Positions 1-64,000 of a stretch of DNA of 64,000 nucleotides are shown piece by piece. The DNA lies in contig NZ_AXAR01000001.1 in the NCBI RefSeq assembly GCF_000472905.1, forward strand, positions 204,775 through 268,774, in the 5' to 3' direction. The position numbers and the translations under genes were made by a program. The stretch's first letter is position 1. Each line of letters begins with the position of its first letter. The notes beneath the pieces are model-generated. The model searched no databases. It was not told the DNA's origin and saw only the letters and a list, made by a program, of their open reading frames with translations. The DNA is from Alicyclobacillus pomorum DSM 14955 (GTDB lineage: Bacteria; Bacillota; Bacilli; Alicyclobacillales; Alicyclobacillaceae).

Positions 1-606
1 TCCAGTGCCATTGTCGCGGCCATATTCATCTGGGTGCTTGGTTATCCGATTGCGATGGTGTTCTCCGACCTACAGTCCTGGCTGCAGAGCATGCAGGGTG
101 CAAGTAAAATTGTGCTGGCACTGATTCTCGGTGCCATGATTGCCTTTGACATGGGTGGACCTGTCAACAAGGTTGCATTTCTGTTTGGCTCTGCCATGAT
201 TCAAAGCGGCCAGTACTTTATCATGGGACCGATTGCCGTGGCGATTTGTATTCCGCCGCTCGGCATGGGGCTCGCTACGTTCCTGAGTAAAAAACGCTAT
301 ACCAAGGAAGAACGCGAGGCAGGCAAGGCGGCGTTTGCCATGGGACTTGTGGGAATTACGGAAGGTGCCATCCCCTTCGCAGCTGCGGATCCGCTGCGCG
401 TGATTCCTAGCATTATGATTGGTTCCATGGTCGGTTCCGTGATTGCCATGCTGTCTGGTGTCACGGATCACGTGCCGCACGGTGGACCCGTCGTTGCTGT
501 GGTACGGGCTGTGGACAACGTTCCGATGTTCTTTGTGGCCATTCTCGTTGGCATTGTGGTCACCGCGCTTCTCGTCAATGCGCTGAAAAAAGAAGTGACA
601 GAATAA
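1..606 (+). CDS. PTS fructose-type permease EIIC, C-terminal part (5' truncated by window)
   Basis: This is the last 201 codons of a membrane permease; the frame is open from base 1, so the start lies outside. Several hydrophobic segments surround the motif GGPVNKVAFLFG, which is typical of fructose-family EIIC domains. A basic cytoplasmic loop (SKKRYTKEEREAGKAA) and the GITEGAIPFAAADPLR segment also fit this family. The protein imports a hexose, probably fructose, with phosphorylation by EIIB. Family assignment is firm; whether EIIA/EIIB are fused upstream cannot be seen. Confidence 0.88.
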   Translation, partial: SSAIVAAIFIWVLGYPIAMVFSDLQSWLQSMQGASKIVLALILGAMIAFDMGGPVNKVAFLFGSAMIQSGQYFIMGPIAVAICIPPLGMGLATFLSKKRYTKEEREAGKAAFAMGLVGITEGAIPFAAADPLRVIPSIMIGSMVGSVIAMLSGVTDHVPHGGPVVAVVRAVDNVPMFFVAILVGIVVTALLVNALKKEVTE

Positions 607-630
607 GAAACGCGAGAGATATGAGCACCG

Positions 631-680
631 AAGGGGCTGCTCCAAAAGTGCCGACAGCACGGAGGGGCAGTCCCTTTGTA
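631..680 (+). terminator. possible weak terminator after the PTS gene
   Basis: AAGGGGCTGC (631-640) can pair with GCAGTCCCTT (667-676), including one G-U pair, across a 26-nt loop and is followed by a short TTT. The loop is long and the T-run poor, so this is tentative. Confidence 0.3.
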
Positions 681-719
681 TTTGGACGCGAACAGCGCAG
701 GAGAGTGCGAGTACGGGCA

Positions 720-2228
720 TTACCCTCGACACCATTCGTTCGCAACGGCGTCCAAATAGGTGGAGGCATCCTTCAAGCGTTCGACCTCTGCGCGGACGGA
801 AAAAGCGATGTGGTTCAGTTGGCGTTGTCTTGCGGCCAAGGCGCGGTGCATCTCGGTGGGCGCGGGGCCTCCTGGCACGTTGCGTACCTCAACGAAATGA
901 ACAGGATCCATGGCTCGCTGGACGATGTCCGGAGACAGCTGCAGCGGATGCCCTATCACCTGGGAGGCGGCCTCGTCAATCAAGCTGCTCGTCACCTGTG
1001 AAGCGTCCAGTTGTCGTTCCACCGCCATCTTCACCACGTGACTGGCAATCGCATGAGAACTTCGGAACGGAATGTTGGCTTCCCGAACCAATGTGTCGGC
1101 GAGCTCTGTGATGGTCGCAAAACTGTGTTTGGTGCGGTTGAGCAACAACTCCTTGTTCACATCCACCGTCCCGACAACCACAGCACAGAGGCGCAGAATC
1201 TGATCCGAGAGGCGAAAACCATGCCAAAGGTGAGGCTGCAGGTCGTCCTCTGTGTCCACGATATCGCCAAACGGCGTATTGTGAAGCATTTGGAGGACAG
1301 TCATACAACGACCAACTCCACTCGAGCTGAGCGAGCGAATGTGTTCCAAAGACACAGGGTTTCGTTTTTGAGGCATGATGGAACTGACCTGTACGTACGG
1401 GTCTGCAACCCGAATGGATCCAAATTCCTGTGTAGACCACAGCAGCAGATCTTGGACAAAGCGCCCCATCCCGATAAACAGCACCTGCAATGCCGCTGCT
1501 GCTTCTCCCAGGTAGTCCGCCCCGCCGATGGCGTCGTATGCGTTTTCTACCAAGCCGTTGAATCCGAGTAATTGCGCCACCCGTTCCCGGTTTACCGGGA
1601 AGCCGGAGGTGGTCAACGCCGCCGCCCCAAGCGGACTGCGGTTACAAGTGTCGTAGGCAGCTTGCAGACGTTTGACGTCTCTGGCGACGGCATCAAACAC
1701 GGCTGTCAAGTAGTGGGCGAACGTCATCGGTTGAGCTTGTTGGGTGTGGGTATAACCGAGCATGATGGTGTCCACATGCTGATTCGCCGTATCCACTAGC
1801 GTCTGTAAGAATGCAGAGGCGGATTGGATGGTATCCAATAGCTGTTGACGCAGCGCCATCCGGTACATGGCGACGCCCATGTCGTTGCGGCTGCGCGCGA
1901 TATGTAAACTGCCACCAATCTCGCCGGCAGTTTGCATGATTTGACTCTCGACAAGAAAGAACAAGTCTTCGTAACGACCATCGTAGGCAGTTTCCTGCAG
2001 TTTCAGAATATCCAGTGCCTGAATCCCACTCATAATCCGCTCTGCTTCATGGCGTTTGAGCAGGGATTGTTCCACCAGCATGACGAGATGTGCTTTATGG
2101 ATTGCGAGCATGGGGGGCAGAAGGACAGTTTTGGCGTTGTCGTAGGCGGGAGCGAGCACGACTTCGGCATAGGTGGCGCCAGGGAACGAATGCCCTTCAC
2201 GGTTCAGAATACCCTCTTTCAACTTCAT
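720..2228 (-). CDS. argininosuccinate-lyase-family protein
   Basis: A 502-codon member of the fumarase/aspartase/argininosuccinate lyase superfamily. Visible signatures are HIARSRNDM near the N-terminus, THTQQAQPMTFAH (region of the catalytic His) and the signature loop SSIMPQKRNP with the catalytic Ser. Canonical ArgH is about 460 residues and starts with a KLWGGRF-type segment that is absent here, so it may be a paralogue using another substrate. I chose the ATG at 2228 because GGAGG lies about 8 nt upstream; an upstream TTG at 2318 has no good site. It diverges from a sugar ABC operon, not from other arginine genes, so a biosynthetic role is not supported by context. Confidence 0.75.
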   Translation of the reverse strand: MKLKEGILNREGHSFPGATYAEVVLAPAYDNAKTVLLPPMLAIHKAHLVMLVEQSLLKRHEAERIMSGIQALDILKLQETAYDGRYEDLFFLVESQIMQTAGEIGGSLHIARSRNDMGVAMYRMALRQQLLDTIQSASAFLQTLVDTANQHVDTIMLGYTHTQQAQPMTFAHYLTAVFDAVARDVKRLQAAYDTCNRSPLGAAALTTSGFPVNRERVAQLLGFNGLVENAYDAIGGADYLGEAAAALQVLFIGMGRFVQDLLLWSTQEFGSIRVADPYVQVSSIMPQKRNPVSLEHIRSLSSSGVGRCMTVLQMLHNTPFGDIVDTEDDLQPHLWHGFRLSDQILRLCAVVVGTVDVNKELLLNRTKHSFATITELADTLVREANIPFRSSHAIASHVVKMAVERQLDASQVTSSLIDEAASQVIGHPLQLSPDIVQRAMDPVHFVEVRNVPGGPAPTEMHRALAARQRQLNHIAFSVRAEVERLKDASTYLDAVANEWCRG

Positions 2229-2418
2229 CTCGCTGGCCTCCAAGTCATTTGTCAATCTAAATATATGATTCGAAATTAAATATAAATGAGTGTCGACAGT
2301 GTTTTTGCTCGAGGACAATGCATCAATTGTTAGATGATTTCATTAAATTGAAATTGATAGATGATACGCGGATAGAACACTCGCCGAACTAGAGGCCGAA
2401 TTCAAGGGGGGACTCACA

Positions 2419-3717
2419 ATGAATCGCGGAATGGCCAAGCTCTGTGCTGTCGGCTCCGCCACCCTATTTGCGACAGGCATCGTCGTCGGTTGCGGTGGCA
2501 ACAGCGGGACCGATTCGAACCAGGTGACCATTACTTACTGGCAGTACACGTTTCCATCCAAAGTGACGGAGATGAAAAAACTGATCCAGGCATTTGAGAA
2601 ACAGAACCCGGACATCAAAGTGGTGGAACAGGATTTTCCGTACGACCAGTACAACCAGAAGGTGACCGCGGCGATGCATGCGGGCAAGGGCCCGGATGTG
2701 CTGAACCTCTACTACGGTTGGATTCCACAATATGTGAAACAGGGGTACTTGCAACCGATTCCGCAGGACTTCATGAGCACAGTGGATATCAAGAACTACT
2801 ACATACCGATGGTGCAGACTTCGGCCGTGGACGGGAAGTACTACGCGCTGCCGACGGCGGTTCGGACGTTGGCGCTCTTCTACAATAAGGATCTGTTCCA
2901 AAAAGCAGGGCTAGATCCGAACAAACCACCAACCACGTGGGACGAGTTAATCCAAGACGCGAAAAAGATGACCATCACCAATTCCAATGGTCAGTTCCAA
3001 CAGGAAGGTTTCGCCTGGGATGTTTCCGGCCAAGGCTATCACACGTTTGAAGAGATTCTGCTGCGCCAGTTCGGCGTAACGCCGTTCAGCGAAGACGGCA
3101 AGCAGGTGTTGTGGGATGCCTCGCCGAACGGACTGGCCGCGTTCCAATATTGGACCGACATGGAGACGCAGGACAAGATTGGGTCAGACTCGTTCCTCAG
3201 TGCCTACAACACAGCGTTTGAGGCCGGAAAGGCCGGCATGATGATTGACGGATCGTTTGACATTGCAGCCGTGAAGAAAGCGGCGAAGTTCGACTGGGGA
3301 GTGACAACCATACCGGTGCTGAAGCCAGGTGGCGTGCAATCGAACTTCGGGTCTTTCTGGGTGAATGGAATCGCCAAAGGGGTCACCGGGAAGAAGCTCG
3401 AGGCGAGCGAGAAGTTCTTGAAGTTCTTGATTTCCGAAGACACAGAGAAAGACTGGCTGCAAAACGTTGGAGAGCTTCCTGCCGCGAAATCGCTGTCGAA
3501 CGATTCGTCGATAGTCAGCGACCCTATCTACGGCCCGTTTGTCAAAGGGTTGCAAAGCGCGCATGCCACATTCTTTGTCAATGAAACACAGGAACGCCAG
3601 GATATGATTGACGCGGTGAGCAAGATCAACCTTCAACATGCAGATGTCAAGCAGACGTTTGCAAACTTGGTGAAACAAGAGCAGACCATTCGCGACCAGT
3701 ATTTCAACAAACCGTGA
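2419..3717 (+). CDS. sugar ABC transporter substrate-binding lipoprotein
   Basis: 432 residues with a lipoprotein signal peptide: positive N-terminus, hydrophobic stretch and lipobox IVVGC with the acylated Cys at residue 25. The mature part has the family 1 solute-binding fold pattern (ITYWQYTFP, KGPDVLNLYYG, ALPTAVRTLALFYNKDLF, GKAGMMIDGSFD) of UgpB/MalE-like carbohydrate-binding proteins. It is anchored outside the membrane and delivers a sugar to the two permeases encoded next. A GGGGG ribosome site precedes the ATG. The substrate cannot be told from sequence; no ATPase gene is in the cluster, so a shared MsmX-type ATPase is likely (inference). Confidence 0.9.
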   Translation: MNRGMAKLCAVGSATLFATGIVVGCGGNSGTDSNQVTITYWQYTFPSKVTEMKKLIQAFEKQNPDIKVVEQDFPYDQYNQKVTAAMHAGKGPDVLNLYYGWIPQYVKQGYLQPIPQDFMSTVDIKNYYIPMVQTSAVDGKYYALPTAVRTLALFYNKDLFQKAGLDPNKPPTTWDELIQDAKKMTITNSNGQFQQEGFAWDVSGQGYHTFEEILLRQFGVTPFSEDGKQVLWDASPNGLAAFQYWTDMETQDKIGSDSFLSAYNTAFEAGKAGMMIDGSFDIAAVKKAAKFDWGVTTIPVLKPGGVQSNFGSFWVNGIAKGVTGKKLEASEKFLKFLISEDTEKDWLQNVGELPAAKSLSNDSSIVSDPIYGPFVKGLQSAHATFFVNETQERQDMIDAVSKINLQHADVKQTFANLVKQEQTIRDQYFNKP

Positions 3718-3799
3718 TGTCGTTCGCAACCAGCGGCGGGCGCCGGGGAGAGCCCTTGGGTTGTCTCGGTGTTCTGGCCACGACAGAGGGGGGATGAGG

Positions 3800-4723
3800 A
3801 TGACGCCCACACCCGTCAGCGTCTCACAGTTACCATTGCGGGGCGTGACGCTACGGACCAGACGTACCTTGACAGCCTATTCCTTTCTGCTCATTCCACT
3901 CTTGTTTTTTGTGTGCATTCGAATCGCTCCGATGATCTACGCCTTCGCCATGTCCTTTACAGAGCAGAATGAGTCTGGATTTACGCTGAGCAACTACCAG
4001 CAATTGATACACGATGGTACGTTTTGGCGTGCGGCGCTCAACACACTGTTGTACGTGGTCATCACAGTACCGTTGCAAATGGCCATCGGCCTGTGCATCG
4101 CTCTGGCCGTGGAACGGGTCCAGAGCCTGCGGTGGTTCTATCGTATGGTGTACTTTCTACCGTACATCACCTCCACGGTGGCGGTCAGTTGGGTATGGAG
4201 ACTGATGTACGACGCGAACACGGGCTTGTTGAACGAAGTGCTGAGTTGGTTTCACATTCCGCCTCAGGGGTGGTTGTCTTCCCCGTCACAGGCCCTGGTG
4301 TCCGTAAGTATTGTGATGATCTGGCAAGCTGCTGGATTTAACATGTTGATCTTGTTGGCTGGGCTCAAGGCCGTGCCTCGCCATTTTTACGAAGCGGCGC
4401 AACTCGACGGTGCTGGAAAGTGGAACACGTTCTGGCGTGTGACGTGGCCTCTGCTCAACCCAACCATTGTGTTCTTGGCTGTTACGGGTGTCATTACAGC
4501 GTTGCAGACTTTCACGCAAATTGAGAACCTGACAGCCAGCAGCGGGCAAGAAGCGGGTGGCCCTCTGCACAGTACGTTGAGTGTGGTGGTCTACATGTAC
4601 GACTCCGCTTTCAGCAATTTTAACTTGCAATACGCATCCGCCATCGCGGTGTTCCTCTTTCTCTTCATCCTTTTGGTGACCGTTTTGCAACTGCGCGTGC
4701 TCAACAAAGCGTACGAGTATTAG
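3800..4723 (+). CDS. sugar ABC transporter permease (UgpA/MalF type)
   Basis: About 307 residues, six predicted membrane segments. The cytoplasmic EAA loop YEAAQLDGAGKWNTFWRVTW, the docking site for the ATPase, is intact. It pairs with the next permease to form the channel for the substrate delivered by the upstream lipoprotein. Two ATGs lie close together; I chose the one at 3800 because GAGGGGGG ends 6 nt upstream, whereas for 3794 the site would abut the codon. It is the second gene of the operon. Confidence 0.9.
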   Translation: MTPTPVSVSQLPLRGVTLRTRRTLTAYSFLLIPLLFFVCIRIAPMIYAFAMSFTEQNESGFTLSNYQQLIHDGTFWRAALNTLLYVVITVPLQMAIGLCIALAVERVQSLRWFYRMVYFLPYITSTVAVSWVWRLMYDANTGLLNEVLSWFHIPPQGWLSSPSQALVSVSIVMIWQAAGFNMLILLAGLKAVPRHFYEAAQLDGAGKWNTFWRVTWPLLNPTIVFLAVTGVITALQTFTQIENLTASSGQEAGGPLHSTLSVVVYMYDSAFSNFNLQYASAIAVFLFLFILLVTVLQLRVLNKAYEY

Positions 4724-4789
4724 GGCAGCGGGGGCCAGGTGTGACAGCGACTGCGGTACATAGCCGAGGAGAAGCGAGGGTTGCTGGAC

Positions 4790-5617
4790 ATGAAACGAAA
4801 GTTTGATGTTGTGGCTTTGACACTCCACATGGTGTTGTGGATTGGGGTCGTGATTGTTTCTCTCCCTTTCGTGTGGATGCTTTTGTCGTCCGTCAAGAGT
4901 CTACCTGACTTCTATACGTTTTCATTTTTTCCGCATTCGATAGACTGGTCCGGTTACCTATACGTCTTTCAACAAACCAATTATTTACGCTGGTACCTGA
5001 ACAGCCTCATTGTTGCGGTGTGCGTGACGACCAGTGGTTTGGTGTTCGACTCGCTCGCGGGCTATGCCTTGGCGAAGTACAAGGTGCCTGGAGTCACCGC
5101 CGTGTTTCTATTGATTTTAAGTACGCTGATGATTCCTACGGAGATGTTGGTCATTCCATGGTACGTGATGGGCAGTCAATTGAACTGGATAGATACATTT
5201 TGGGGCGTGATGTTTCCTGGCATGATGGAGGCGTTCGGCGTATTCCTGATGCGTCAGTTTATGCTTGGCGTGCCAAATGACTTGTTGGACGCGGCGCGAA
5301 TCGACGGTTTAAGCGAGTTCAAGATTTGGTGGCGCGTGGCCATGCCGCAGGTCAAACTAGCGCTGTCTGCCCTCGGCATATTGACGTTTCTGGGGAACTG
5401 GAACGCATATTTATGGCCGGTCATTGCCACGACCACCGATCCGATGCGCACACTGCCGGTTGGTATTTCGTTGTACGCGAGTGCTGATAACGGCGGCATT
5501 CAGTGGAACACGATTATGGGCATGAGCACCCTCGCGGTGATACCCATCATCATCGTTTTCTTGGTCTTCCAGAGAAGGATTGTCGAGGGTATCGCGTTGA
5601 CCGGAGTGAAGGGCTAA
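4790..5617 (+). CDS. sugar ABC transporter permease (UgpE/MalG type)
   Basis: 275 residues, multi-spanning, with the EAA-loop motif LDAARIDGLSEFKIWWRVAM. It is the second half of the permease heterodimer. ATG at 4790 has GAGGG about 9 nt upstream; a TTG at 4781 is less favourable. The typical order binding protein, MalF-like, MalG-like supports a carbohydrate importer. The following PLP-enzyme gene may be co-transcribed, as the gap is about 100 bases without an obvious terminator. Confidence 0.9.
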   Translation: MKRKFDVVALTLHMVLWIGVVIVSLPFVWMLLSSVKSLPDFYTFSFFPHSIDWSGYLYVFQQTNYLRWYLNSLIVAVCVTTSGLVFDSLAGYALAKYKVPGVTAVFLLILSTLMIPTEMLVIPWYVMGSQLNWIDTFWGVMFPGMMEAFGVFLMRQFMLGVPNDLLDAARIDGLSEFKIWWRVAMPQVKLALSALGILTFLGNWNAYLWPVIATTTDPMRTLPVGISLYASADNGGIQWNTIMGMSTLAVIPIIIVFLVFQRRIVEGIALTGVKG

Positions 5618-5725
5618 CTCGATGGAGTCGAGGATTCGGTAAGCAGAGAAACCGTGCTGGGACGCCAAACTCAGTACAACACGATGCACCGAAACATCGT
5701 CTCGCTGAAGTGGAGGAGGTTACTG

Positions 5726-6964
5726 ATGGCAAGGTTGTTTGAAGTGGAGCGTGTTCGAGATCAATTCCCTGCTCTACGCCGTACATACAAGGGGCAGCAG
5801 GTGGTGTATTTCGATGGTCCGGGTGGGTCTCAGGTGGTCCAATCGGCGATGGACGCCATGGTGCAGTACATGTCTCGCGGGGGAGCCAACTTGCATGGCG
5901 TGTTCCCCAGCAGCGTTGAGACAGAGCAGATGACTGCGGATACAAAATCAACCGTTGCGGCGTTCCTGAACGCTGCCGCAGACGAAGTGGCCTTTGGACC
6001 GAACATGACCACGCTGAACCTGGCCATTTCACGAGCACTTTCGCGCACTTGGGAGGCGGGCGATGAGGTCGTGGTGTCCGAGTTGGATCACCGCGCCAAC
6101 GTGGACCCTTGGCTGCTCGCGGCCCGCGACCGGGGCGCAGGGGTCAAGTGGCTCACGGTGAATACGGAAACGTTGACGTTGGATTTGGACCATCTCGAAG
6201 ACGTCATCACGGAAAGGACGAAGCTGGTGGCTGTGGGTCTGGCGTCCAACAGCGTCGGTACCATTACGGATGTGCGGCGGATTGCCGCCAGAGCCCATGA
6301 AGTGGGCGCGTTGGTTGCCGTGGACGCGGTACACGCTGCACCACATCTGGTGATTGACCGGGACGCACTTGGCGCGGATATCCTGCTGTGTTCCGCGTAC
6401 AAGTTCTTTGGTCCGCATGTCGGCATCGCGGTGATTCGCCGCGAGCTGTTTGAGGAGCTGGACGTGTACAAGTTGCGTCCGGCACCGACTGATATCCCCG
6501 AAAAATTGGAAACCGGAACCCAAAATCACGAAGGCATTGCTGGCGTCGGCGCGGCCATCCGGTTCATCGGTTCTCTGGGGGCGGGGGCTACGCTGCGAGA
6601 CAGACTGGTGAACGCCATGACCACCATTGCACAGCACGAAGATGCTCTCGCACGAAAGTTGCGCCAAGCGCTGCGCGACATGCCAGGGGTCACTGTGTAT
6701 GCCGCTCCCCATCCGCACCGAAAAACGCCGACCATCGCCTTCCGCGTGGATGGTCTGACACCTCGGCAAGTCTGTGAAGCGCTCGTAGAACAGTACGGCA
6801 TCTTTGTGGCAGATGGCGATTTCTATGCAACCACGCTTGCGGATAAGCTGGGTATCAACACATCCGGCGGCTGGATTCGCGCGGGTCTGGCGCCGTACAA
6901 CACGGACGATGAAGTAGATACGCTCATTGAGGCGATGGAGCACGTGGTACGGGCGCGAACATGA
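5726..6964 (+). CDS. cysteine desulfurase-like PLP-dependent aminotransferase class V protein
   Basis: 412 residues of the class V aminotransferase fold. The segment VYFDGPGGSQV and the PLP-lysine region CSAYKFFGPHVG are visible. It resembles the 'cysteine desulfurase-like, SufS-related' subgroup rather than true IscS/SufS: no suf or isc genes are adjacent and the usual active-site Cys loop is not evident. The ATG at 5726 follows TGGAGGAGG by about 6 nt; the longer frame from 5654 lacks a ribosome site. Substrate unknown; proximity to the sugar importer suggests catabolism of an amino compound, which is only inference. Confidence 0.75.
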   Translation: MARLFEVERVRDQFPALRRTYKGQQVVYFDGPGGSQVVQSAMDAMVQYMSRGGANLHGVFPSSVETEQMTADTKSTVAAFLNAAADEVAFGPNMTTLNLAISRALSRTWEAGDEVVVSELDHRANVDPWLLAARDRGAGVKWLTVNTETLTLDLDHLEDVITERTKLVAVGLASNSVGTITDVRRIAARAHEVGALVAVDAVHAAPHLVIDRDALGADILLCSAYKFFGPHVGIAVIRRELFEELDVYKLRPAPTDIPEKLETGTQNHEGIAGVGAAIRFIGSLGAGATLRDRLVNAMTTIAQHEDALARKLRQALRDMPGVTVYAAPHPHRKTPTIAFRVDGLTPRQVCEALVEQYGIFVADGDFYATTLADKLGINTSGGWIRAGLAPYNTDDEVDTLIEAMEHVVRART

Positions 6965-7015
6965 TAGCGTGGCACGGCGTGTTCACTATGATCTTTATCT
7001 TTTATCTTGATTCGA

Positions 7016-7903
7016 CTATCCGATTTGCAGCAAGCGCTCGAGCGGAACCAGGAAGCGCTGCAATTCCAGCTCGCGCAGCGTCTCTGCAGCACGCTTCAAC
7101 TGTAACTGCAGTTTGCAGTCTTCCAAGGTCAGTGACAGGGGTACGTCTGTCACAATGGTGGCGAGTTTCTTGCTGAGCAGGGCGAGGTCTCGGTGGGCCT
7201 CCAGCTTGTCCCGCAACTTTCCTTTCACGGTGTGGCAGTTTTCGAGGAGATGCTCCACGCTGCTGTATTCTGCGAGCAGCTTCAGCGCGGTCTTTTCACC
7301 GATGCCTGGCACGCCTGGAATGTTGTCGCTGGTGTCGCCCATCAATCCCTTTAAGTCAATCCATTGCGCCGGTGTGAGTCCGTACTGCTCGCGGAGTGTG
7401 TCTGGAGTGTACAGGTCCACCTCTGTGATGCCGCGTTTCATGATGGCGACGGTGACGTTGTCGCGCACTAACTGCAGGGCATCTCGGTCACCAGTCAAAA
7501 TGAGGACCTGGTGTCCCTCGTCGGAAGCGCGGTGGGCGAGTGTGCCGATGATATCGTCCGCTTCATACCGTTCGTCGAAGTGCTGGGGAATCCCAATGGC
7601 TTCAAGCACGTTTTGCGTCGTGGTGAATTGGGGGTGCAGTTCGTCCGGGAGTTCTCCGCGCGTGCCTTTGTAGTCGGAGTAAAGCTCCCGGCGAAACGTA
7701 TCCCGCGAGACGTCCCACGCCACAAACGCGTACCTTGGCCTCACGCGCTCCAGGGCGCCAATCATCATATTCAAGAATCCAAACACGGCATTGGTGTATA
7801 CGCCTTGCGTCGATTGCATTAAACGCCGTCCGTAGGCACTTGCAAAAAATGCGCGAACGAGGATAGATGAGCCATCCATAATTAGAAAATCCGCTTGTTT
7901 CAC
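7016..7903 (-). CDS. ypcP: 5'-3' exonuclease (YpcP/ExoIX family)
   Basis: 295 residues, equal to Bacillus YpcP. It has the N-terminal 5'-nuclease domain of DNA polymerase I as a stand-alone enzyme: MDGSSILVRAFFA with a metal-binding Asp, YEADDIIGTLA and the helix-hairpin-helix NIPGVPGIGEKTA. It probably removes RNA primers and flaps from Okazaki fragments. Start is GTG 7903, seven bases after AAAGGAGA; the upstream ATG at 7936 lacks a site. An extended -10 element lies just upstream. Confidence 0.9.
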   Translation of the reverse strand: MKQADFLIMDGSSILVRAFFASAYGRRLMQSTQGVYTNAVFGFLNMMIGALERVRPRYAFVAWDVSRDTFRRELYSDYKGTRGELPDELHPQFTTTQNVLEAIGIPQHFDERYEADDIIGTLAHRASDEGHQVLILTGDRDALQLVRDNVTVAIMKRGITEVDLYTPDTLREQYGLTPAQWIDLKGLMGDTSDNIPGVPGIGEKTALKLLAEYSSVEHLLENCHTVKGKLRDKLEAHRDLALLSKKLATIVTDVPLSLTLEDCKLQLQLKRAAETLRELELQRFLVPLERLLQIG

Positions 7904-7934
7904 GAGAACGTCTCCTTTGGTTGACAGTTCTTTC

Positions 7935-7943
7935 ATTATAGCA
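7935..7943 (-). promoter_or_regulatory. extended -10 element upstream of ypcP
   Basis: On the minus strand TTGCTATAAT gives a perfect TATAAT with a TGn extension, about 30 nt upstream of the GTG start. No good -35 is visible, consistent with an extended -10 promoter. Confidence 0.5.
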
Positions 7944-7954
7944 AACCCAGTGGA

Positions 7955-7983
7955 TTTACATGGCTCGCAAATCGTGGTACATT
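7955..7983 (+). promoter_or_regulatory. sigma-A promoter of the TPP riboswitch operon
   Basis: TTTACA (7955-7960), 17-nt spacer, TACATT (7978-7983), placed about 20 nt before the riboswitch aptamer. Confidence 0.6.
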
Positions 7984-8005
7984 GAGGGCATCAATTGCAT
8001 AGTTC

Positions 8006-8097
8006 GGCGCTAGGGGTGCCATGACGGCTGAGAAGCGAGCGGATCGCTAACCCTTTAAGACTCGATCTGGGTAATACCAGCGGGAGGAAGTGCCACC
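8006..8097 (+). promoter_or_regulatory. TPP (THI-box) riboswitch
   Basis: The conserved aptamer pieces occur in order: CTAGGGGTGCC, GGCTGAGA, CTAACCCTTTAAGA, GATCTGGGTAATACCAGCG and GGAGGAAGTG. This is a thiamine pyrophosphate-binding leader. It lies directly before a terminator hairpin and ykoE, so TPP should shut off the transporter operon by premature termination. Confidence 0.92.
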
Positions 8098-8116
8098 GAC
8101 CTGATTCGGACAGTGT

Positions 8117-8155
8117 GCCTCTGTGATGCGCCAGTGCATTCGCAGAGGCTTTTTT
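8117..8155 (+). terminator. riboswitch-controlled terminator before ykoE
   Basis: GCCTCTG pairs with CAGAGGC, with a further inner GATGC/GCAT pairing, followed by TTTTTT. Its position between aptamer and first gene fits TPP-dependent attenuation. Confidence 0.85.
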
Positions 8156-8211
8156 ACGTACACCGTTGGTCGTGGCTGGTGGAGCGCCAGAAACCAAGGG
8201 GGAATCATAGC

Positions 8212-8778
8212 ATGTGGAAGTTGCGAGACATTGTGGTCACGGTGATTTTGTCAGTTGTCTGCGGTGCTATTTACATGGGATGGGATTGGCTGGCCACGTT
8301 GACAGGGAGCGCGTCTCCATGGCTCCTCGGACTCATGAACGGTGTTTGGTGGATTGCGTCTGTGTTGGTCGCTTATATTGTGCGTCGTCCAGGCGCGGCT
8401 TTTCTGGGAGGTGCGGTCAGCGCCCTCTTTGAGTGGGCGTTCGGAAGCCCGTACGGGGCAAACGCATTGATCTCCGGCCTTCTTCAAGGCGGGGGCACCG
8501 AAGTCGGTCTGTTGCTGTTCGGTTGGAAGCGGTACAGCACATCTGTTCTGATGTTCGCGGGCGCTTTTGGTGGTGTTGGAAACATCCTGCAGTGGTACTT
8601 CCAGTATGGGGGAGGCGAGTTCTCGCTGACCAACCAGCTGGGCTACATCATCACCACGCTCATCAGCGGCGCCATCCTCGCTGGTTTGTTGCCGAAGTGG
8701 ATTGACGACGCGCTGTACCGGACCGGGGTTCTCCGCAATTTTGAAATTGGCAAGCAAATGAGGGCGTTGTCCAAATGA
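8212..8778 (+). CDS. ykoE: ECF transporter S component, thiamine/HMP-type (YkoE)
   Basis: 188 residues, strongly hydrophobic, with the YkoE-like segments GAIYMGWDWLA, PGAAFLGGAVSALFEW and GGGTEVGLLLFGWKRY. It is the substrate-binding membrane subunit of an energy-coupling-factor importer for thiamine or its hydroxymethylpyrimidine precursor. The ATG at 8212 follows AAGGGGGAA. Its stop overlaps the next start (ATGA at 8775-8778), and the operon has a TPP riboswitch, both supporting the role. Confidence 0.9.
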   Translation: MWKLRDIVVTVILSVVCGAIYMGWDWLATLTGSASPWLLGLMNGVWWIASVLVAYIVRRPGAAFLGGAVSALFEWAFGSPYGANALISGLLQGGGTEVGLLLFGWKRYSTSVLMFAGAFGGVGNILQWYFQYGGGEFSLTNQLGYIITTLISGAILAGLLPKWIDDALYRTGVLRNFEIGKQMRALSK

Positions 8779-11189
8779 TTGACCAGCGCCAACTCACACG
8801 AAAGGCTCTCCCGATGCAACCCCGGGAGAGCCTCATCCGCTTTGATGATGTGTCCATCGCATATGAGGAACAGAGCAAGCCTGTGATTCACGACGTGTCC
8901 TTTCAAGTTCGGGAAGGGGAGTCGGTGCTCTTTCTTGGCCCGAGCGGTTGCGGAAAGAGCACGTTGGCGATGCTCTGCGCGCGACTCATTCCTTCGTCCG
9001 TCGAAGCACAGGTGAAGGGCGAATTACACTACCATCCGTCGCTCTGCAGCACGGGCGGCATCGGTTACGTATTCCAGGATCCGGACGCGCAGTTTTGCAT
9101 GATTCACGTGGACGACGAAGTGGCGTTTGGGCTTGAAAATGTTGGCGTACCCCGCGAGAACATGCATTCCGTGATCCGTGCGTCTCTGGACACTGTGCAT
9201 CTGGACGTGCCGATGGACGCACAGCACGCGACGTTTTCGGGTGGGATGAAACAGAAACTCGCGGTGGCGTCCGCGCTGGCACTCAAGCCAAAACTACTGA
9301 TCTTTGACGAACCGACGGCGAACTTGGACCCGCTTTCCACCCGGGTGGTCTTTGAGCAGATTGCGCGCCTGCACGAGCAGGGGCAGACGCTGATTGTCAT
9401 TGAACACAAGTTCCATGCGTTGCTCCCACACATGGACACCGTGGTCCTTTTCGACCGGGACGGCACCGTCCACCGCGTGGGACCCACCCGTGAAGTGCTC
9501 GCCGAGGAGTGGACGTGGATGGTTGACGCTGGTGTGGTTCCCGCGTGGAAAGGCAAGCCTGCGTGGTTGGTCACGGGCACCCGCTCTGCACTGGAATCCG
9601 CTTATCAACCGATGCAACCACGACAGCGGGGGAGGTCCGTTCCAGTCGACAAACCCGCCATATCTCTACATGGCTTGTCCCTGCAGTACGGCGAGCGCAC
9701 AATCTGGTCCAACGTCGACCTGACGATTCCCACCGGGGCGTTCGTCGCGGTGGTGGGACCGAATGGCGTAGGGAAGTCGTCTCTGTTGCAGGTAATGGCT
9801 GGGCTGCAAAAGCCCGCGTCGGGGCAGGTCACATGGTTTGGGCGAGCGCTCAAGGATTTGTCGGCAACGGAAAAGCAGCGGATACTCTCCTTCTGTTTTC
9901 AAAATCCAGAGTATCAGTTTATTTACGAACGGGTTGGCGATGAGTTGGCCAACGGCGTTGTCCAGGGGGACTTGCCAACGCAGGTGTCTCGGTTGCTGGA
10001 GGAGTTCGGACTCGCCGGACTGGAAGATCACAGTCCATTTGCATTGAGCCAGGGGCAGAAGCGGCGCCTGAGCGTGGCGGCCATGGTTCGTGAAGAACAC
10101 GACCTCTACCTGTTGGACGAACCCACGTTTGGTCAGGACGCGCGCACGCAGTTGGCCATTCTCGAGAGACTCGCGCAACTGCAGGACCAAGGCAAGACCG
10201 TCGTCATCACGACGCACGACATGGACCTCGTGCGATCCTACGCGACCCACGTGGCTGTGCTATGTGACGGTGGCATCGCGTTTTTCGGCTCGCCAGACGA
10301 CCTATGCGAACGTCCGGACGTCTTGCGCCGGGCTCATTTGCTCGCTGACGTGGAAGCGCTAGACTCCACACCGGAACAGCAACCGCAGCCAGTGCAGCTG
10401 CGGAGCAGCGGATCCAACCAACCAGTGAACATTCGTGGCCAGCGCGGTCTTGCCAAGTATCTGAATCCACCCTTATCCATGCTCGCTGTGGTGGCCACTG
10501 TGTTAGTTGGGATTGCTGCGCGAGAACTTCCACAGACCCTGGCGCTGTTCGTTTGGGCTGTGTTGTTGCTGCTTGTAGTTCCAGGGCTGAGCCCATGGAA
10601 GGTGTTGAAACGTCTGTCTCCATTCCTCGGCTTTTATGTGTTATACATTTGGTCGTTTGCCGCCTTTTCAGCGGTTCCGCCGGGTGCAAAATCACTGCAT
10701 GTCCTCTGGTACCACATCAGTCTGCCTGGACTCATGAACGGCGTCGTCCTGGCATTTCGCATGTTGGCGGCTGTCGCAATGGGGGTACTCTTGGTCGCCA
10801 GCACTGAGATGACTTCGTTCATCGTCGGTGTGTGCCAAAACTTTCGCCTTGCCCCCAAGTTTGCTTACGGCATTCTTGCTGGATTGCGACTGGCGCCCTT
10901 GTTTCAGAGCGAGTGGACAAAGCTGAGACAGGCGAGGCAGTTGCGGGGCAAAGACGCGCGTTGGCCTTGGATGCGTCCGGTCACGTATGCGCTGCCGCTA
11001 TTGACGCAGGCCATTCGAATGAGCGAGCGCGTCGCCACCGCGATGGAGGCGCGCGGGTTTGTCGGAGCGGCCGCGAATTCTGCACAGGGGCGAACGTTCT
11101 ACCGCGACATTCGCATTCATTGGTGGGACTGGGTGTACGTGGTTGCCGTCCCAGGGGTAGCTCTGGCACTCATCCTTGTGTTGAAATAG
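8775..11189 (+). CDS. fused ECF ATPase and transmembrane subunit (YkoD-YkoC fusion)
   Basis: 804 residues in three parts. ABC domain 1 has Walker A GPSGCGKST (about 55-63), signature FSGGMKQK and Walker B LLIFDEPTANLD. ABC domain 2 has GPNGVGKSS (about 326), signature LSQGQKRR and LYLLDEPTFGQD. From about residue 553 a membrane domain resembles EcfT/CbiQ. In Bacillus the double ATPase YkoD and the EcfT protein YkoC are separate genes; here they are one polypeptide. It energises uptake through YkoE. Translation is probably coupled by the ATGA overlap. YkoF, the soluble thiamine-binding partner, is absent. Confidence 0.9.
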   Translation: MIDQRQLTRKALPMQPRESLIRFDDVSIAYEEQSKPVIHDVSFQVREGESVLFLGPSGCGKSTLAMLCARLIPSSVEAQVKGELHYHPSLCSTGGIGYVFQDPDAQFCMIHVDDEVAFGLENVGVPRENMHSVIRASLDTVHLDVPMDAQHATFSGGMKQKLAVASALALKPKLLIFDEPTANLDPLSTRVVFEQIARLHEQGQTLIVIEHKFHALLPHMDTVVLFDRDGTVHRVGPTREVLAEEWTWMVDAGVVPAWKGKPAWLVTGTRSALESAYQPMQPRQRGRSVPVDKPAISLHGLSLQYGERTIWSNVDLTIPTGAFVAVVGPNGVGKSSLLQVMAGLQKPASGQVTWFGRALKDLSATEKQRILSFCFQNPEYQFIYERVGDELANGVVQGDLPTQVSRLLEEFGLAGLEDHSPFALSQGQKRRLSVAAMVREEHDLYLLDEPTFGQDARTQLAILERLAQLQDQGKTVVITTHDMDLVRSYATHVAVLCDGGIAFFGSPDDLCERPDVLRRAHLLADVEALDSTPEQQPQPVQLRSSGSNQPVNIRGQRGLAKYLNPPLSMLAVVATVLVGIAARELPQTLALFVWAVLLLLVVPGLSPWKVLKRLSPFLGFYVLYIWSFAAFSAVPPGAKSLHVLWYHISLPGLMNGVVLAFRMLAAVAMGVLLVASTEMTSFIVGVCQNFRLAPKFAYGILAGLRLAPLFQSEWTKLRQARQLRGKDARWPWMRPVTYALPLLTQAIRMSERVATAMEARGFVGAAANSAQGRTFYRDIRIHWWDWVYVVAVPGVALALILVLK

Positions 11190-11568
11190 TGCGCTTCTGT
11201 CGGGTCCCATTCGTTTGATAGCGTTGAACGTGGAACTCATGCGAGCAACGCCAACACCAGACCGATTCAACAATGCATGGAGCGTCTCTTTCTGTCTGTA
11301 AACACCGTGGATGGAAGAGACGCTCCATGAAATTTTTGAGAAACCACCCCCACAAGCCACGGACTTGTGAACGGATTTGGTAATATTCGCAAAAATCATA
11401 CATATGTGTAAACGGACTTTGATACGGGGCGGAATGAATTTCGCACCCGTCTATGTGTTGTATACATATACGCTTTGGAATCTTTTTCGTGTTACGAGGG
11501 CATGTCATGATATCTTGGTGACTACATGGCCCATCCATACCATGTCACGACGATGGGAGGCATGTGCC
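11190..11568. other. 379-base intergenic region
   Basis: No credible coding sequence. It contains a 15-bp hairpin (11276-11329) and, after 11365, an AT-rich stretch. Two imperfect direct repeats occur at about 11367 (TGTGAACGGATTTGGTA) and 11406 (TGTAAACGGACTTTGATA), possible operators for the WXG100-like gene. Confidence 0.5.
11276..11329. terminator. 15-bp perfect hairpin after the ECF operon
   Basis: CATGGAGCGTCTCTT (11276-11290) pairs perfectly with AAGAGACGCTCCATG (11315-11329) across 24 nt and is followed by GAAATTTTT slightly downstream. Probably the terminator of ykoE-ykoDC; the long loop and offset T-run are atypical. Confidence 0.55.
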
Positions 11569-12030
11569 GTGCTCGAGGCAAAGAATCCATGGCGGTTGCG
11601 CAGTGGCGCTGCGGCCATGGATGCAGCTGGTGATTCGATTGACCAGGAAATCTACCGCATGGATAACCTGGTCGCTGGTGCTGTCAGCGGCGGCGCAGAC
11701 GCATGGATGGGCGATGGGGCCTCTGCGTGTGTGCAGGCGTTCCAGAAACAAGTGACTGCCTTCCGTCGAACCACAAACGCCTTGCGCGAGGCCTCCAGCG
11801 TGCTAAAGTGGCTGGCAGATAGGGCGGAAGAAATCAACGCATTGCGAGACAAGGCTCGCGCGCTACGGCAAGAGGCAGATAGGATTTCGGCAAGTGTCGC
11901 CACCTTGGACCCGCAAGGCAGATTATCATCTTGGAGGAGAAATTGGACTGGCACTAAACAAGCGGGTTCATCCATGGGATTGACAACACGAATTTCAGGT
12001 GCATTAACCGAAGGGAGCCGGCCTCGATAA
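11569..12030 (+). CDS. WXG100/ESAT-6-like helical protein
   Basis: 153 residues, almost entirely amphipathic helix with Trp46-Met47-Gly48 (ADAWMGDGAS) at the expected bend between two helices. This is the layout of WXG100 proteins secreted by type VII systems, but the protein is longer than the usual 100 residues because of a basic, low-complexity tail. GTG 11569 has GGGAGG eight bases upstream; the longer frame starting at 11377 has no support. No type VII ATPase or membrane component is nearby, so it is an orphan. Role unknown; it might be a type VII substrate or a cytoplasmic coiled-coil protein. Confidence 0.6.
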   Translation: MLEAKNPWRLRSGAAAMDAAGDSIDQEIYRMDNLVAGAVSGGADAWMGDGASACVQAFQKQVTAFRRTTNALREASSVLKWLADRAEEINALRDKARALRQEADRISASVATLDPQGRLSSWRRNWTGTKQAGSSMGLTTRISGALTEGSRPR

Positions 12031-12051
12031 TACGGGGATTGGCTCCCTTTC
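12011..12051 (+). terminator. terminator overlapping the stop of the WXG100-like gene
   Basis: AAGGGAGCC (12011-12019) pairs with GGCTCCCTT (12041-12049) followed by TCT; the TAA stop at 12028-12030 sits in the loop. Confidence 0.65.
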
Positions 12052-12181
12052 TACTTCTGCACTTGGTACATCGGCTGTAGTCGTATGGTCACTCCGGAAT
12101 CTCTTCACAGTCACCCATCAGCCCACTATCCCATATGTTGCTGCAAGCTTTTCAGCCTAGACTGTGGAGGAGGTCCAGTGC

Positions 12182-12555
12182 ATGGCGCTGACGCTGTCCC
12201 ATTGGATTTATTTATTGGTTGTGTTGCTGGTCATTGCCGGCATGGCGATGCGGCGTGGCGTGATTCCGCTGTGCGTTTTAGGAACGTTTGCAATGGGGTG
12301 GGTGTATACAGGGAGCTTTCTGAAAGCCGTCCAGACGCTGTACAAGGCATCCCTCATCAGCGCTCAGGTGCTGCTAGGGATTATCATCATCATCGCCATT
12401 ATGATTGCGTTGCTGCGATTGCTTGAGCACATCGGTGCGGATCAATTGATCTTGAGACCGTTCCGAAACGTCTTTCGCGGTCCAGGTGTTGCATTTTGGG
12501 GAACGGGTTTGATAAAAGGGGTGGTGTCGGCGTTCGTGTGGCCGACACCGGCGAC
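12182..12555 (+). CDS. split membrane transporter, 5' segment
   Basis: Codons 1-124 of a transporter interrupted by a recombination element. It starts at ATG 12182 after GGAGGAGG. Hydrophobic segments such as WIYLLVVLLVIAGMA and GIIIIIAIMIALLRLL are followed by GTGLIKGVVSAFVWPTPA. After base 12555 the frame enters element DNA and stops at 12670, giving 38 foreign residues. Joined to 14800-15784 it makes one 452-residue protein resembling ion-transporter-superfamily permeases (GntP/CitMHS/NhaC-like). The substrate is unknown. In the integrated state it should be non-functional. Confidence 0.8.
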
Positions 12556-12573
12556 GATGAGGGTGATGAAAAC
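12536..12573 (+). other. attL of the recombination element
   Basis: Chromosomal half GTGTGGCCGACACCGGCG, core AC at 12554-12555, element half GATGAGGGTGATGAAAAC (12556-12573). The element half is the inverted counterpart of the arm in attR (16 of 18 bases). The recombinase stop codon lies only 20 nt inside. Confidence 0.75.
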
Positions 12574-12575
12574 GA

Positions 12576-14003
12576 CTACGCGCGGATGTGAATCCGAACG
12601 TTGCCGTCAGGATACACCCAGATGGTGTCCACGACATAGCGGATCAATTCCTTGCGTTCTATGGGGGTAGCAATCTGCCAGGTTTGTTGAAAATCACGCA
12701 TTTGTTCGAACGTCACTGGACTGTCGGAACGCGATTCCGAAAGACGCTTCAAGTGCGATTCCAGTATAGTTTGCTCTTCCGTAATCACACGAAGTTGTTC
12801 ACCAAGGTCCTGAGCCGTGATGTTATCCGCATTGAACGCATCCATCCATTTTTTTCTTCGCACACGAAGGTTCTGCAACGCCTGCTGTACGGCTCGTACG
12901 ACACGAAGTTCGTCTTTGTCGGGTATTTCTACCTCTGTCGATTCGAGCTTGTCCGCGGCAATCCGCTGTAATGCCTCCACCACGTGGGATTCCAGGACTT
13001 CGCGTTTCCACATCTTCATATTGCAAGTTCTCTTTTGGCGGCGTGCGTTGCACATGTAACCATAGTAGTCGTTGGCGCGACCATCGAGTCTGGCATGCGC
13101 GGTACGCCCAATCATCGGGCCTCCACACATGCCGCAGCGTAGGACTCCGACCAGGGGATGAATCCCCGTTCCACTGCGGGGAGGGACGCGACGGCGTTGC
13201 TTCATAAGTTGTTGCGCACGGTTGAATGTTTCCTCCGAGATGATGGGCTCATGGGCGCTGTTCGCAATGACCATCTCTTGGTTTGGCGTCTTGGATTTGT
13301 TTCCATATCGGACGTAACCGCAGTAGATCGGGTTTTTGAGCATGTGATGGACAACCTTCATAGACCACGCACCCCCGTTGCGAGGTCGGGGCACATGATT
13401 CTCCGGAGTATTGAAATACTTGACAATCCGGCTGATTCCGTTTCCTGCGAGGTACAAATCAAATAGGGTGCGAACCACGTATGCCTCGGTTGGATGCACA
13501 AACAACATGCCGTCACGCAGTGCATACCCATAAGGAGGCGTATGGCCGAAGTACTTTCCTTCCCGCACCATTTGTGCCTGGCCGAGATGGACGCGCTCCC
13601 CGATGGTTTCCCGTTCCCACTGCGCGAGGGCTCCGACGATGGTGATAAAAAGTCGCCCCATCGCCGTCGTGGTGTCGAACACTTCTGTGGCGCTTTTAAA
13701 CCCCACGCCCGCCTGCTCAAACATGTGTAACATTTCATACAAGTCGCGAACAGAACGCGTCAGACGGTCCAGTTTGTAAACCAACACGACGTCGACCTTG
13801 TTGTCTCGGATATCTGCGAGCATTCGTTGCAGTTCCGGGCGTTCCATATCCTTAGCCGAAATGCCCTCGTCCGTGTACACGTCCGCAACCGTCCATCCCT
13901 GACTCGTACAATATGCGCGAAGCCGATGCAGCTGCGCGTCAAGGGAGTATCCTTCCAGCGCCTGTTCCTCTGAGCTGACTCGCGTGTAGATGGCCACCCG
14001 CAT
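12576..14003 (-). CDS. large serine site-specific recombinase
   Basis: 475 residues. The N-terminal resolvase domain has the catalytic motif YTRVSS (nucleophile Ser10), YTDEGISAKDMERPEL and VYKLDRLTRS. A recombinase domain follows (about 170-280), then a zinc ribbon with Cys290, Cys293, Cys318 and Cys327, and a coiled-coil region (about 365-425). This is the architecture of phage integrases and SpoIVCA-type enzymes that excise elements by synapsing att sites. ATG 14003 has GAGGTGA about five bases upstream; the longer frame to 14078 is not supported. It points outward to attL. All catalytic features are intact, so it is probably active. Confidence 0.95.
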   Translation of the reverse strand: MRVAIYTRVSSEEQALEGYSLDAQLHRLRAYCTSQGWTVADVYTDEGISAKDMERPELQRMLADIRDNKVDVVLVYKLDRLTRSVRDLYEMLHMFEQAGVGFKSATEVFDTTTAMGRLFITIVGALAQWERETIGERVHLGQAQMVREGKYFGHTPPYGYALRDGMLFVHPTEAYVVRTLFDLYLAGNGISRIVKYFNTPENHVPRPRNGGAWSMKVVHHMLKNPIYCGYVRYGNKSKTPNQEMVIANSAHEPIISEETFNRAQQLMKQRRRVPPRSGTGIHPLVGVLRCGMCGGPMIGRTAHARLDGRANDYYGYMCNARRQKRTCNMKMWKREVLESHVVEALQRIAADKLESTEVEIPDKDELRVVRAVQQALQNLRVRRKKWMDAFNADNITAQDLGEQLRVITEEQTILESHLKRLSESRSDSPVTFEQMRDFQQTWQIATPIERKELIRYVVDTIWVYPDGNVRIHIRA

Positions 14004-14107
14004 ACAATCACCTCGTTCTAGTTTACGGTAGCGGGTTTGTTCGAATGTGACGCCACGAAGTGGATAGAAAGTGACCAAGCGGACCGGTCATAGCCTAGCG
14101 TGGGGGG

Positions 14108-14257
14108 ATGGAGATGGAAGTCAAAGTGAGTACAGTGGGGGATTTTACCCCCGAACACGCTCGGCGCATCCTCATGCTCTCTTACCGCATATGGAAACGG
14201 CATCTCCAAGAGCAGGCGAACAAGGAAGAGTCTAATCAGCCCGAGTCGAAGGACTAA
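14108..14257 (+). CDS. small 49-codon ORF divergent from the recombinase
   Basis: Encodes MEMEVKVSTVGDFTPEHARR followed by a basic helix (ILMLSYRIWKRHLQEQ) and an acidic tail. A run of six Gs precedes the first ATG and is 6 nt from a second ATG at 14114, the more likely start (47 codons). It is unlike a random reading frame: compact, helical and charged. Position within a minimal serine-integrase element makes it a candidate recombination directionality factor or regulator, by analogy with SprB of SPbeta (58 residues). No homology to SprB is claimed. Confidence 0.55.
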   Translation: MEMEVKVSTVGDFTPEHARRILMLSYRIWKRHLQEQANKEESNQPESKD

Positions 14258-14332
14258 CGCCAGGCGGTACCGTGGTCCGTGTGTCATCGAGGATGGATGC
14301 ACGTGGCATGTCTCATGCATCGAACACAACAA

Positions 14333-14359
14333 GAGAAGGCCGACAGCGTCGACCTTCTC
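14333..14359. repeat. hairpin downstream of the 49-codon ORF
   Basis: GAGAAGG (14333-14339) pairs with CCTTCTC (14353-14359), with an inner CGAC/GTCG pair around AGC. No T-run follows, so it may be a structural or processing signal. Confidence 0.5.
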
Positions 14360-14362
14360 CCG

Positions 14363-14437
14363 AGCTCTGGCAATCTGATGGAGTGGGAAGGGAGGTGTGT
14401 TTGGTTGGGCGTTGGGTTCGTTTGAATTGCCAGAGCT
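14363..14437. repeat. 12-bp inverted repeat with G-rich loop inside the element
   Basis: AGCTCTGGCAAT (14363-14374) and ATTGCCAGAGCT (14426-14437) are perfect inverted copies. The 51-nt loop has four GGG tracts on the plus strand (GGGAAGGGAGG, then TTGGGCGTTGGG), a possible G-quadruplex. Function unknown; candidates are a recombination enhancer, a regulatory RNA structure or a replication signal of the excised circle. Confidence 0.6.
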
Positions 14438-14501
14438 AGTCCGGGAAAGAAGCTGTCAGGGCGAAATACGCGTAGAAACCATACGCATACACAGGACGAT
14501 G

Positions 14502-14690
14502 TTACTGTTCTTGTAGGCTGCTCAGCGGGACCTCCTGCTCGTTTTGCGGCTGATCCAGTGGATAAATCCGCGCGGTTTTGTTTTGCTCATTCACACGTTG
14601 AATGTAAACCGGAGTTCCGTTGTAAGTTACGTTCGCCATCACCGGGGAAGCAGCAATTTCTTGTGCGCGTTGTGCGTTCATCGTGTTCAT
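14502..14690 (-). CDS. sspH: small acid-soluble spore protein H (SspH type)
   Basis: 62 residues with the H-type SASP pattern: MNAQRAQEIAASP, VTYNGTPVYIQRVNE, ARIYPLDQP and EQEVPLSSL. H-type SASPs are small proteins of the spore core, made in the forespore in Bacillus under sigma-G control. The family normally begins at the MNAQRA methionine (14681); GGAGG is 2 nt from the first ATG and 11 nt from the second, so the start is uncertain. It lies wholly inside the recombinase element, about 107 bp from attR. I could not identify a convincing sigma-G promoter. Confidence 0.9.
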   Translation of the reverse strand: MNTMNAQRAQEIAASPVMANVTYNGTPVYIQRVNEQNKTARIYPLDQPQNEQEVPLSSLQEQ

Positions 14691-14779
14691 GACCTCCGTT
14701 TTTTCTCATGGTATACATCGTTGAGTCTGCCCCGGCTGATACAGACAGTATGCAAAAACCGGTTCTAATTCGCTGGTAT

Positions 14780-14817
14780 GTTTTCATCACCATCATGACC
14801 ATGATTGTCGGGCCGAT
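14780..14817 (+). other. attR of the recombination element
   Basis: Element half GTTTTCATCACCATCATG (14780-14797), core AC (14798-14799), chromosomal half CATGATTGTCGGGCCGAT (14800-14817). The chromosomal TGTCGG is the inverted partner of CCGACA in attL, both six bases from the core. Confidence 0.75.
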
Positions 14818-15784
14818 GATGATCCCCATCGCGCTTCGGGCCGGTCTGCCCATTATCGGGATTGCGGCCACCATGAACTTGTTTGGGCACGGCATTGCTT
14901 TGTCTGGGGACTTTGTCATTCAAGGGGCGCCCAAGTTGACAGGTTCTGCTGCCGGGGTCGGCGTATTGGCCATTTTGAAGGCGAGCATCCCGCTGGTGAT
15001 TGCCACCGGCCTCGTCAGCACTCTGCTCTCCTTTTGGATGCTACGACGAGACATGAAAAAGGGGCGTATCGTCGCGAAGTCTACCTCAACCGCCTCTCTG
15101 CGAACGGATTTTGGGGCTGCTGCGAAGTTTGCCGCCGTCGTTGTACCGCTCACTTTTCTGGCAACGATTGCGACCACCGTGACCATTGGGCTGAAGGGAG
15201 ATGACGCGACGGCCTTGGTTGGCGGCGCCAGCCTACTGTTGTTCATCGTCATCGCGTTCTTGGAATACCGGATGAAGGCGTACGAAGCGGTGATGAAAAA
15301 ATTGCAGGAAGGATTCACGTTTTCCATTAACATCTTTGCGCCGGTGATTCCGATAGCAGGATTTTTCTTCATGGGATCTCCGGAAGTGTCCCCGCAGATT
15401 CTCGGCCAGGGTGCACCAGGATATTTGTTCGATCTCGGGAAAGCGCTTGCTGCCCACGTGCCGTTGTCGGTCATTCCCGTGGCCATCATTGTCGTCCTGG
15501 TGGGTATCATTGCAGGACTGGATGGATCCGGGTTTTCTGGGTTGGTGCTGGTCGGTACTTTGGCACAGGCGCTTGGAACGCCGGTTGGTGCCAATATTGC
15601 GGTACTCGCTGCGCTGGGGCAGATGGGTTCCGTGTGGAGCGGCGGCGGTACCCTGGTGCCATGGGGCGTCCTGGATGTGTCTGGCGTGACCGGATGTAGT
15701 CCAGAGGCATTGACCCGGCGAAACTTCATTCCGGTCATGGCGGGCCTGGCTGTCGCCACGGTTGTCGCCATTGTACTGATGTAG
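14800..15784 (+). CDS. split membrane transporter, 3' segment
   Basis: Codons for residues 125-452 of the interrupted transporter, beginning ATG-ATT-GTC-GGG in frame at 14801. It is rich in membrane segments ([35 protein letters not shown]) with glycine-rich loops ([14 protein letters not shown]). An open frame extends back to an ATG at 14708, but those 31 codons are element DNA. In the integrated state this segment has no obvious start of its own. Terminator at 15882-15909. Confidence 0.8.
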
Positions 15785-15881
15785 CATCCGTCGCGGCAGG
15801 TTCGTCGATGGAACTGATGGGGCCCATCTACGTTTCCTGTGCAACGGATGAGACGGTTTTGGAAAAGATGTGTACGATGGA

Positions 15882-15909
15882 CCAACTGCATTTCGATGCA
15901 GTTGGTTTT
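15882..15909 (+). terminator. terminator of the split transporter gene
   Basis: CCAACTGCAT, loop TTCG, ATGCAGTTGG, then TTTT: a perfect 10-bp stem with a stable tetraloop. Confidence 0.85.
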
Positions 15910-15937
15910 GGATGCACGCGGATAAGAGTGCTATCAT
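15908..15937 (+). promoter_or_regulatory. candidate promoter of tkt
   Basis: TTGGAT (15908-15913), 18-nt spacer, TATCAT (15932-15937), 38 nt before the transketolase ATG. Confidence 0.45.
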
Positions 15938-15975
15938 ACAGACAGCAATCAAAGTGGTTGCAAGGGGTGAAGAGA

Positions 15976-17970
15976 ATGAAATTTGACACAGTGGATCAAT
16001 TGTCTGTCAACGCCTTGCGTGCGTTGTCCATCGATCAAGTGGAACAGGCGAACTCTGGCCATCCAGGGTTGCCCATGGGAGCAGCACCCATGGCCTACGT
16101 GTTGTGGTCGAAGTTCCTCAATGTGAATCCAAAGAACCCTTCCTGGGCGAACCGCGACCGGTTTGTCCTTTCGGCAGGGCACGGGTCTGCACTGTTGTAC
16201 AGTCTGCTGCATCTGTCAGGGTATGATCTGTCCATTGACGACTTGAAGCAATTTAGACAATGGGGATCGAAAACGCCTGGACATCCCGAGTTCGGTCACA
16301 CAGCCGGTGTGGATGCCACGACCGGTCCGCTCGGACAGGGGATCTCGATGGCGGTCGGCATGGCCATGGCGGAGCGTTTTCTGGCCGCAACCTTCAATCG
16401 ACCGGGCTACGACCTGATGGATCACTACACGTACGTGCTGTGCGGCGATGGCGATTTAATGGAAGGTGTTGCGTACGAAGCCGTTGCGCTGGCTGGGCAC
16501 CTGAAACTGAACAAGCTCATCGTGCTGTACGATTCGAACGACATTTCGTTGGACGGGCCGTTGGAATGGTCGTCTACCGAAGACGTGGCAGCCCGGTTCC
16601 GCGCTTGCGGATGGAACGTACTGCGGGTAGAAGATGGCAACAATCTGGAGGAAATTTACGCAGCCATCGAACAAGCGCGCCGCGTCACTGACAAGCCGAC
16701 GATGATTGAGGTCAAGACCATCATTGGATACGGGGCGCCGACGAAGCAGGGTACGGCGGCTGCGCATGGTAGTCCGCTCGGTGCTGACGAAGCACAGAAA
16801 GCAAAGGCGACGTACGGCTGGAATCATGATCCGTTTTACGTGCCGGATGAGGTGCGCGAGCGTTTCAAGGTGATTGCGAAGCGCGGTGCACAATTGGAGG
16901 CAGACTGGGAGGCCAAGCTGAAGCAGTACGGCCAGGCGTTCCCGGAAGAGGCGCAGAAGTTCGACGATGCGCTGCACGGAAAGGTTCGCGTCGATTGGGA
17001 CGCTGCGCTGCCGTCGTTTGAAGGTGCCGTGGCGACACGCGACGCGTTTGGCAAAATTGTCAACGCGATTGCACCACATATTCCGCATTTGGTGGGCGGG
17101 TCCGCGGACTTGTCCGGATCGAACAAGACATTGATGAAGGACCTTGGCCACTTTAAAGCGGGTTCGTACGAAGGAAGGAACTTCTTCTACGGAGTGCGCG
17201 AACACGCGATGGGCGCAATCCTCAACGGAATGGCCTTGCACGGTGGCATCATACCGTTTGCTGGTACGTTCCTGGTGTTCAGCGACTACTTGCGGCCGGC
17301 GTTGCGGTTGTCCGCGTTGATGAAGCAACCGGTCATTCACATTTTCACGCACGACAGCATCGCCGTTGGTGAAGATGGACCGACGCACGAGCCTATCGAG
17401 CAACTGGCTGCACTCCGGTTGATCCCTGGGTTCAAGGTATTCCGCCCAGCGGACGCCACTGAGACAGGCCTCGCGATCCGCTATGCGTTGGAGCATCGGG
17501 ATGCACCCGTGGCGCTTGCACTCACGCGGCAGAAAGTGCCGACACTGGACGAGGTCAAGGCCAACCGTGCAGGTTTCGAGCGCGGTGGATATGTGTTGTA
17601 TCAGCATGGAAATGGCGACCAGTTGATCCTCATGGCCAGTGGTTCGGAAGTGCAGTGGACGCTTGCTGCGGGTAAACAACTTGCGGCACGGGGCGTCGCA
17701 GTGAGAGTCGTGAGCATGCCGTGCCTCGATGTGTTCGATGAACAGGATGAAGCGTACAAGGAAAGCGTGCTGCCATCCCACGTCACCAAACGCCTGGCCA
17801 TTGAGATGGCGCATCCGATGCCCTGGTACAAATATGTCGGTAGTCAGGGCCGCGTGTTCGGCATCGATAGGTTTGGCGCTTCGGCACCTGGGGACATTGT
17901 GGTGGAAAAGTACGGATTTACCTTGGAAAATGTGCTGTCCATTGCCCAGTCCGTGTTGAACGGGCAATAA
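15976..17970 (+). CDS. tkt: transketolase
   Basis: 664 residues, normal for the family. Thiamine-diphosphate enzyme exchanging two-carbon units among sugar phosphates in the non-oxidative pentose phosphate pathway. Visible: substrate segment [11 protein letters not shown], ThDP-binding GDGDLMEG followed by the metal-site Asn about 30 residues on, and the pyrimidine domain with GVREHAMG and [15 protein letters not shown]. Start ATG 15976 follows AGGGGTGA; the longer open frame to 15808 lacks homology. Other pentose-phosphate genes (6PGDH, zwf) lie within 10 kb. Confidence 0.97.
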
Positions 17971-17985
17971 CAGACGGATCAAATG

Positions 17986-18019
17986 AGGCGTGCCACCCAC
18001 AGGGGGCACGCCTTTCTTG
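17986..18019 (+). terminator. tkt terminator
   Basis: AGGCGTGCC (17986-17994) and GGCACGCCT (18005-18013) form a 9-bp stem followed by TTCTT. Confidence 0.8.
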
Positions 18020-18035
18020 ATGATGGGATTTGCGT

Positions 18036-18881
18036 TCAACGTCCCATGGTCACTTTGCGAATGATTTTGTCCACCGCGCGGGTGGGTAAAATGCCTTTCA
18101 CCACGGGCATCACCTTGGAGTCAAACGGGACGGCGTACCGTGGTTTTGGCGACGGAGACTTCACAGCCTGTAGCACGGCTTTGGCGATGACAATCGGTTT
18201 TGCTCCGCGGTCGGACGCGCGGTCCTTTCGGAACTTCTCGTACGCGGCCTTATAGTGAGAGTCCGGGGACACCCACTCTGCAATGGATTGCACCAAGGTG
18301 TTGCCGAAGTTGGTTTGGATGCTACCGGGGGCCACCGTGATGACATCGATGCCAAATGGACGTAACTCCATGCGCATGGCGTCCGAGATGGATTCGACAG
18401 CGTGTTTGCTGGCCGTATAGGCACCCATCAACGGGACGGTCACCTTTCCGACGACCGATGAGATGTTCACGATTTTCCCATGGCTCCGCTTCTGCATCTC
18501 TGGCAAAAACGCCTGTGTCACAGCGACGAGACCAATGACGTTGGTCTCGAACTGTCTGCGCAACCGCTCAATCGGAATTTCCGCCATGGCACCGCCTTCC
18601 GCGTATCCCGCGTTGTTGACGAGTACATCCACGCCGTAGCCATTGGTTAACGCCAAGACTTCGTCTCGCAATTTGGCAATCGAGGCCTCGTCGCTCACGT
18701 CTGCCACCACCTGGCGGATGGTTACGTTTCCTCGTTCCGCCGCTTGCTGTACTTTTTGCAGTTTTTCTTCCGACCTCCCAGTCGCAATCACCTGGTAGCC
18801 TTCCAAGGCAAACAGCACCGCGGTTGCCAAGCCGATGCCGCTTGTGGCACCTGTGATCAAGACCCATTGCGGCTTCGTCAT
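18036..18881 (-). CDS. short-chain dehydrogenase/reductase
   Basis: 281 residues. Classical SDR: nucleotide-binding TGATSGIG, NNAG, and catalytic Ser (NISSVVG) with YTASK. It oxidises or reduces an unidentified alcohol or ketone with NAD(P). ATG 18881 is 6 nt after GGGAGG; the ATG at 18887 would abut the site. It is the last gene of a minus-strand group with TetR and LysR regulators, which probably control it. Confidence 0.9.
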   Translation of the reverse strand: MTKPQWVLITGATSGIGLATAVLFALEGYQVIATGRSEEKLQKVQQAAERGNVTIRQVVADVSDEASIAKLRDEVLALTNGYGVDVLVNNAGYAEGGAMAEIPIERLRRQFETNVIGLVAVTQAFLPEMQKRSHGKIVNISSVVGKVTVPLMGAYTASKHAVESISDAMRMELRPFGIDVITVAPGSIQTNFGNTLVQSIAEWVSPDSHYKAAYEKFRKDRASDRGAKPIVIAKAVLQAVKSPSPKPRYAVPFDSKVMPVVKGILPTRAVDKIIRKVTMGR

Positions 18882-18902
18882 GTCCATCCTCCCATTCCCA
18901 GA

Positions 18903-19547
18903 TTATTGTTTCCGGATTTCTTCGCTCTCCCTCAACAATGGCCCGAGATGCTCCTTGGTGCCGGCAACGACAAAGCGAATGAGGCTGTCTTCAAACGCCT
19001 TCCTATCCTCCGCTGCGATGTGATTGGCTGCGTAGTGGGTCATGTTTGCAACCAGCGAGATCAACATCGCCACCGTCCATTCGACTTTGGGCAGGTCAAG
19101 GGGGCGGGCTTGGCCGTACAGCTTGGTGCGGCGCCGTTCCAACGCCTGCACAAGCAAACCGCCCAGCTTGGAGTACAGGGCTTCTTCCCGTTTGCGCAAA
19201 AACGCTTCGCCGCCGCCGGAAAAGAAGACACTGATCATCGATTCATCGTCGTTGTCAAACATGCGAAAAACAGCATGCACCACTTCTATGGTACATGCTT
19301 CTACGTCTTCCACTTCTTCCAGAATGGGGGCGATACGTTTCCAGGTTTCTGATACCACTTCGTCAAACAGACAGGACAGCAAGTCCTCCAAGGAAGAGAA
19401 GTGGAGGTAGAATGTACCGCGAGCGACGTTGCTCTCTTTGATGACATCTGCGATGGTGATGTGATCATAGCCGCGTTCTTGAAACAACGCCTTCGCCACG
19501 CGCAGAATGTGGGCCCGCCGCTGTTCTTTCGTCATGGGTTGTCGCAT
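18903..19547 (-). CDS. TetR-family transcriptional regulator
   Basis: 214 residues with an N-terminal helix-turn-helix (ITIADVIKESNVARGTFYLHF) and a variable ligand-binding C-terminus. Its start overlaps the end of the upstream LysR gene by 16 bases, and the SDR gene follows 21 bases downstream, so the three are probably one operon. Likely represses the SDR or related lipid or xenobiotic genes; ligand unknown. Confidence 0.9.
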   Translation of the reverse strand: MRQPMTKEQRRAHILRVAKALFQERGYDHITIADVIKESNVARGTFYLHFSSLEDLLSCLFDEVVSETWKRIAPILEEVEDVEACTIEVVHAVFRMFDNDDESMISVFFSGGGEAFLRKREEALYSKLGGLLVQALERRRTKLYGQARPLDLPKVEWTVAMLISLVANMTHYAANHIAAEDRKAFEDSLIRFVVAGTKEHLGPLLRESEEIRKQ

Positions 19548-20464
19548 CCGGGTGCCTCACCGTCCTTGAGCGTTTTCGGTTGTTTCGATTTCGCGAGTTC
19601 CTTGTAATAGTCCGCAATCAGTGAAAGCACTTTCTGGGTCAGTGGTTGTCCGTCTAACGCGTCCGGATAAGCAATAAACGTCGGGCGTGTCCACGCGGGA
19701 TCCGACATAGGAATCACCGAAATTTGTTTGAACGCAGCGTCTCCGAGTGTGCGGCGCGGCAAGAACGACACGCCGAGGCCATGGCTCACCATCGCCTTGA
19801 TGCCGTCAATACTGTCTAGCTCCGCGCGAATGGTAGGAAACACGTTGGACTCAGCCAACAGCTTCATGACGCGTTTCCGGAACGGAGATGACGAGCGCCC
19901 AAATGCAACAAATGGTTCGTTGGCGAGCGCGCGGACACCCGGAAAGTTGTAAACCAAGTGGTGTTTCAGCGGAACGACCAAGTCAATCGCATCCGGCAGA
20001 AATTCCACCAGCTTCACGTGCGGATGGTATATGGGTTCGCCGAGAAAACAAAAGTCCACCTGGTGTGCTAGCAGCGCGTTGACCATATCGTCGTACAAGC
20101 CCATTCTGACCTTCAGGTGGACGGTCATGTGTTTGGAGATTCGGAGCAAGCACTGCGGAACGTCTACCGAAACGAAGGCGCGCCCGGACATAATGCGTAA
20201 TGTGGGTGTTTCTGTCTGGTCCGGATGCAGCATTTGTTGTTCCAACGACACCATGTGTTCAGCCAACGGTAAGAACCGCTGACCGGCGGCGGTGAGTTGG
20301 ACGCCGTTCGCCGTGCGCACAAACAGTTCGTAACCAAGCGTCCGTTCGAGTCGTTGCAAGCGCGTGGTGACGGTCGATTGTGACATAAATAGTTGTTCTG
20401 CTGTCCTGGATATGGAACCCAGGCGCGCGATGGCCAAAAACAGCGCGATATCTTTGGTGTCCAC
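19532..20464 (-). CDS. LysR-family transcriptional regulator
   Basis: 310 residues with an N-terminal winged helix (GSISRTAEQLFMSQSTVTTR) and a periplasmic-binding-like effector domain. GTG 20464 lies 5 nt after GAGGAG. First gene of the LysR-TetR-SDR group. Having two regulators of different families in one operon is unusual; targets unknown. Confidence 0.9.
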   Translation of the reverse strand: MDTKDIALFLAIARLGSISRTAEQLFMSQSTVTTRLQRLERTLGYELFVRTANGVQLTAAGQRFLPLAEHMVSLEQQMLHPDQTETPTLRIMSGRAFVSVDVPQCLLRISKHMTVHLKVRMGLYDDMVNALLAHQVDFCFLGEPIYHPHVKLVEFLPDAIDLVVPLKHHLVYNFPGVRALANEPFVAFGRSSSPFRKRVMKLLAESNVFPTIRAELDSIDGIKAMVSHGLGVSFLPRRTLGDAAFKQISVIPMSDPAWTRPTFIAYPDALDGQPLTQKVLSLIADYYKELAKSKQPKTLKDGEAPGCDNP

Positions 20465-20712
20465 AAAAACTCCTCACTTGCGCCAGCAATTTAGGAAATT
20501 ATAGCATTCGGCAAAATCGCGATTCAACTTGGAGCAGGTCGCAAGGTGCACGCCACGGATGGGACAGCCCATTTCGGTAGAAACAGGCGTGGGAATCGTG
20601 TGAAAAGTTTATGAATTATCAGAATTTATATTGCCGAAGTATTTCCCGCCGCTTATAATGACACCAATATTAGCATCTTGTGAAACGTGCCAGTCAATAG
20701 GAGGTGACATGC

Positions 20713-20844
20713 ATGCCAGAGAAGGTGGAACATCAGCACTGCTCTATCTGCGGAGATCCACTGTACCGCGTCGAAGAGCGATTGAACGCGCTTTGTGAAC
20801 ATTGCACAGACGCGTGGGAGCGTGAGAACGAAACCCAGTGGTAG
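20713..20844 (+). CDS. 43-residue zinc-ribbon protein
   Basis: Short ORF with a strong AGGAGGTGA site 7 nt before the ATG. It has two CxxC pairs (Cys10/Cys13 and Cys28/Cys31), a pattern for one zinc ion, in a charged, Trp-containing chain ending NETQW. A strong terminator follows. Small size and conservation-like motif spacing support a real gene; function unknown. Confidence 0.65.
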   Translation: MPEKVEHQHCSICGDPLYRVEERLNALCEHCTDAWERENETQW

Positions 20845-20893
20845 GTGGAGCTGGACAAGGGAGGTCCATGGGGCCGTGCAAACCTCTAAGCGG

Positions 20894-20930
20894 AAAAAGG
20901 CGTAGATCCGATGCGGATCTGCGCCTTTTA
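20894..20930. terminator. bidirectional terminator between the zinc-ribbon gene and mnmA
   Basis: AAAAGGCG plus AGATCC pairs with GGATCT plus CGCCTTTT; A-run on one side and T-run on the other serve both converging genes. Confidence 0.85.
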
Positions 20931-20941
20931 CTTGGGTGATT

Positions 20942-22120
<1,179 letters not shown>

Positions 22121-22235
22121 TCAAGTGATGGAAGGGCTCCTTGTCTGTTGCCGTCCACGAACGGGTAGAAAAACGCTACAATAAGAAATGGCCAGGTCAG
22201 CAAGTGGGCGAGTTTCTTCTGCAATTCGAGGGAAC

Positions 22236-22907
22236 CTAACCTGAATCACGTGGGAGCAACAAGGTCGACGTACCTTCAGGGAACAGTTCAAGCAGTTCCG
22301 GCAGAGATCTGATGATGTGGACTGCGCCTTGCAGTTCCTCCGCCTTGCCGAATCCGACGAAGTCGCACCCGATGCAGGGGATTCCGTGAGCCGCGGCGGC
22401 TTCAACGTCTGATTGTCGGTCACCGACCATCACTGCGTTTTCTTTTGCAAAGCGTTGGAAGTGCCGCTCCAATATGTCGGCCTTTTTGCGGCCGTTCACG
22501 CTTCCCAGGCAGAGGGGAGCCGTAAAAAATTTACGGATTCGCTGGCCGTCCAGCACGGCATCCAGATACTGTGTGCCGCAGTTGCTGGCCACGGTCAGCA
22601 CATGACCGCGACGGTGCAGTTCACTCAGCACTTCGCGGGCGTGTGGGAGCAGGATGTCCTCTTGGAAGATGTTTTTTGCAACGAGGTGTTCGGTGTATGT
22701 CAGCGCGGCCATTCGCTGTTCTGGAGTGGCGTCCGGCATCAGCGTTACCCAGATTTGCCTGTCCGGCATGCCAAATGTCTGCTTCATCGTTTCTTCGGAC
22801 GGCACGGGGACGCTGGCCACGTGTTGAATCGCTTCTCTGTAAGCGGGTAAAACAAGTTTCGAGGAATCAATGAGTGTCCCGTCTAAATCGAATATAATAG
22901 TCGCCAT
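22236..22907 (-). CDS. HAD-family phosphatase (phosphoglycolate-phosphatase-like)
   Basis: 223 residues. HAD motifs: nucleophile IIFDLDGTLIDS, motif II TVASN, a Lys in GRKKADI and acidic motif MVGDRQSDV. The four-helix cap after motif I indicates subclass I enzymes acting on small phosphorylated metabolites. No good ribosome site precedes ATG 22907; a TATACT box six bases upstream would give a leaderless or very short leader mRNA. Substrate unknown. Confidence 0.85.
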   Translation of the reverse strand: MATIIFDLDGTLIDSSKLVLPAYREAIQHVASVPVPSEETMKQTFGMPDRQIWVTLMPDATPEQRMAALTYTEHLVAKNIFQEDILLPHAREVLSELHRRGHVLTVASNCGTQYLDAVLDGQRIRKFFTAPLCLGSVNGRKKADILERHFQRFAKENAVMVGDRQSDVEAAAAHGIPCIGCDFVGFGKAEELQGAVHIIRSLPELLELFPEGTSTLLLPRDSG

Positions 22908-22960
22908 GGAACCAGTATAAAGTCTGATTCCAGGTGAAGCAAAAAGGGTGGAGATGACAG

Positions 22961-23857
22961 ATGAAAATTGGATTGATTGGCCTTGGTAAGATGGGCTATC
23001 ACTTGGGACTGAACATGATGGACCATGGTCATCAGGTGGCAGCGTACGATGTAAATGAAGATGCAGTGAAACGCTTTGCCGAGGATGGCGGACAGGGAAT
23101 GCATTCCATCGAAGAGATGGTACATTCGCTGCCCACGCCTCGCATTGTCTGGCTGATGGTGCCGCAAGGGAAAATCATCGACGATTTGTTGGACACGCTG
23201 GTACCACTGTTGGCCAAAGGGGACATTATCATTGAGGCCGGGAACTCCTATTACAAGGACAGTGTGCGGCGAGCGGAAATGCTGCAAAAGAAGGGCCTGC
23301 ACTACTTTGATGTAGGCACGTCCGGGGGGATTGAAGGAGCGCGTCACGGTGCATGCTACATGATTGGCGGAGACAAGGACGTATTCCCCGTGATTGAACC
23401 GCTCTTTCGCGACACTGCAGTTCCAAACGGATACCTCTACACCGGACCTTCGGGAAGCGGGCATTACGCCAAGATGGTGCACAACGGCATTGAGTACGGT
23501 ATGATGGCTGCCATTGGCGAAGGATTCGAAGTGCTCGACAAGAGCCGGTATGTTTACGATTACGAAAAACTCGCGCGAGTTTGGTCCAACGGCTCCGTGA
23601 TCCGCGGCTGGCTGATGGAGTTGACCGAGCGCGCGTTTTCCAAGGATCCCAAGTTGGATGCCATCAAAGGCGTGATGCATTCGTCCGGAGAAGGTAAGTG
23701 GACCGTGGAGGAAGCATTGGATCTGCAGGTGGCTGCTCCGGTCATTGCGCTCTCTTTGATGATGCGTTATCGCTCATTGGAAGACGACACGTTTACGGGG
23801 AAAGTCGTCGCGGCGCTGCGCAACGAATTCGGTGGGCACGCGGTTGAGAAAAAATGA
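22961..23857 (+). CDS. 6-phosphogluconate dehydrogenase, short NAD-type
   Basis: 298 residues, the size of YqeC-type short enzymes rather than the 470-residue GndA. Oxidatively decarboxylates 6-phosphogluconate to ribulose 5-phosphate. Visible: nucleotide-binding GLIGLGKMGYHLG, VGTSGGIEGARHG and the catalytic Lys/Asn in AKMVHNGIEYG. Start after GGGTGGAG. The 3' end overlaps a small membrane-protein gene by four bases (ATGA). With zwf and tkt nearby it completes an oxidative pentose phosphate route. Confidence 0.93.
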   Translation: MKIGLIGLGKMGYHLGLNMMDHGHQVAAYDVNEDAVKRFAEDGGQGMHSIEEMVHSLPTPRIVWLMVPQGKIIDDLLDTLVPLLAKGDIIIEAGNSYYKDSVRRAEMLQKKGLHYFDVGTSGGIEGARHGACYMIGGDKDVFPVIEPLFRDTAVPNGYLYTGPSGSGHYAKMVHNGIEYGMMAAIGEGFEVLDKSRYVYDYEKLARVWSNGSVIRGWLMELTERAFSKDPKLDAIKGVMHSSGEGKWTVEEALDLQVAAPVIALSLMMRYRSLEDDTFTGKVVAALRNEFGGHAVEKK

Positions 23858-24108
23858 TTATTGGATTTGGCTTTGGAAGTCCTCTGACGGCGCTGTTGAT
23901 GCTGATTCTCACCAGCGCCGTCAGTTACGGACTGTTCCGGTGGATACGGAACAGTCGTTGGGACCGAACTCCTCCTGAACAGCGCCGCGAGCAGTTGCGA
24001 CGGTACTACTACGAACAAAGAGAACTCGCACGCAGAATGGCGCGCGAGTTCGACTTGTCCGATGAGGAGATTGAGCAGAAAATCGACGATGAACTGAGGC
24101 GTCGGTGA
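23854..24108 (+). CDS. small membrane protein, function unknown
   Basis: 84 residues: one membrane segment (about 9-29) followed by an Arg-rich cytoplasmic helix (TPPEQRREQLRRYYYEQRE) and an acidic end. Its start overlaps the 6PGDH stop (ATGA), so translation is likely coupled. I recognise no family. Confidence 0.65.
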   Translation: MIIGFGFGSPLTALLMLILTSAVSYGLFRWIRNSRWDRTPPEQRREQLRRYYYEQRELARRMAREFDLSDEEIEQKIDDELRRR

Positions 24109-24110
24109 CC

Positions 24111-24749
24111 TTACTGGCCGGTCTCTTCGGCAATCAGGATGACGCGGGCAGGTGCAGCGTCCAGCCCTTGAAGGGCGAGCGGGGCAGCTACCATCAGGTA
24201 TGTACCGACTGGCACTTCAGCTAGGCGCAACCCCTCGATAATCACGGCCTGCGCAGCAAACAACGCTTTGTGCGTGGGATGCCCGGGCTGGCTTCGCTCG
24301 ATACCGAGCCCGTCGATGCCGACGCCGGCCACTTTTTTCTCGGCGAGGTACTTGGCGCCGTCCTCCTTCAAGTAGATAAACTCCGGATTGAACGCTGTAT
24401 CCCACGAATTTTTGGTTTTGAATAGAAGAAAATCCCCTTCGGCAATAGGCAGGTTCGCCAGATCTGACTCGGTAATCCCATCCGTGACGGATGTGAGGTC
24501 CAGCACTTTACACTCGCGAACCAGTTCGTTCAGCCCCACCGTTTCGATGGTGGGGCCGTCTTTCACCATATGCAACGGAGCGTCGACGTGCGTGCCACAG
24601 TGCACGTCGAGGCAAACCCGGGTCTCACGGACGGACCCGGTGTCAAAGTTGCTGGTGATTTGAAATGACGGCTGTTTTTCCGGTTTGTTCTTGTACACAG
24701 GCATGCCTTCGTAAATCGGCATGGATACGTCGTAAATGCGTTTTTTCAC
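24111..24749 (-). CDS. cyclase-family metal hydrolase (kynurenine-formamidase-like)
   Basis: 212 residues with the metal-binding signature HCGTHVDAPLH of the cyclase/KynB family, plus GIDGLGIER and GHPTHKALF. It probably hydrolyses an amide or lactone using Mn or Zn. GTG 24749 follows GAGAGGTGA by about 5 nt and lies 4 nt after the zwf stop, so it is probably coupled to zwf. A lactone substrate would fit that neighbour, but this is speculation. Confidence 0.85.
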   Translation of the reverse strand: MKKRIYDVSMPIYEGMPVYKNKPEKQPSFQITSNFDTGSVRETRVCLDVHCGTHVDAPLHMVKDGPTIETVGLNELVRECKVLDLTSVTDGITESDLANLPIAEGDFLLFKTKNSWDTAFNPEFIYLKEDGAKYLAEKKVAGVGIDGLGIERSQPGHPTHKALFAAQAVIIEGLRLAEVPVGTYLMVAAPLALQGLDAAPARVILIAEETGQ

Positions 24750-24753
24750 AAGA

Positions 24754-26337
24754 TCACCTCTCGAGACTTTGCCCAAATGTGTGCTCTGCCTTGACGTTGG
24801 CGGGCAGTTTTTGCCCATACACAGGCCACCATGAGAACCCGTCTTGCATCAGCAGTTGGTCTGACGCGCGAGGTCCCCAGGTGCCTGCGGCGTAGTGATG
24901 CAAAGGCAAAGAGTCGGAGCGGAACGCGTCGGCAATCGGATCGACAAACTTCCACGCGAGGGAGACTTCGTCCCACCGGGTGAAGAACGTGGAGTCGCCG
25001 TCCATGGCGTCGTACAACAGACGCTCATACGCTTCTGGAGAATTTTTCAAGGATTGACTGAACTCCATCATGACGGGAACCACCGTTTCATCCGTGCCAG
25101 GCTTTTTGGCATTGAGCTGGAGGTACATGCCTTCTTGCGGATTCACGCGGATGACCAACAGGTTTGGCCCGAGTGTTCCGTCCCGGTTAAAGTACAGGTT
25201 TTTCGGCATGTCGCGAAACTGAACGACGATTTCTGTGGCTTTCGCCGCCATGTGCTTGCCGGTGCGAATGTAAAAGGGCACGCCTGCCCAGCGGAAGTTG
25301 TCAATGTACAAGCGCGCTGCCACGAACGTCTCCGTCGTGGAGGAAGGCGATACGTTGGGTTCATCGCGGTACGCTTTGACAGGCTTGCCATTAATCTGAC
25401 CCGCGTCGTATTGTCCGCGAATGACATGTTGTGCGACTTCGTCCGGTGTATAGCGGCGCAAGGACCGTAACACTTTTACTTTTTCGTCGCGAATGGCCTC
25501 CATTTTCAGGCGGCTCGGGGGCTCCATCGCCACCATCATGACCATTTGCAACATGTGGTTCTGCACCATGTCCCTCAGTGCACCGGATTTTTCGTAGTAC
25601 GATGCCCGGTCCTCAACACCCACCGTTTCACTGGACGTGATTTGGACGTTCGCAATCGCCCGGTTGTTCCACAACGGTTCAAAAATCGAGTTGGCAAAAC
25701 GGATGACTTCAATATTCTGCACCATTTCCTTACCCAGGTAATGGTCAATGCGGTAAATCTCCTCTTCTTCAAACACCTGGCGCAGTTCGTCGTTCAGCAC
25801 CTTCGCGGACTGAAGGTCGTGACCGAACGGTTTTTCGATAATCAGCCGCCGCCAGCCACTGGCTGCACTTAAACCGGATGCTTTCAAGTTGAGCGCCACT
25901 TGTCCAAAGAAGTTGGGCGCCATGGCCAGGTAGAAAATGCGCTGCTCCGGCAGGCTGAATTGGTGTTCCACCGCTTCCACTCGCTGTTTGAGCTTCTGGA
26001 AATCCTCTGGGTTGGTGGCGTCCAGTTTGGAATAGAAGAAACGTTGTATGAACTCGGTGAACGCCTTCTCGTTCATCTTGGTCCGAGAAAACTTGTCGAC
26101 AGCAGATTTCACTTCTTGGCGAAACGCATTGTCGTCAAAGTCGGTTCTCGCAACGCCAATCACAGCAAAATTGTCCGGCAGCAGCTTGTCCACAAACAGG
26201 CTGTACAGTGCCGGAAACAATTTGCGGTGCGCCAAGTCTCCGGTCGCACCAAACAAAATAAACGTATGTGGCGGGGCCTGACGGGAGTCCGTGGCCGCCC
26301 CGCTCACTTCTGATACGTTGGTCCATGTCATTGTCAC
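24754..26337 (-). CDS. zwf: glucose-6-phosphate 1-dehydrogenase
   Basis: 527 residues. Converts glucose 6-phosphate to 6-phosphogluconolactone with NAD(P), the entry to the oxidative pentose phosphate pathway. Visible: GATGDLAHRK nucleotide site, active-site RIDHYLGKEMVQN and the C-terminal domain. GTG 26337 is 6 nt after GGGTGA; an ATG six bases downstream is an alternative. It has a slightly long N-terminus before the Rossmann motif. Confidence 0.97.
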   Translation of the reverse strand: MTMTWTNVSEVSGAATDSRQAPPHTFILFGATGDLAHRKLFPALYSLFVDKLLPDNFAVIGVARTDFDDNAFRQEVKSAVDKFSRTKMNEKAFTEFIQRFFYSKLDATNPEDFQKLKQRVEAVEHQFSLPEQRIFYLAMAPNFFGQVALNLKASGLSAASGWRRLIIEKPFGHDLQSAKVLNDELRQVFEEEEIYRIDHYLGKEMVQNIEVIRFANSIFEPLWNNRAIANVQITSSETVGVEDRASYYEKSGALRDMVQNHMLQMVMMVAMEPPSRLKMEAIRDEKVKVLRSLRRYTPDEVAQHVIRGQYDAGQINGKPVKAYRDEPNVSPSSTTETFVAARLYIDNFRWAGVPFYIRTGKHMAAKATEIVVQFRDMPKNLYFNRDGTLGPNLLVIRVNPQEGMYLQLNAKKPGTDETVVPVMMEFSQSLKNSPEAYERLLYDAMDGDSTFFTRWDEVSLAWKFVDPIADAFRSDSLPLHHYAAGTWGPRASDQLLMQDGFSWWPVYGQKLPANVKAEHTFGQSLER

Positions 26338-26425
26338 TACAATTCACCCTTTGCAAAGGTCCGTTTCCACTGTATTGTAACCACTTCTGCCGACATTGTA
26401 CCACCTTGAGCCAAGATATCAGAGG

Positions 26426-26749
26426 CTACAGCTCCGTGACTTGCTGGACCACCCAGATTCCTTTCGGACCTTGACGCTCGGGCTGATACAGCTCCACCAA
26501 GTACGTGCAGGTACGATGACGGACGCGAACAACGGCGTGTTGCAGACCGGACCCGGGGTCAAAGTATTGTTCGACGAAGGTGTAGACGTCGTCCGGGCGG
26601 AACCCCAGATTGCGTGTACCCACCTCTTGCGCGGTTCGAACCGGACTGAGTCTCCACAAGTTGCGACCGGCGTCAGCCGCTTGCTGAATTCGGTGGTAGT
26701 TTTCGCCGGGCAGTTCTACGAAGCCCGTGGACACTTCGGGACAAGGCAT
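26426..26749 (-). CDS. hypothetical protein, 107 residues
   Basis: Soluble mixed alpha/beta protein with an end resembling small secreted-domain proteins (VELYQPERQGPKGIWVVQQV). ATG 26749 follows GGGTGG; a longer frame to 26839 is possible but lacks a site. No signal peptide in this form. I recognise no family with confidence. Confidence 0.5.
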   Translation of the reverse strand: MPCPEVSTGFVELPGENYHRIQQAADAGRNLWRLSPVRTAQEVGTRNLGFRPDDVYTFVEQYFDPGSGLQHAVVRVRHRTCTYLVELYQPERQGPKGIWVVQQVTEL

Positions 26750-26880
26750 GCTTCCATCCACCCTTCCATGGATTTCACAGGATTCCACTCGTGTGGGTCG
26801 GCCGTGGTACATTGTATGTAAGCAAGGCGGGTGTGACACGAGGCAGGTGCCTAGCGTCCACCGTGAAGGAGGCGATGTAG

Positions 26881-27666
26881 ATGAGTTTCAACGGACACGG
26901 CAAGACGGCAGTCATCACAGGGGCTAGTTCAGGAATTGGGGCAGCCACCGCAGTGGCGCTGGCGGAAGCAGGATTTCGACTCGCGCTCGGTGCTCGGCGA
27001 ACGCAGAAGCTGGAACAGCTGGCGGAGGAACTGCAACAACGTACCGGACAGCGTCCGTTCATCCAAGCGTTGGACGTCACGTCTCCGAACTCGAGTCAGC
27101 ACTTCATTGAGGAAGTGGTGCGTGAACTCGGGCACATCCACGTCTTGGTCAACAATGCGGGGCTTGCTCGTGGGGTGACGCACATCGCTGATGCGGACGA
27201 TAAGGACGAGGAAGACTGGCGCGAGATGATGGAAACCAACGTGATGGGGTTGCTACGCGTCACGCGACTTGCCTTGCCGCATATGTTGAAGGCTGGCAGT
27301 GGGCACGTCATTAACCTTGGCTCCATTGCAGGGCGCGAAGCCTACGCGGGAGGATCCGTATACTGTGCCACCAAATTTGCTGTTCGCGCGATTACAGAAG
27401 CGCTTCGTCAGGAATTGCTGGGCAAGCCTATCCGCGTCACGACCATTGATCCAGGTATGGTGGAGACGGAGTTTTCCATCGTTCGCTACCACGGAGACGA
27501 AGCAAAGGCAAATGAGGTTTACGCTGGCATGACCCCGCTGACTGCGGAAGACATTGCGGACTGTGTCCTGTTTGTTGCAACACGGCCCGCGCACGTCAAT
27601 ATCGACGCCATTATTGTCAAACCGGTAGATCAGGCCGGCGCTGGGAAAGTGGCTCGCCGCAGCTAA
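26881..27666 (+). CDS. SDR-family oxidoreductase (YdfG-like)
   Basis: 261 residues. TGASSGIG, NNAG, catalytic Ser in NLGSIAG and YCATKFA define a classical SDR, closest to NADP-dependent 3-hydroxy acid (serine/3-hydroxypropionate) dehydrogenases, which share the DPGMVETEF segment. Strong GAAGGAGG site. Monocistronic in appearance. Confidence 0.9.
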   Translation: MSFNGHGKTAVITGASSGIGAATAVALAEAGFRLALGARRTQKLEQLAEELQQRTGQRPFIQALDVTSPNSSQHFIEEVVRELGHIHVLVNNAGLARGVTHIADADDKDEEDWREMMETNVMGLLRVTRLALPHMLKAGSGHVINLGSIAGREAYAGGSVYCATKFAVRAITEALRQELLGKPIRVTTIDPGMVETEFSIVRYHGDEAKANEVYAGMTPLTAEDIADCVLFVATRPAHVNIDAIIVKPVDQAGAGKVARRS

Positions 27667-27680
27667 GCAGATACCGACTT

Positions 27681-27750
27681 GAGCGTTTTTGCAACATTCT
27701 GCTAGAGCGGTTCAGCACGCATTGATGTTGCTCGCGTTTTGCAAATCGCT
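27681..27750. repeat. dispersed repeat motif, copy 1 (with inverted partner)
   Basis: GAGCGTTTTTGCAACATTC then CTAGA (27681-27706) resembles 53716-53740; TTGCAAATCGCT (27739-27750) is the reverse complement of AGCGATTTGCAA found at 35345 and 53717. Lies between the SDR and the rhodanese gene. Confidence 0.5.
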
Positions 27751-27776
27751 GACATACCCATGGGAGGGGAGCGCGT

Positions 27777-28628
27777 GTGTTAATCACTGCATCCGAACTG
27801 GCAGCTGTGGTATCCGATGCGGATACTGTCGTGTTTGACTGCCGATTTCGCCTCGGAGATCCAACCGACGGACGGAATCGCTACCTGGCGGGGCACATTC
27901 CGGGCGCGTATTACTTAGACCTGGAGCAAGATCTCTCTGGACCGAAACAAGCACACGGCGGTCGCCATCCACTGCCGGACTCACAGCAGCTGGCCGACAA
28001 ATTGTCCGCAGCGGGTGTGACCAAAACGGCCCGCGTCGTGGTGTACGACGATGGAGAAGGGATGGCGCCACGCGCATGGTGGCTGATCCGGTACCTCGGT
28101 CACGAACACTGTGTCATCCTCGATGGAGGCTATCGCGCTTGGCTTGCGCAAGGGCTGCCGACGGATACGACCATTCCACAGCCTCGCCCGGGTGACTTTC
28201 CGCTGTCTATTCACCGCGATTGGATTGTCTCTATGGCTGACATTGAGAAGATGGTGTATCAGCCGGGAGCGGCGACGTTGGTGGATGCCCGGGCTCCAGA
28301 ACGCTACCGCGGGGACGTGGAGCCTATTGATCCGGTGGCTGGCCACATCCCGCACGCTGTGAACCGACCGTGGACGGACGGTGTGAATGAGGACGGGACG
28401 TGGAAGTCCCCCGAGCACCAACGGAGCCGATTTCAAAATCTCGGTCGACCCACGGATGTGGTGATGTACTGCGGGTCGGGTGTAACGGCCTGCGCAAACT
28501 TGTTTGCCATGGAACTGGCTGGTTTGTCCGGTGCAAAACTCTATCCAGGAAGTTGGAGCGATTGGTGCTCGTACCCGGATCACCCGGTTGAAACTGGGGA
28601 TGCAGGGACAGACCGTAACGAACAGTAA
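27777..28628 (+). CDS. rhodanese-type sulfurtransferase
   Basis: 283 residues with two rhodanese domains, as in thiosulfate/3-mercaptopyruvate sulfurtransferases. The C-terminal domain carries the active loop CGSGVTA; the N-terminal domain is structural (RYLAGHIPGAYYLDLE). Transfers sulfane sulfur to cyanide or thiols. GTG start at 27777 after GGGAGGGGA. A CGSGVT loop is more typical of the mercaptopyruvate type. Confidence 0.93.
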   Translation: MLITASELAAVVSDADTVVFDCRFRLGDPTDGRNRYLAGHIPGAYYLDLEQDLSGPKQAHGGRHPLPDSQQLADKLSAAGVTKTARVVVYDDGEGMAPRAWWLIRYLGHEHCVILDGGYRAWLAQGLPTDTTIPQPRPGDFPLSIHRDWIVSMADIEKMVYQPGAATLVDARAPERYRGDVEPIDPVAGHIPHAVNRPWTDGVNEDGTWKSPEHQRSRFQNLGRPTDVVMYCGSGVTACANLFAMELAGLSGAKLYPGSWSDWCSYPDHPVETGDAGTDRNEQ

Positions 28629-28653
28629 GGTACGTCAAGAACAAGGAATTTTG

Positions 28654-28693
28654 AGGATGACTCGCGAAATACAAGCGAGTCATCCTTTTCATT
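28654..28693 (+). terminator. terminator of the sulfurtransferase gene
   Basis: AGGATGACTCGC (28654-28665) pairs perfectly with GCGAGTCATCCT (28675-28686), followed by TTTCATTTT. Confidence 0.88.
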
Positions 28694-28861
28694 TTCATCA
28701 GAGATTTGCGAATGTGTGGATTGGGAAATTCTATATTTTTTCCCGGTGAACACCGAATCGCTACACCGCTATCTCACGTTATCATGTGGGGTGCGTTCAC
28801 ATCCAGTGTAACGTACCGACCTGTTCACACGTCTCATAGCACAGCGAGAGGAGTAGATAGT

Positions 28862-29944
28862 GTGAATGGTTTTGTTCCGACGCCAGAACCCGTGTCAAGG
28901 CCCTTGTCGCGGAAACGAAAACGTGAACAACGGAGAATGCAGAGGCGCAGGAGAGCACTGCGCTGGGTGTTTGGAAGCATATTCACGATGGCGGTACTCA
29001 TTGCGGCGCTGGTGACCGCCGGTTTCGCCACGCCGTGGGGACGCAGTATTCGTTTGACAGCTGCTGAAACGGTGATTACAACGCGCCACGCGTACTTGGC
29101 ACACTTTCTGACCACGCCAGCAGAGTACAGCCAGTTGTGGGCGGCGTTACACCAGGCTCCCAAAAACACGAATGTGCCGAGCTATGTGCACGTAGTGTCA
29201 GACACCACGCCATCTTCGCCGATAGAAGTTCTCCCGTTGTCCGGCAACGGCTGGAACGGCTATGCCATGCTGGTACACAACCCGAAACTTGTTCGACTGG
29301 TGACCGCCCACGTACACAACGGTATGGGTGAGTATATCAGTGACATGGTCAAACACACGGGCGCATTGGCAGGCACAAACGCCAGCGGATTCGAAGATCC
29401 GAAGGGCGCGGGGTGGGGTGGAACCCCGGTCGGCCTCGTGATGACTGGCGGTCAGGTGGTACAATGGCCCAAAGGCACGAATGATTGGACCACGGTGGGC
29501 TTTACCAAAGACGGCGTGATGGTGATGGGGCAGTACAGCGTTGCCCAGCTCCAGCGAATGGGCGTTCGCGACGCCATGCAGTTCCACCCCGAGCTCGTGG
29601 TGGACGGCAAGCCCATGATCACGTCCGGCACGGGCGGTTGGGGATACGACCCACGCACGGCCATCGGCCAACGGAAGGATGGTACGGTGATTTTCATCGT
29701 CATCAACGGCCGTTTTAAAGGCGGATCGGGCATGGGTGCCAGCCAACGCCAAGTGCAGGATGAGATGCTGAAGTTGGGCGCGGTGAACGCGTGTGCGATG
29801 GACGGGGGATCGTCCAGCGTTTTGTATAAGGATGGAGAGATTGTCAACTCGCCGTCGACCACAGACCCGAACCATCAGCGCCACTTGCCAGACGCATGGC
29901 TGGTCTTTCCGTCCGCCGAAGCGGCTGACGCGTACGGCCCGTAA
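28862..29944 (+). CDS. NagPA-type phosphodiester glycosidase domain protein, membrane anchored
   Basis: 360 residues: a basic N-terminus (RKRKREQRRMQRRRRALR), one membrane segment (about 43-65) and an extracytoplasmic domain with the signature CAMDGGSSSVLY of the phosphodiester glycosidase (DUF2233/NAGPA) family. Probably acts on a glycan-phosphate linkage in the envelope or exopolysaccharide. GTG 28862 has AGGAG eight bases upstream; the longer frame from 28706 crosses the promoter region. Confidence 0.88.
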   Translation: MNGFVPTPEPVSRPLSRKRKREQRRMQRRRRALRWVFGSIFTMAVLIAALVTAGFATPWGRSIRLTAAETVITTRHAYLAHFLTTPAEYSQLWAALHQAPKNTNVPSYVHVVSDTTPSSPIEVLPLSGNGWNGYAMLVHNPKLVRLVTAHVHNGMGEYISDMVKHTGALAGTNASGFEDPKGAGWGGTPVGLVMTGGQVVQWPKGTNDWTTVGFTKDGVMVMGQYSVAQLQRMGVRDAMQFHPELVVDGKPMITSGTGGWGYDPRTAIGQRKDGTVIFIVINGRFKGGSGMGASQRQVQDEMLKLGAVNACAMDGGSSSVLYKDGEIVNSPSTTDPNHQRHLPDAWLVFPSAEAADAYGP

Positions 29945-30014
29945 GGACCGCGGTTGCGGACTGAACCCGGCCATTTTCGCGCTGGCCCAGCCGAGTTGAG
30001 GAAGGGAGATGCAT

Positions 30015-31526
30015 ATGGCGAACACGGAACAGACAGTGGCACAGTTTCGGGACTACTTGAAGCAGATTCTGCACTACGAGGAAGCACTGTCCTTAATGTA
30101 CTGGGACTTGCGCACCGGGGCGCCGAAAAAGGGAGTTCCGCTGCGTGCAGAAGCGATTGGAACACTGTCTGAGGAAGTTTTTTCCCGCAACACATCGCCG
30201 CAAATGGAAGAATACCTGAATCAGCTGACCGATCCGGCAGTGTACACTACGCTGGATCCGGTGATGCAGGCGACGGTGCGCGAGGTCAAAAAGCAGTTTG
30301 ACCGCACAAAGAAGATTCCCATTGACCGCTACAAGGAATACGTGATGCTGACGTCGCAGGCCGAATCGGTATGGGAAGACGCCAAGCACACCAACAACTT
30401 TGCGCTGTTCCGACCGTACCTTGAGAAGATTGTGGCGATGAACATTGAATTCGCCGGCTACTGGGGGTACCAGGACAACCGCTACGATACGTTGTTAGAT
30501 CAATACGAACCTGGCATGACAGTCAAGCAGTTGGACAAATTGTTTGGCGACCTGCGCGGCGACCTGGTGGCGCTCGTTCAGCGGATTGTCGATTCCGGGA
30601 TTCGCCCAGATGTGCGGCCGTTCTTGGGATACTTTCCGAAGGACAAACAGCGACAACTTGCGCTGTCTATGTTAGAAAAACTGGGTTACGACTTCGACGC
30701 AGGCCGTCTGGATGAGACCGTCCATCCGTTTGAGACCACTATCAATCGATTTGACGTTCGCGTGACGACGAACTACAACGAACGCGATGTTCGCACGGCA
30801 CTGTTTGGCGTCATCCACGAATGTGGGCATGCGCTCTACGAGCAGGGGATTTCCACAGATCTCATGGGTACGCCGTTGTGCACGGGAGCTTCCATGGGGA
30901 TTCACGAATCGCAATCGCTGTTCTTCGAGAACATCATTGGCCGCTCGCGGGAGTTCTGGGAAGCCCATTACGATGAACTGAAGAACGTGTTTCCTTCCTT
31001 CCACGAGGTGTCTTTGGACGCCTTCTACCGCGGCATCAACGACGTCCACCCTTCGTTCATTCGCGTTGAAGCAGATGAGGTTACGTACGCGCTGCACATC
31101 ATGATCCGATACGAACTGGAGAAGGCGCTCATCAACGAAGAACTGAAGGTTGCAGATGTGCCGGAAGTCTGGCGAAGCAAGATGAAGGAATACCTCGGGG
31201 TTGTTCCGGAAACCGACAGTCAGGGTGTATTGCAGGATGTGCACTGGGCGGGCGGCTCGTTTGGGTACTTCCCGTCTTACGCACTGGGGTACATTTACTC
31301 GGCGCAGTTCCGCCATGCGTTGGCCAAGGAGATGCCAGATTTCAGGGAGCGCATCCGCAGCGGCAACGTGCTGGACGTGCGCCAGTGGTTGAAGGAGAAC
31401 ATCCACCGCCACGGGAAAATGCTGACGCCAAGGGAGATTGTCAAATCGGTGACGGGCGAGGAGATTGATTCCCGCTACTTGGTCGACTACTTGAACGAGA
31501 AGTATCTGCCGCTGTACCAGGGATAA
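30015..31526 (+). CDS. M32-family metallocarboxypeptidase
   Basis: 503 residues, standard for thermostable carboxypeptidase Taq-type enzymes. Zinc site HECGH in FGVIHECGHALYEQG and the family motif HESQSLFFENI. Removes C-terminal residues from peptides in the cytosol. ATG 30015 is about 6 nt after AAGGGAG; the ATG at 30009 would abut it. Confidence 0.95.
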   Translation: MANTEQTVAQFRDYLKQILHYEEALSLMYWDLRTGAPKKGVPLRAEAIGTLSEEVFSRNTSPQMEEYLNQLTDPAVYTTLDPVMQATVREVKKQFDRTKKIPIDRYKEYVMLTSQAESVWEDAKHTNNFALFRPYLEKIVAMNIEFAGYWGYQDNRYDTLLDQYEPGMTVKQLDKLFGDLRGDLVALVQRIVDSGIRPDVRPFLGYFPKDKQRQLALSMLEKLGYDFDAGRLDETVHPFETTINRFDVRVTTNYNERDVRTALFGVIHECGHALYEQGISTDLMGTPLCTGASMGIHESQSLFFENIIGRSREFWEAHYDELKNVFPSFHEVSLDAFYRGINDVHPSFIRVEADEVTYALHIMIRYELEKALINEELKVADVPEVWRSKMKEYLGVVPETDSQGVLQDVHWAGGSFGYFPSYALGYIYSAQFRHALAKEMPDFRERIRSGNVLDVRQWLKENIHRHGKMLTPREIVKSVTGEEIDSRYLVDYLNEKYLPLYQG

Positions 31527-31592
31527 TTTGGTCAGCCATCGATGACATGGCGACGAACTTTCTTGGAATTTTGCATTGGTGAAAGCGATGGT

Positions 31593-31624
31593 AAACGCTC
31601 GTCTCCACAGAGACGAGCGTTTTT
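31593..31624 (+). terminator. terminator of the M32 peptidase gene
   Basis: AAACGCTCGTCTC, loop CACA, GAGACGAGCGTTT, then TT: perfect 13-bp stem. Confidence 0.9.
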
Positions 31625-31728
31625 GACACCTTGTAACGAAAGGATTACGATTTGTCTTGTGACACGAAATCGTTCTGTTTCTGCTTGTCACGACGTGGCG
31701 AGTGGGAGTCGAAAAAGGAGGGCGGCTT

Positions 31729-32427
31729 GTGGGTACGCTGATGGCTGTTTTTGCACATCCGGACGATGAAACGTTCATGTGCGGCGGAACCCTTGCCAAG
31801 TCGGCCTCGGAAGGTCATCGGACCGTTCTTCTCTGTGCAACCAAAGGAGAGATGGGGCGCAGGCTCGGCGTTCCGCTTGTTGCGACGCGGGAATCGCTGC
31901 CGCGTCTGCGCGAAGCAGAAATGGTCAAGGCCTGTCAGGCACTCGGAGTGGCACGGTTGGAATGGCTCGGGCTGCGAGACAAGACGTTAGAGTTCGTGCC
32001 GCCCGAGGCATTGGCTTCTCAGATACTTCGTTACATGCAAGAGGAAAAACCGGACGTCGTCATTACCTTTCACGAACAGCTCGGTGGTCATCCGGATCAC
32101 TGCGCCATCGGCGCTGCGACCATCCGGGCGTTTGCAGACTACCAATGGGAACATCCCACAGCGGCGTTGTTTTTTGCCGTCTGGCCAGACATCGCGAAGC
32201 GGCCGGGGGACTACGGCTTGAACCAACCGCACGTTGTAGAGGTGGATGTCTCAGGTCATTTGCAGTCCAAGTTGTCCGCTTACCGGGCACATCGGACGCA
32301 GTCGCAGCAGATGCGCTGGATCTGGCGGAACGACGCCGAAAGTAACGGGCGTCTGGCACGTCGCGAGTATTTCATTGCCCACAGTCCTCAGGTGACGCAG
32401 CGCGTGCGGAAAGGGCTGTTTGCGTAA
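31729..32427 (+). CDS. PIG-L family deacetylase (bacillithiol BshB-like)
   Basis: 232 residues. Zinc-binding AHPDDE and GGHPDH motifs of the N-acetylglucosamine deacetylase family. Closest in style to BshB2, which deacetylates GlcNAc-malate in bacillithiol synthesis or bacillithiol conjugates; the exact substrate is not proven. GTG 31729 is 7 nt after AAGGAGGG. The next gene (MFS) begins at the stop codon, so the two are likely co-transcribed. Confidence 0.85.
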   Translation: MGTLMAVFAHPDDETFMCGGTLAKSASEGHRTVLLCATKGEMGRRLGVPLVATRESLPRLREAEMVKACQALGVARLEWLGLRDKTLEFVPPEALASQILRYMQEEKPDVVITFHEQLGGHPDHCAIGAATIRAFADYQWEHPTAALFFAVWPDIAKRPGDYGLNQPHVVEVDVSGHLQSKLSAYRAHRTQSQQMRWIWRNDAESNGRLARREYFIAHSPQVTQRVRKGLFA

Positions 32428-32428
32428 C

Positions 32429-33709
32429 ATGGAAATGTCATTGGGGCAACCGCGGTCGCGTTATCGGTGGGTCGTGTTTTGCGCACTTGCGTTCACTTAC
32501 CTGGTGATCTTTTCGCAACGCACCGGACCAGGTGTGATTGCGAACCAGTTGCAGGCCCAGTTTGGCGTGTCCTCAGCCATTTTGGGGACAATGGCCAGCG
32601 TGCAGTACTTTCTGTACATGGTCTTGCAGGTCCCCATCGGGGCGTTCGCCGATAGGATTGGGCCTGAACGTCTGCTGATACTTGGCACGGCGCTGGATGG
32701 CGCTGGAACCGTCATGTTTTCACTGGCTCCGAATTTTTCCTGGCTGCTCGTCGGACGCGCGTTGGTCGGCGCCGGGGACGCGTTCATTTGGATCAACATT
32801 GTGTTGATTGTTGGGAAGTGGTTTGCTGCCGAAGAATTTGGCGGCATTCTCGGACTCATTGGGACGTTTGGGAATTTGGGCGCAGTTTTGGCGAGCATTC
32901 CGTTTGCAGCGTGGGTTTCTGCTGCCGGATGGCGTGGGCCGTTTTTAATTCTCGGCGTGCTGCTACTGGTGTTTGCCGTGGGAAACGCCTTTTTGTTGCA
33001 AAGAACGTGGGTGCCCTGGCGAACGACGGTACAACCGGTACCCGCGTTGCGCGTACAACGGATTCCACTGCTACTCACCCTCAAGCGAGTGGTGCGAGAA
33101 CAAGTCTCATGGGCCACCTTTCTCTGCCACTTCGGTATCATGGGAAGTTACTTAGGGTTCACGGGTCTGTGGGCCGTACCTGTATTCATGACGATGTACC
33201 ACATGTCCCGGGCCGCTGCCGCGCAATTTATCCTCGTTGGGTTTATCGGTGCGATTGTGGGCGGGCCGGTAGTTGGATACATTTCAGATAAGTTCGGCCA
33301 GCGCAAGCGCCCGTATATTGCATTGCAGAGTATCGCGACCTTGGCGTGGTTTAGCGTCTCACTCACGGGTGGCCACCCGCCAGAATGGCTGAGCTTCGTG
33401 ATTGTGTTTGTCCTCGGGTTTGGATGTGGTGGTAGTCTTCTGACGTTCGCCACCATTCGCGACGCGACACCCCAAGAGCGTGCAGGGGTCACCTCGGGCT
33501 TCGCAAACATGGGTGGTTTCTTGAGCGCTGTGTTGTTACCGGTGGTTTTCGGCGCTGTGATTGACACTGTCAATCCCACACATGTCTCCGGAGCACCCGC
33601 AGAGAGAGCGTATCTTTACGCGTTCCTCGTTCCTACAATCTTGTCGCTGATGGGTGTCCTTGGCAGCTGTTTGTTGCCGGGCAAATCCACAGCCCGTTCA
33701 GAAGAGTGA
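32429..33709 (+). CDS. major facilitator superfamily transporter
   Basis: About 426 residues, twelve predicted membrane segments, with the A-loop motif GAFADRIGPERL between helices 2 and 3 and its second-half repeat GYISDKFGQRKR. Probable exchanger or exporter of a small organic acid or drug; substrate unknown. Start uncertain among TTG 32420, ATG 32429 and ATG 32435. It begins within bases of the PIG-L stop. Confidence 0.88.
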   Translation: MEMSLGQPRSRYRWVVFCALAFTYLVIFSQRTGPGVIANQLQAQFGVSSAILGTMASVQYFLYMVLQVPIGAFADRIGPERLLILGTALDGAGTVMFSLAPNFSWLLVGRALVGAGDAFIWINIVLIVGKWFAAEEFGGILGLIGTFGNLGAVLASIPFAAWVSAAGWRGPFLILGVLLLVFAVGNAFLLQRTWVPWRTTVQPVPALRVQRIPLLLTLKRVVREQVSWATFLCHFGIMGSYLGFTGLWAVPVFMTMYHMSRAAAAQFILVGFIGAIVGGPVVGYISDKFGQRKRPYIALQSIATLAWFSVSLTGGHPPEWLSFVIVFVLGFGCGGSLLTFATIRDATPQERAGVTSGFANMGGFLSAVLLPVVFGAVIDTVNPTHVSGAPAERAYLYAFLVPTILSLMGVLGSCLLPGKSTARSEE

Positions 33710-33731
33710 TATGGATGGAGGCGGAAGTTGG

Positions 33732-34076
33732 ATGAAGAACATTGAAAGCCTTGACGAATACTTTACGGTCGTCCGCGGGAGTACGCCCGTCGTGATGTTG
33801 TTTTCCGCGAATTGGTGCCCTGACTGTCGGTTCTTGGACCGGTTCATTGACGATGTGGAGAAGAAGTACGCGGGGAAAATCGCGATGTACAAGGTGGATA
33901 GGGACCAGTTTCCGGAACTGTGCGAGACGCTCGATATCATGGGCATTCCGAGCTTTGTCGCGTACCAGAACGGCAACGTCCTGACTCGCTTTGTCAGCAA
34001 GTTGCGGAAGACACAGGCTGAAGTCGAAGCGTTTCTGGACGACGTGCTGGCGAAAGCAGAAGCTTCACACGCGTAA
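33732..34076 (+). CDS. thioredoxin-family protein
   Basis: 114 residues, one thioredoxin fold with active site WCPDC and the cis-Pro loop MGIPSFVAY. WCPDC differs from the canonical WCGPC and suggests a specialised thiol reductase or bacilliredoxin-like role. The ATG at 33732 has GGAGG 11 nt upstream. Immediately follows the MFS gene. Confidence 0.9.
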   Translation: MKNIESLDEYFTVVRGSTPVVMLFSANWCPDCRFLDRFIDDVEKKYAGKIAMYKVDRDQFPELCETLDIMGIPSFVAYQNGNVLTRFVSKLRKTQAEVEAFLDDVLAKAEASHA

Positions 34077-34155
34077 GTGGAGGAGGAGAGATTCGCGAAT
34101 CGCGAAACAATGGGCCGATTTGCGAACCAACGCACACTAGGAAGGGGGCGGCGAT

Positions 34156-35340
34156 TTGGCTGGCCAGGATTGGTTTATCCGAACGGAAGAGGAACGGAAG
34201 CGGTTTGAAGTGACGCGCAAACTATCCCAATCGTTTGCCGAGACAGCGCCGAAGTTCGATGCGACTGGCACATTCCCACACGAACACATCGACGCGTTGC
34301 GCAAATCTGGATATGTCACTTGGACAGTACCAAAGAAGTACGGTGGAGACGAAATCTCGCTCTACGAATTGTTGTTGCATCAGGAAGAGCTCGCGCGCGG
34401 TGATGGATCCACCGCACTAGCCATCGGTTGGCACGTGGGCATCATGCTCAACTTGCGAGCCAGCCGGTCGTTGCCGGAAGAAATCTTTGAAGAGATCTGC
34501 CACAGCGTGATGGAGCGCGGGGCGCTCATCAACAGTTGCGCGAGTGAGCCTGCTACCGGCAGCCCCAGTCGCGGCGGACGCCCTGAAACCACCGCCGTTG
34601 CCGTGGACGGCGGATATCGCATCAACGGACGCAAGACGTATAGCTCACTGAGTCCTGAGCTGGATTGGATTCTCGTGACCGCTTCCATTGCAGACAGTCC
34701 GAATACGGGCGAGTTTCTCGTCCGGGGCCAGGACGTCGAGGTCGTTGAAACGTGGAATGTCATGGGCATGCGGGGGACGGGAAGCCACGACATCGTGTTA
34801 AAGGACGTCTTTGTGCCAGAGCGGTACCTCGTCGCAGTGTTTGAACCTGGGCAGAAGTCTTTACGGAGCCGCGACGGAGGCGGCTGGCAACTGCACATCC
34901 CGGCTTGTTATCTCGGCATCGCCCTGAATGCGCGTGACTTTGCCGTGCACTACGCTGCAACATACCAGCCCAATAGCCTTCCGCACCCCATCGCAGAAGT
35001 GGAGCACATTCAACAGAAGCTCGGCGAGATGGAGTTAAAACTGTTATCTGCGCGCACGCTGATGTACGACATCGCACGCAGATGGGACGAAGCCAAACCG
35101 GAAGAGCGGCTGGCACTCAAGCCGCAGCTGGCTGCCGTGAAGACGTTGGCGACAAACCACGCCATGGACGTCGTGGATCTTGCCATGCGCGTCGTCGGGG
35201 CACGGAGTTTGTCAAGAGATTTGGTACTGGAACGATTGTACCGCGACGTCCGGGCAGGTCTGCACAATCCTCCGATGGACGATATTACGTTCAAGCTGCT
35301 CGCGAGGGCGGCCGTGCAGGAGGTCCAAGGCGAGAAATAA
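34156..35340 (+). CDS. acyl-CoA dehydrogenase family protein
   Basis: 394 residues with N-terminal helical domain, beta domain ([28 protein letters not shown]) and C-terminal helical domain ([13 protein letters not shown]). It resembles YdbM/DszC-like members rather than classical fatty-acid dehydrogenases, so it could be a flavin monooxygenase-type member. TTG start at 34156 after GAAGGGGGCGG. The next gene is an acyl-CoA synthetase, suggesting acyl metabolism, but a terminator separates them. Confidence 0.88.
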
Positions 35341-35344
35341 CACC

Positions 35345-35356
35345 AGCGATTTGCAA
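35345..35356 (+). repeat. dispersed 12-mer AGCGATTTGCAA, copy 3
   Basis: Identical to 53717-53728 and to the reverse complement of 27739-27750. It begins 4 nt after a stop codon. Confidence 0.45.
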
Positions 35357-35366
35357 TACATGGACG

Positions 35367-35402
35367 AAGGGACAGTGCATTCACGGCGTGCTGTCCCTTT
35401 TC
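35367..35402 (+). terminator. terminator of the acyl-CoA dehydrogenase gene
   Basis: AAGGGACAG (35367-35375) pairs with CTGTCCCTT (35391-35399), followed by TTT. Confidence 0.82.
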
Positions 35403-35608
35403 GTGTCTATCATCCGTACGAAAGGGGATGAGATATCTGATAGAGTTCGTTCAACTTCCGTGTTGCGCCCCTTAACGCCGCAACTTGTCAATACATACCT
35501 GGAGAATCGTATGGGTAGACTTTTCCGAATTCTCTGTCCTACAATGTAGGAGGGTGACTAGAAGATCTTCGCTATGGATAAATCTGAACTCGCAGAGGAG
35601 AGGCTTGC

Positions 35609-37192
35609 ATGGGATACAACTTCGCCCTCGAAGTGGACAAAGTGGCATTAGAGGCGCCGCATCGGACGGCGGTGCTGTGCGTATCGGCGGACGGGAGTGA
35701 ACACCGCACCTCGTACGGGGAACTCCGGCGGAAAACGAACCGACTGGCGAGTGGACTGGCCCGCATCGGCGTCGGCCGCGGTCAGCGCGTTTTGGTACTG
35801 CTTCCCCGTGGGAGTGAACCCTACATTGTCTATCTCGCATTGCTCAAACTAGGAACGACAATATTGCCAGGATCCGAGATGTTGCGTACATCGGATATTG
35901 TTTATCGCGTGAAACATTCGGAGGCCAGCACCATCATTGCTCACCACACATTGACGGATGCGGCGGACGAGGCGCGTGCGGAGTGCCCGACTCTCGGTCA
36001 CTTCTTTATTGTCGGTGGGGAGAAGAAAGGGTGGACGCGGTTGGACGACGTTTCGGCGCTCGGATCGGACGCGGATTACATAGTGAACACCGCCGACGAA
36101 GATCTCGCGTTCTTGTCCTACACGAGCGGCACGACGGGTGGGCCGAAAGGCGTCATGCACCGTTACGCATGGGCTCGCGAGCACTTGCAAGTGGCCGGTA
36201 CGTACTGGTTTGACGCGCGACCCGGTGAACTTGCGTGGGCGACCGCAGCTCCCGGATGGGCGAAGTGGGTATGGAGCCCGTTTGTCTCCACGCTCGGCAA
36301 CGGCGCCACAGCATTTGTTTACCAAGGCCGGTTTACGCCAGAGGCCTACCTCTCCCTTCTTGACAAGTACAAGGTCTCCTTGCTCTGTGCAACGCCGACC
36401 GAATATCGTTTGATGGCGAAAGTCAAGAACCTATCTCAATACCAGTTGCATCTCCGATCCGCTTGCTCGGCAGGAGAGCCGCTCAACCGCGAAGTGATTG
36501 AGACGTTCGAGCGCCAGTTTGGCATCACCGTCCGCGACGGATATGGTCAAACGGAGAACACATTGCTCGCGGGTACGTTGCAAGGTATGGAGGTCCGGTC
36601 GGGTTCCATGGGCAAGCCGTTTCCAGGTATGCCTGTGAGTATTGTAGACGATGAAGGCCAGGAGGTCGGCGTCGGAGAAGTCGGACACATCGCTGTTCAC
36701 AAGTCCCATCCGGCGCTGTTCCGCGGGTATCTAAATGATCCCGAGCGCACGGAGCGGGCGTTCCGCGGGGAATGGTACATCACAGGCGACAAGGCCCGAA
36801 AGGACGAAGACGGATACTTCTGGTTTGAAGGCAGGTCAGACGACATCATCATCTCCGCCGGATATACCATTGGGCCGTTCGAAGTAGAGGACGCGCTCGT
36901 CAAGCATCCGAAAGTGGCGGAATGTGCGGTCGTCGCCAGTCCGGACGAAGAGCGCGGACACATCGTGAAGGCGTATGTCGTGCTGCGCAATCCGGAGGAT
37001 GCGGAAGACCCGGGGCTCGTGAGCGAGCTGCAGGAGCACGTGAAGACCATCACCGCGCCGTATAAGTACCCCAGATCTATCTCGTTTGTCGAAAGTCTGC
37101 CGAAGACCACGAGCGGCAAGATTCGGCGGGTTGAGCTGCGCGAGCGGGCGAAGATGGAGGCTGCAGCAGCGGCGACACGGGAATCGCAGTAA
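35609..37192 (+). CDS. medium-chain acyl-CoA synthetase (AMP-binding)
   Basis: 527 residues of the adenylate-forming family. P-loop LSYTSGTTGGPKGVMH, YGQTE motif, ITGDKARKDEDGYF hinge and catalytic Lys in TTSGKIRR. Size and motifs match MACS/MbcS-type enzymes activating short, medium or branched fatty acids with CoA. ATG 35609 follows GAGGAGAGG. Confidence 0.93.
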   Translation: MGYNFALEVDKVALEAPHRTAVLCVSADGSEHRTSYGELRRKTNRLASGLARIGVGRGQRVLVLLPRGSEPYIVYLALLKLGTTILPGSEMLRTSDIVYRVKHSEASTIIAHHTLTDAADEARAECPTLGHFFIVGGEKKGWTRLDDVSALGSDADYIVNTADEDLAFLSYTSGTTGGPKGVMHRYAWAREHLQVAGTYWFDARPGELAWATAAPGWAKWVWSPFVSTLGNGATAFVYQGRFTPEAYLSLLDKYKVSLLCATPTEYRLMAKVKNLSQYQLHLRSACSAGEPLNREVIETFERQFGITVRDGYGQTENTLLAGTLQGMEVRSGSMGKPFPGMPVSIVDDEGQEVGVGEVGHIAVHKSHPALFRGYLNDPERTERAFRGEWYITGDKARKDEDGYFWFEGRSDDIIISAGYTIGPFEVEDALVKHPKVAECAVVASPDEERGHIVKAYVVLRNPEDAEDPGLVSELQEHVKTITAPYKYPRSISFVESLPKTTSGKIRRVELRERAKMEAAAAATRESQ

Positions 37193-37261
37193 CAGGTCGT
37201 TGTCGATAGTGCAGAGTGCGGGGGCCTTGTCGACGCATGGAAGACTCACGAAGCACGCGCT

Positions 37262-37296
37262 AAAAAAAGGCAGGTGACGGTTTCCCATCACCTGCC
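37262..37296. terminator. convergent terminator
   Basis: GGCAGGTGA (37269-37277) and TCACCTGCC (37288-37296), preceded on the plus strand by seven As. It is therefore a good terminator for the minus-strand glycosyltransferase operon and weaker for the synthetase. Confidence 0.8.
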
Positions 37297-37334
37297 TCTC
37301 TGTATACGGGTTTATTCACTGATTTCAAACCTGG

Positions 37335-38489
37335 TCATTTCATCGGCAGCAGTGAGCGCAACGTCGCATCGACCTCGGCGACACGTGAGGCCCACGAGTT
37401 TCTGTCGAGAAACGCTTGTCGCGTGGCATCGTCAACCCGCCGACAACCCGCGAGGATCTGGTCGAGGGCACGTGCGCCTTCGTCAGGCGTACCTGCAACC
37501 CAAACCAATTCCTTCATTTTTGTCACCACTTCGTACATCGGTGTCGAAATGACTTCCTTACCGGCCGCCAGGTATTCGTACACTTTTATCGGATTGACCG
37601 CCTGCGATAGCTCATTGTTTCGGAATACCATCAGCGTCGCGTCGAAGCCCGCGAGGAACTGAGGCAGTTCCTGATACGGGCGTAAGCCCAGAAAGTGCAC
37701 GTTTGGACACCGTTCGAGGGTCGCGACGTTCGTTTCAACGGGGCCAATCAGGACAATGTGGACATTCGGACGGGCCTGTGCCAAACCTGCGATAAACTCC
37801 TGGTCAATCCAGGAGCCGATGCCGCCGATGAAACCTACACGCGGTCCCGGGATGTCGGCCAGTGCTGGGTGTACGTGGGCACTTTGCGTCTTCGCAAAGT
37901 GGTCCACTTCCGCAGCGTTCGGCAACAAGCGCACATCGGAGTGAAATTCGTCCATACGCGACTTCAGCTTGTCCGATGTCGCGAACACCAGTCGACTGTG
38001 GCAGGCGATTTCGCGTTCCATGTTGCCCACCACCGTGGGGTTCACCAGCCCCTCAAACTCGGTGTGGAAGTCCACGCAGTCGTAGACCGTCACCACGGGC
38101 GTGAGGTGCGGGATGAGATCTACCGAGCCAGGCAGCATCGGGAACAGGATGTACGGACCCGGCATGGCTCCGCGGATTTGTTGGGCGAGCACGCTTTGAT
38201 TCCACTTGTTCACCGTACGGTACATATTCGCAAAAGGCAGTCCCGCGACAGGAGACAAGACGCGGAGCTGTCCGGTGAAAGTCGGGTCGTTGATGGTGGT
38301 GACAGGGTTCCTCGGCAGCAGTTGGCTGCGGAGGGACTTATTCTTCAACGGGCTGAGCCAGGAGATTGGCGCGTTGACGAAAAGCACGTTCCAACCGCGC
38401 TGTGCGAGTCCACGTGCAAAATGCTGGGGCCGGGCGGTGGCGCCATGCCAGGTCACGCCGGCTGTAATCACAATCGTTGGTCGCATCAT
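37335..38489 (-). CDS. glycosyltransferase (GT4-like, GT-B fold)
   Basis: 384 residues. N-terminal half starts with a Rossmann-like VITAGVTWHG segment; the C-terminal half carries VGFIGGIGSWID and KVYEYLAAGKEVIS, typical of retaining GT-B enzymes. Probably transfers a sugar to a lipid or envelope acceptor. ATG 38489 is 13 nt after AAGGAGG, long but the only sensible start; the TTG at 38519 is upstream of that site. Third gene of a minus-strand group with a CDP-alcohol phosphatidyltransferase. Confidence 0.85.
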   Translation of the reverse strand: MMRPTIVITAGVTWHGATARPQHFARGLAQRGWNVLFVNAPISWLSPLKNKSLRSQLLPRNPVTTINDPTFTGQLRVLSPVAGLPFANMYRTVNKWNQSVLAQQIRGAMPGPYILFPMLPGSVDLIPHLTPVVTVYDCVDFHTEFEGLVNPTVVGNMEREIACHSRLVFATSDKLKSRMDEFHSDVRLLPNAAEVDHFAKTQSAHVHPALADIPGPRVGFIGGIGSWIDQEFIAGLAQARPNVHIVLIGPVETNVATLERCPNVHFLGLRPYQELPQFLAGFDATLMVFRNNELSQAVNPIKVYEYLAAGKEVISTPMYEVVTKMKELVWVAGTPDEGARALDQILAGCRRVDDATRQAFLDRNSWASRVAEVDATLRSLLPMK

Positions 38490-38541
38490 TGGACGTGTCC
38501 GTGCCTCCTTCCCGCTCAAACAAACGTGGCCATCTCATGGG

Positions 38542-39264
38542 TCACGATTTCATTCTTTGATATTTATACAGGTTGACCGCGATGCGGTACACCACCATCA
38601 GCAGTCCCAGTACGCTGACAAACACGAAAAACGGAGCAATCGCGTAGAATGCGATGAACACCAGCATGGTAAAGTACTGTTCCCCGATGATAAAACTACG
38701 GAACGGTATGTAACTGCGCCATTTTTGCATCCGGCTGAAGGTATCCTGTTTTTCTGAAGAGCCTACTGCGTTTGCTGCAGGCTGAGCAGAGGCCAATTTG
38801 CGCAAAAAATCGACTTGGCCGAGGTACTCCAGCATGTACAGTGCAAACAGGGCCACCATGGCCCAAATCCAGATGTCCATGCGGTCTGGGTGAACCCGGG
38901 TGTACCCATATGCCAGGCTGAAGTACACGGCAAATTCCTTGATTCTATCCGCAACTTGATCCAACCATCCGCCAATCGGCGAAAACATCTTCTTGTATCG
39001 CGCCAATTGGCCGTCGGCGCAGTCCACCACGTAGGAGACCTGGACGAGAATCAGGCCCATCCATACGCTCGTCCGGTCGCCGATGGAGAACAAGCTACAC
39101 CCAATGAGCGCAAGCAACAGTGAAAACAGGGTCAAGCCGTTGGGCGTGACCCGGGTGTTGCGGATGAGGTACACCAGGCGAATGGACAACGGGTAGTACA
39201 GGTAGTTTGTCCAAATGTCAATCGGACGCTTGGCGCAAGCGTTGATTTGTTTCAGTTCACTCAT
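38542..39264 (-). CDS. CDP-alcohol phosphatidyltransferase
   Basis: 240 residues, integral membrane. The family signature is complete: CADGQLARYKKMFSPIGGWL followed by DQVAD (DG-x2-AR-x8-G-x3-D-x3-D). It transfers a phospho-alcohol from a CDP-activated donor to a hydroxyl acceptor with release of CMP. ATG 39264 overlaps the upstream nucleotidyltransferase stop by eight bases, so they are coupled. The donor is presumably made by that neighbour. Confidence 0.92.
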   Translation of the reverse strand: MSELKQINACAKRPIDIWTNYLYYPLSIRLVYLIRNTRVTPNGLTLFSLLLALIGCSLFSIGDRTSVWMGLILVQVSYVVDCADGQLARYKKMFSPIGGWLDQVADRIKEFAVYFSLAYGYTRVHPDRMDIWIWAMVALFALYMLEYLGQVDFLRKLASAQPAANAVGSSEKQDTFSRMQKWRSYIPFRSFIIGEQYFTMLVFIAFYAIAPFFVFVSVLGLLMVVYRIAVNLYKYQRMKS

Positions 39265-40003
39265 TGACTTCAACCTTTTTAAACGTCTGTAATACTTCGT
39301 TGACCGCGTACTCGTAGTCCTCAGGGAAATCGACTTCGACACACGGCAACCCAGTAATGTCGACCGCCTTCATCTGCGACTTGTCATGCATGGCATCCAA
39401 CGCGTGTTCGAAGAACTTCATTTCATTGCCTGGAACGGCTTCGCGATAAACGGTCTCGCGGAACGCGCGCGCAAAGTCGCCTGTAAACTTGGCCACGCCG
39501 ATAAATTCCCCGTAACAGATGTCGGGATTGAGATGCTTTCCGATTGCCGTAATTTGGTCTCCGGAGACAATCACTTTGACTTCCTCTTCGCGGCACTGCT
39601 TCCGATCCACAGCAAGGTACCCTCCGCCCGAGAGAGGCGCGAGGCGCTGCAAAATCTGATGGTCAAAGACGACGTCCGCATTCAGGTAATAGAAATCCCC
39701 TTCGTACTGTTCTAAAGCCAGTTTGAGGGAAAACAGCGTGTTCGTCGTTTTGAAGTCGGAGTTGACCACGTACGTGGCGCGCACGTTCGGGTGCAACTTT
39801 GCGATATGTTCCTGAATCATTTCTTTCCGGTAACCGACCACGAGAAGCACATCCGTGACGTCGATACTCTGCAGGGCCTCGAGTTGCCAATCGAGAATGG
39901 TCTTTGGCCCCATCGGTAGTAGACATTTCGGTTTGTCGTCGGTGAGTGGGCGCAGTCGAGTCGACTGTCCCGCGGCGAGGATTATGGCTTTTGTCGGCCT
40001 CAT
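39257..40003 (-). CDS. sugar-phosphate/alcohol-phosphate nucleotidyltransferase
   Basis: 248 residues with the NTP-transferase signature AIILAAGQSTRLRPLT followed by KCLLPM, and metal-binding YYLNADVVFD. Resembles LicC/IPCT-type cytidylyltransferases. With the overlapping CDP-alcohol phosphatidyltransferase it suggests synthesis of a CDP-alcohol such as CDP-inositol or CDP-glycerol (inference). ATG 40003 follows GGGAGG by 9 nt. Confidence 0.87.
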   Translation of the reverse strand: MRPTKAIILAAGQSTRLRPLTDDKPKCLLPMGPKTILDWQLEALQSIDVTDVLLVVGYRKEMIQEHIAKLHPNVRATYVVNSDFKTTNTLFSLKLALEQYEGDFYYLNADVVFDHQILQRLAPLSGGGYLAVDRKQCREEEVKVIVSGDQITAIGKHLNPDICYGEFIGVAKFTGDFARAFRETVYREAVPGNEMKFFEHALDAMHDKSQMKAVDITGLPCVEVDFPEDYEYAVNEVLQTFKKVEVNE

Positions 40004-40120
40004 CCAACCAACCTCCCGTAAATTGGACATTCATCTTATTAAACCAATTGCGCATTCCCTGCGTCAAGCGAGACCGGGGGCGGACGACGAGGATCTGGCA
40101 ATCGTCGACAGATTTCGCGA

Positions 40121-40149
40121 TTGACAGACCATTCTGGCAGTGGTATATT
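40121..40149 (+). promoter_or_regulatory. sigma-A promoter of the SAM riboswitch operon
   Basis: Perfect TTGACA (40121-40126), 17-nt spacer, TATATT (40144-40149). Confidence 0.8.
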
Positions 40150-40184
40150 ATCGCCAACACAAAACCGTACATCGGCATCGACAA

Positions 40185-41714
<1,530 letters not shown>

Positions 41715-41733
41715 TCATTTCGTGGAGAAGGGG

Positions 41734-42936
41734 ATGGGCACGGTGGAGACATCGACCGACGTTGCGAAGACAGATTCGGCACCGGGCGCGACGTTTTCAG
41801 AGTGGCACGAGAATCCTGAGTACCGACACGTTTGCGGCCTGTTGACCATCCCGCACTTCACGACCGAGCTCGGTGAGACGCTGTCGCCCGTGGACATTCG
41901 CTTTGACGCGTGGGGGACGTTGAACAAGACAAAGGACAACGTGGTGGTCATCTGCCACGCGTTGACCGGGGATTCGCGCGCTGCCGCCAGCCACGAGGGG
42001 GCAGGGTGGTGGTCGGACCTCATCGGTCCGGGGAAGGCCATTGACGTCAACAAGTACTTCGTGGTGGCCACCAACGTATTGGGAGGGTGCGCTGGGTCCA
42101 CAGGACCCAGCAGCCTTGCCCGCGATGCCAAGCCGTACGGATTGCGGTTTCCGCTGGTGACCATTCGCGACATGGTGAAGGCGCAGGTCCGGGTGCTGGA
42201 CGCACTGGGGATCACGGGTGTGCACGTCGTCATTGGCGGCTCCATGGGGGGGATGCAGGCGTGGGAATGGCCTTTTCTGTATCCCGGACACGTAGAACAC
42301 GCTGTGGTGATTGCGGCACACGCCTCGTTTCCACCCCTGGCCATCGGGTACAACCACGCCATGCGACAAGCCATCATGTCGGACCCAGACTGGCAAGACG
42401 GTGACTACTACGGCACTGGCCGCCGTCCCATGAGGGGACTCGCGACGGCTCGGAGTATCGGGATGCTCACCTACCGGACGGGGCCGCTGTTTCAAGAGCG
42501 GTTTGGCCGCACAGAAACGAGTTCACCCACGTGGAGTCGGTTGATTCACACGCCTGTGCAGGGCACGGAATCTCTGAAAGACCGCTTGGCAGAACCGTGG
42601 TTTCAGGTCGAGTCGTATTTGGATCATCACGGCGAGCGGATCAATGGACGCTTTGACGCGAACAGCTACCTGTACTTGACGCGGGCGATGGACAGTCATG
42701 ACATTGGCCGCGGTAGAGGTGGGTTGGAGGCAGCGTTCTCTGACCTGGAGACTCGCCTTACAGTCGTGGGCATTGACCAGGACTATCTCTACGCAGCGGA
42801 GGACTTAAAAAGAGACGCCGCACTGGCAGCGGCGTGCGGCGTTCACAGTCGTTATTTGGAAATGAAGTCCCACTTCGGGCACGACGCGTTTCTTGCGGAT
42901 CAGGCGCAGTTAGGCGCGCTGTTAGATGGAATCTAG
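41734..42936 (+). CDS. metX: homoserine O-acetyltransferase
   Basis: 400 residues, alpha/beta-hydrolase fold. Nucleophile elbow VIGGSMGGMQAWEW, catalytic Asp in GIDQDYLY and His in SHFGHDAF. Acetylates homoserine for MetY. The ATG at 41734 is a few bases after GGAGAAGG and only 19 bases from metY. Co-regulated by the SAM riboswitch. Confidence 0.95.
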   Translation: MGTVETSTDVAKTDSAPGATFSEWHENPEYRHVCGLLTIPHFTTELGETLSPVDIRFDAWGTLNKTKDNVVVICHALTGDSRAAASHEGAGWWSDLIGPGKAIDVNKYFVVATNVLGGCAGSTGPSSLARDAKPYGLRFPLVTIRDMVKAQVRVLDALGITGVHVVIGGSMGGMQAWEWPFLYPGHVEHAVVIAAHASFPPLAIGYNHAMRQAIMSDPDWQDGDYYGTGRRPMRGLATARSIGMLTYRTGPLFQERFGRTETSSPTWSRLIHTPVQGTESLKDRLAEPWFQVESYLDHHGERINGRFDANSYLYLTRAMDSHDIGRGRGGLEAAFSDLETRLTVVGIDQDYLYAAEDLKRDAALAAACGVHSRYLEMKSHFGHDAFLADQAQLGALLDGI

Positions 42937-42967
42937 GTCGTGCCCCGTGAGGGAACTTTACTTCAGG

Positions 42968-43002
42968 TGCACGTGCCCGTCCGAGGCACGTGCATTATTT
43001 TT
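42968..43002. terminator. terminator of metYX overlapping the cyclophilin 3' end
   Basis: TGCACGTGCC (42968-42977) and GGCACGTGCA (42985-42994) followed by TTATTTTT. The T-run includes the stop codon of the convergent cyclophilin gene. Confidence 0.88.
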
Positions 43003-43726
43003 CGACGATGTCGATGGATTGAATGAAGGCGTCTTTCGTCGGCTTGCTCTGTTCGCCCTGCATCATTGGATTGGCGACGACCGGGATGGCAGCGATTTTT
43101 TCCACGACGTCCATGCCGGATACCACCTTGCCAAATTCGGTGTAGTTGGGCTGCGCGTTGAGATTTGCAGCGTCTTGTCCGGTGCAGATGAAGAATTGGC
43201 TCCCGTTTGTGTTTGGGCCTGCGTTGGCCATCGCCACAATGCCCGGTGCGTAGGGGTGTTTCGGGGGCAGTTCATCTGCGAACTGATAGCCGGGGCCGCC
43301 GGTGCCATTGTTGAGCGGATCGCCCGTTTGAATCATGAACGTCTTGATGATGCGAAAGAACTTGTCGTTGTTGTAGAAGTTGTGCTTGGCTAGAAACACA
43401 AAGTTGTTAACAGTCTTTGGACTCTCCGACGCAAACAGTTGCACGGTAAAGTCGCCGTAATTGGTGTGGAAGACGGCTGAGTACTGTTTGTGCGGGTCAA
43501 TCTGCATGGCCGGTGGCGAGGACCACTGCATCGGCGCTTTCGCCCTAGCCCCTGAGATGCTGTTGTCGGTCGTCGTATTGGCCTGGCTTGCACTGGTCGC
43601 GTTGGCAGTGGAATTGGTCTGATCCGCATTCCCGGCGTTGTTGGCTTGCGGTGCTCCGCACGCCGTGGCCATGAACACCGCGACGCCACACAGTCCGTAG
43701 AGGCTTCTGTGTAAACTCCATTTCAT
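42995..43726 (-). CDS. cyclophilin-type peptidyl-prolyl isomerase lipoprotein
   Basis: 243 residues. Signal peptide with lipobox ATAC (lipidated Cys at about 23), a Thr/Asn/Ala-rich linker, then a cyclophilin domain (FRIIKTFMIQTGDP, GIVAMANAGPNTNGSQFFIC). It folds exported proteins at the membrane surface, a role usually held in Bacillus by the parvulin PrsA. The active-site Arg of FHRVI-type motifs is present as FFRII. Confidence 0.92.
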   Translation of the reverse strand: MKWSLHRSLYGLCGVAVFMATACGAPQANNAGNADQTNSTANATSASQANTTTDNSISGARAKAPMQWSSPPAMQIDPHKQYSAVFHTNYGDFTVQLFASESPKTVNNFVFLAKHNFYNNDKFFRIIKTFMIQTGDPLNNGTGGPGYQFADELPPKHPYAPGIVAMANAGPNTNGSQFFICTGQDAANLNAQPNYTEFGKVVSGMDVVEKIAAIPVVANPMMQGEQSKPTKDAFIQSIDIVEK

Positions 43727-43777
43727 TGGGTATACCTCCTTGTTGTACTTGTCATGGTTTCCTATGTACCGCTTGAG

Positions 43778-44296
43778 TTATCCCGCTTCGACTCCAATTC
43801 GCTTGCAAATCGCCTCTGCAAGCGCACAACCGACACTGTTCTTGGCTGTGAATACGTTGCCATCCAGGCACACGTCTTCGCCTGTGTACGCAGAGTACGT
43901 GAAGAGTGAGGCGTACTTCTCGACAGTATCGGACGGACCGGTGAACCTCAAACCACCCAGCTGCCCGGCTGCCCCGAGAATGGCACATGCGTCTCCGCTC
44001 GCGGCTAGCCAAGCGTTGTGTTGCCCATTGAACTGGCGAATGAAACGGTGCAGGTGGGGATTTTCGAGCAGGGATGATGTCATGCCACCGCTGGGTAACA
44101 GCAGCCACTGAAAGTCTCGCGGGCTGGCCGTTCCCAAGGCACCGTGTGGCAGCAACGTTAAGCCGCAATCGGCTGTCACAGGCGAACCGTCGAGGGTCAA
44201 CGTGCGGACGGCGTACTGGGCTCGCTTTAGCGCCGTCAATACCGGTGCAACGTCCTGTATGGTACAGTTTTCCCATGCAATGAATGCAACCTTCAT
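43778..44296 (-). CDS. DJ-1/PfpI-like protein with altered nucleophile elbow
   Basis: 172 residues. Pattern of the DJ-1/PfpI fold: MKVAFIAWENC start, LLLPSGG and an elbow region LAASGDACAIL. Where family members have the nucleophilic Cys (usually A-I-C-A/G-G), this one reads Ser100-Gly101, with a Cys three residues later at 104. Hydrolase or glyoxalase activity is therefore doubtful. ATG 44296 and GTG 44299 both fit AGAGGAA. Confidence 0.75.
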   Translation of the reverse strand: MKVAFIAWENCTIQDVAPVLTALKRAQYAVRTLTLDGSPVTADCGLTLLPHGALGTASPRDFQWLLLPSGGMTSSLLENPHLHRFIRQFNGQHNAWLAASGDACAILGAAGQLGGLRFTGPSDTVEKYASLFTYSAYTGEDVCLDGNVFTAKNSVGCALAEAICKRIGVEAG

Positions 44297-44537
44297 CACG
44301 AATTCCTCTTTTTTCAGTCAAGGAAACCAAACGGTAATAGGTTAGACATGCCAAGGGACGATTCCTGCTTGACTCGACAGACGTTTGTGAAAGGTCCGTG
44401 AGGATATCATTCTCATGGTGTGGAGAGCAGGGAATTCGGAAGATATGTCGAAATATACACAAAGTAGTGACATCATGTCATTTTGGCGAGCGTATTTTAG
44501 AACGTTCACGCACGGATGCTGGGAAGGGGATGGTGAA

Positions 44538-46358
44538 GTGGCCCACAATATTCTTGAAATGTTAGAGACTTCGGTCAATGCGTTCAAAGACCGACCCGCC
44601 GTGTGGGACCCACAGGCAGATGGAACGTTCATCGCAATGTCCTACGCGCAGTTGTGGGAAGACATTCGCCGAGTGAGCGGGAAATTGCGCGAAGAAGGAG
44701 TGCAATATGACAGCAAAGTCGGTCTACTGGCTCTGAGCCGGTCCTGGTGGCCGATTGTCGATGTGGCGGTGATGAGCCTAGGTGCAGTAACGGTGCCCAT
44801 TTATCCAAGCCTTCCTTCGAACCAAATGGAGTTTATCATTCGTCATTCCGACATGGAAGGACTCGTGCTGCAGGATATGAAACAGTTGAAAAAAGTGCTG
44901 GACATTCCTGCCACATCGATACCCGGTTTGAGATTTCTCGTGGTCCTCGACGAATCCCGTGACCCTCAACTACTGCACGCTGCTCGCAAACGCTTTCAGG
45001 TTTACTTCTACGAAGATTGGATCCGCGCCCGGCACACGTTGAGCGAGGAGGAGTGGAAGGGGTTCTGGGCGGGCCTGACGCGTGACGATGTAGCGACGAT
45101 TGTCTTTACCTCAGGCACGACGGGCGTTCCCAAAGGTGTGGTGTTAACCCATGGCAATATTCTCGCTAATATTGAAGGCATTCGGGAAATTGTCAGGTTG
45201 TACCCTACCGACCGTTCGTTATCCTACTTGCCGTTGTCTCATATCTTTGAACGGACTTGCGGCCAATTTGTGCCCTTTGCAGCTGGAGCTTCGATTGCCT
45301 ACGCGAGGAATTTTCAGCAAATTCTCGACGATTTTCGGGTGATACCCCCCACCATCTTTACAACAGTCCCGCGCCTGTTGGAGAAAATTCAGGAGGGTGT
45401 ATACGAAAAAGTTCAGCAGTCCGGGAAAGTGACACAACGGCTGTTTCAGTGGGCGGTCGACCTCGGAACTAAAGTCAGGGTGGAAAAATCGGCGCGTGCA
45501 GGTGCACGGCTGGCCTTAGCGGACAGACTGGTGTTCCACAAGATTCAGGCGTTGTTTGGCGGGCAGCTGCGCGCGGTCATTGTTGGAGGCGCGCCGTTGC
45601 CGCGATACGTTGGACGGTTTTTTACGGCCGTTGGTATGTCTGTTGCCGAAGGGTACGGGATGACGGAGACCTCTCCCGTTGTGGCGGCAAATCGCCCCGA
45701 AGCGCCGGTCCTTGGTACCGCGGGACGGATTCTGCACAACGTGCAGGTCAGAATCGCCGATGACGGCGAGGTTTTGGTAAAAGGTCCGAGTATCATGCGC
45801 GGGTACTACCACAACGAGGAAGCGACGCGGGAGGCGTTCACGGAGGACGGGTGGTTGCGCACAGGAGACATTGGACGCGTGACGCCAACCGGTGAACTAC
45901 AGATCACCGACCGGAAAAAGAACCTTATCGTGCTGTCCACCGGAAAGAAAGTGACGCCGGCACCCATTGAAGGGGATATTCTCAAACGCCCGGTGGTGGA
46001 CCAAGTCGTGTTGATTGGACAGGGGCGTAAATACATTAGTGCCATCGTCGTCCCGAACGAACCCCTCGTAGCAGATTGGTATCGCCGTCGAGGAAAAGAC
46101 GTTCCGCCGAGGTCCGAGTGGCACAAGGACGTCGCTCTGGTGAACTTCCTACTCCGTGAGGTGGAGGAAGCGACGCGGGAGTACGCGAAATTCGAACAGC
46201 CGAAGAAAATCCTGATTGCGCGTGAACCGTTCACGGTGGACAACGGTCTCATGACTCCCACGTTGAAAGCGCGTGCAAAGGCGGTTGTGGCGGCGTACCA
46301 GGCAGAGATTGACGCGCTGTACGAGGAATCCAGAGCGAGTGCCTCCAGTCCTGCGTAA
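44538..46358 (+). CDS. long-chain acyl-CoA synthetase (AMP-binding)
   Basis: About 606 residues, FAA1-like. P-loop IVFTSGTTGVPKGVVLTHGN, YGMTETSPV, LRTGDIGRVTPTGELQITDR and a C-terminal segment NLIVLSTGKKVTPAPIE typical of long-chain enzymes. Activates fatty acids with CoA, probably at the membrane. GTG 44538 follows GGGAAGGGG by about 10 nt; alternative ATGs from 44415 add a cysteine- and Arg-containing stretch without a site. Confidence 0.88.
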   Translation: MAHNILEMLETSVNAFKDRPAVWDPQADGTFIAMSYAQLWEDIRRVSGKLREEGVQYDSKVGLLALSRSWWPIVDVAVMSLGAVTVPIYPSLPSNQMEFIIRHSDMEGLVLQDMKQLKKVLDIPATSIPGLRFLVVLDESRDPQLLHAARKRFQVYFYEDWIRARHTLSEEEWKGFWAGLTRDDVATIVFTSGTTGVPKGVVLTHGNILANIEGIREIVRLYPTDRSLSYLPLSHIFERTCGQFVPFAAGASIAYARNFQQILDDFRVIPPTIFTTVPRLLEKIQEGVYEKVQQSGKVTQRLFQWAVDLGTKVRVEKSARAGARLALADRLVFHKIQALFGGQLRAVIVGGAPLPRYVGRFFTAVGMSVAEGYGMTETSPVVAANRPEAPVLGTAGRILHNVQVRIADDGEVLVKGPSIMRGYYHNEEATREAFTEDGWLRTGDIGRVTPTGELQITDRKKNLIVLSTGKKVTPAPIEGDILKRPVVDQVVLIGQGRKYISAIVVPNEPLVADWYRRRGKDVPPRSEWHKDVALVNFLLREVEEATREYAKFEQPKKILIAREPFTVDNGLMTPTLKARAKAVVAAYQAEIDALYEESRASASSPA

Positions 46359-46511
46359 TGCCGAAGCACGCCCAAATCAGCCGTGTACCTGTCACCGACA
46401 CGTCCCTGGCGGCTATACTGCCAAGGGGAGTCATCATCCAGGCGGTCATTCCATACCTTGGACAGGCCGCCAAGAATCCAGGCTTGGTACTACCGCTGGG
46501 AGGCATGGACA

Positions 46512-46934
46512 TTGCCCATTTTTTCGCGTTCGGATATTATCGCGACGCCATTGGCTGGTCAAACACTTGCGCCATTTGGGGCGGACCTAGTGATTGCCGA
46601 GTGGACTACTTCAGGTACTCCCGTAGATGCAGAGCCTCAACTTATGGCGCCGCATCACCTACACTATCAGGATAGTGAAGCATGGTATGTTCTTGAGGGA
46701 ACCCTTGGAGTCCAAATCGGTGACATAACGTACCATCTTGATGCCGGGGATGCCATTGTGGCTCCCCCGATGACAAAGCACACTTTTTGGAATCCCAAAC
46801 CTACCCCGGTGCGCTACCTTATCATCATGACAGCACAGATTAAAGCATTGATTGACGCCATCCACGCTACGGAACAACGTGCTCCGGAAACCATGAAGCA
46901 GCTCTTCGAGAAATACGGTTCCAAACTACTCTAG
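46512..46934 (+). CDS. cupin-domain protein
   Basis: 140 residues, one cupin barrel: metal-binding HHLHYQDSEAWYVLEG and the second motif AGDAIVAPPMTKHTFWN. TTG 46512 is 8 nt after GGGAGG, although the open frame extends to 46383. Small cupins of this kind bind metal and act as isomerases, dioxygenases or sugar-sensing proteins; no activity can be assigned. The preceding 153 bases hold no supported gene. Confidence 0.75.
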   Translation: MPIFSRSDIIATPLAGQTLAPFGADLVIAEWTTSGTPVDAEPQLMAPHHLHYQDSEAWYVLEGTLGVQIGDITYHLDAGDAIVAPPMTKHTFWNPKPTPVRYLIIMTAQIKALIDAIHATEQRAPETMKQLFEKYGSKLL

Positions 46935-46939
46935 ATGCA

Positions 46940-46981
46940 CATGTAAGGGGAAGCCTAACAACTTAGGCTTCCCCTTACATG
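46940..46981. terminator. 19-bp perfect hairpin between cupin and folE
   Basis: CATGTAAGGGGAAGCCTAA, loop CAAC, TTAGGCTTCCCCTTACATG. It serves two convergent genes; the internal AAGGGG/CCCCTT gives no long T-run, so the perfect stem is doing the work. Confidence 0.75.
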
Positions 46982-47005
46982 CGAACGTGCGCGTCCAGTG
47001 ACCGC

Positions 47006-47605
47006 TTATCGACCAATCATCTGCAAAAATTCCCGGCGCAAGTCGTAATTCGCGTTGTACGCCCCGCGGGATGCCAGGGTGGTGGTTTTCGATCCGGGTT
47101 TTTTCACGCCCCGGGCGCACATACACGTATGCTCCGCCTCAATCAGCGCAATGACGCCTTTGGGCTGCAACACTCGGTCAATGGTGTCGACGATTTGTTC
47201 TGTCATCCGCTCTTGTACTTGTAACCGCCTTGCAAACACATCGACCAAACGTGCCAACTTGCTGATCCCGACGATTTTTTCAGACGGCAAATACGCGACG
47301 TGCGCCTTTCCGAAAAACGGAACCATGTGGTGTTCGCACAAAGAATAGAACGTGATGTCAGAGACAATCACGGGACCTTCGGTTCGCTCTTCAAATGTCG
47401 TACTCAGAACGCTTTCCGGTTGAACGTGCATGCCGCCCAACACTTCTTCATACATTTTTGCCACGCGCATCGGCGTGTCCAATAGACCGTCGCGTGCCAC
47501 GTCTTCTCCAATGAGTTTGAGAATCTCCTGTACGTGGTACGCAATCTCGTTGCGCGTTTTCAACTTCTCGGTATTGACGTCGGTCATGGACGAATCTATC
47601 AACAT
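47006..47605 (-). CDS. folE: GTP cyclohydrolase I
   Basis: 199 residues. Converts GTP to 7,8-dihydroneopterin triphosphate, first step of folate synthesis. Zinc/active-site motifs SLCEHHMVPFFGKAHVAY and EAEHTCMCARGVKKPGS. ATG 47605 follows AAAGGAGG by about 7 nt. folB lies 11 kb away, so the folate genes are scattered. Confidence 0.96.
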   Translation of the reverse strand: MLIDSSMTDVNTEKLKTRNEIAYHVQEILKLIGEDVARDGLLDTPMRVAKMYEEVLGGMHVQPESVLSTTFEERTEGPVIVSDITFYSLCEHHMVPFFGKAHVAYLPSEKIVGISKLARLVDVFARRLQVQERMTEQIVDTIDRVLQPKGVIALIEAEHTCMCARGVKKPGSKTTTLASRGAYNANYDLRREFLQMIGR

Positions 47606-47647
47606 TCCAGCGCCTCCTTTGCGTGCGACCTGGACATTCGCGTTTCG

Positions 47648-47676
47648 TTGCAAAAAAGATCTCGCCTCATTATAGT
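47648..47676 (+). promoter_or_regulatory. promoter of the TrmB-like regulator
   Basis: TTGCAA (47648-47653), 17-nt spacer, TATAGT (47671-47676), in the divergent folE/regulator gap. Confidence 0.6.
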
Positions 47677-47694
47677 AGTCATATCAACGACTAC
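47675..47694. promoter_or_regulatory. candidate operator, inverted repeat
   Basis: GTAGTC (47675-47680), 8 bases, GACTAC (47689-47694): a perfect dyad overlapping the -10 box, well placed for autorepression. Confidence 0.5.
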
Positions 47695-47713
47695 GCAAGA
47701 GGTGATAGGGACC

Positions 47714-48493
47714 GTGTCCGCGTTGGAACCGTTGTTGCAGAAGGCAGGTTTCACCGATTACGAAGCGCGGGCGTACGTCGCCTTACTGTACAAAAGTCCG
47801 CAAACTGGATACGAACTGGCGAAGACCTCACGCGTTCCGCGTGGCAATATTTATACCGTGTTGCAGAAGCTTGAGTCCCGCGGTGCGGCCACGCGCGTTG
47901 TATCTCCAGATGCAGTCCGTTACATGGCGGTCGCGCCAGATTTGGTGATGCAGCGGATGCGAACCTCATTCCTCGAAATGATGCAGGACTTGGAGCGCCA
48001 CCTGCAGAGCGTCACCCAACGGGGGGACGGAGAGCACGTGGAGTCGTTTGACGGCTACGACAACCTGATGTTTTTCGCAGCGGATGCACTGCGTGGTACA
48101 AAGCAGCACGCAACGGTCGCACTGCATGCGCAGGAATCCCTTGCGTTAGCCCCCGTTTTCTCCGACCTGTGCCAATCTGTGACGCTTACCACGCTTTGTC
48201 TGACGGATTGTACCGGCCCCTGTCAGTCGTGCCGTGGAGCGATTCACTCGCTGGCAGCACCCGTTCCACAAGACAGGCGTTGGTTCATGGTGGTCGCTGA
48301 CGGAGCCGTGCTCGTGGCGGGCGAAATTTCAGGAGATAAGGTCACTGGGATTCGCACACGGTTGCCTGTACTTGCGCAGATGGCTGCGCTATTCCTCCAA
48401 CAGAGCCTGTTCATTTCGCAGCTGTTGCAAACGGGACAAGTCGACGCACAGTCGCTCCCGTCGAGTTTACGGATTCTGACGCGGACGTTTTGA
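47714..48493 (+). CDS. TrmB-like transcriptional regulator with cysteine cluster
   Basis: 259 residues. N-terminal winged helix of the TrmB type (GFTDYEARAYVALL, VPRGNIYTVLQKLESRG), then a coiled-coil segment and an effector domain. In place of a typical sugar-binding region it has Cys162-x3-Cys166-x3-Cys170-x2-Cys173 (CLTDCTGPCQSC), plus Cys153, suggesting metal, Fe-S or redox sensing. GTG 47714 follows AGAGGTGAT. The dyad upstream is a likely autoregulatory site. Confidence 0.82.
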   Translation: MSALEPLLQKAGFTDYEARAYVALLYKSPQTGYELAKTSRVPRGNIYTVLQKLESRGAATRVVSPDAVRYMAVAPDLVMQRMRTSFLEMMQDLERHLQSVTQRGDGEHVESFDGYDNLMFFAADALRGTKQHATVALHAQESLALAPVFSDLCQSVTLTTLCLTDCTGPCQSCRGAIHSLAAPVPQDRRWFMVVADGAVLVAGEISGDKVTGIRTRLPVLAQMAALFLQQSLFISQLLQTGQVDAQSLPSSLRILTRTF

Positions 48494-48570
48494 ACACGTG
48501 AACAACGAGACACGTGTAGACATGGTTTGCAATGATTCTGACAGATATACGCACTGGGAGGAACATCGCC

Positions 48571-50742
48571 TTGACTCAGACTTCATCCTCGGTGCATCCG
48601 GATTTTGATCATCGGCAAAGTTTGTTGAAAGGGCTAAACCCTGAACAGAAGCAGGCGGTTGAGACCACAGAGGGCCCAGTATTGGTGCTTGCTGGTGCGG
48701 GAAGTGGAAAGACCAGCGTACTCACCCGACGCATTGCCTATCTGTTGCAGGTACAGAAAGTCCCCGTGCATCAGGTGCTGGCCATTACCTTCACCAACAA
48801 GGCAGCGAAAGAGATGCGGGAGCGCGTGAAAAAGTTGGTGGGCCACGCGGCGGAAGATTTGTGGATGGGCACGTTCCACAGTATTTGCGTCAAGATTCTG
48901 CGGCGCGAGGCCGAGCGGCTCGGGTACACGCCGACGTTCACCATCCTTGACGGGGATGATCAAAAAAGTGCGGTTCAGCAGTCGATGCTCGACCTTCATT
49001 ACGACATCAAAAAGTTTGACGTGTATTCGATTCAAGCGCACATCTCAAAGTGGAAGAACGAGTTGAAAGGTCCGAAACAGGTTGGTGCCATCAAGGAGAG
49101 CGCTGGACTGAGCGATGCCATCGCCAAGGATGTGTACGAGTTGTACCAGAATCGCTTGTACGCCGCGAACGCGATGGATTTCGATGATCTCATCGTCAAT
49201 ACGGTCCGGCTGCTCGAGCAGTTTGACGACGTACGTGCGTTGTATCAAGACAAGTTTCGGTACATCCACGTGGATGAGTATCAGGATACGAACCACGCGC
49301 AGTACCGTTTCGCACAGCTATTGGCTGGTAAGTACCGCAATTTGTGCGTGGTCGGGGATTCGGATCAGGCCATTTACGCGTGGCGGGGCGCGGACATTCG
49401 GAACATCCTCAACTTTGAACGCGACTACCCGGATGCCACCGTCATCACACTGGAAACCAACTACCGTTCCACGGAGATCATTCTGGAAGCCGCTAACGCC
49501 GTCATTCGAAACAACAAGATGCGCAAGGAGAAAAACCTGAAATCCGTACGTGGGCGCGGCGAGCCGATTGTCGTGTGCGCGCTGACGGACGGTGAAGACG
49601 AAGCCCGCTATGTCGCGGAACAAATCCAGCAGCACGTAAGCGAAGGGGGGAGTTACGGCGATTGTGCTGTCTTGTACCGCGCAAATGCACAGTCGCGGGC
49701 GGTGGAAGAGGCGCTCATGGGCATGGCCATTCCGTACACCATCGTGGGCGGCCTGACCTTCTACGACCGCCGGGAGATCAAGGATGTGTTCGCGTATTTG
49801 CGCGTGTTGGCGAATCCGAAGGACGAGATTTCCTTGTTGCGGATTATCAACACACCGAAGCGCGGGCTTGGGGATCAGGCGGTCGGCAAGTTGCTCGACT
49901 ACGCCCATGCGGAAGACCTCACTTTGCTCGAAGCGCTGAACTGTGGCAAACAGGCCGAACTGACCGACAAGCAAGCGGAAGCTGCGAAACAGCTGTACGA
50001 CACGCTGCAGGAACTGATGCTGTGGATGGAAGGAATGCCCGTCACCGATTTTCTGGCGGAAGTTTTGCATGCCACAGGATACCGCGCGATGTACGCGGAA
50101 AGCAGCAAAACGGAAGATCAACAGCGGGCCGAAAATATCGACGAGTTGTTCAGTGTCACCAAGTCGTTTGACCGGCGCCGGCAAGGTACCTTGCTCGAAT
50201 TCCTGGCAGAGGTCTCCCTGCTGAGCGACGTTGACAAGGAAAAGGGAAAGTCCAGTGAGGCAGTGAAACTGATGACCTTGCACGCGAGCAAGGGACTCGA
50301 GTTTCCTGTCGTATTCATGATTGGTATGGAGGAAGGCATTTTCCCACACAGTCGATCCGTCGACGATGACCGAGGCATCGAAGAGGAGCGCAACCTCTGC
50401 TACGTCGGGATCACGCGAGCGCAGGACAAGCTGCACATGACCTACTGCATGGAGCGCACCTTGTTTGGACAGGCATCTTATAAGGAACCATCGCGGTTTT
50501 TGGACGAACTGCCGGAAACGCACGTGCGGCGGCTGACACTCACGAACGACCAACTGTATGATTGGAAACCGGGAGACAAGATTCGCCACATGAAGTACGG
50601 CGAAGGCATTGTGTTGGCGGTAAAACCGGATGGCGTAGGAGACAACAAGGAACCGCATCTCGAAGTTATGTTCCACCCTTCGGTGGGGATGAAGGTGTTT
50701 CCCAAAAAATACGCCCGTCCGGTGGCAGAGAAGCCTTCTTAA
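48571..50742 (+). CDS. pcrA: ATP-dependent DNA helicase PcrA
   Basis: 723 residues, equal to known PcrA. Superfamily 1A 3'-5' helicase for repair, replication-transcription conflict resolution and plasmid replication. Walker A AGAGSGKTS, VDEYQDTN, LTLETNYRST-like motif IV region, TLHASKGLEFPVVF and YVGITRAQ. TTG 48571 is 9 nt after GGGAGG; an ATG at 48532 has no site. pcrB and ligA, its usual neighbours, are absent here. Confidence 0.96.
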   Translation: MTQTSSSVHPDFDHRQSLLKGLNPEQKQAVETTEGPVLVLAGAGSGKTSVLTRRIAYLLQVQKVPVHQVLAITFTNKAAKEMRERVKKLVGHAAEDLWMGTFHSICVKILRREAERLGYTPTFTILDGDDQKSAVQQSMLDLHYDIKKFDVYSIQAHISKWKNELKGPKQVGAIKESAGLSDAIAKDVYELYQNRLYAANAMDFDDLIVNTVRLLEQFDDVRALYQDKFRYIHVDEYQDTNHAQYRFAQLLAGKYRNLCVVGDSDQAIYAWRGADIRNILNFERDYPDATVITLETNYRSTEIILEAANAVIRNNKMRKEKNLKSVRGRGEPIVVCALTDGEDEARYVAEQIQQHVSEGGSYGDCAVLYRANAQSRAVEEALMGMAIPYTIVGGLTFYDRREIKDVFAYLRVLANPKDEISLLRIINTPKRGLGDQAVGKLLDYAHAEDLTLLEALNCGKQAELTDKQAEAAKQLYDTLQELMLWMEGMPVTDFLAEVLHATGYRAMYAESSKTEDQQRAENIDELFSVTKSFDRRRQGTLLEFLAEVSLLSDVDKEKGKSSEAVKLMTLHASKGLEFPVVFMIGMEEGIFPHSRSVDDDRGIEEERNLCYVGITRAQDKLHMTYCMERTLFGQASYKEPSRFLDELPETHVRRLTLTNDQLYDWKPGDKIRHMKYGEGIVLAVKPDGVGDNKEPHLEVMFHPSVGMKVFPKKYARPVAEKPS

Positions 50743-50777
50743 GGTCACCTGGTGAGCCCCGTCATCTTCGGCACTTT

Positions 50778-50806
50778 TTTACCCTTCTGTAGACCTGTGG
50801 TACAAT
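50778..50806 (+). promoter_or_regulatory. promoter of the 160-residue membrane protein gene
   Basis: TTTACC (50778-50783), 17-nt spacer, TACAAT (50801-50806). Confidence 0.55.
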
Positions 50807-50899
50807 GAATTTCGCTGTGGTCACCCATTCTCTGTGCAAAGATGTTAGAATGGGACATGCATACGTTTTGTACAGGCCTTTGGCAGGGGGAAGATTCGC

Positions 50900-51382
50900 T
50901 TGTTTTCCTGGATTGTGACGATAGTCATCATTGCGATTTTGATTGCAGCCTACGTACTCGTATTTCTTTATGCGCGCAAGCGCCAGAAGCAGTTTGATGA
51001 ACAGTACAACGCTGCCAAGGAACGGCACGAGATATTCGTCCTGAACAAGAAAATTGTGAAGGAACGCCCGAAGTCAAAGTGGATGAAGTACGCTCGGTTC
51101 AAGACGTACCAAGTCGTGGGTCGGATCAGCGTCTCGCAAGCGGTGCGGGGCATTCAGATGAATAAGATGCAGACCATGACGTTTCACACCACCAAGTCTG
51201 AATACGACAAGATTCAGCCGAATCGCAAGTATAAGATGGACATCGCAGGAAACTACATTGGATATGTCCACGCACCTTTGCCGAGCAAGGTCAAAGACAA
51301 GAAGCGCGATGGGAAAGGCAACAAGGCAGAGGCTCGCAAGCAGGCGGACAAGAATACGAAGAAGGCCAAAAACAACAAATAG
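50900..51382 (+). CDS. membrane-anchored basic protein, function unknown
   Basis: 160 residues: one N-terminal membrane helix (IVTIVIIAILIAAYVLVFLY), a central soluble domain (KTYQVVGRISVSQAVRG) and a Lys-rich tail with many KK/KN pairs. TTG start after CAGGGGGAAG. The basic tail suggests contact with nucleic acid or phospholipid heads. No family recognised. Confidence 0.7.
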   Translation: MFSWIVTIVIIAILIAAYVLVFLYARKRQKQFDEQYNAAKERHEIFVLNKKIVKERPKSKWMKYARFKTYQVVGRISVSQAVRGIQMNKMQTMTFHTTKSEYDKIQPNRKYKMDIAGNYIGYVHAPLPSKVKDKKRDGKGNKAEARKQADKNTKKAKNNK

Positions 51383-51396
51383 AACAGTTTCCACTA

Positions 51397-51430
51397 GGCA
51401 GTGCGGCAGATTGTCCGTGCTGCCTTTTTT
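51397..51430 (+). terminator. terminator after the basic membrane protein
   Basis: GGCAGTGCGG and CCGTGCTGCC pair with one or two wobbles, followed by TTTTTT. Confidence 0.8.
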
Positions 51431-51560
51431 CGCGTTGTGCAGTGCCTGCCGTCTGGATAAATGAATCCCGTGGCTCCACCAGATCTCGGCTATCAATGAC
51501 GTTCGCCCGGCTCGCCGCATAAGTTGTTGTGACTGGCAACAGGGAAGAGGAGGTTCATCC

Positions 51561-52184
51561 ATGCGGCGCAAATCATTGGGGAAAAAGTCTGCCGTGAAAC
51601 GGAAGAAACGCAAAGTGGACACGTCTACGTCTAAACCAGCGAAACAACAGCCAGCTGATGTATTAGAGTTCCGCGCGCGAACGCCGGACGATGACGACTA
51701 TATCGTCCAGTTGACGGAGGAGCAACTTTCTGGAGTACATCAACAAGCGTTTGGAGAAGTGTTCCCGCGCGAACAATTTCGTCGCTATCTTCAATCGGGG
51801 GCACCAACCGTGGTTGTGGAAAAAGCCAAGAAGCGAATTGGATACTATTCGTACCTTATCAATCCGGATGGAAAAATGCACATCAGCGCGATGGTCATTG
51901 AGCCCGAGTATCAGTCTGACGGCATTGGCTCCAAAGTGATGCGGCACCTCGAGGATGAAGCGAGGCGACTTGGTGCCCATACCCTGGAGGTGTTTGTACA
52001 AACCGGCAACGAAAAAAGTCTTGGATTCACGCGTAAACTCGGCTTCGTTCAGGTGTTTTACGTGACACCGACCACGATATGTTTTCAGAAGCGCTTGGAT
52101 ACACAAGTTGGCGCGGACGGACACGCACCGACGCACCCACGTGCTGTTAGTCAGCCGGCTGCTCCAGGATATCCACTCTTGTAA
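51561..52184 (+). CDS. GNAT-family N-acetyltransferase with basic N-terminal extension
   Basis: 207 residues. The first ~30 are very basic (MRRKSLGKKSAVKRKKRK), followed by a GNAT fold with acetyl-CoA loop ISAMVIEPEYQSDGIGSKVM and NEKSLGFTRKLGF. Ends in a Pro/Ala-rich tail. Acceptor unknown; the basic leader could dock on nucleic acid or ribosome. Site GAGGAGG upstream. Confidence 0.85.
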   Translation: MRRKSLGKKSAVKRKKRKVDTSTSKPAKQQPADVLEFRARTPDDDDYIVQLTEEQLSGVHQQAFGEVFPREQFRRYLQSGAPTVVVEKAKKRIGYYSYLINPDGKMHISAMVIEPEYQSDGIGSKVMRHLEDEARRLGAHTLEVFVQTGNEKSLGFTRKLGFVQVFYVTPTTICFQKRLDTQVGADGHAPTHPRAVSQPAAPGYPLL

Positions 52185-52327
52185 TGCAATGTCCCTTCCC
52201 CCTCTTCTGATGTTGCCACATCGTCTACAATAGACGGAGAGATGGTGAATCAGAAGAGGGGACACCATGCTGCATCGCCCGGACAAGCCGTTCGGGTAGA
52301 GGTGCCATGGTTCAAAAGGAGACCGCT

Positions 52328-53713
52328 GTGAAGTACAACAGATTGGGGAAAACAGAGTTGAAGGTGTCCGCTGTCGGGTTGAGTCTGGCAGACGGTTTGC
52401 CAGGTGGATCGGTGATGCCTGAACAGGGCGTCGCGGGTGGCCATACCTACGGAGGAGAGTCGTGGTTGCAGGTCGCTTTCGACAACGGGATCACGTGGTT
52501 TGACGTAGGACAGGCGGACGGTGATACCACCGCGTTTGTAAGCCAGTGGTTGCGGACTGTGAAGAGGGATGATGTGGTGCTTGCCACTCGAATCGCCGAC
52601 GACGAAGATGTGTCGAAACAGATTGACCACCAGTTGCAACTGTTAGGCACGGATTATTTGGATATTGTTCAACTGGAGTGCCCAAACGATGGGCTGTCGA
52701 CGGACGCGGAACGGGCTTTACAGGAAGCCAAGGAGAAAGGGAAAATTCGGTACGTGGGTTTGGTCGGAGACGTCGACGAAGTGATGTTCGGGCTGGTGAA
52801 CGGTGCCTTTGACGTGGTGCAAGTGGAGTACCACCTACTCAACGCGCGTGCCATGCAATTGGCCCTGCCGCTCGCGCGTCAACTCGGCGTGGGTGTGCTG
52901 ACGCGTCCTTTCCGACTAGACTTTTGTGGAGAAGGTATATATGGCGGTATCGCGGCGGGCCCAGTGGATGGTAGAAAGCGAGCAGCCCGCGTGGTCGAAG
53001 TATTGGAGAAGGACCTCGGTCGAAAAGAACCCATGGATCTGCACACCTTGGAGAAGGTGTCACTGCAGTTGGCCTGTGCCAGCGGTCTCGTTCATGGATG
53101 TCTTGTCCGCCCAACTTCGCGAGAGCACATTTGTGAGTGGGCTCGGATAACAGACCAACCGCCGCTGTCACCGAGTACGGTGGCAGCATGGCTGCGCGAG
53201 GCGGGAGGGGTTGACCAGCGGATGCGTTGCGCGTGGGCAGATGACCCCTTGTTAGCGTATTATCACGACGTCGAGTGGGGGAGACCGCCCAGAGGTGACC
53301 ATCGCTGGTTCGAGTTTGTCGTGCTGGAGACGTTTCAGGCGGGACTGAGTTGGAAGACGATTCTCCACAAGCGAAGGGCGTTTCGCCGAGCGTTCTCCGG
53401 ATTTGATATCGATAAAGTCGCTGCCTACACCGCGGCAGATGTGGAGCGGCTGATGGGTGATGCCAGTATCGTGCGTCATCGGAAGAAGATTGAAGCGGCC
53501 GTCGAGAACGCGAGGATTGCGCAGCGATTGGTTGTAGAGAGCGGATCATTGGAGCGATTCTTTCTGGACAAGGTCAAACCTGCTGCGGATCCGCTCGAGG
53601 TCATTCGCCAGACGTTTCGTTTCGTCGGAAGGACAACCGCGGAGAGTATCGCCTTTGCGACGGGTATCGTGCCGCTCCTGCACACCGCGGGCTGCTGGTT
53701 GGCGCGCTCCTGA
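52328..53713 (+). CDS. degenerate aldo/keto reductase fused to 3-methyladenine DNA glycosylase I
   Basis: 461 residues. Residues 1-295 follow the aldo/keto-reductase barrel (KYNRLGKTELKVSAVGL, LGTDYLDIVQLE, LPLARQLGVGVLTRP), but three of four catalytic residues are replaced: Asp59 kept, Tyr to Asp64, Lys to Arg88, His to Glu117. Residues 298-461 are a TAG-type glycosylase: Cys301, His313, His452 and Cys456 match the zinc ligands, and Glu334 and Trp342 the base pocket. It should excise 3-methyladenine from DNA. GTG 52328 is 6-7 nt after AAAAGGAG. The frame is continuous with no sign of a frameshift. Confidence 0.85.
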   Translation: MKYNRLGKTELKVSAVGLSLADGLPGGSVMPEQGVAGGHTYGGESWLQVAFDNGITWFDVGQADGDTTAFVSQWLRTVKRDDVVLATRIADDEDVSKQIDHQLQLLGTDYLDIVQLECPNDGLSTDAERALQEAKEKGKIRYVGLVGDVDEVMFGLVNGAFDVVQVEYHLLNARAMQLALPLARQLGVGVLTRPFRLDFCGEGIYGGIAAGPVDGRKRAARVVEVLEKDLGRKEPMDLHTLEKVSLQLACASGLVHGCLVRPTSREHICEWARITDQPPLSPSTVAAWLREAGGVDQRMRCAWADDPLLAYYHDVEWGRPPRGDHRWFEFVVLETFQAGLSWKTILHKRRAFRRAFSGFDIDKVAAYTAADVERLMGDASIVRHRKKIEAAVENARIAQRLVVESGSLERFFLDKVKPAADPLEVIRQTFRFVGRTTAESIAFATGIVPLLHTAGCWLARS

Positions 53714-53715
53714 AG

Positions 53716-53740
53716 GAGCGATTTGCAACATTCCTCTAGA
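53716..53740 (+). repeat. dispersed repeat motif, copy 2
   Basis: GAGCGATTTGCAACATTCC then CTCTAGA starts 3 nt after the fusion-gene stop. Matches 27681-27706 with few changes and contains the 12-mer AGCGATTTGCAA. Confidence 0.5.
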
Positions 53741-53772
53741 TGGCGTTGTTCGTCGTTTGGAAAACGCTGGAA

Positions 53773-53818
53773 CACCCTAACTCGTAGGGTGGCCGTGCGA
53801 AGTTGCACCTCCACCCTC
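53773..53818. other. two overlapping, mutually exclusive hairpins
   Basis: CACCCTA/TAGGGTG (53773-53791) competes with AGGGTGG...CCACCCT (53786-53818, inner GTGC/GCAC). They sit between convergent genes and probably act as terminators; no T-run is present. Confidence 0.4.
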
Positions 53819-53822
53819 GTCG

Positions 53823-54017
53823 TTAGACTGTTCTGCGGTCGTTAAAGAGAAAGGAAATTGCATACAATCCAGCTAAGCCGACAATGGTGTAAATGATACG
53901 GCTGACCAGAGCCGCTTGTCCACCGAATAGAGATGCGACGAGGTCAAACTGGAACAACCCAACGAGCAACCAGTTGATGGCCCCGATGACGACGAGTACG
54001 AGCGCTGTTTTGCTCAT
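53823..54017 (-). CDS. DUF378-family small membrane protein
   Basis: 64 residues with two membrane helices and the family pattern TALVLVVIGAINWLLVGLF and IYTIVGLAGLYAI (YuzA-like). Function unknown across the family. GGAGG lies just upstream of the ATG. Confidence 0.85.
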   Translation of the reverse strand: MSKTALVLVVIGAINWLLVGLFQFDLVASLFGGQAALVSRIIYTIVGLAGLYAISFLFNDRRTV

Positions 54018-54128
54018 GCGGCACCTCCCTTCACTGACCCATTATGTGCAGAAGGGAACGGTAGCAAACGCGCGGGATACGGGTGGACGTGGGTGCACGT
54101 GAGATTGACCCATTCAGCAGGAAATCTC

Positions 54129-54158
54129 TTGTCAATGCTGGTCTGGGTGCAGTATGCT
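54129..54158 (+). promoter_or_regulatory. candidate promoter of the NifU-C gene
   Basis: TTGTCA (54129-54134), 18-nt spacer, TATGCT (54153-54158), about 18 nt before the start codon. Confidence 0.45.
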
Positions 54159-54176
54159 TGAAATGGAGGGATGACC

Positions 54177-54407
54177 ATGTCCATCGAAGAACGGATTCAA
54201 GAAGCCCTGACTGGCATCCGGGAAGCCATCCAGCAGGACGGTGGCGATGTGGAGTTCGTCTCGTTTGACGACGAAAGCAAAACCGTCTACGTGGCGCTGA
54301 CCGGCAGCTGTGTGGGCTGCCCAGCCAGTGTTCTGACGCTGAAAATGGGCGTGGAACGCGCCATCAAGGCTCAAGTGCCAGAAGTGGAGTACGTCGAAGC
54401 TTACTGA
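54177..54407 (+). CDS. NifU C-terminal-domain iron-sulfur scaffold protein
   Basis: 76 residues. NifU-like domain with the cluster-binding CVGC motif in ALTGSCVGCPASVLTLKMG. Carries and delivers Fe-S clusters, like YutI in Bacillus. ATG 54177 is 6 nt after GGAGGG; the ATG at 54171 abuts the site. Confidence 0.93.
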   Translation: MSIEERIQEALTGIREAIQQDGGDVEFVSFDDESKTVYVALTGSCVGCPASVLTLKMGVERAIKAQVPEVEYVEAY

Positions 54408-54582
54408 TGCGGATGTCTGAAGACGATGCGTGGTGGCTGTGCCACCGCGCTTTTTGTTTACCGCAGAGGAGCGTAGAATTCTTGAGGGCACGGGTGCGTC
54501 ATAGAGTGATAATGGGATGTCCATCCGCTTGCATAGAATGACTGAAACTTCGGCGAAGATGAACATAGAAGGAGGATGTGCG

Positions 54583-55563
54583 TTGCAAGTACAGGTGCTC
54601 GGCAACAGCCTCGTCGTCACAACGGACAAGCAGTGGAACGGTCAGGCGTTGCAAGACGGACTCAAGCGGCAACTCATGTTGCCTAGCGCCTACGTCAAGG
54701 GGCTGTTTGCCGATGGACGCGTCCGCTCTGGGAAGCAACGGCTGTCGGCCGATGACGTCGTCCAGGGCTCGACCAAAATTCTCCTGATGGGCGACGTAGA
54801 AGACGACTACGGGATACATATCAGTGCGTCTCACATGGATGCCAACCGCGCGATTGTCCCTTTATGGGAGGACGATCACGCACTCATTCTGAACAAGCCA
54901 GCTGGCCTCATCATTTATCCGTCCGACGCGGGAGAATCGGATACCTTAGCCCACCGCGTCGCATCGTATTACGAGCGGACAGGACAGCGCCACAAGGTGC
55001 GCCATGTGCACAGGTTGGATAGGGATACCACGGGCGCCATCTTGTATGCGAAACACGGTTATATTGCGCGGGCGCTCGACGCGCTGTTGGCGGAGCGCCG
55101 CGTGGAGCGCACGTACTGGGCTGTGGTTCAGGGACAACCCAAATCACCGCGTGGATCCATCCGCTTGCCCATCGGGCGAGATAGGCATACAGCAGGGAGG
55201 TACCGGGTCTCGAAGACAGGGAAAGAAGCGGTCACCGTGTATGAAGTACTAGGGTCTGTCAGCATTGCGAACGGCAAAGTTTCCTTGGTGCAGTGCCGCT
55301 TGGAAACGGGACGCACCCACCAGATTCGGGTACACATGTCCGCCATCGGCTGTCCGGTGGTTGGCGATGTGTTGTACGGCGGCGGGGATGGTGTAGGAAC
55401 TGTGGATCTGGAACAAGGATACGCACTGCACGCTGTGCAACTGGCGTTTTACCACCCGTACGACAGACGGCAGGTGACGGTGCACGCGCCGTTGCCAGAG
55501 CATTTTGCCCAGCTGCTGGCCCGTGTTGGTCTGGGGCGGTTTGCAGAAGTCGGTGCCATATAA
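54583..55563 (+). CDS. RluA-family pseudouridine synthase
   Basis: 326 residues. Catalytic motif HRLDRDTTG, family segments NKPAGLIIYPSD and LETGRTHQIRVH. An N-terminal part resembles the S4-like domain of RluA/YlyB/YjbO enzymes. Isomerises uridines in rRNA or tRNA; target unknown. TTG 54583 is 7 nt after AAGGAGG; an upstream ATG at 54517 has no site. Confidence 0.92.
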   Translation: MQVQVLGNSLVVTTDKQWNGQALQDGLKRQLMLPSAYVKGLFADGRVRSGKQRLSADDVVQGSTKILLMGDVEDDYGIHISASHMDANRAIVPLWEDDHALILNKPAGLIIYPSDAGESDTLAHRVASYYERTGQRHKVRHVHRLDRDTTGAILYAKHGYIARALDALLAERRVERTYWAVVQGQPKSPRGSIRLPIGRDRHTAGRYRVSKTGKEAVTVYEVLGSVSIANGKVSLVQCRLETGRTHQIRVHMSAIGCPVVGDVLYGGGDGVGTVDLEQGYALHAVQLAFYHPYDRRQVTVHAPLPEHFAQLLARVGLGRFAEVGAI

Positions 55564-55639
55564 CGAGGAGTTGGGGGATGTCGGTCCACTGTAAGGGATT
55601 CGGGCCCCGTGAACGATGCCAGCGCAGGAGGTGACAGGA

Positions 55640-56521
55640 ATGTGGAGGCCTGGTTCAAAGCCGCATGCTGTTGGGCGGTATGTCTGGAGTCTTGTCGCTG
55701 CCGTCGTGCGGCACGACATTATGTCACTGGCGGCGGTGATTACGTTTTACGCGTTCTTTTCCCTGTTTCCGTTCTTGCTGCTGGTGATTTATACGGCGTC
55801 GACGATTGTCCCGCAATTAGATGTGCAGAACGTGGACGTGCAGCGCGTGTTGATGCATTTGATTGGCCCATTTGTTCCGGCGTTGCAGGCGGAGAAAGTC
55901 ATACAGCAAAACATCTCCAATTTGGCGGTCGTCGGCCGGCAAATTGGACTGTTCAGTGCATTGACGCTGACGTGGTCCGCGATGAGCGGATTTCTGGCGG
56001 TTCAGCAAGCGATGGATGTCATTTGGGAACGTGAACAACGCTCGTTTATTGCGCGGCGCATTATCTCCTTCTTCATGGTGATGGTGTTGCTCGTCATCAT
56101 GCTGTTTTCGGCGCTGGTCACCACCATATACCCGTGGTTGGCGCATCACGTTCAGCCGGCGGGCTGGTGGGCCTGGTTGACCTGGTTGCAGGGTTGGTCA
56201 AAAGTGTTGTTTCCCGCGTCTTTGCTCATCAGTTTTCTTATTTTCTACCGCTACCTTCCTTCGCGCCGCGCTGCGTGGCCATTCGTGGTTCCGGGTGCAC
56301 TCGCGGCGACGCTTCTGCTAGACTTAGGGCGGAAGTTGTTTGTCTGGTATGCGAATCACCTCGTCCGCTACTATTTGATCTACGGGACGCTGACGGCGGT
56401 GATGCTTCTCCTGTTGTGGATCTACGTCGGCAGTATTGTGATGTTGTTCGGCGCAGAAGTGTCGGCTGCACTCGAGCGGATGGTGCAGGCGGACGGTGAC
56501 GACGCGGACGTCTCCGGATGA
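55640..56521 (+). CDS. YihY/BrkB-family inner-membrane protein
   Basis: 293 residues, six membrane segments, with family segments SLAAVITFYAFFSLFPFLL and YGTLTAVMLLLLWIYVGSIV. Once annotated as ribonuclease BN; now considered a transporter-like membrane protein of unknown substrate. ATG 55640 follows AGGAGGTGA. Confidence 0.9.
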   Translation: MWRPGSKPHAVGRYVWSLVAAVVRHDIMSLAAVITFYAFFSLFPFLLLVIYTASTIVPQLDVQNVDVQRVLMHLIGPFVPALQAEKVIQQNISNLAVVGRQIGLFSALTLTWSAMSGFLAVQQAMDVIWEREQRSFIARRIISFFMVMVLLVIMLFSALVTTIYPWLAHHVQPAGWWAWLTWLQGWSKVLFPASLLISFLIFYRYLPSRRAAWPFVVPGALAATLLLDLGRKLFVWYANHLVRYYLIYGTLTAVMLLLLWIYVGSIVMLFGAEVSAALERMVQADGDDADVSG

Positions 56522-56648
56522 CATTTGGCTCCTTGATTCGGTCGGCATGAACGCCGGGATGATGATTTCTTCACGCGTAGTTGGAGAGACGGTTTGTCCA
56601 TCCTACGCGCTACGCGCGTGACTTGCAGTGAGTGACCAAAATAGCATC

Positions 56649-56687
56649 GGCTCACCTGCAACAGGGCGCGGTTCAGGTGAGCCTTTC
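56649..56687 (+). terminator. terminator between yihY homologue and osmC-like gene
   Basis: GGCTCACCTG (56649-56658) and CAGGTGAGCC (56674-56683), followed by TTTC. Confidence 0.75.
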
Positions 56688-56698
56688 ATACGCGCAGG

Positions 56699-57151
56699 TT
56701 ATGTGGTACGCGCTGGTTCCATCAACACTTGGGGGTGGACTGTTACCTGCACATTCCCGCGGAGCGCGCTGGAGACCATGCAGGCGTGTTCCGCTTGTTC
56801 TGCGTACAATGAAATTTTTTCATGGTCGACAGGTTGGTCGACGTAAATGGTCGGACGGTGTTCAATGCGGTCAAACCGCAATCCGCCATCGTCGACCACA
56901 AAGCCTTCGGATTCCAGTTCCAGTCTGGTGTAAGGCACTTTGCGGTTGGATAGGATGATGGCCAGCGTGATAACGTAGCACCCGGACGCAGCTCCGAGGA
57001 GGAGTTCCTCCGGATTTGTGCCGACACCCGGGCCGTCGAGATTGTTGGGTACACTGATTTTGGACGACAGTCCATCGCCATTGATGGTGCCGGTACCTTG
57101 TCGATTGCCAGACCACGCGCTGCGGACCTTGTATGTGTGAACTTCGGACAT
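56699..57151 (-). CDS. OsmC-family peroxiredoxin
   Basis: 150 residues. Two conserved Cys in GAASGCYVITLA and AEHACMVSSAL, spaced as in OsmC/Ohr/SACOL1771-like proteins. Reduces organic hydroperoxides through the Cys pair. ATG 57151 follows GAAGGGGGA. Monocistronic. Confidence 0.9.
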   Translation of the reverse strand: MSEVHTYKVRSAWSGNRQGTGTINGDGLSSKISVPNNLDGPGVGTNPEELLLGAASGCYVITLAIILSNRKVPYTRLELESEGFVVDDGGLRFDRIEHRPTIYVDQPVDHEKISLYAEQAEHACMVSSALRGNVQVTVHPQVLMEPARTT

Positions 57152-57297
57152 TTGGACAGGTCCCCCTTCATTCCCACGTTTTTCACTGGTTCACGTGTTA
57201 TCATGTATTGTATCGTGCCGTCTCTACGAATTCCAGTGAATTCAGACTTGCCAGAACAAAGAAACGCTTGTGGTGAAATGTCAAGGGGGGATTTCTT

Positions 57298-58164
57298 CTG
57301 CCAAAGGTGAGTGTTTTGATTACTACATATGAGCGACACCGTGATCTTGCACAATGTATGAGGGCTGTCGTCTTACAGCAAGGGCCGAATGTGGATGTGG
57401 AGATCTGCGTAGTCAACGACGGAGGACGTCCCATCGACGATGTGGTGAGGTCGTTCGAAGGGGCTACGGTTCGGTACACCAATTTCATTCGAAACTACGG
57501 GCAAGTGGAGGCTCGAAACGCTGCGCTCGAGATGGCAACCGGAGAATTCATTGCCATTTGTGACGATGACGACCGGTGGCTGCCGGGGCACGTGAACCGC
57601 TTGTTGGATGCGCTTCAAGGGGCTGGTTCAGGCGCAGTGCTCGCCTACAGCGACGCGGAGATTGTGTCCCTCCGCCGTCAAGGGGACAGCGTCATCGTCC
57701 GGGATAGGCGGGCGTTTGCGTGGTCAGGCGTCGAATCGTTGCTCTGCGAGTACAACCCAATTGTGCCATCGAGCGTCGTCTATCGGAGGTCTGTGCACGC
57801 CGAGGTGGGGGCGTTCGACAAACAGGTTTCTCATTACTGGGACTGGGATTTCTTTCTTCGCTGCCAGGCCGTCGGTCCATTGGTCCGCGTGCCGGTCTGC
57901 GACACGCTGTACGCGCTGCACGGCGACGGTGCCAATCTGTCTGCCAACCCGGCGGATATGAATCCCGCATTGGACGTGCTGTGCCAGAAACATAAACTTG
58001 GCAAGTTGCCCGTGAGCAACTTCTACCTGATGACCGAAGATAGGCGGTTACAAGCGTATCGCGCAGAAACCACCTTGCTGTGGGACGGGAATCCTGAACC
58101 ATGGTGGACGGATGTTTCACAGATAGAGCTCGAGTTATTGGCACGTAGGAAACAGGAGGTATAG
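57298..58164 (+). CDS. family 2 glycosyltransferase
   Basis: 288 residues if started at CTG 57298, 285 from GTG 57307. N-terminus KVSVLITTYERH, nucleotide-binding ICVVNDGG and DXD-like CDDDDRW, later SHYWDWDFFLR. Inverting GT-A enzyme acting on an envelope or exopolysaccharide acceptor. CTG lies 7 nt from six Gs and would give the usual family start (M)PKVSVLI; GTG would be 16 nt away. folB follows after five bases. Confidence 0.88.
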   Translation: MPKVSVLITTYERHRDLAQCMRAVVLQQGPNVDVEICVVNDGGRPIDDVVRSFEGATVRYTNFIRNYGQVEARNAALEMATGEFIAICDDDDRWLPGHVNRLLDALQGAGSGAVLAYSDAEIVSLRRQGDSVIVRDRRAFAWSGVESLLCEYNPIVPSSVVYRRSVHAEVGAFDKQVSHYWDWDFFLRCQAVGPLVRVPVCDTLYALHGDGANLSANPADMNPALDVLCQKHKLGKLPVSNFYLMTEDRRLQAYRAETTLLWDGNPEPWWTDVSQIELELLARRKQEV

Positions 58165-58169
58165 CCTGT

Positions 58170-58559
58170 ATGGACAAGATTGAATTGAGAGGCATTGTCG
58201 CCTATGGGCACCACGGGGTCATAGCAGAAGAAAGGGCACTCGGTCAGCGGTTTATCGTCCACCTCACACTCTACCTCGACACTTCGGCAGCCGCCGCATC
58301 CGATTCGGTCGAGGATACCGTGAACTACGCGGACGTGTACCGGGACGTAAAAGCCGTTGTGGAAGGTACGCCGAAAAACTTGATTGAGACGGTGGCTGCC
58401 ACCATCGCGGACAAACTGCTCGAACGTTATTCAAAACTCGAAGGGGTCAGGGTGGAATTGGAGAAACCATCCGCTCCGATTCCCGGACCGTTTGACACGG
58501 TGTCCATCACGGTGGAGCGGTGGCGAAAGGACAGTTCAGTCAGGGCTTGGTCATCATGA
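58170..58559 (+). CDS. folB: dihydroneopterin aldolase
   Basis: 129 residues. Cleaves dihydroneopterin to hydroxymethyl-dihydropterin in folate synthesis. Motifs AYGHHGVIAEERALGQRF (catalytic Glu), DTVNYADVY and the catalytic Lys in LEKPSAPIPGPF. ATG after AGGAGG. Translationally linked to the GT2 upstream, an odd pairing. Its 3' end overlaps the next minus-strand gene by 20 bases. Confidence 0.95.
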   Translation: MDKIELRGIVAYGHHGVIAEERALGQRFIVHLTLYLDTSAAAASDSVEDTVNYADVYRDVKAVVEGTPKNLIETVAATIADKLLERYSKLEGVRVELEKPSAPIPGPFDTVSITVERWRKDSSVRAWSS

Positions 58560-58962
58560 GATACGCGATAATCCCGAGCAGTACGACGGAGAGGATGCCG
58601 ACGCACCAGTTGTTTGTCCGCAGTTTTTTCAACTCATCGCGCGCGTAGAGTTTTTTCGAGTTTGCGATGTTCTCCAGTTCTTTGGTCAGGGCGAAGCGGA
58701 CGGCGAGAAAGACAATGACATACAGGCCGATGGAGACGAGCATCCAAGTTTGCATGAGCATGCGCCAGCTGGTGCATGCGAGAAGACCTGCTCCGGTGAT
58801 CCACAGAATCCAGTCGGCCGTTCTTTCCACCGGTCGGAACCGCTGGATGAACGCTTTGACGCGTTCCACACTGTCCAATCTCGGGACAACAAAGAACACG
58901 CTCAATTTGGCAAGCACAGCGCCCACATGAACCACAATCAAAGGAATGAATACGGCTGGCAT
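58540..58962 (-). CDS. four-helix membrane protein, function unknown
   Basis: 140 residues, four predicted membrane segments (FIPLIVVHVGAVLAKLSVFF, ILWITGAGLLACTS, MLVSIGLYVIVFLAV, GILSVVLLGIIAYLMM). The pattern resembles DUF2269-type integral membrane proteins. ATG 58962 has AAAGG 10 nt upstream; a longer frame to 59085 overlaps the ytpB-like gene. Overlaps folB tail to tail. Confidence 0.75.
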   Translation of the reverse strand: MPAVFIPLIVVHVGAVLAKLSVFFVVPRLDSVERVKAFIQRFRPVERTADWILWITGAGLLACTSWRMLMQTWMLVSIGLYVIVFLAVRFALTKELENIANSKKLYARDELKKLRTNNWCVGILSVVLLGIIAYLMMTKP

Positions 58963-59018
58963 ACACACATACCTTTCTTTGTCTTTGCTGCAGGATACGT
59001 GCATGTGGCGACCCAGGA

Positions 59019-60080
59019 TTAACGCACAAACCGATACAGCATACAAGCCCCGTAGTACATCCACGCCGTCGGCCCAAACTGCCATACCAGTCGTCGGTGG
59101 TTGCGCACAGCTTTCTGCTGTCGCACTTTGTCATCGGATAGATACATTCCGAGCAATCCGTGCACGACGTCGTGGTGGATGCGCAGGCCGTCCCCGACCT
59201 GTCGCGTCTTCTGGTGGCTCGTTTCGGCGAACAACCGAATCCGCGCTTCTACGTCGCCAGCACTGGGGTAGCAGGCCACGAAGTTAAAGTCGCCTTCGCT
59301 CCTATCTTCCTCCAGGTCAATCAAATAGTCCAGCAAGATATGTAGTCCACAGACCCACGGAAAATAGATGTCGAACAATTGTCGCGCTTCGGCTTCGGTC
59401 AGCGGTGTGGTGGCCGCAAGGAACAGCGAGAACATACCTAGTGTTGAACCGGTTGCGGCCGCGAACTCCCACCAGTGGATGTCCGGGAATTGCGGTCGAT
59501 AGGGTTTCCACCACCGAACCAACTTGTCCTTTCGTAGGGTCGGTTCCACGTGTTTGATAGCCTGTAACTCGCAATATCGTTCGACCAGCCACTCCACATG
59601 TTCGCGCACCATGGCGTAACCGGGGAGGGAGGAGAGTATGGTTTGACAGGTCTGGACCAGATTGGTCAGATACCCTCCGTCATCCGGAGATCCGCGCAGC
59701 GCGTAGTAATCGCGGAGGGGCGCTTCGGGGCGCACGGCGTCGCGCATGGCGTGATGGAGTTGCACGAAGTCGGCTTCGTCATACGTGTGACACCGGTCGC
59801 ACAGGTTGTCCAGATAGTCGCTGATGGTCTGCAGCGCAATAATCAGACGTGTCAGCGGCTTGGCATATTGAAGCCGAACGGCAGCGTAGACGCTGCCGCC
59901 ATCGGCGTGAAATCGCTTGTGTTGCAAACTGGCCAGCGCTTGCGTGCGCAGCATATCGTCAGGAATCCGCTCCGCGTGTCCCGTCCAGGTGATCAGCTCC
60001 TGACGAGCGATGGGCAGAATGTGGCGGAAACACCGGTATAGGAATTGTGTTGCAGTCTTTGGCGCGTGTCGTGCTTGCAG
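59019..60080 (-). CDS. tetraprenyl-beta-curcumene synthase family protein (YtpB/DUF2600)
   Basis: 353 residues with the proposed CTG start. Terpene cyclase fold with acidic motifs DYLDNLCD and DYLIDLEEDRSEGDFNF for Mg-diphosphate. YtpB makes tetraprenyl-beta-curcumene, precursor of C35 terpenes that protect spores. The first canonical codon (ATG 59954) would drop about 42 residues that look like family sequence (RCFRHILPIARQELI, TGHAERIP). CTG 60080 lies 10 nt after GAGGAGG and a TAA blocks the frame soon upstream. Assignment strong; start unusual. Confidence 0.88.
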   Translation of the reverse strand: MQARHAPKTATQFLYRCFRHILPIARQELITWTGHAERIPDDMLRTQALASLQHKRFHADGGSVYAAVRLQYAKPLTRLIIALQTISDYLDNLCDRCHTYDEADFVQLHHAMRDAVRPEAPLRDYYALRGSPDDGGYLTNLVQTCQTILSSLPGYAMVREHVEWLVERYCELQAIKHVEPTLRKDKLVRWWKPYRPQFPDIHWWEFAAATGSTLGMFSLFLAATTPLTEAEARQLFDIYFPWVCGLHILLDYLIDLEEDRSEGDFNFVACYPSAGDVEARIRLFAETSHQKTRQVGDGLRIHHDVVHGLLGMYLSDDKVRQQKAVRNHRRLVWQFGPTAWMYYGACMLYRFVR

Positions 60081-60166
60081 AGCCCCCGTACCTCCTCGTT
60101 TCCGTTTTTATAGTATACAACCACGGATTCGGGTGGCATTCATCGTCGCGGGCGAAAAACTCGTTC

Positions 60167-60508
60167 TCACTGGCTCAGTAAGCTTGAGATTTGTCCGGCC
60201 CAGCTCATGACTTTCTTCGCGTTGTCCGTCGTAAGGTATTTACCCAGGTTCGGAACCGCCTGCGGAGGCGGGCTCGGTACTGAGTTCGACGTCGGCGCAA
60301 ACGGGATGGGATGCGATCCTCCCCCTGAACTTACCGCAGGTGCGTGCTGCGGACGAGGAGCGGACGGTGCGACAGGCGGTTGCATTGTCCCTATAATCCC
60401 TCTGCGCTTGGCCCCCTTGTGGACCATGGTGAATAATTCTTGCACCCGTTCGTCCTGTGCGACGTTGAAGGCGAGCGATCCGAGTCGAATCACCGTATTC
60501 ACCTGCAC
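60167..60508 (-). CDS. proline-rich small protein, function unknown
   Basis: 113 residues: a helical head (LGSLAFNVAQDERVQELFTM), a Pro/Ser/Ala-rich middle and a helical end (KYLTTDNAKKVMSWAGQISS). GTG 60508 follows GGAGGTGA. No membrane segment. Composition recalls spore-coat or surface-associated proteins, but this is a guess. Confidence 0.6.
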   Translation of the reverse strand: MQVNTVIRLGSLAFNVAQDERVQELFTMVHKGAKRRGIIGTMQPPVAPSAPRPQHAPAVSSGGGSHPIPFAPTSNSVPSPPPQAVPNLGKYLTTDNAKKVMSWAGQISSLLSQ

Positions 60509-60654
60509 TGGACTCACCTCCATTCGGCCATGATTCCCTGTATCGATACAGTATGTAGCCGATGGCAGAGGGGCTGCGACGATGGCACAGGGCACCTGCG
60601 GAAATGGTCACAGCAAGCCGTTATTCCTCAGATGGCCTGCACTTCGCTGCCAGA

Positions 60655-61704
60655 TTACCCTTGCAGGGGCGAGTAGAGATATGCCATCAACAAGTCGTAC
60701 GTCGCTTTCAGCGCATCCCGGTGTGTGCGCTCGTACGCGTGCGAATTTGCCACGCCTGGACCAATCAACCCGTGTACAACATCAGCTCCGGACAACATCG
60801 CGGCGCTGGCGTCCGAGCTGTAATAAGGATAGATGTCCACCGCATGCGGGATGTTGTGCTGACGGCACAGTGACACCAGATGCCTGCGCAACCCAAGGTG
60901 GTACGGCCCAGACCCATCCTTCGCACAAATGGAGACGCAGTGTTCATTGGTGGAAAGCCCGTCGCCAATCGCCCCCATGTCGACCGCCAGGTATTCGACC
61001 GTTTCCGGTGGGATGTTGGAGTTCCCGCCGTATCCGATTTCTTCGTTGTTGCTAATCAGTATGTTCAGTGCGTACGGCAGGGGTTTGCCGGATTGCAAAA
61101 TCGATTGAAGCGCGCCGAAGACCACAGCAACGCTCGCCTTGTCGTCCAGATGTCGACTCTTGATGTAGCCGGTAGGCGTCACCTGTACCCGTGGATCCCA
61201 GTACACGAAGTCTCCGACCGCAATACCGAGCGCCTCGGTGTCCTGCTTCGACTGGACGTTTGCATCTAGGACCACTTCGATGTTGTCGTCTTTGCGTTCC
61301 ACGGTTGCAACGTCCCGATTCACATGGACCGAGGTGTTGTGCAGGATGACCGTACCGCTCACCAGGTCGCCGCGTTCGGTCCGAACTTGGCAGTACTCCC
61401 CTTCGACAGTATTCCACGCGTACGATCCGATTTTCGCCAGACGCAGGCGCCCCGTCGGTAAAATTTCCTTGACAATGCCACCCAGTGTATCGACGTGCGC
61501 CGTGACCAACCGCTGTCTCGACGTATCTGTTCCAGGTACGTGGATGATGAGGGCGCCTTTGCGGTTGCGCCGAGTTTCCACAGGCAGGGTTTGGCACTCT
61601 GCCTCTAGCAACGCGATAGCAGCTTCCGTGTCGCCTGTTGGACTCGGCGTGTTGAGCAGCCGCACGAGCAGATCTTCGATGTACGCGAGTGATGGATCAG
61701 ACAT
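60655..61704 (-). CDS. M42-family metallo-aminopeptidase
   Basis: 349 residues. Dinuclear zinc/cobalt peptidase: ligands in TAHVDTLGG, HLDDKASVAV, SNNEEIGYG (catalytic Glu), VDMGAIGD and ANSHAYERTH. FrvX/YsdC-like glutamyl aminopeptidase, usually forming dodecameric tetrahedra in the cytosol. ATG 61704 follows five Gs. Confidence 0.93.
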   Translation of the reverse strand: MSDPSLAYIEDLLVRLLNTPSPTGDTEAAIALLEAECQTLPVETRRNRKGALIIHVPGTDTSRQRLVTAHVDTLGGIVKEILPTGRLRLAKIGSYAWNTVEGEYCQVRTERGDLVSGTVILHNTSVHVNRDVATVERKDDNIEVVLDANVQSKQDTEALGIAVGDFVYWDPRVQVTPTGYIKSRHLDDKASVAVVFGALQSILQSGKPLPYALNILISNNEEIGYGGNSNIPPETVEYLAVDMGAIGDGLSTNEHCVSICAKDGSGPYHLGLRRHLVSLCRQHNIPHAVDIYPYYSSDASAAMLSGADVVHGLIGPGVANSHAYERTHRDALKATYDLLMAYLYSPLQG

Positions 61705-61867
61705 GGCAAGACCCCCTTGTAGCACGTCGGTGAGTCGCTCCAGACCCACCAACAACTGGTTATATTGTACCACAGCCTCAGCATAGCCACGTCTTTTTCT
61801 ATATGTTAACTTAGGAATGATAGAATGGCTGCGAACATGCACGCTGTGTGAAGGAAGGCAGAAGAGG

Positions 61868-63403
61868 ATGGCAGTGACATTGGATAACAACCGCCTGGTG
61901 ATTCCCCTGGCTAACCTGCACGAAGAAATCCAACGTGCTGGCCAGGCGGAGTTGGCTCAAAAGATACAGGACATTCAAAGACGTGTGGAGGATGGGCTGA
62001 CAGAAGTGTACGTGGCGTTTTGTGGGCTGTTCTCGGCCGGAAAGTCCAGTCTGATCAACGCCTTGACGAAAACGTCGCAGTTGGCGACGGGCGCCGTGCC
62101 GACCACCGCTGAAGTGGCTGCGGTTCGATACGAGACGCCCTCGGGGGCTGTCGTCCTGTTGGACACACCCGGCGTGGATTCCACCGACGAGGCCCATCAG
62201 GCGGCCACCGAAGCAGCTCTGCACATGTCCGACGTGGTGTTTTTTGTTATGGACTACCAGCATGTGGAGTCGGAAGAGAATATGGAGTTAGCCCGGAGTT
62301 TTGTGGACCGGGGGAAGACCCTGTACCTGGTGGTGAACCAGGTGGATAAGCACGTGGACTGGGAACTGTCCTTCGCCGAATTTCAGCAACGTGTGGAGCA
62401 GACGTTCAGTGATTACGGCATTGTCTATGAAAAAATTTACTATACGTCGACCAAGACGTCGGCGGTAAACGAGATAAACGAGCTCGTTGAGGAGCTCCAT
62501 CGCCTGGCCGTGGACGGCCACGAGGTGGTTTGCAACAGTGTTCTGCGGACGGTCGAGAGCCTGACGGAACAGTTCGTGTCGACCGTCTTTGAACCAAAGC
62601 TCCAAGCGGTGGAGAATGCGCTCTACGACACGGTCGGATTTGTGCCGTTTGACGAGGCAGAAGCCAATGAGTGGATCTGCGAACGGAACGAGAAGCTGGC
62701 CACTCTTCGAGAGTCAGTGAACCGAGAACAGGAATCGATTAGCAAAACGTACGACGCGTTACACGAAGACGTACGGCGCCTCGTGGACCTGGCGCAAATT
62801 TCTCCATACGAAACCACGGAAAAAGGCCGCCTCTACGTCGAGAGCCTCCGGCAGAACTTTAAAGTTGGCTTTCTAGGTTCCAAGCAAAAGACCGCAGCGG
62901 AGCGGGAGCGGCGCTTGCAGGCGTTTCTCGAGGACCTGACCGACCGGACCGAAAAATACCTGGTCTGGCCGCTGCAAAGCCGGTTGCGGGAGTGGGTGGA
63001 CAACACGCCGTGGGCGAACTCCGAGTGGCGGAACGACATTGATACCGTCGGGGTCTCCATCGAGGCTGCGTTGTGTCGGGACTTGGTGAATCCCGGTGCC
63101 TTGTCGTCGGACCAGTATCCGTACCAGTACGTCAAAGACGTGGTAGGAAAGGTGAAAAGCGGCGTGCTTGCATCCGTGAATCGCGTGCTGGATCTGTGGA
63201 ATGAACACGTGTGCGAATTCCGTGCCGAGTTGGAGAGGTCGCGTCAACCGGAAGTGGACGCCCTCCAGAATGAAGTCGACGCCATTCGTCGCTGGGTATC
63301 TCTCACCGCGGAACAACAGGGGGAACTTACCCGACTCCTGGATCCAGTCCACAACGTATTTTCCACATGTGAAGGAGGCTCCTCATGTCCGACATCCATG
63401 TAA
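61868..63403 (+). CDS. dynamin-like GTPase, first of a pair
   Basis: 511 residues. GTPase motifs GLFSAGKSS (G1), PTTAEV (G2), DTPGVDS (G3) and NQVDKH (G4), then a long helical stalk. Bacterial dynamin-like proteins remodel membranes. The next gene encodes a second GTPase and overlaps by 19 bases. Bacillus DynA is one polypeptide with two such units, so the pair may be the split form. ATG after GAAGAGG. Confidence 0.9.
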   Translation: MAVTLDNNRLVIPLANLHEEIQRAGQAELAQKIQDIQRRVEDGLTEVYVAFCGLFSAGKSSLINALTKTSQLATGAVPTTAEVAAVRYETPSGAVVLLDTPGVDSTDEAHQAATEAALHMSDVVFFVMDYQHVESEENMELARSFVDRGKTLYLVVNQVDKHVDWELSFAEFQQRVEQTFSDYGIVYEKIYYTSTKTSAVNEINELVEELHRLAVDGHEVVCNSVLRTVESLTEQFVSTVFEPKLQAVENALYDTVGFVPFDEAEANEWICERNEKLATLRESVNREQESISKTYDALHEDVRRLVDLAQISPYETTEKGRLYVESLRQNFKVGFLGSKQKTAAERERRLQAFLEDLTDRTEKYLVWPLQSRLREWVDNTPWANSEWRNDIDTVGVSIEAALCRDLVNPGALSSDQYPYQYVKDVVGKVKSGVLASVNRVLDLWNEHVCEFRAELERSRQPEVDALQNEVDAIRRWVSLTAEQQGELTRLLDPVHNVFSTCEGGSSCPTSM

Positions 63404-64000
63404 GTGCAACTAGAGAACGGCTGATGCGGCGCATCGACGAAGCGATAGATATCCTGCACCCGTTGGCAGGTGCGAATGGGTGGCGCCAAAGCCTGTACGA
63501 CTTGCGGGAACAACTGCATGGGCGGCGCCATCAGGTGGCCGTCTTCGGCGCATTTTCGACGGGCAAGTCCTCGCTCATCAACGCGGTCGTGCAATCGCCC
63601 GTCCTGGTGGTGTCACCCAACCCGACCACAGCCGCCATTACGCACATTTACGGCGTGGAAGATGACTCGTTTTCGACAGCGCGCGTGACCGCGAAATCAG
63701 CCGAGCAACTGTGGGAGGACGTCAAGCAGTCGTTACTCGCCCTGCACCTCGCGGAAGACAACCTGGAAGCGGCTTTGCAGCGGGCAACGGCGTTGAAACC
63801 GACCGATTACACGCCGATGTCTCGCCGGTACATCACCTTTCTCAAGGCCGTTGCAAACGGTTACGGGGAGATGCAAAACCGCCTAGGTACGTCTTTTGAA
63901 GTCGGACCCGATGAACTGAAAAAGTACACCGCAGAAGAGCGCTATGCTTGCTTTGTACAGCGAGTGGACCTGTTCACCAAGGTGCCGTTGCTTCAGGAAA
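63385..64000 (+). CDS. dynamin-like GTPase, second of a pair (3' truncated by window)
   Basis: First 205 codons of a gene running off the window. GTPase motifs: FGAFSTGKSS (G1) and NPTTAAITH (G2). ATG 63385 is 6 nt after AAGGAGG and lies inside the end of the preceding GTPase gene, so translation is coupled. Probably the partner subunit in a heteromeric membrane-remodelling machine. Confidence 0.88.
   Translation, partial: MSDIHVSATRERLMRRIDEAIDILHPLAGANGWRQSLYDLREQLHGRRHQVAVFGAFSTGKSSLINAVVQSPVLVVSPNPTTAAITHIYGVEDDSFSTARVTAKSAEQLWEDVKQSLLALHLAEDNLEAALQRATALKPTDYTPMSRRYITFLKAVANGYGEMQNRLGTSFEVGPDELKKYTAEERYACFVQRVDLFTKVPLLQE

Follow-up and report, generated by a model that had tools for sequence, protein, structure and literature searches.

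TAG, or 3-methyladenine DNA glycosylase I, acts in the base-excision repair of alkylated adenine and normally occurs as a minimal glycosylase with no large domain attached. In Alicyclobacillus pomorum DSM 14955, the sequence of a TAG follows, in the same reading frame, that of a barrel with the fold of an aldo/keto reductase (AKR). This arrangement raises the question of what a metabolic fold is doing at the N terminus of a DNA repair enzyme. The gene is located in a window of 64,000 nucleotides, the whole stretch of DNA that was analysed, which corresponds to positions 204775-268774 of a 474-kb contig in a 3.4-Mb genome of 36 contigs. The features considered here are given below in window coordinates.

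51561..52184, plus strand: gene for a GNAT acetyltransferase, the conserved 5′ neighbour (Pfam, relatives' loci)
52199..52261, plus strand: leader hairpin with perfect 13-bp arms around a candidate −10 element, TCTACAAT
52328..53713, plus strand: AKR-TAG fusion gene encoding 461 amino acids (GTG start, Pfam)
52328..53197, plus strand: N-terminal (beta/alpha)8 barrel with the AKR fold, residues 1-290 (Pfam, alignments, AlphaFold2, VIA)
53198..53224, plus strand: short linker, residues 291-299 (sequence; model helix at residues 282-290)
53225..53710, plus strand: C-terminal TAG domain, residues 300-461 (Pfam, alignments, AlphaFold2, VIA)

The reading frame and its TAG half

The open reading frame comprises 461 codons without interruption, from a GTG at 52328 to the stop at 53713, as the sequence-only reading had correctly placed it. 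A Shine-Dalgarno sequence, AGGAG, is located at 52317-52321, 6 nt 5′ of the GTG, and an in-frame ATG at 52307, upstream of this codon, is a possible alternative start. Two Pfam profiles match the protein above their cut-offs: PF00248 at residues 47-191 (E 4e-18) and PF03352 at residues 305-417 (E 3.3e-42; 144.8 bits against a cut-off of 25). Both the AKR half and the TAG half have a coding-type composition.

The zinc-snap motif of TAG is described in the accessible part of a review (PMC9266487). Its four ligands, which the sequence-only reading had recognized as kept in the fusion, are C301, H313, H452, and C456 and are invariant in 25 of 25 aligned rows. In total, 29 columns are invariant across all 25 TAG rows, and these also include E334, W342, Y312, and W317. 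Among these residues, E334 and W342 are the equivalents of Glu38 and Trp46 of the E. coli enzyme, and Y312 is the equivalent of Tyr16. We take these three E. coli residues, together with Tyr13, to be pocket residues. The proposal that the pocket residues are kept holds for E334, W342, and Y312 and fails for Tyr13, whose place is taken by Leu309; the short-TAG relatives also have no tyrosine there. In addition, classical TAG has a longer segment after residue 416 than the fusion and its stand-alone relatives. The short-loop TAG branch without Tyr13 consists of 53222-53710 of the window and loci L060, L062-L066, L068-L071, L083, and L086. The NCBIfam model TIGR00624 gives the TAG half a score of 142.3, which does not reach its cut-off of 232.5. 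Because this cut-off is missed and the domain belongs to the short-loop branch, we use the name 'TAG-type' for it.

An AlphaFold2 model of the TAG half has pLDDT values above 90 in most blocks of residues 301-450. Only TAG rows were supplied for this model, so its barrel half is unreliable, and the barrel was folded from a separate alignment. When compared by VIA, the TAG half matches TAG structure 2ofk with Z 21.4 and an rmsd of 2.1 Å over 160 residues. Solved TAG crystal structures reach Z 20-21, compared to 10.8 for the best non-TAG glycosylase. The fusion is the sole PF03352 match in its own genome. Presumably, the TAG half would remove 3-methyladenine as usual.

The barrel: predicted fold and altered active site

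The AlphaFold2 model of the barrel has a mean pLDDT of 82.1 and a pTM of 0.83, and values fall below 50 only at residues 26-40 and 198-211. By VIA-align, the barrel matches AKR11C1 with Z 27.2 (rmsd 2.9, 265 residues) and SmbA with Z 27.0 (rmsd 3.1, 254 residues), where SmbA structures span Z 26.5-27.0 and many AKR structures are tied with both proteins at Z 25-27. The top Foldseek match is L-galactose dehydrogenase (E 4.5e-17), and the closest solved sequence is IolS (E 3.3e-15), followed by other AKRs. The barrel, whose fold motifs the earlier reading had found kept, is predicted to retain its fold, as judged by the model confidence and by the matches to AKR structures. Residues 282-290 form a helix in the barrel model that leads into TAG through about nine residues. 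This helix and the short linker would therefore place the barrel near the N-terminal zinc ligand of TAG.

The barrel was aligned with AKR homologues from genomes of the family and order to which the source genome belongs. The catalytic tetrad is D-Y-K-H in 13 of 13 aligned homologues, and the corresponding positions of the fusion are D59, D64, R88, and E117. The aspartate is retained as D59, and the absence of the tyrosine, lysine, and histidine agrees with what had been read from the sequence alone. In a second alignment, each of these three residues is present in 15 of 15 homologues, and all three are gone from the fusion. MAFFT misplaced AKR rows in five alignments, in two of them judging by its summary; four of the five support no claim made here, and the other was used for the tetrad columns alone, where it matches another alignment.

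At least 13 of the 15 homologues agree in 69 AKR columns, of which the fusion keeps 32 and loses 37. Further conserved columns are replaced through S146V, P195F, G261R, T262P, and N271W, at positions that we assume to lie on the cofactor side in AKR structures. When each of the 15 homologues is scored in turn on the columns that the others conserve, three distant AKRs retain 45-49% and the remainder 80-100%. Since distant AKRs also keep 45-49%, the identity of the lost columns tells more than their number. Judged from its tetrad, the barrel is apparently catalytically dead, and cofactor binding has probably been lost too. In a tree, the end branch of the fusion's AKR domain is 2.5 changes per site long, where the median is 0.53. 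An antisense ORF, L051_2397m, was wrongly included in this tree, from which we use the branch length and not the topology. Fast divergence of the sequence is not by itself proof that the function of the barrel has been lost. The loss of the tetrad, the predicted retention of the fold, and the intact TAG domain all support the view that a pseudo-enzyme has been joined to a working type of repair domain, as the sequence-only reading had proposed.

Genomic context and distribution of the fusion

The gene order PcrA, small ORF, GNAT, TAG is common to the loci of relatives. A GNAT match is present in 54 of 59 genomes of the order, and among the 30 GNAT loci retrieved, TAG is located directly 3′ in the window and in 12 others; the remaining 17 have no TAG within the 1.5-kb flank. 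No AKR similarity was found between GNAT and the stand-alone TAG in any of these 12 relatives. The TAG of Alicyclobacillus macrosporangiidus has the stand-alone form. Because relatives carry a stand-alone TAG after GNAT and no AKR, we take TAG to be the old resident of this locus and the barrel to be the addition. The sequence-only reading had raised the concern that relatives might encode two separate proteins and that the fusion might be an assembly error. Relatives do have a separate TAG at the locus, and neither an adjoining separate AKR nor an assembly error finds support.

In the other genome of the genus, a FapA-like gene (L090:3424-5241, PF20250 and PF03961) occupies the place of TAG after GNAT, and a classical TAG is present at another place in the genome. 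Both examined genomes of the genus carry a hairpin after GNAT, at 52199-52261 of the window and at about 3468-3527 of L090. The loop of this long genus hairpin holds a candidate −10 element, GTCTACAAT, its 3′ arm is SD-like, and the gene located 3′ differs between the two genomes (AKR-TAG or FapA-like). The 3′ arm of the leader hairpin in the window carries an SD-like GAGGGG, and the folding z of the whole leader is −5.6. The hairpin could hide a ribosome site in read-through transcripts only. Rfam yielded only sub-threshold chance matches for the leader, and no second full copy of the hairpin was found in the genome. The hairpin is followed, ahead of the fusion gene, by a possible 10-codon leader ORF at 52267-52299.

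A search of the genome with the fusion protein as query returned the fusion itself as the sole match. The PF00248 profile has eight matches in this genome besides the fusion, all of which are distant from the fusion AKR. A recent duplication of a resident AKR was considered and rejected because of this distance and because no second copy was found in the genome. Elsewhere in the genome, an aldo/keto reductase gene that spans two adjacent PF00248 matches (G000:C13:39509-40373, L055/L056) is apparently broken.

The earlier reading had called for a search for other AKR-TAG architectures. Among the matches listed, no second fusion was found in 41 family genomes, in 398 class genomes, or in 398 phylum genomes (matches with E up to 1e-32 only in the phylum search), where the class and phylum searches scored at most four candidates per genome and all genomes sampled belong to the window's own phylum. 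A scan of contigs by exact peptide patterns matched two relatives, in the TAG half only. Likewise, none of 213 matching plasmid records covers 80% of the fusion, and plasmid matches of the AKR part alone are ordinary AKRs (25-31% in the best 8 of 133). No AKR-glycosylase fusion was found among the titles and abstract starts of the open-licence literature, and the text searched of the glycosylase review (PMC9266487) does not mention an AKR barrel. The fusion is therefore a singleton in the genomes and plasmids searched and, as far as this search extends, is lineage-specific. Its architecture is new, its parts are known, and its reach is modest.

Possible roles of the barrel and comparison with known systems

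We consider it fairly probable that this lineage-specific fusion joins an ordinary TAG to a non-catalytic AKR barrel that serves as an accessory domain for docking or stabilization. An AKR-derived segment would have come in frame 5′ of the resident TAG gene, and the barrel would then have diverged rapidly with its fold retained. It may now act as a non-catalytic accessory domain that stabilizes the enzyme or docks a partner; recruitment of partners had also been suggested in the sequence-only reading. With a single fusion sequence, selection acting on the barrel is conjectural, and this singleton may equally be a neutral accident.

The main rival is that the barrel is a decaying remnant carried as a passenger, with a free TAG made from an internal start as the working product, which seems to us rather unlikely. 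Met299 (ATG at 53222) is a possible internal start immediately before the conserved RC of TAG, and an SD-like stretch, GGGAGGGG, is located at 53203-53210, 11 nt upstream. Together these elements could give a free TAG, which would make the barrel dispensable. The loss of 37 of the 69 conserved AKR columns and the stand-alone TAG of 12 relatives are also consistent with a passenger. However, no stop interrupts the 298 codons before Met299 despite very deep divergence, compared to a mean of 9.4 stops in shuffles within codon positions, only 1 of 20000 of which remained open. In addition, the predicted barrel is complete, and a good Shine-Dalgarno sequence precedes the GTG at 52328. A further rival is an artefact of assembly or sequencing that joined two genes, and the fact that the fusion is a singleton in the genomes searched could be read in this way. 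Yet the gene is located inside the 474-kb contig and adjoins its ancestral neighbours, both halves have coding-type composition, and a second copy of the fusion AKR was not found in the genome. An assembly error is unlikely, and we give the artefact as a whole hardly any credence.

Two other accounts assign a sensory role to the barrel. In one, the dead site formed by D59, D64, R88, and E117 might bind a nucleotide messenger or other small molecule, and the helix that runs directly into TAG might transmit this signal and change TAG activity. Alkylation repair would then be conditional on the state of the cell. SmbA structures are among the top matches of the barrel (Z 26.5-27.0 compared to 27.2 for AKR11C1), and SmbA, according to the accessible part of PMC9944927, is an AKR-fold switch with a moving C-terminal helix. 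However, SmbA is tied with many AKRs, so the structural match is not specific, and the RxxD motif described for SmbA loop 7 in the same portion of that paper is absent from residues 193-213 of the fusion. Both the binding of such a ligand at the dead site and the gating of repair by it strike us as improbable. The other account, proposed in the sequence-only reading, is that NAD(P)H binding persists in the barrel and couples redox state to alkylation repair. The AKR fold and D59 are retained, but the catalytic lysine is now an arginine (R88) and S146V, P195F, G261R, T262P, and N271W replace conserved columns. With these cofactor-side columns lost, the proposal of NAD(P)H sensing loses support, and we regard it as very improbable.

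If the barrel is folded but inactive, as the preferred account of an accessory domain would have it, this protein would be a natural example of the conversion of an enzyme into an accessory domain. It also makes it possible to ask directly by experiment whether a metabolic fold can tune base-excision repair.

The fusion shares with known TAGs (E. coli 1lmz and 1nku, 2ofk, and S. aureus 4aia) the PF03352 domain, the zinc-snap ligands, the equivalents of Glu38 and Trp46, and the fold. It differs from them in the shorter segment after residue 416, in the leucine that replaces Tyr13, and in the 290-residue N-terminal barrel. With the IolS/AKR11 and Kv-beta AKRs and the homologues from the family and order, it has in common the barrel fold and many structural glycines, and its identity to the 15 AKR homologues is 23-30%. 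Unlike the IolS/AKR11 and Kv-beta AKRs, its barrel lacks the tetrad Tyr, Lys, and His and the cofactor-side residues. SmbA of Caulobacter crescentus, for which the accessible part of PMC9944927 describes an AKR-like barrel that serves as a c-di-GMP/ppGpp switch via helix 9, is matched by the predicted structure of the fusion barrel (Z 27.0, tied with many AKRs), and the helix at residues 282-290 may be a counterpart of its C-terminal helix. In contrast, SmbA has no glycosylase and the fusion has no RxxD; no sequence relation was found between the two, and SmbA was compared by structure and published motif. A further precedent is mycobacterial MsTAG, which binds ParA, as stated in the portion of PMC3366916 consulted. 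In the accessible text of PMC9266487, the sole extra feature of TAG is the zinc snap, and other DNA glycosylases there have non-catalytic domains, so that an accessory domain is appended to the enzyme as in the fusion.
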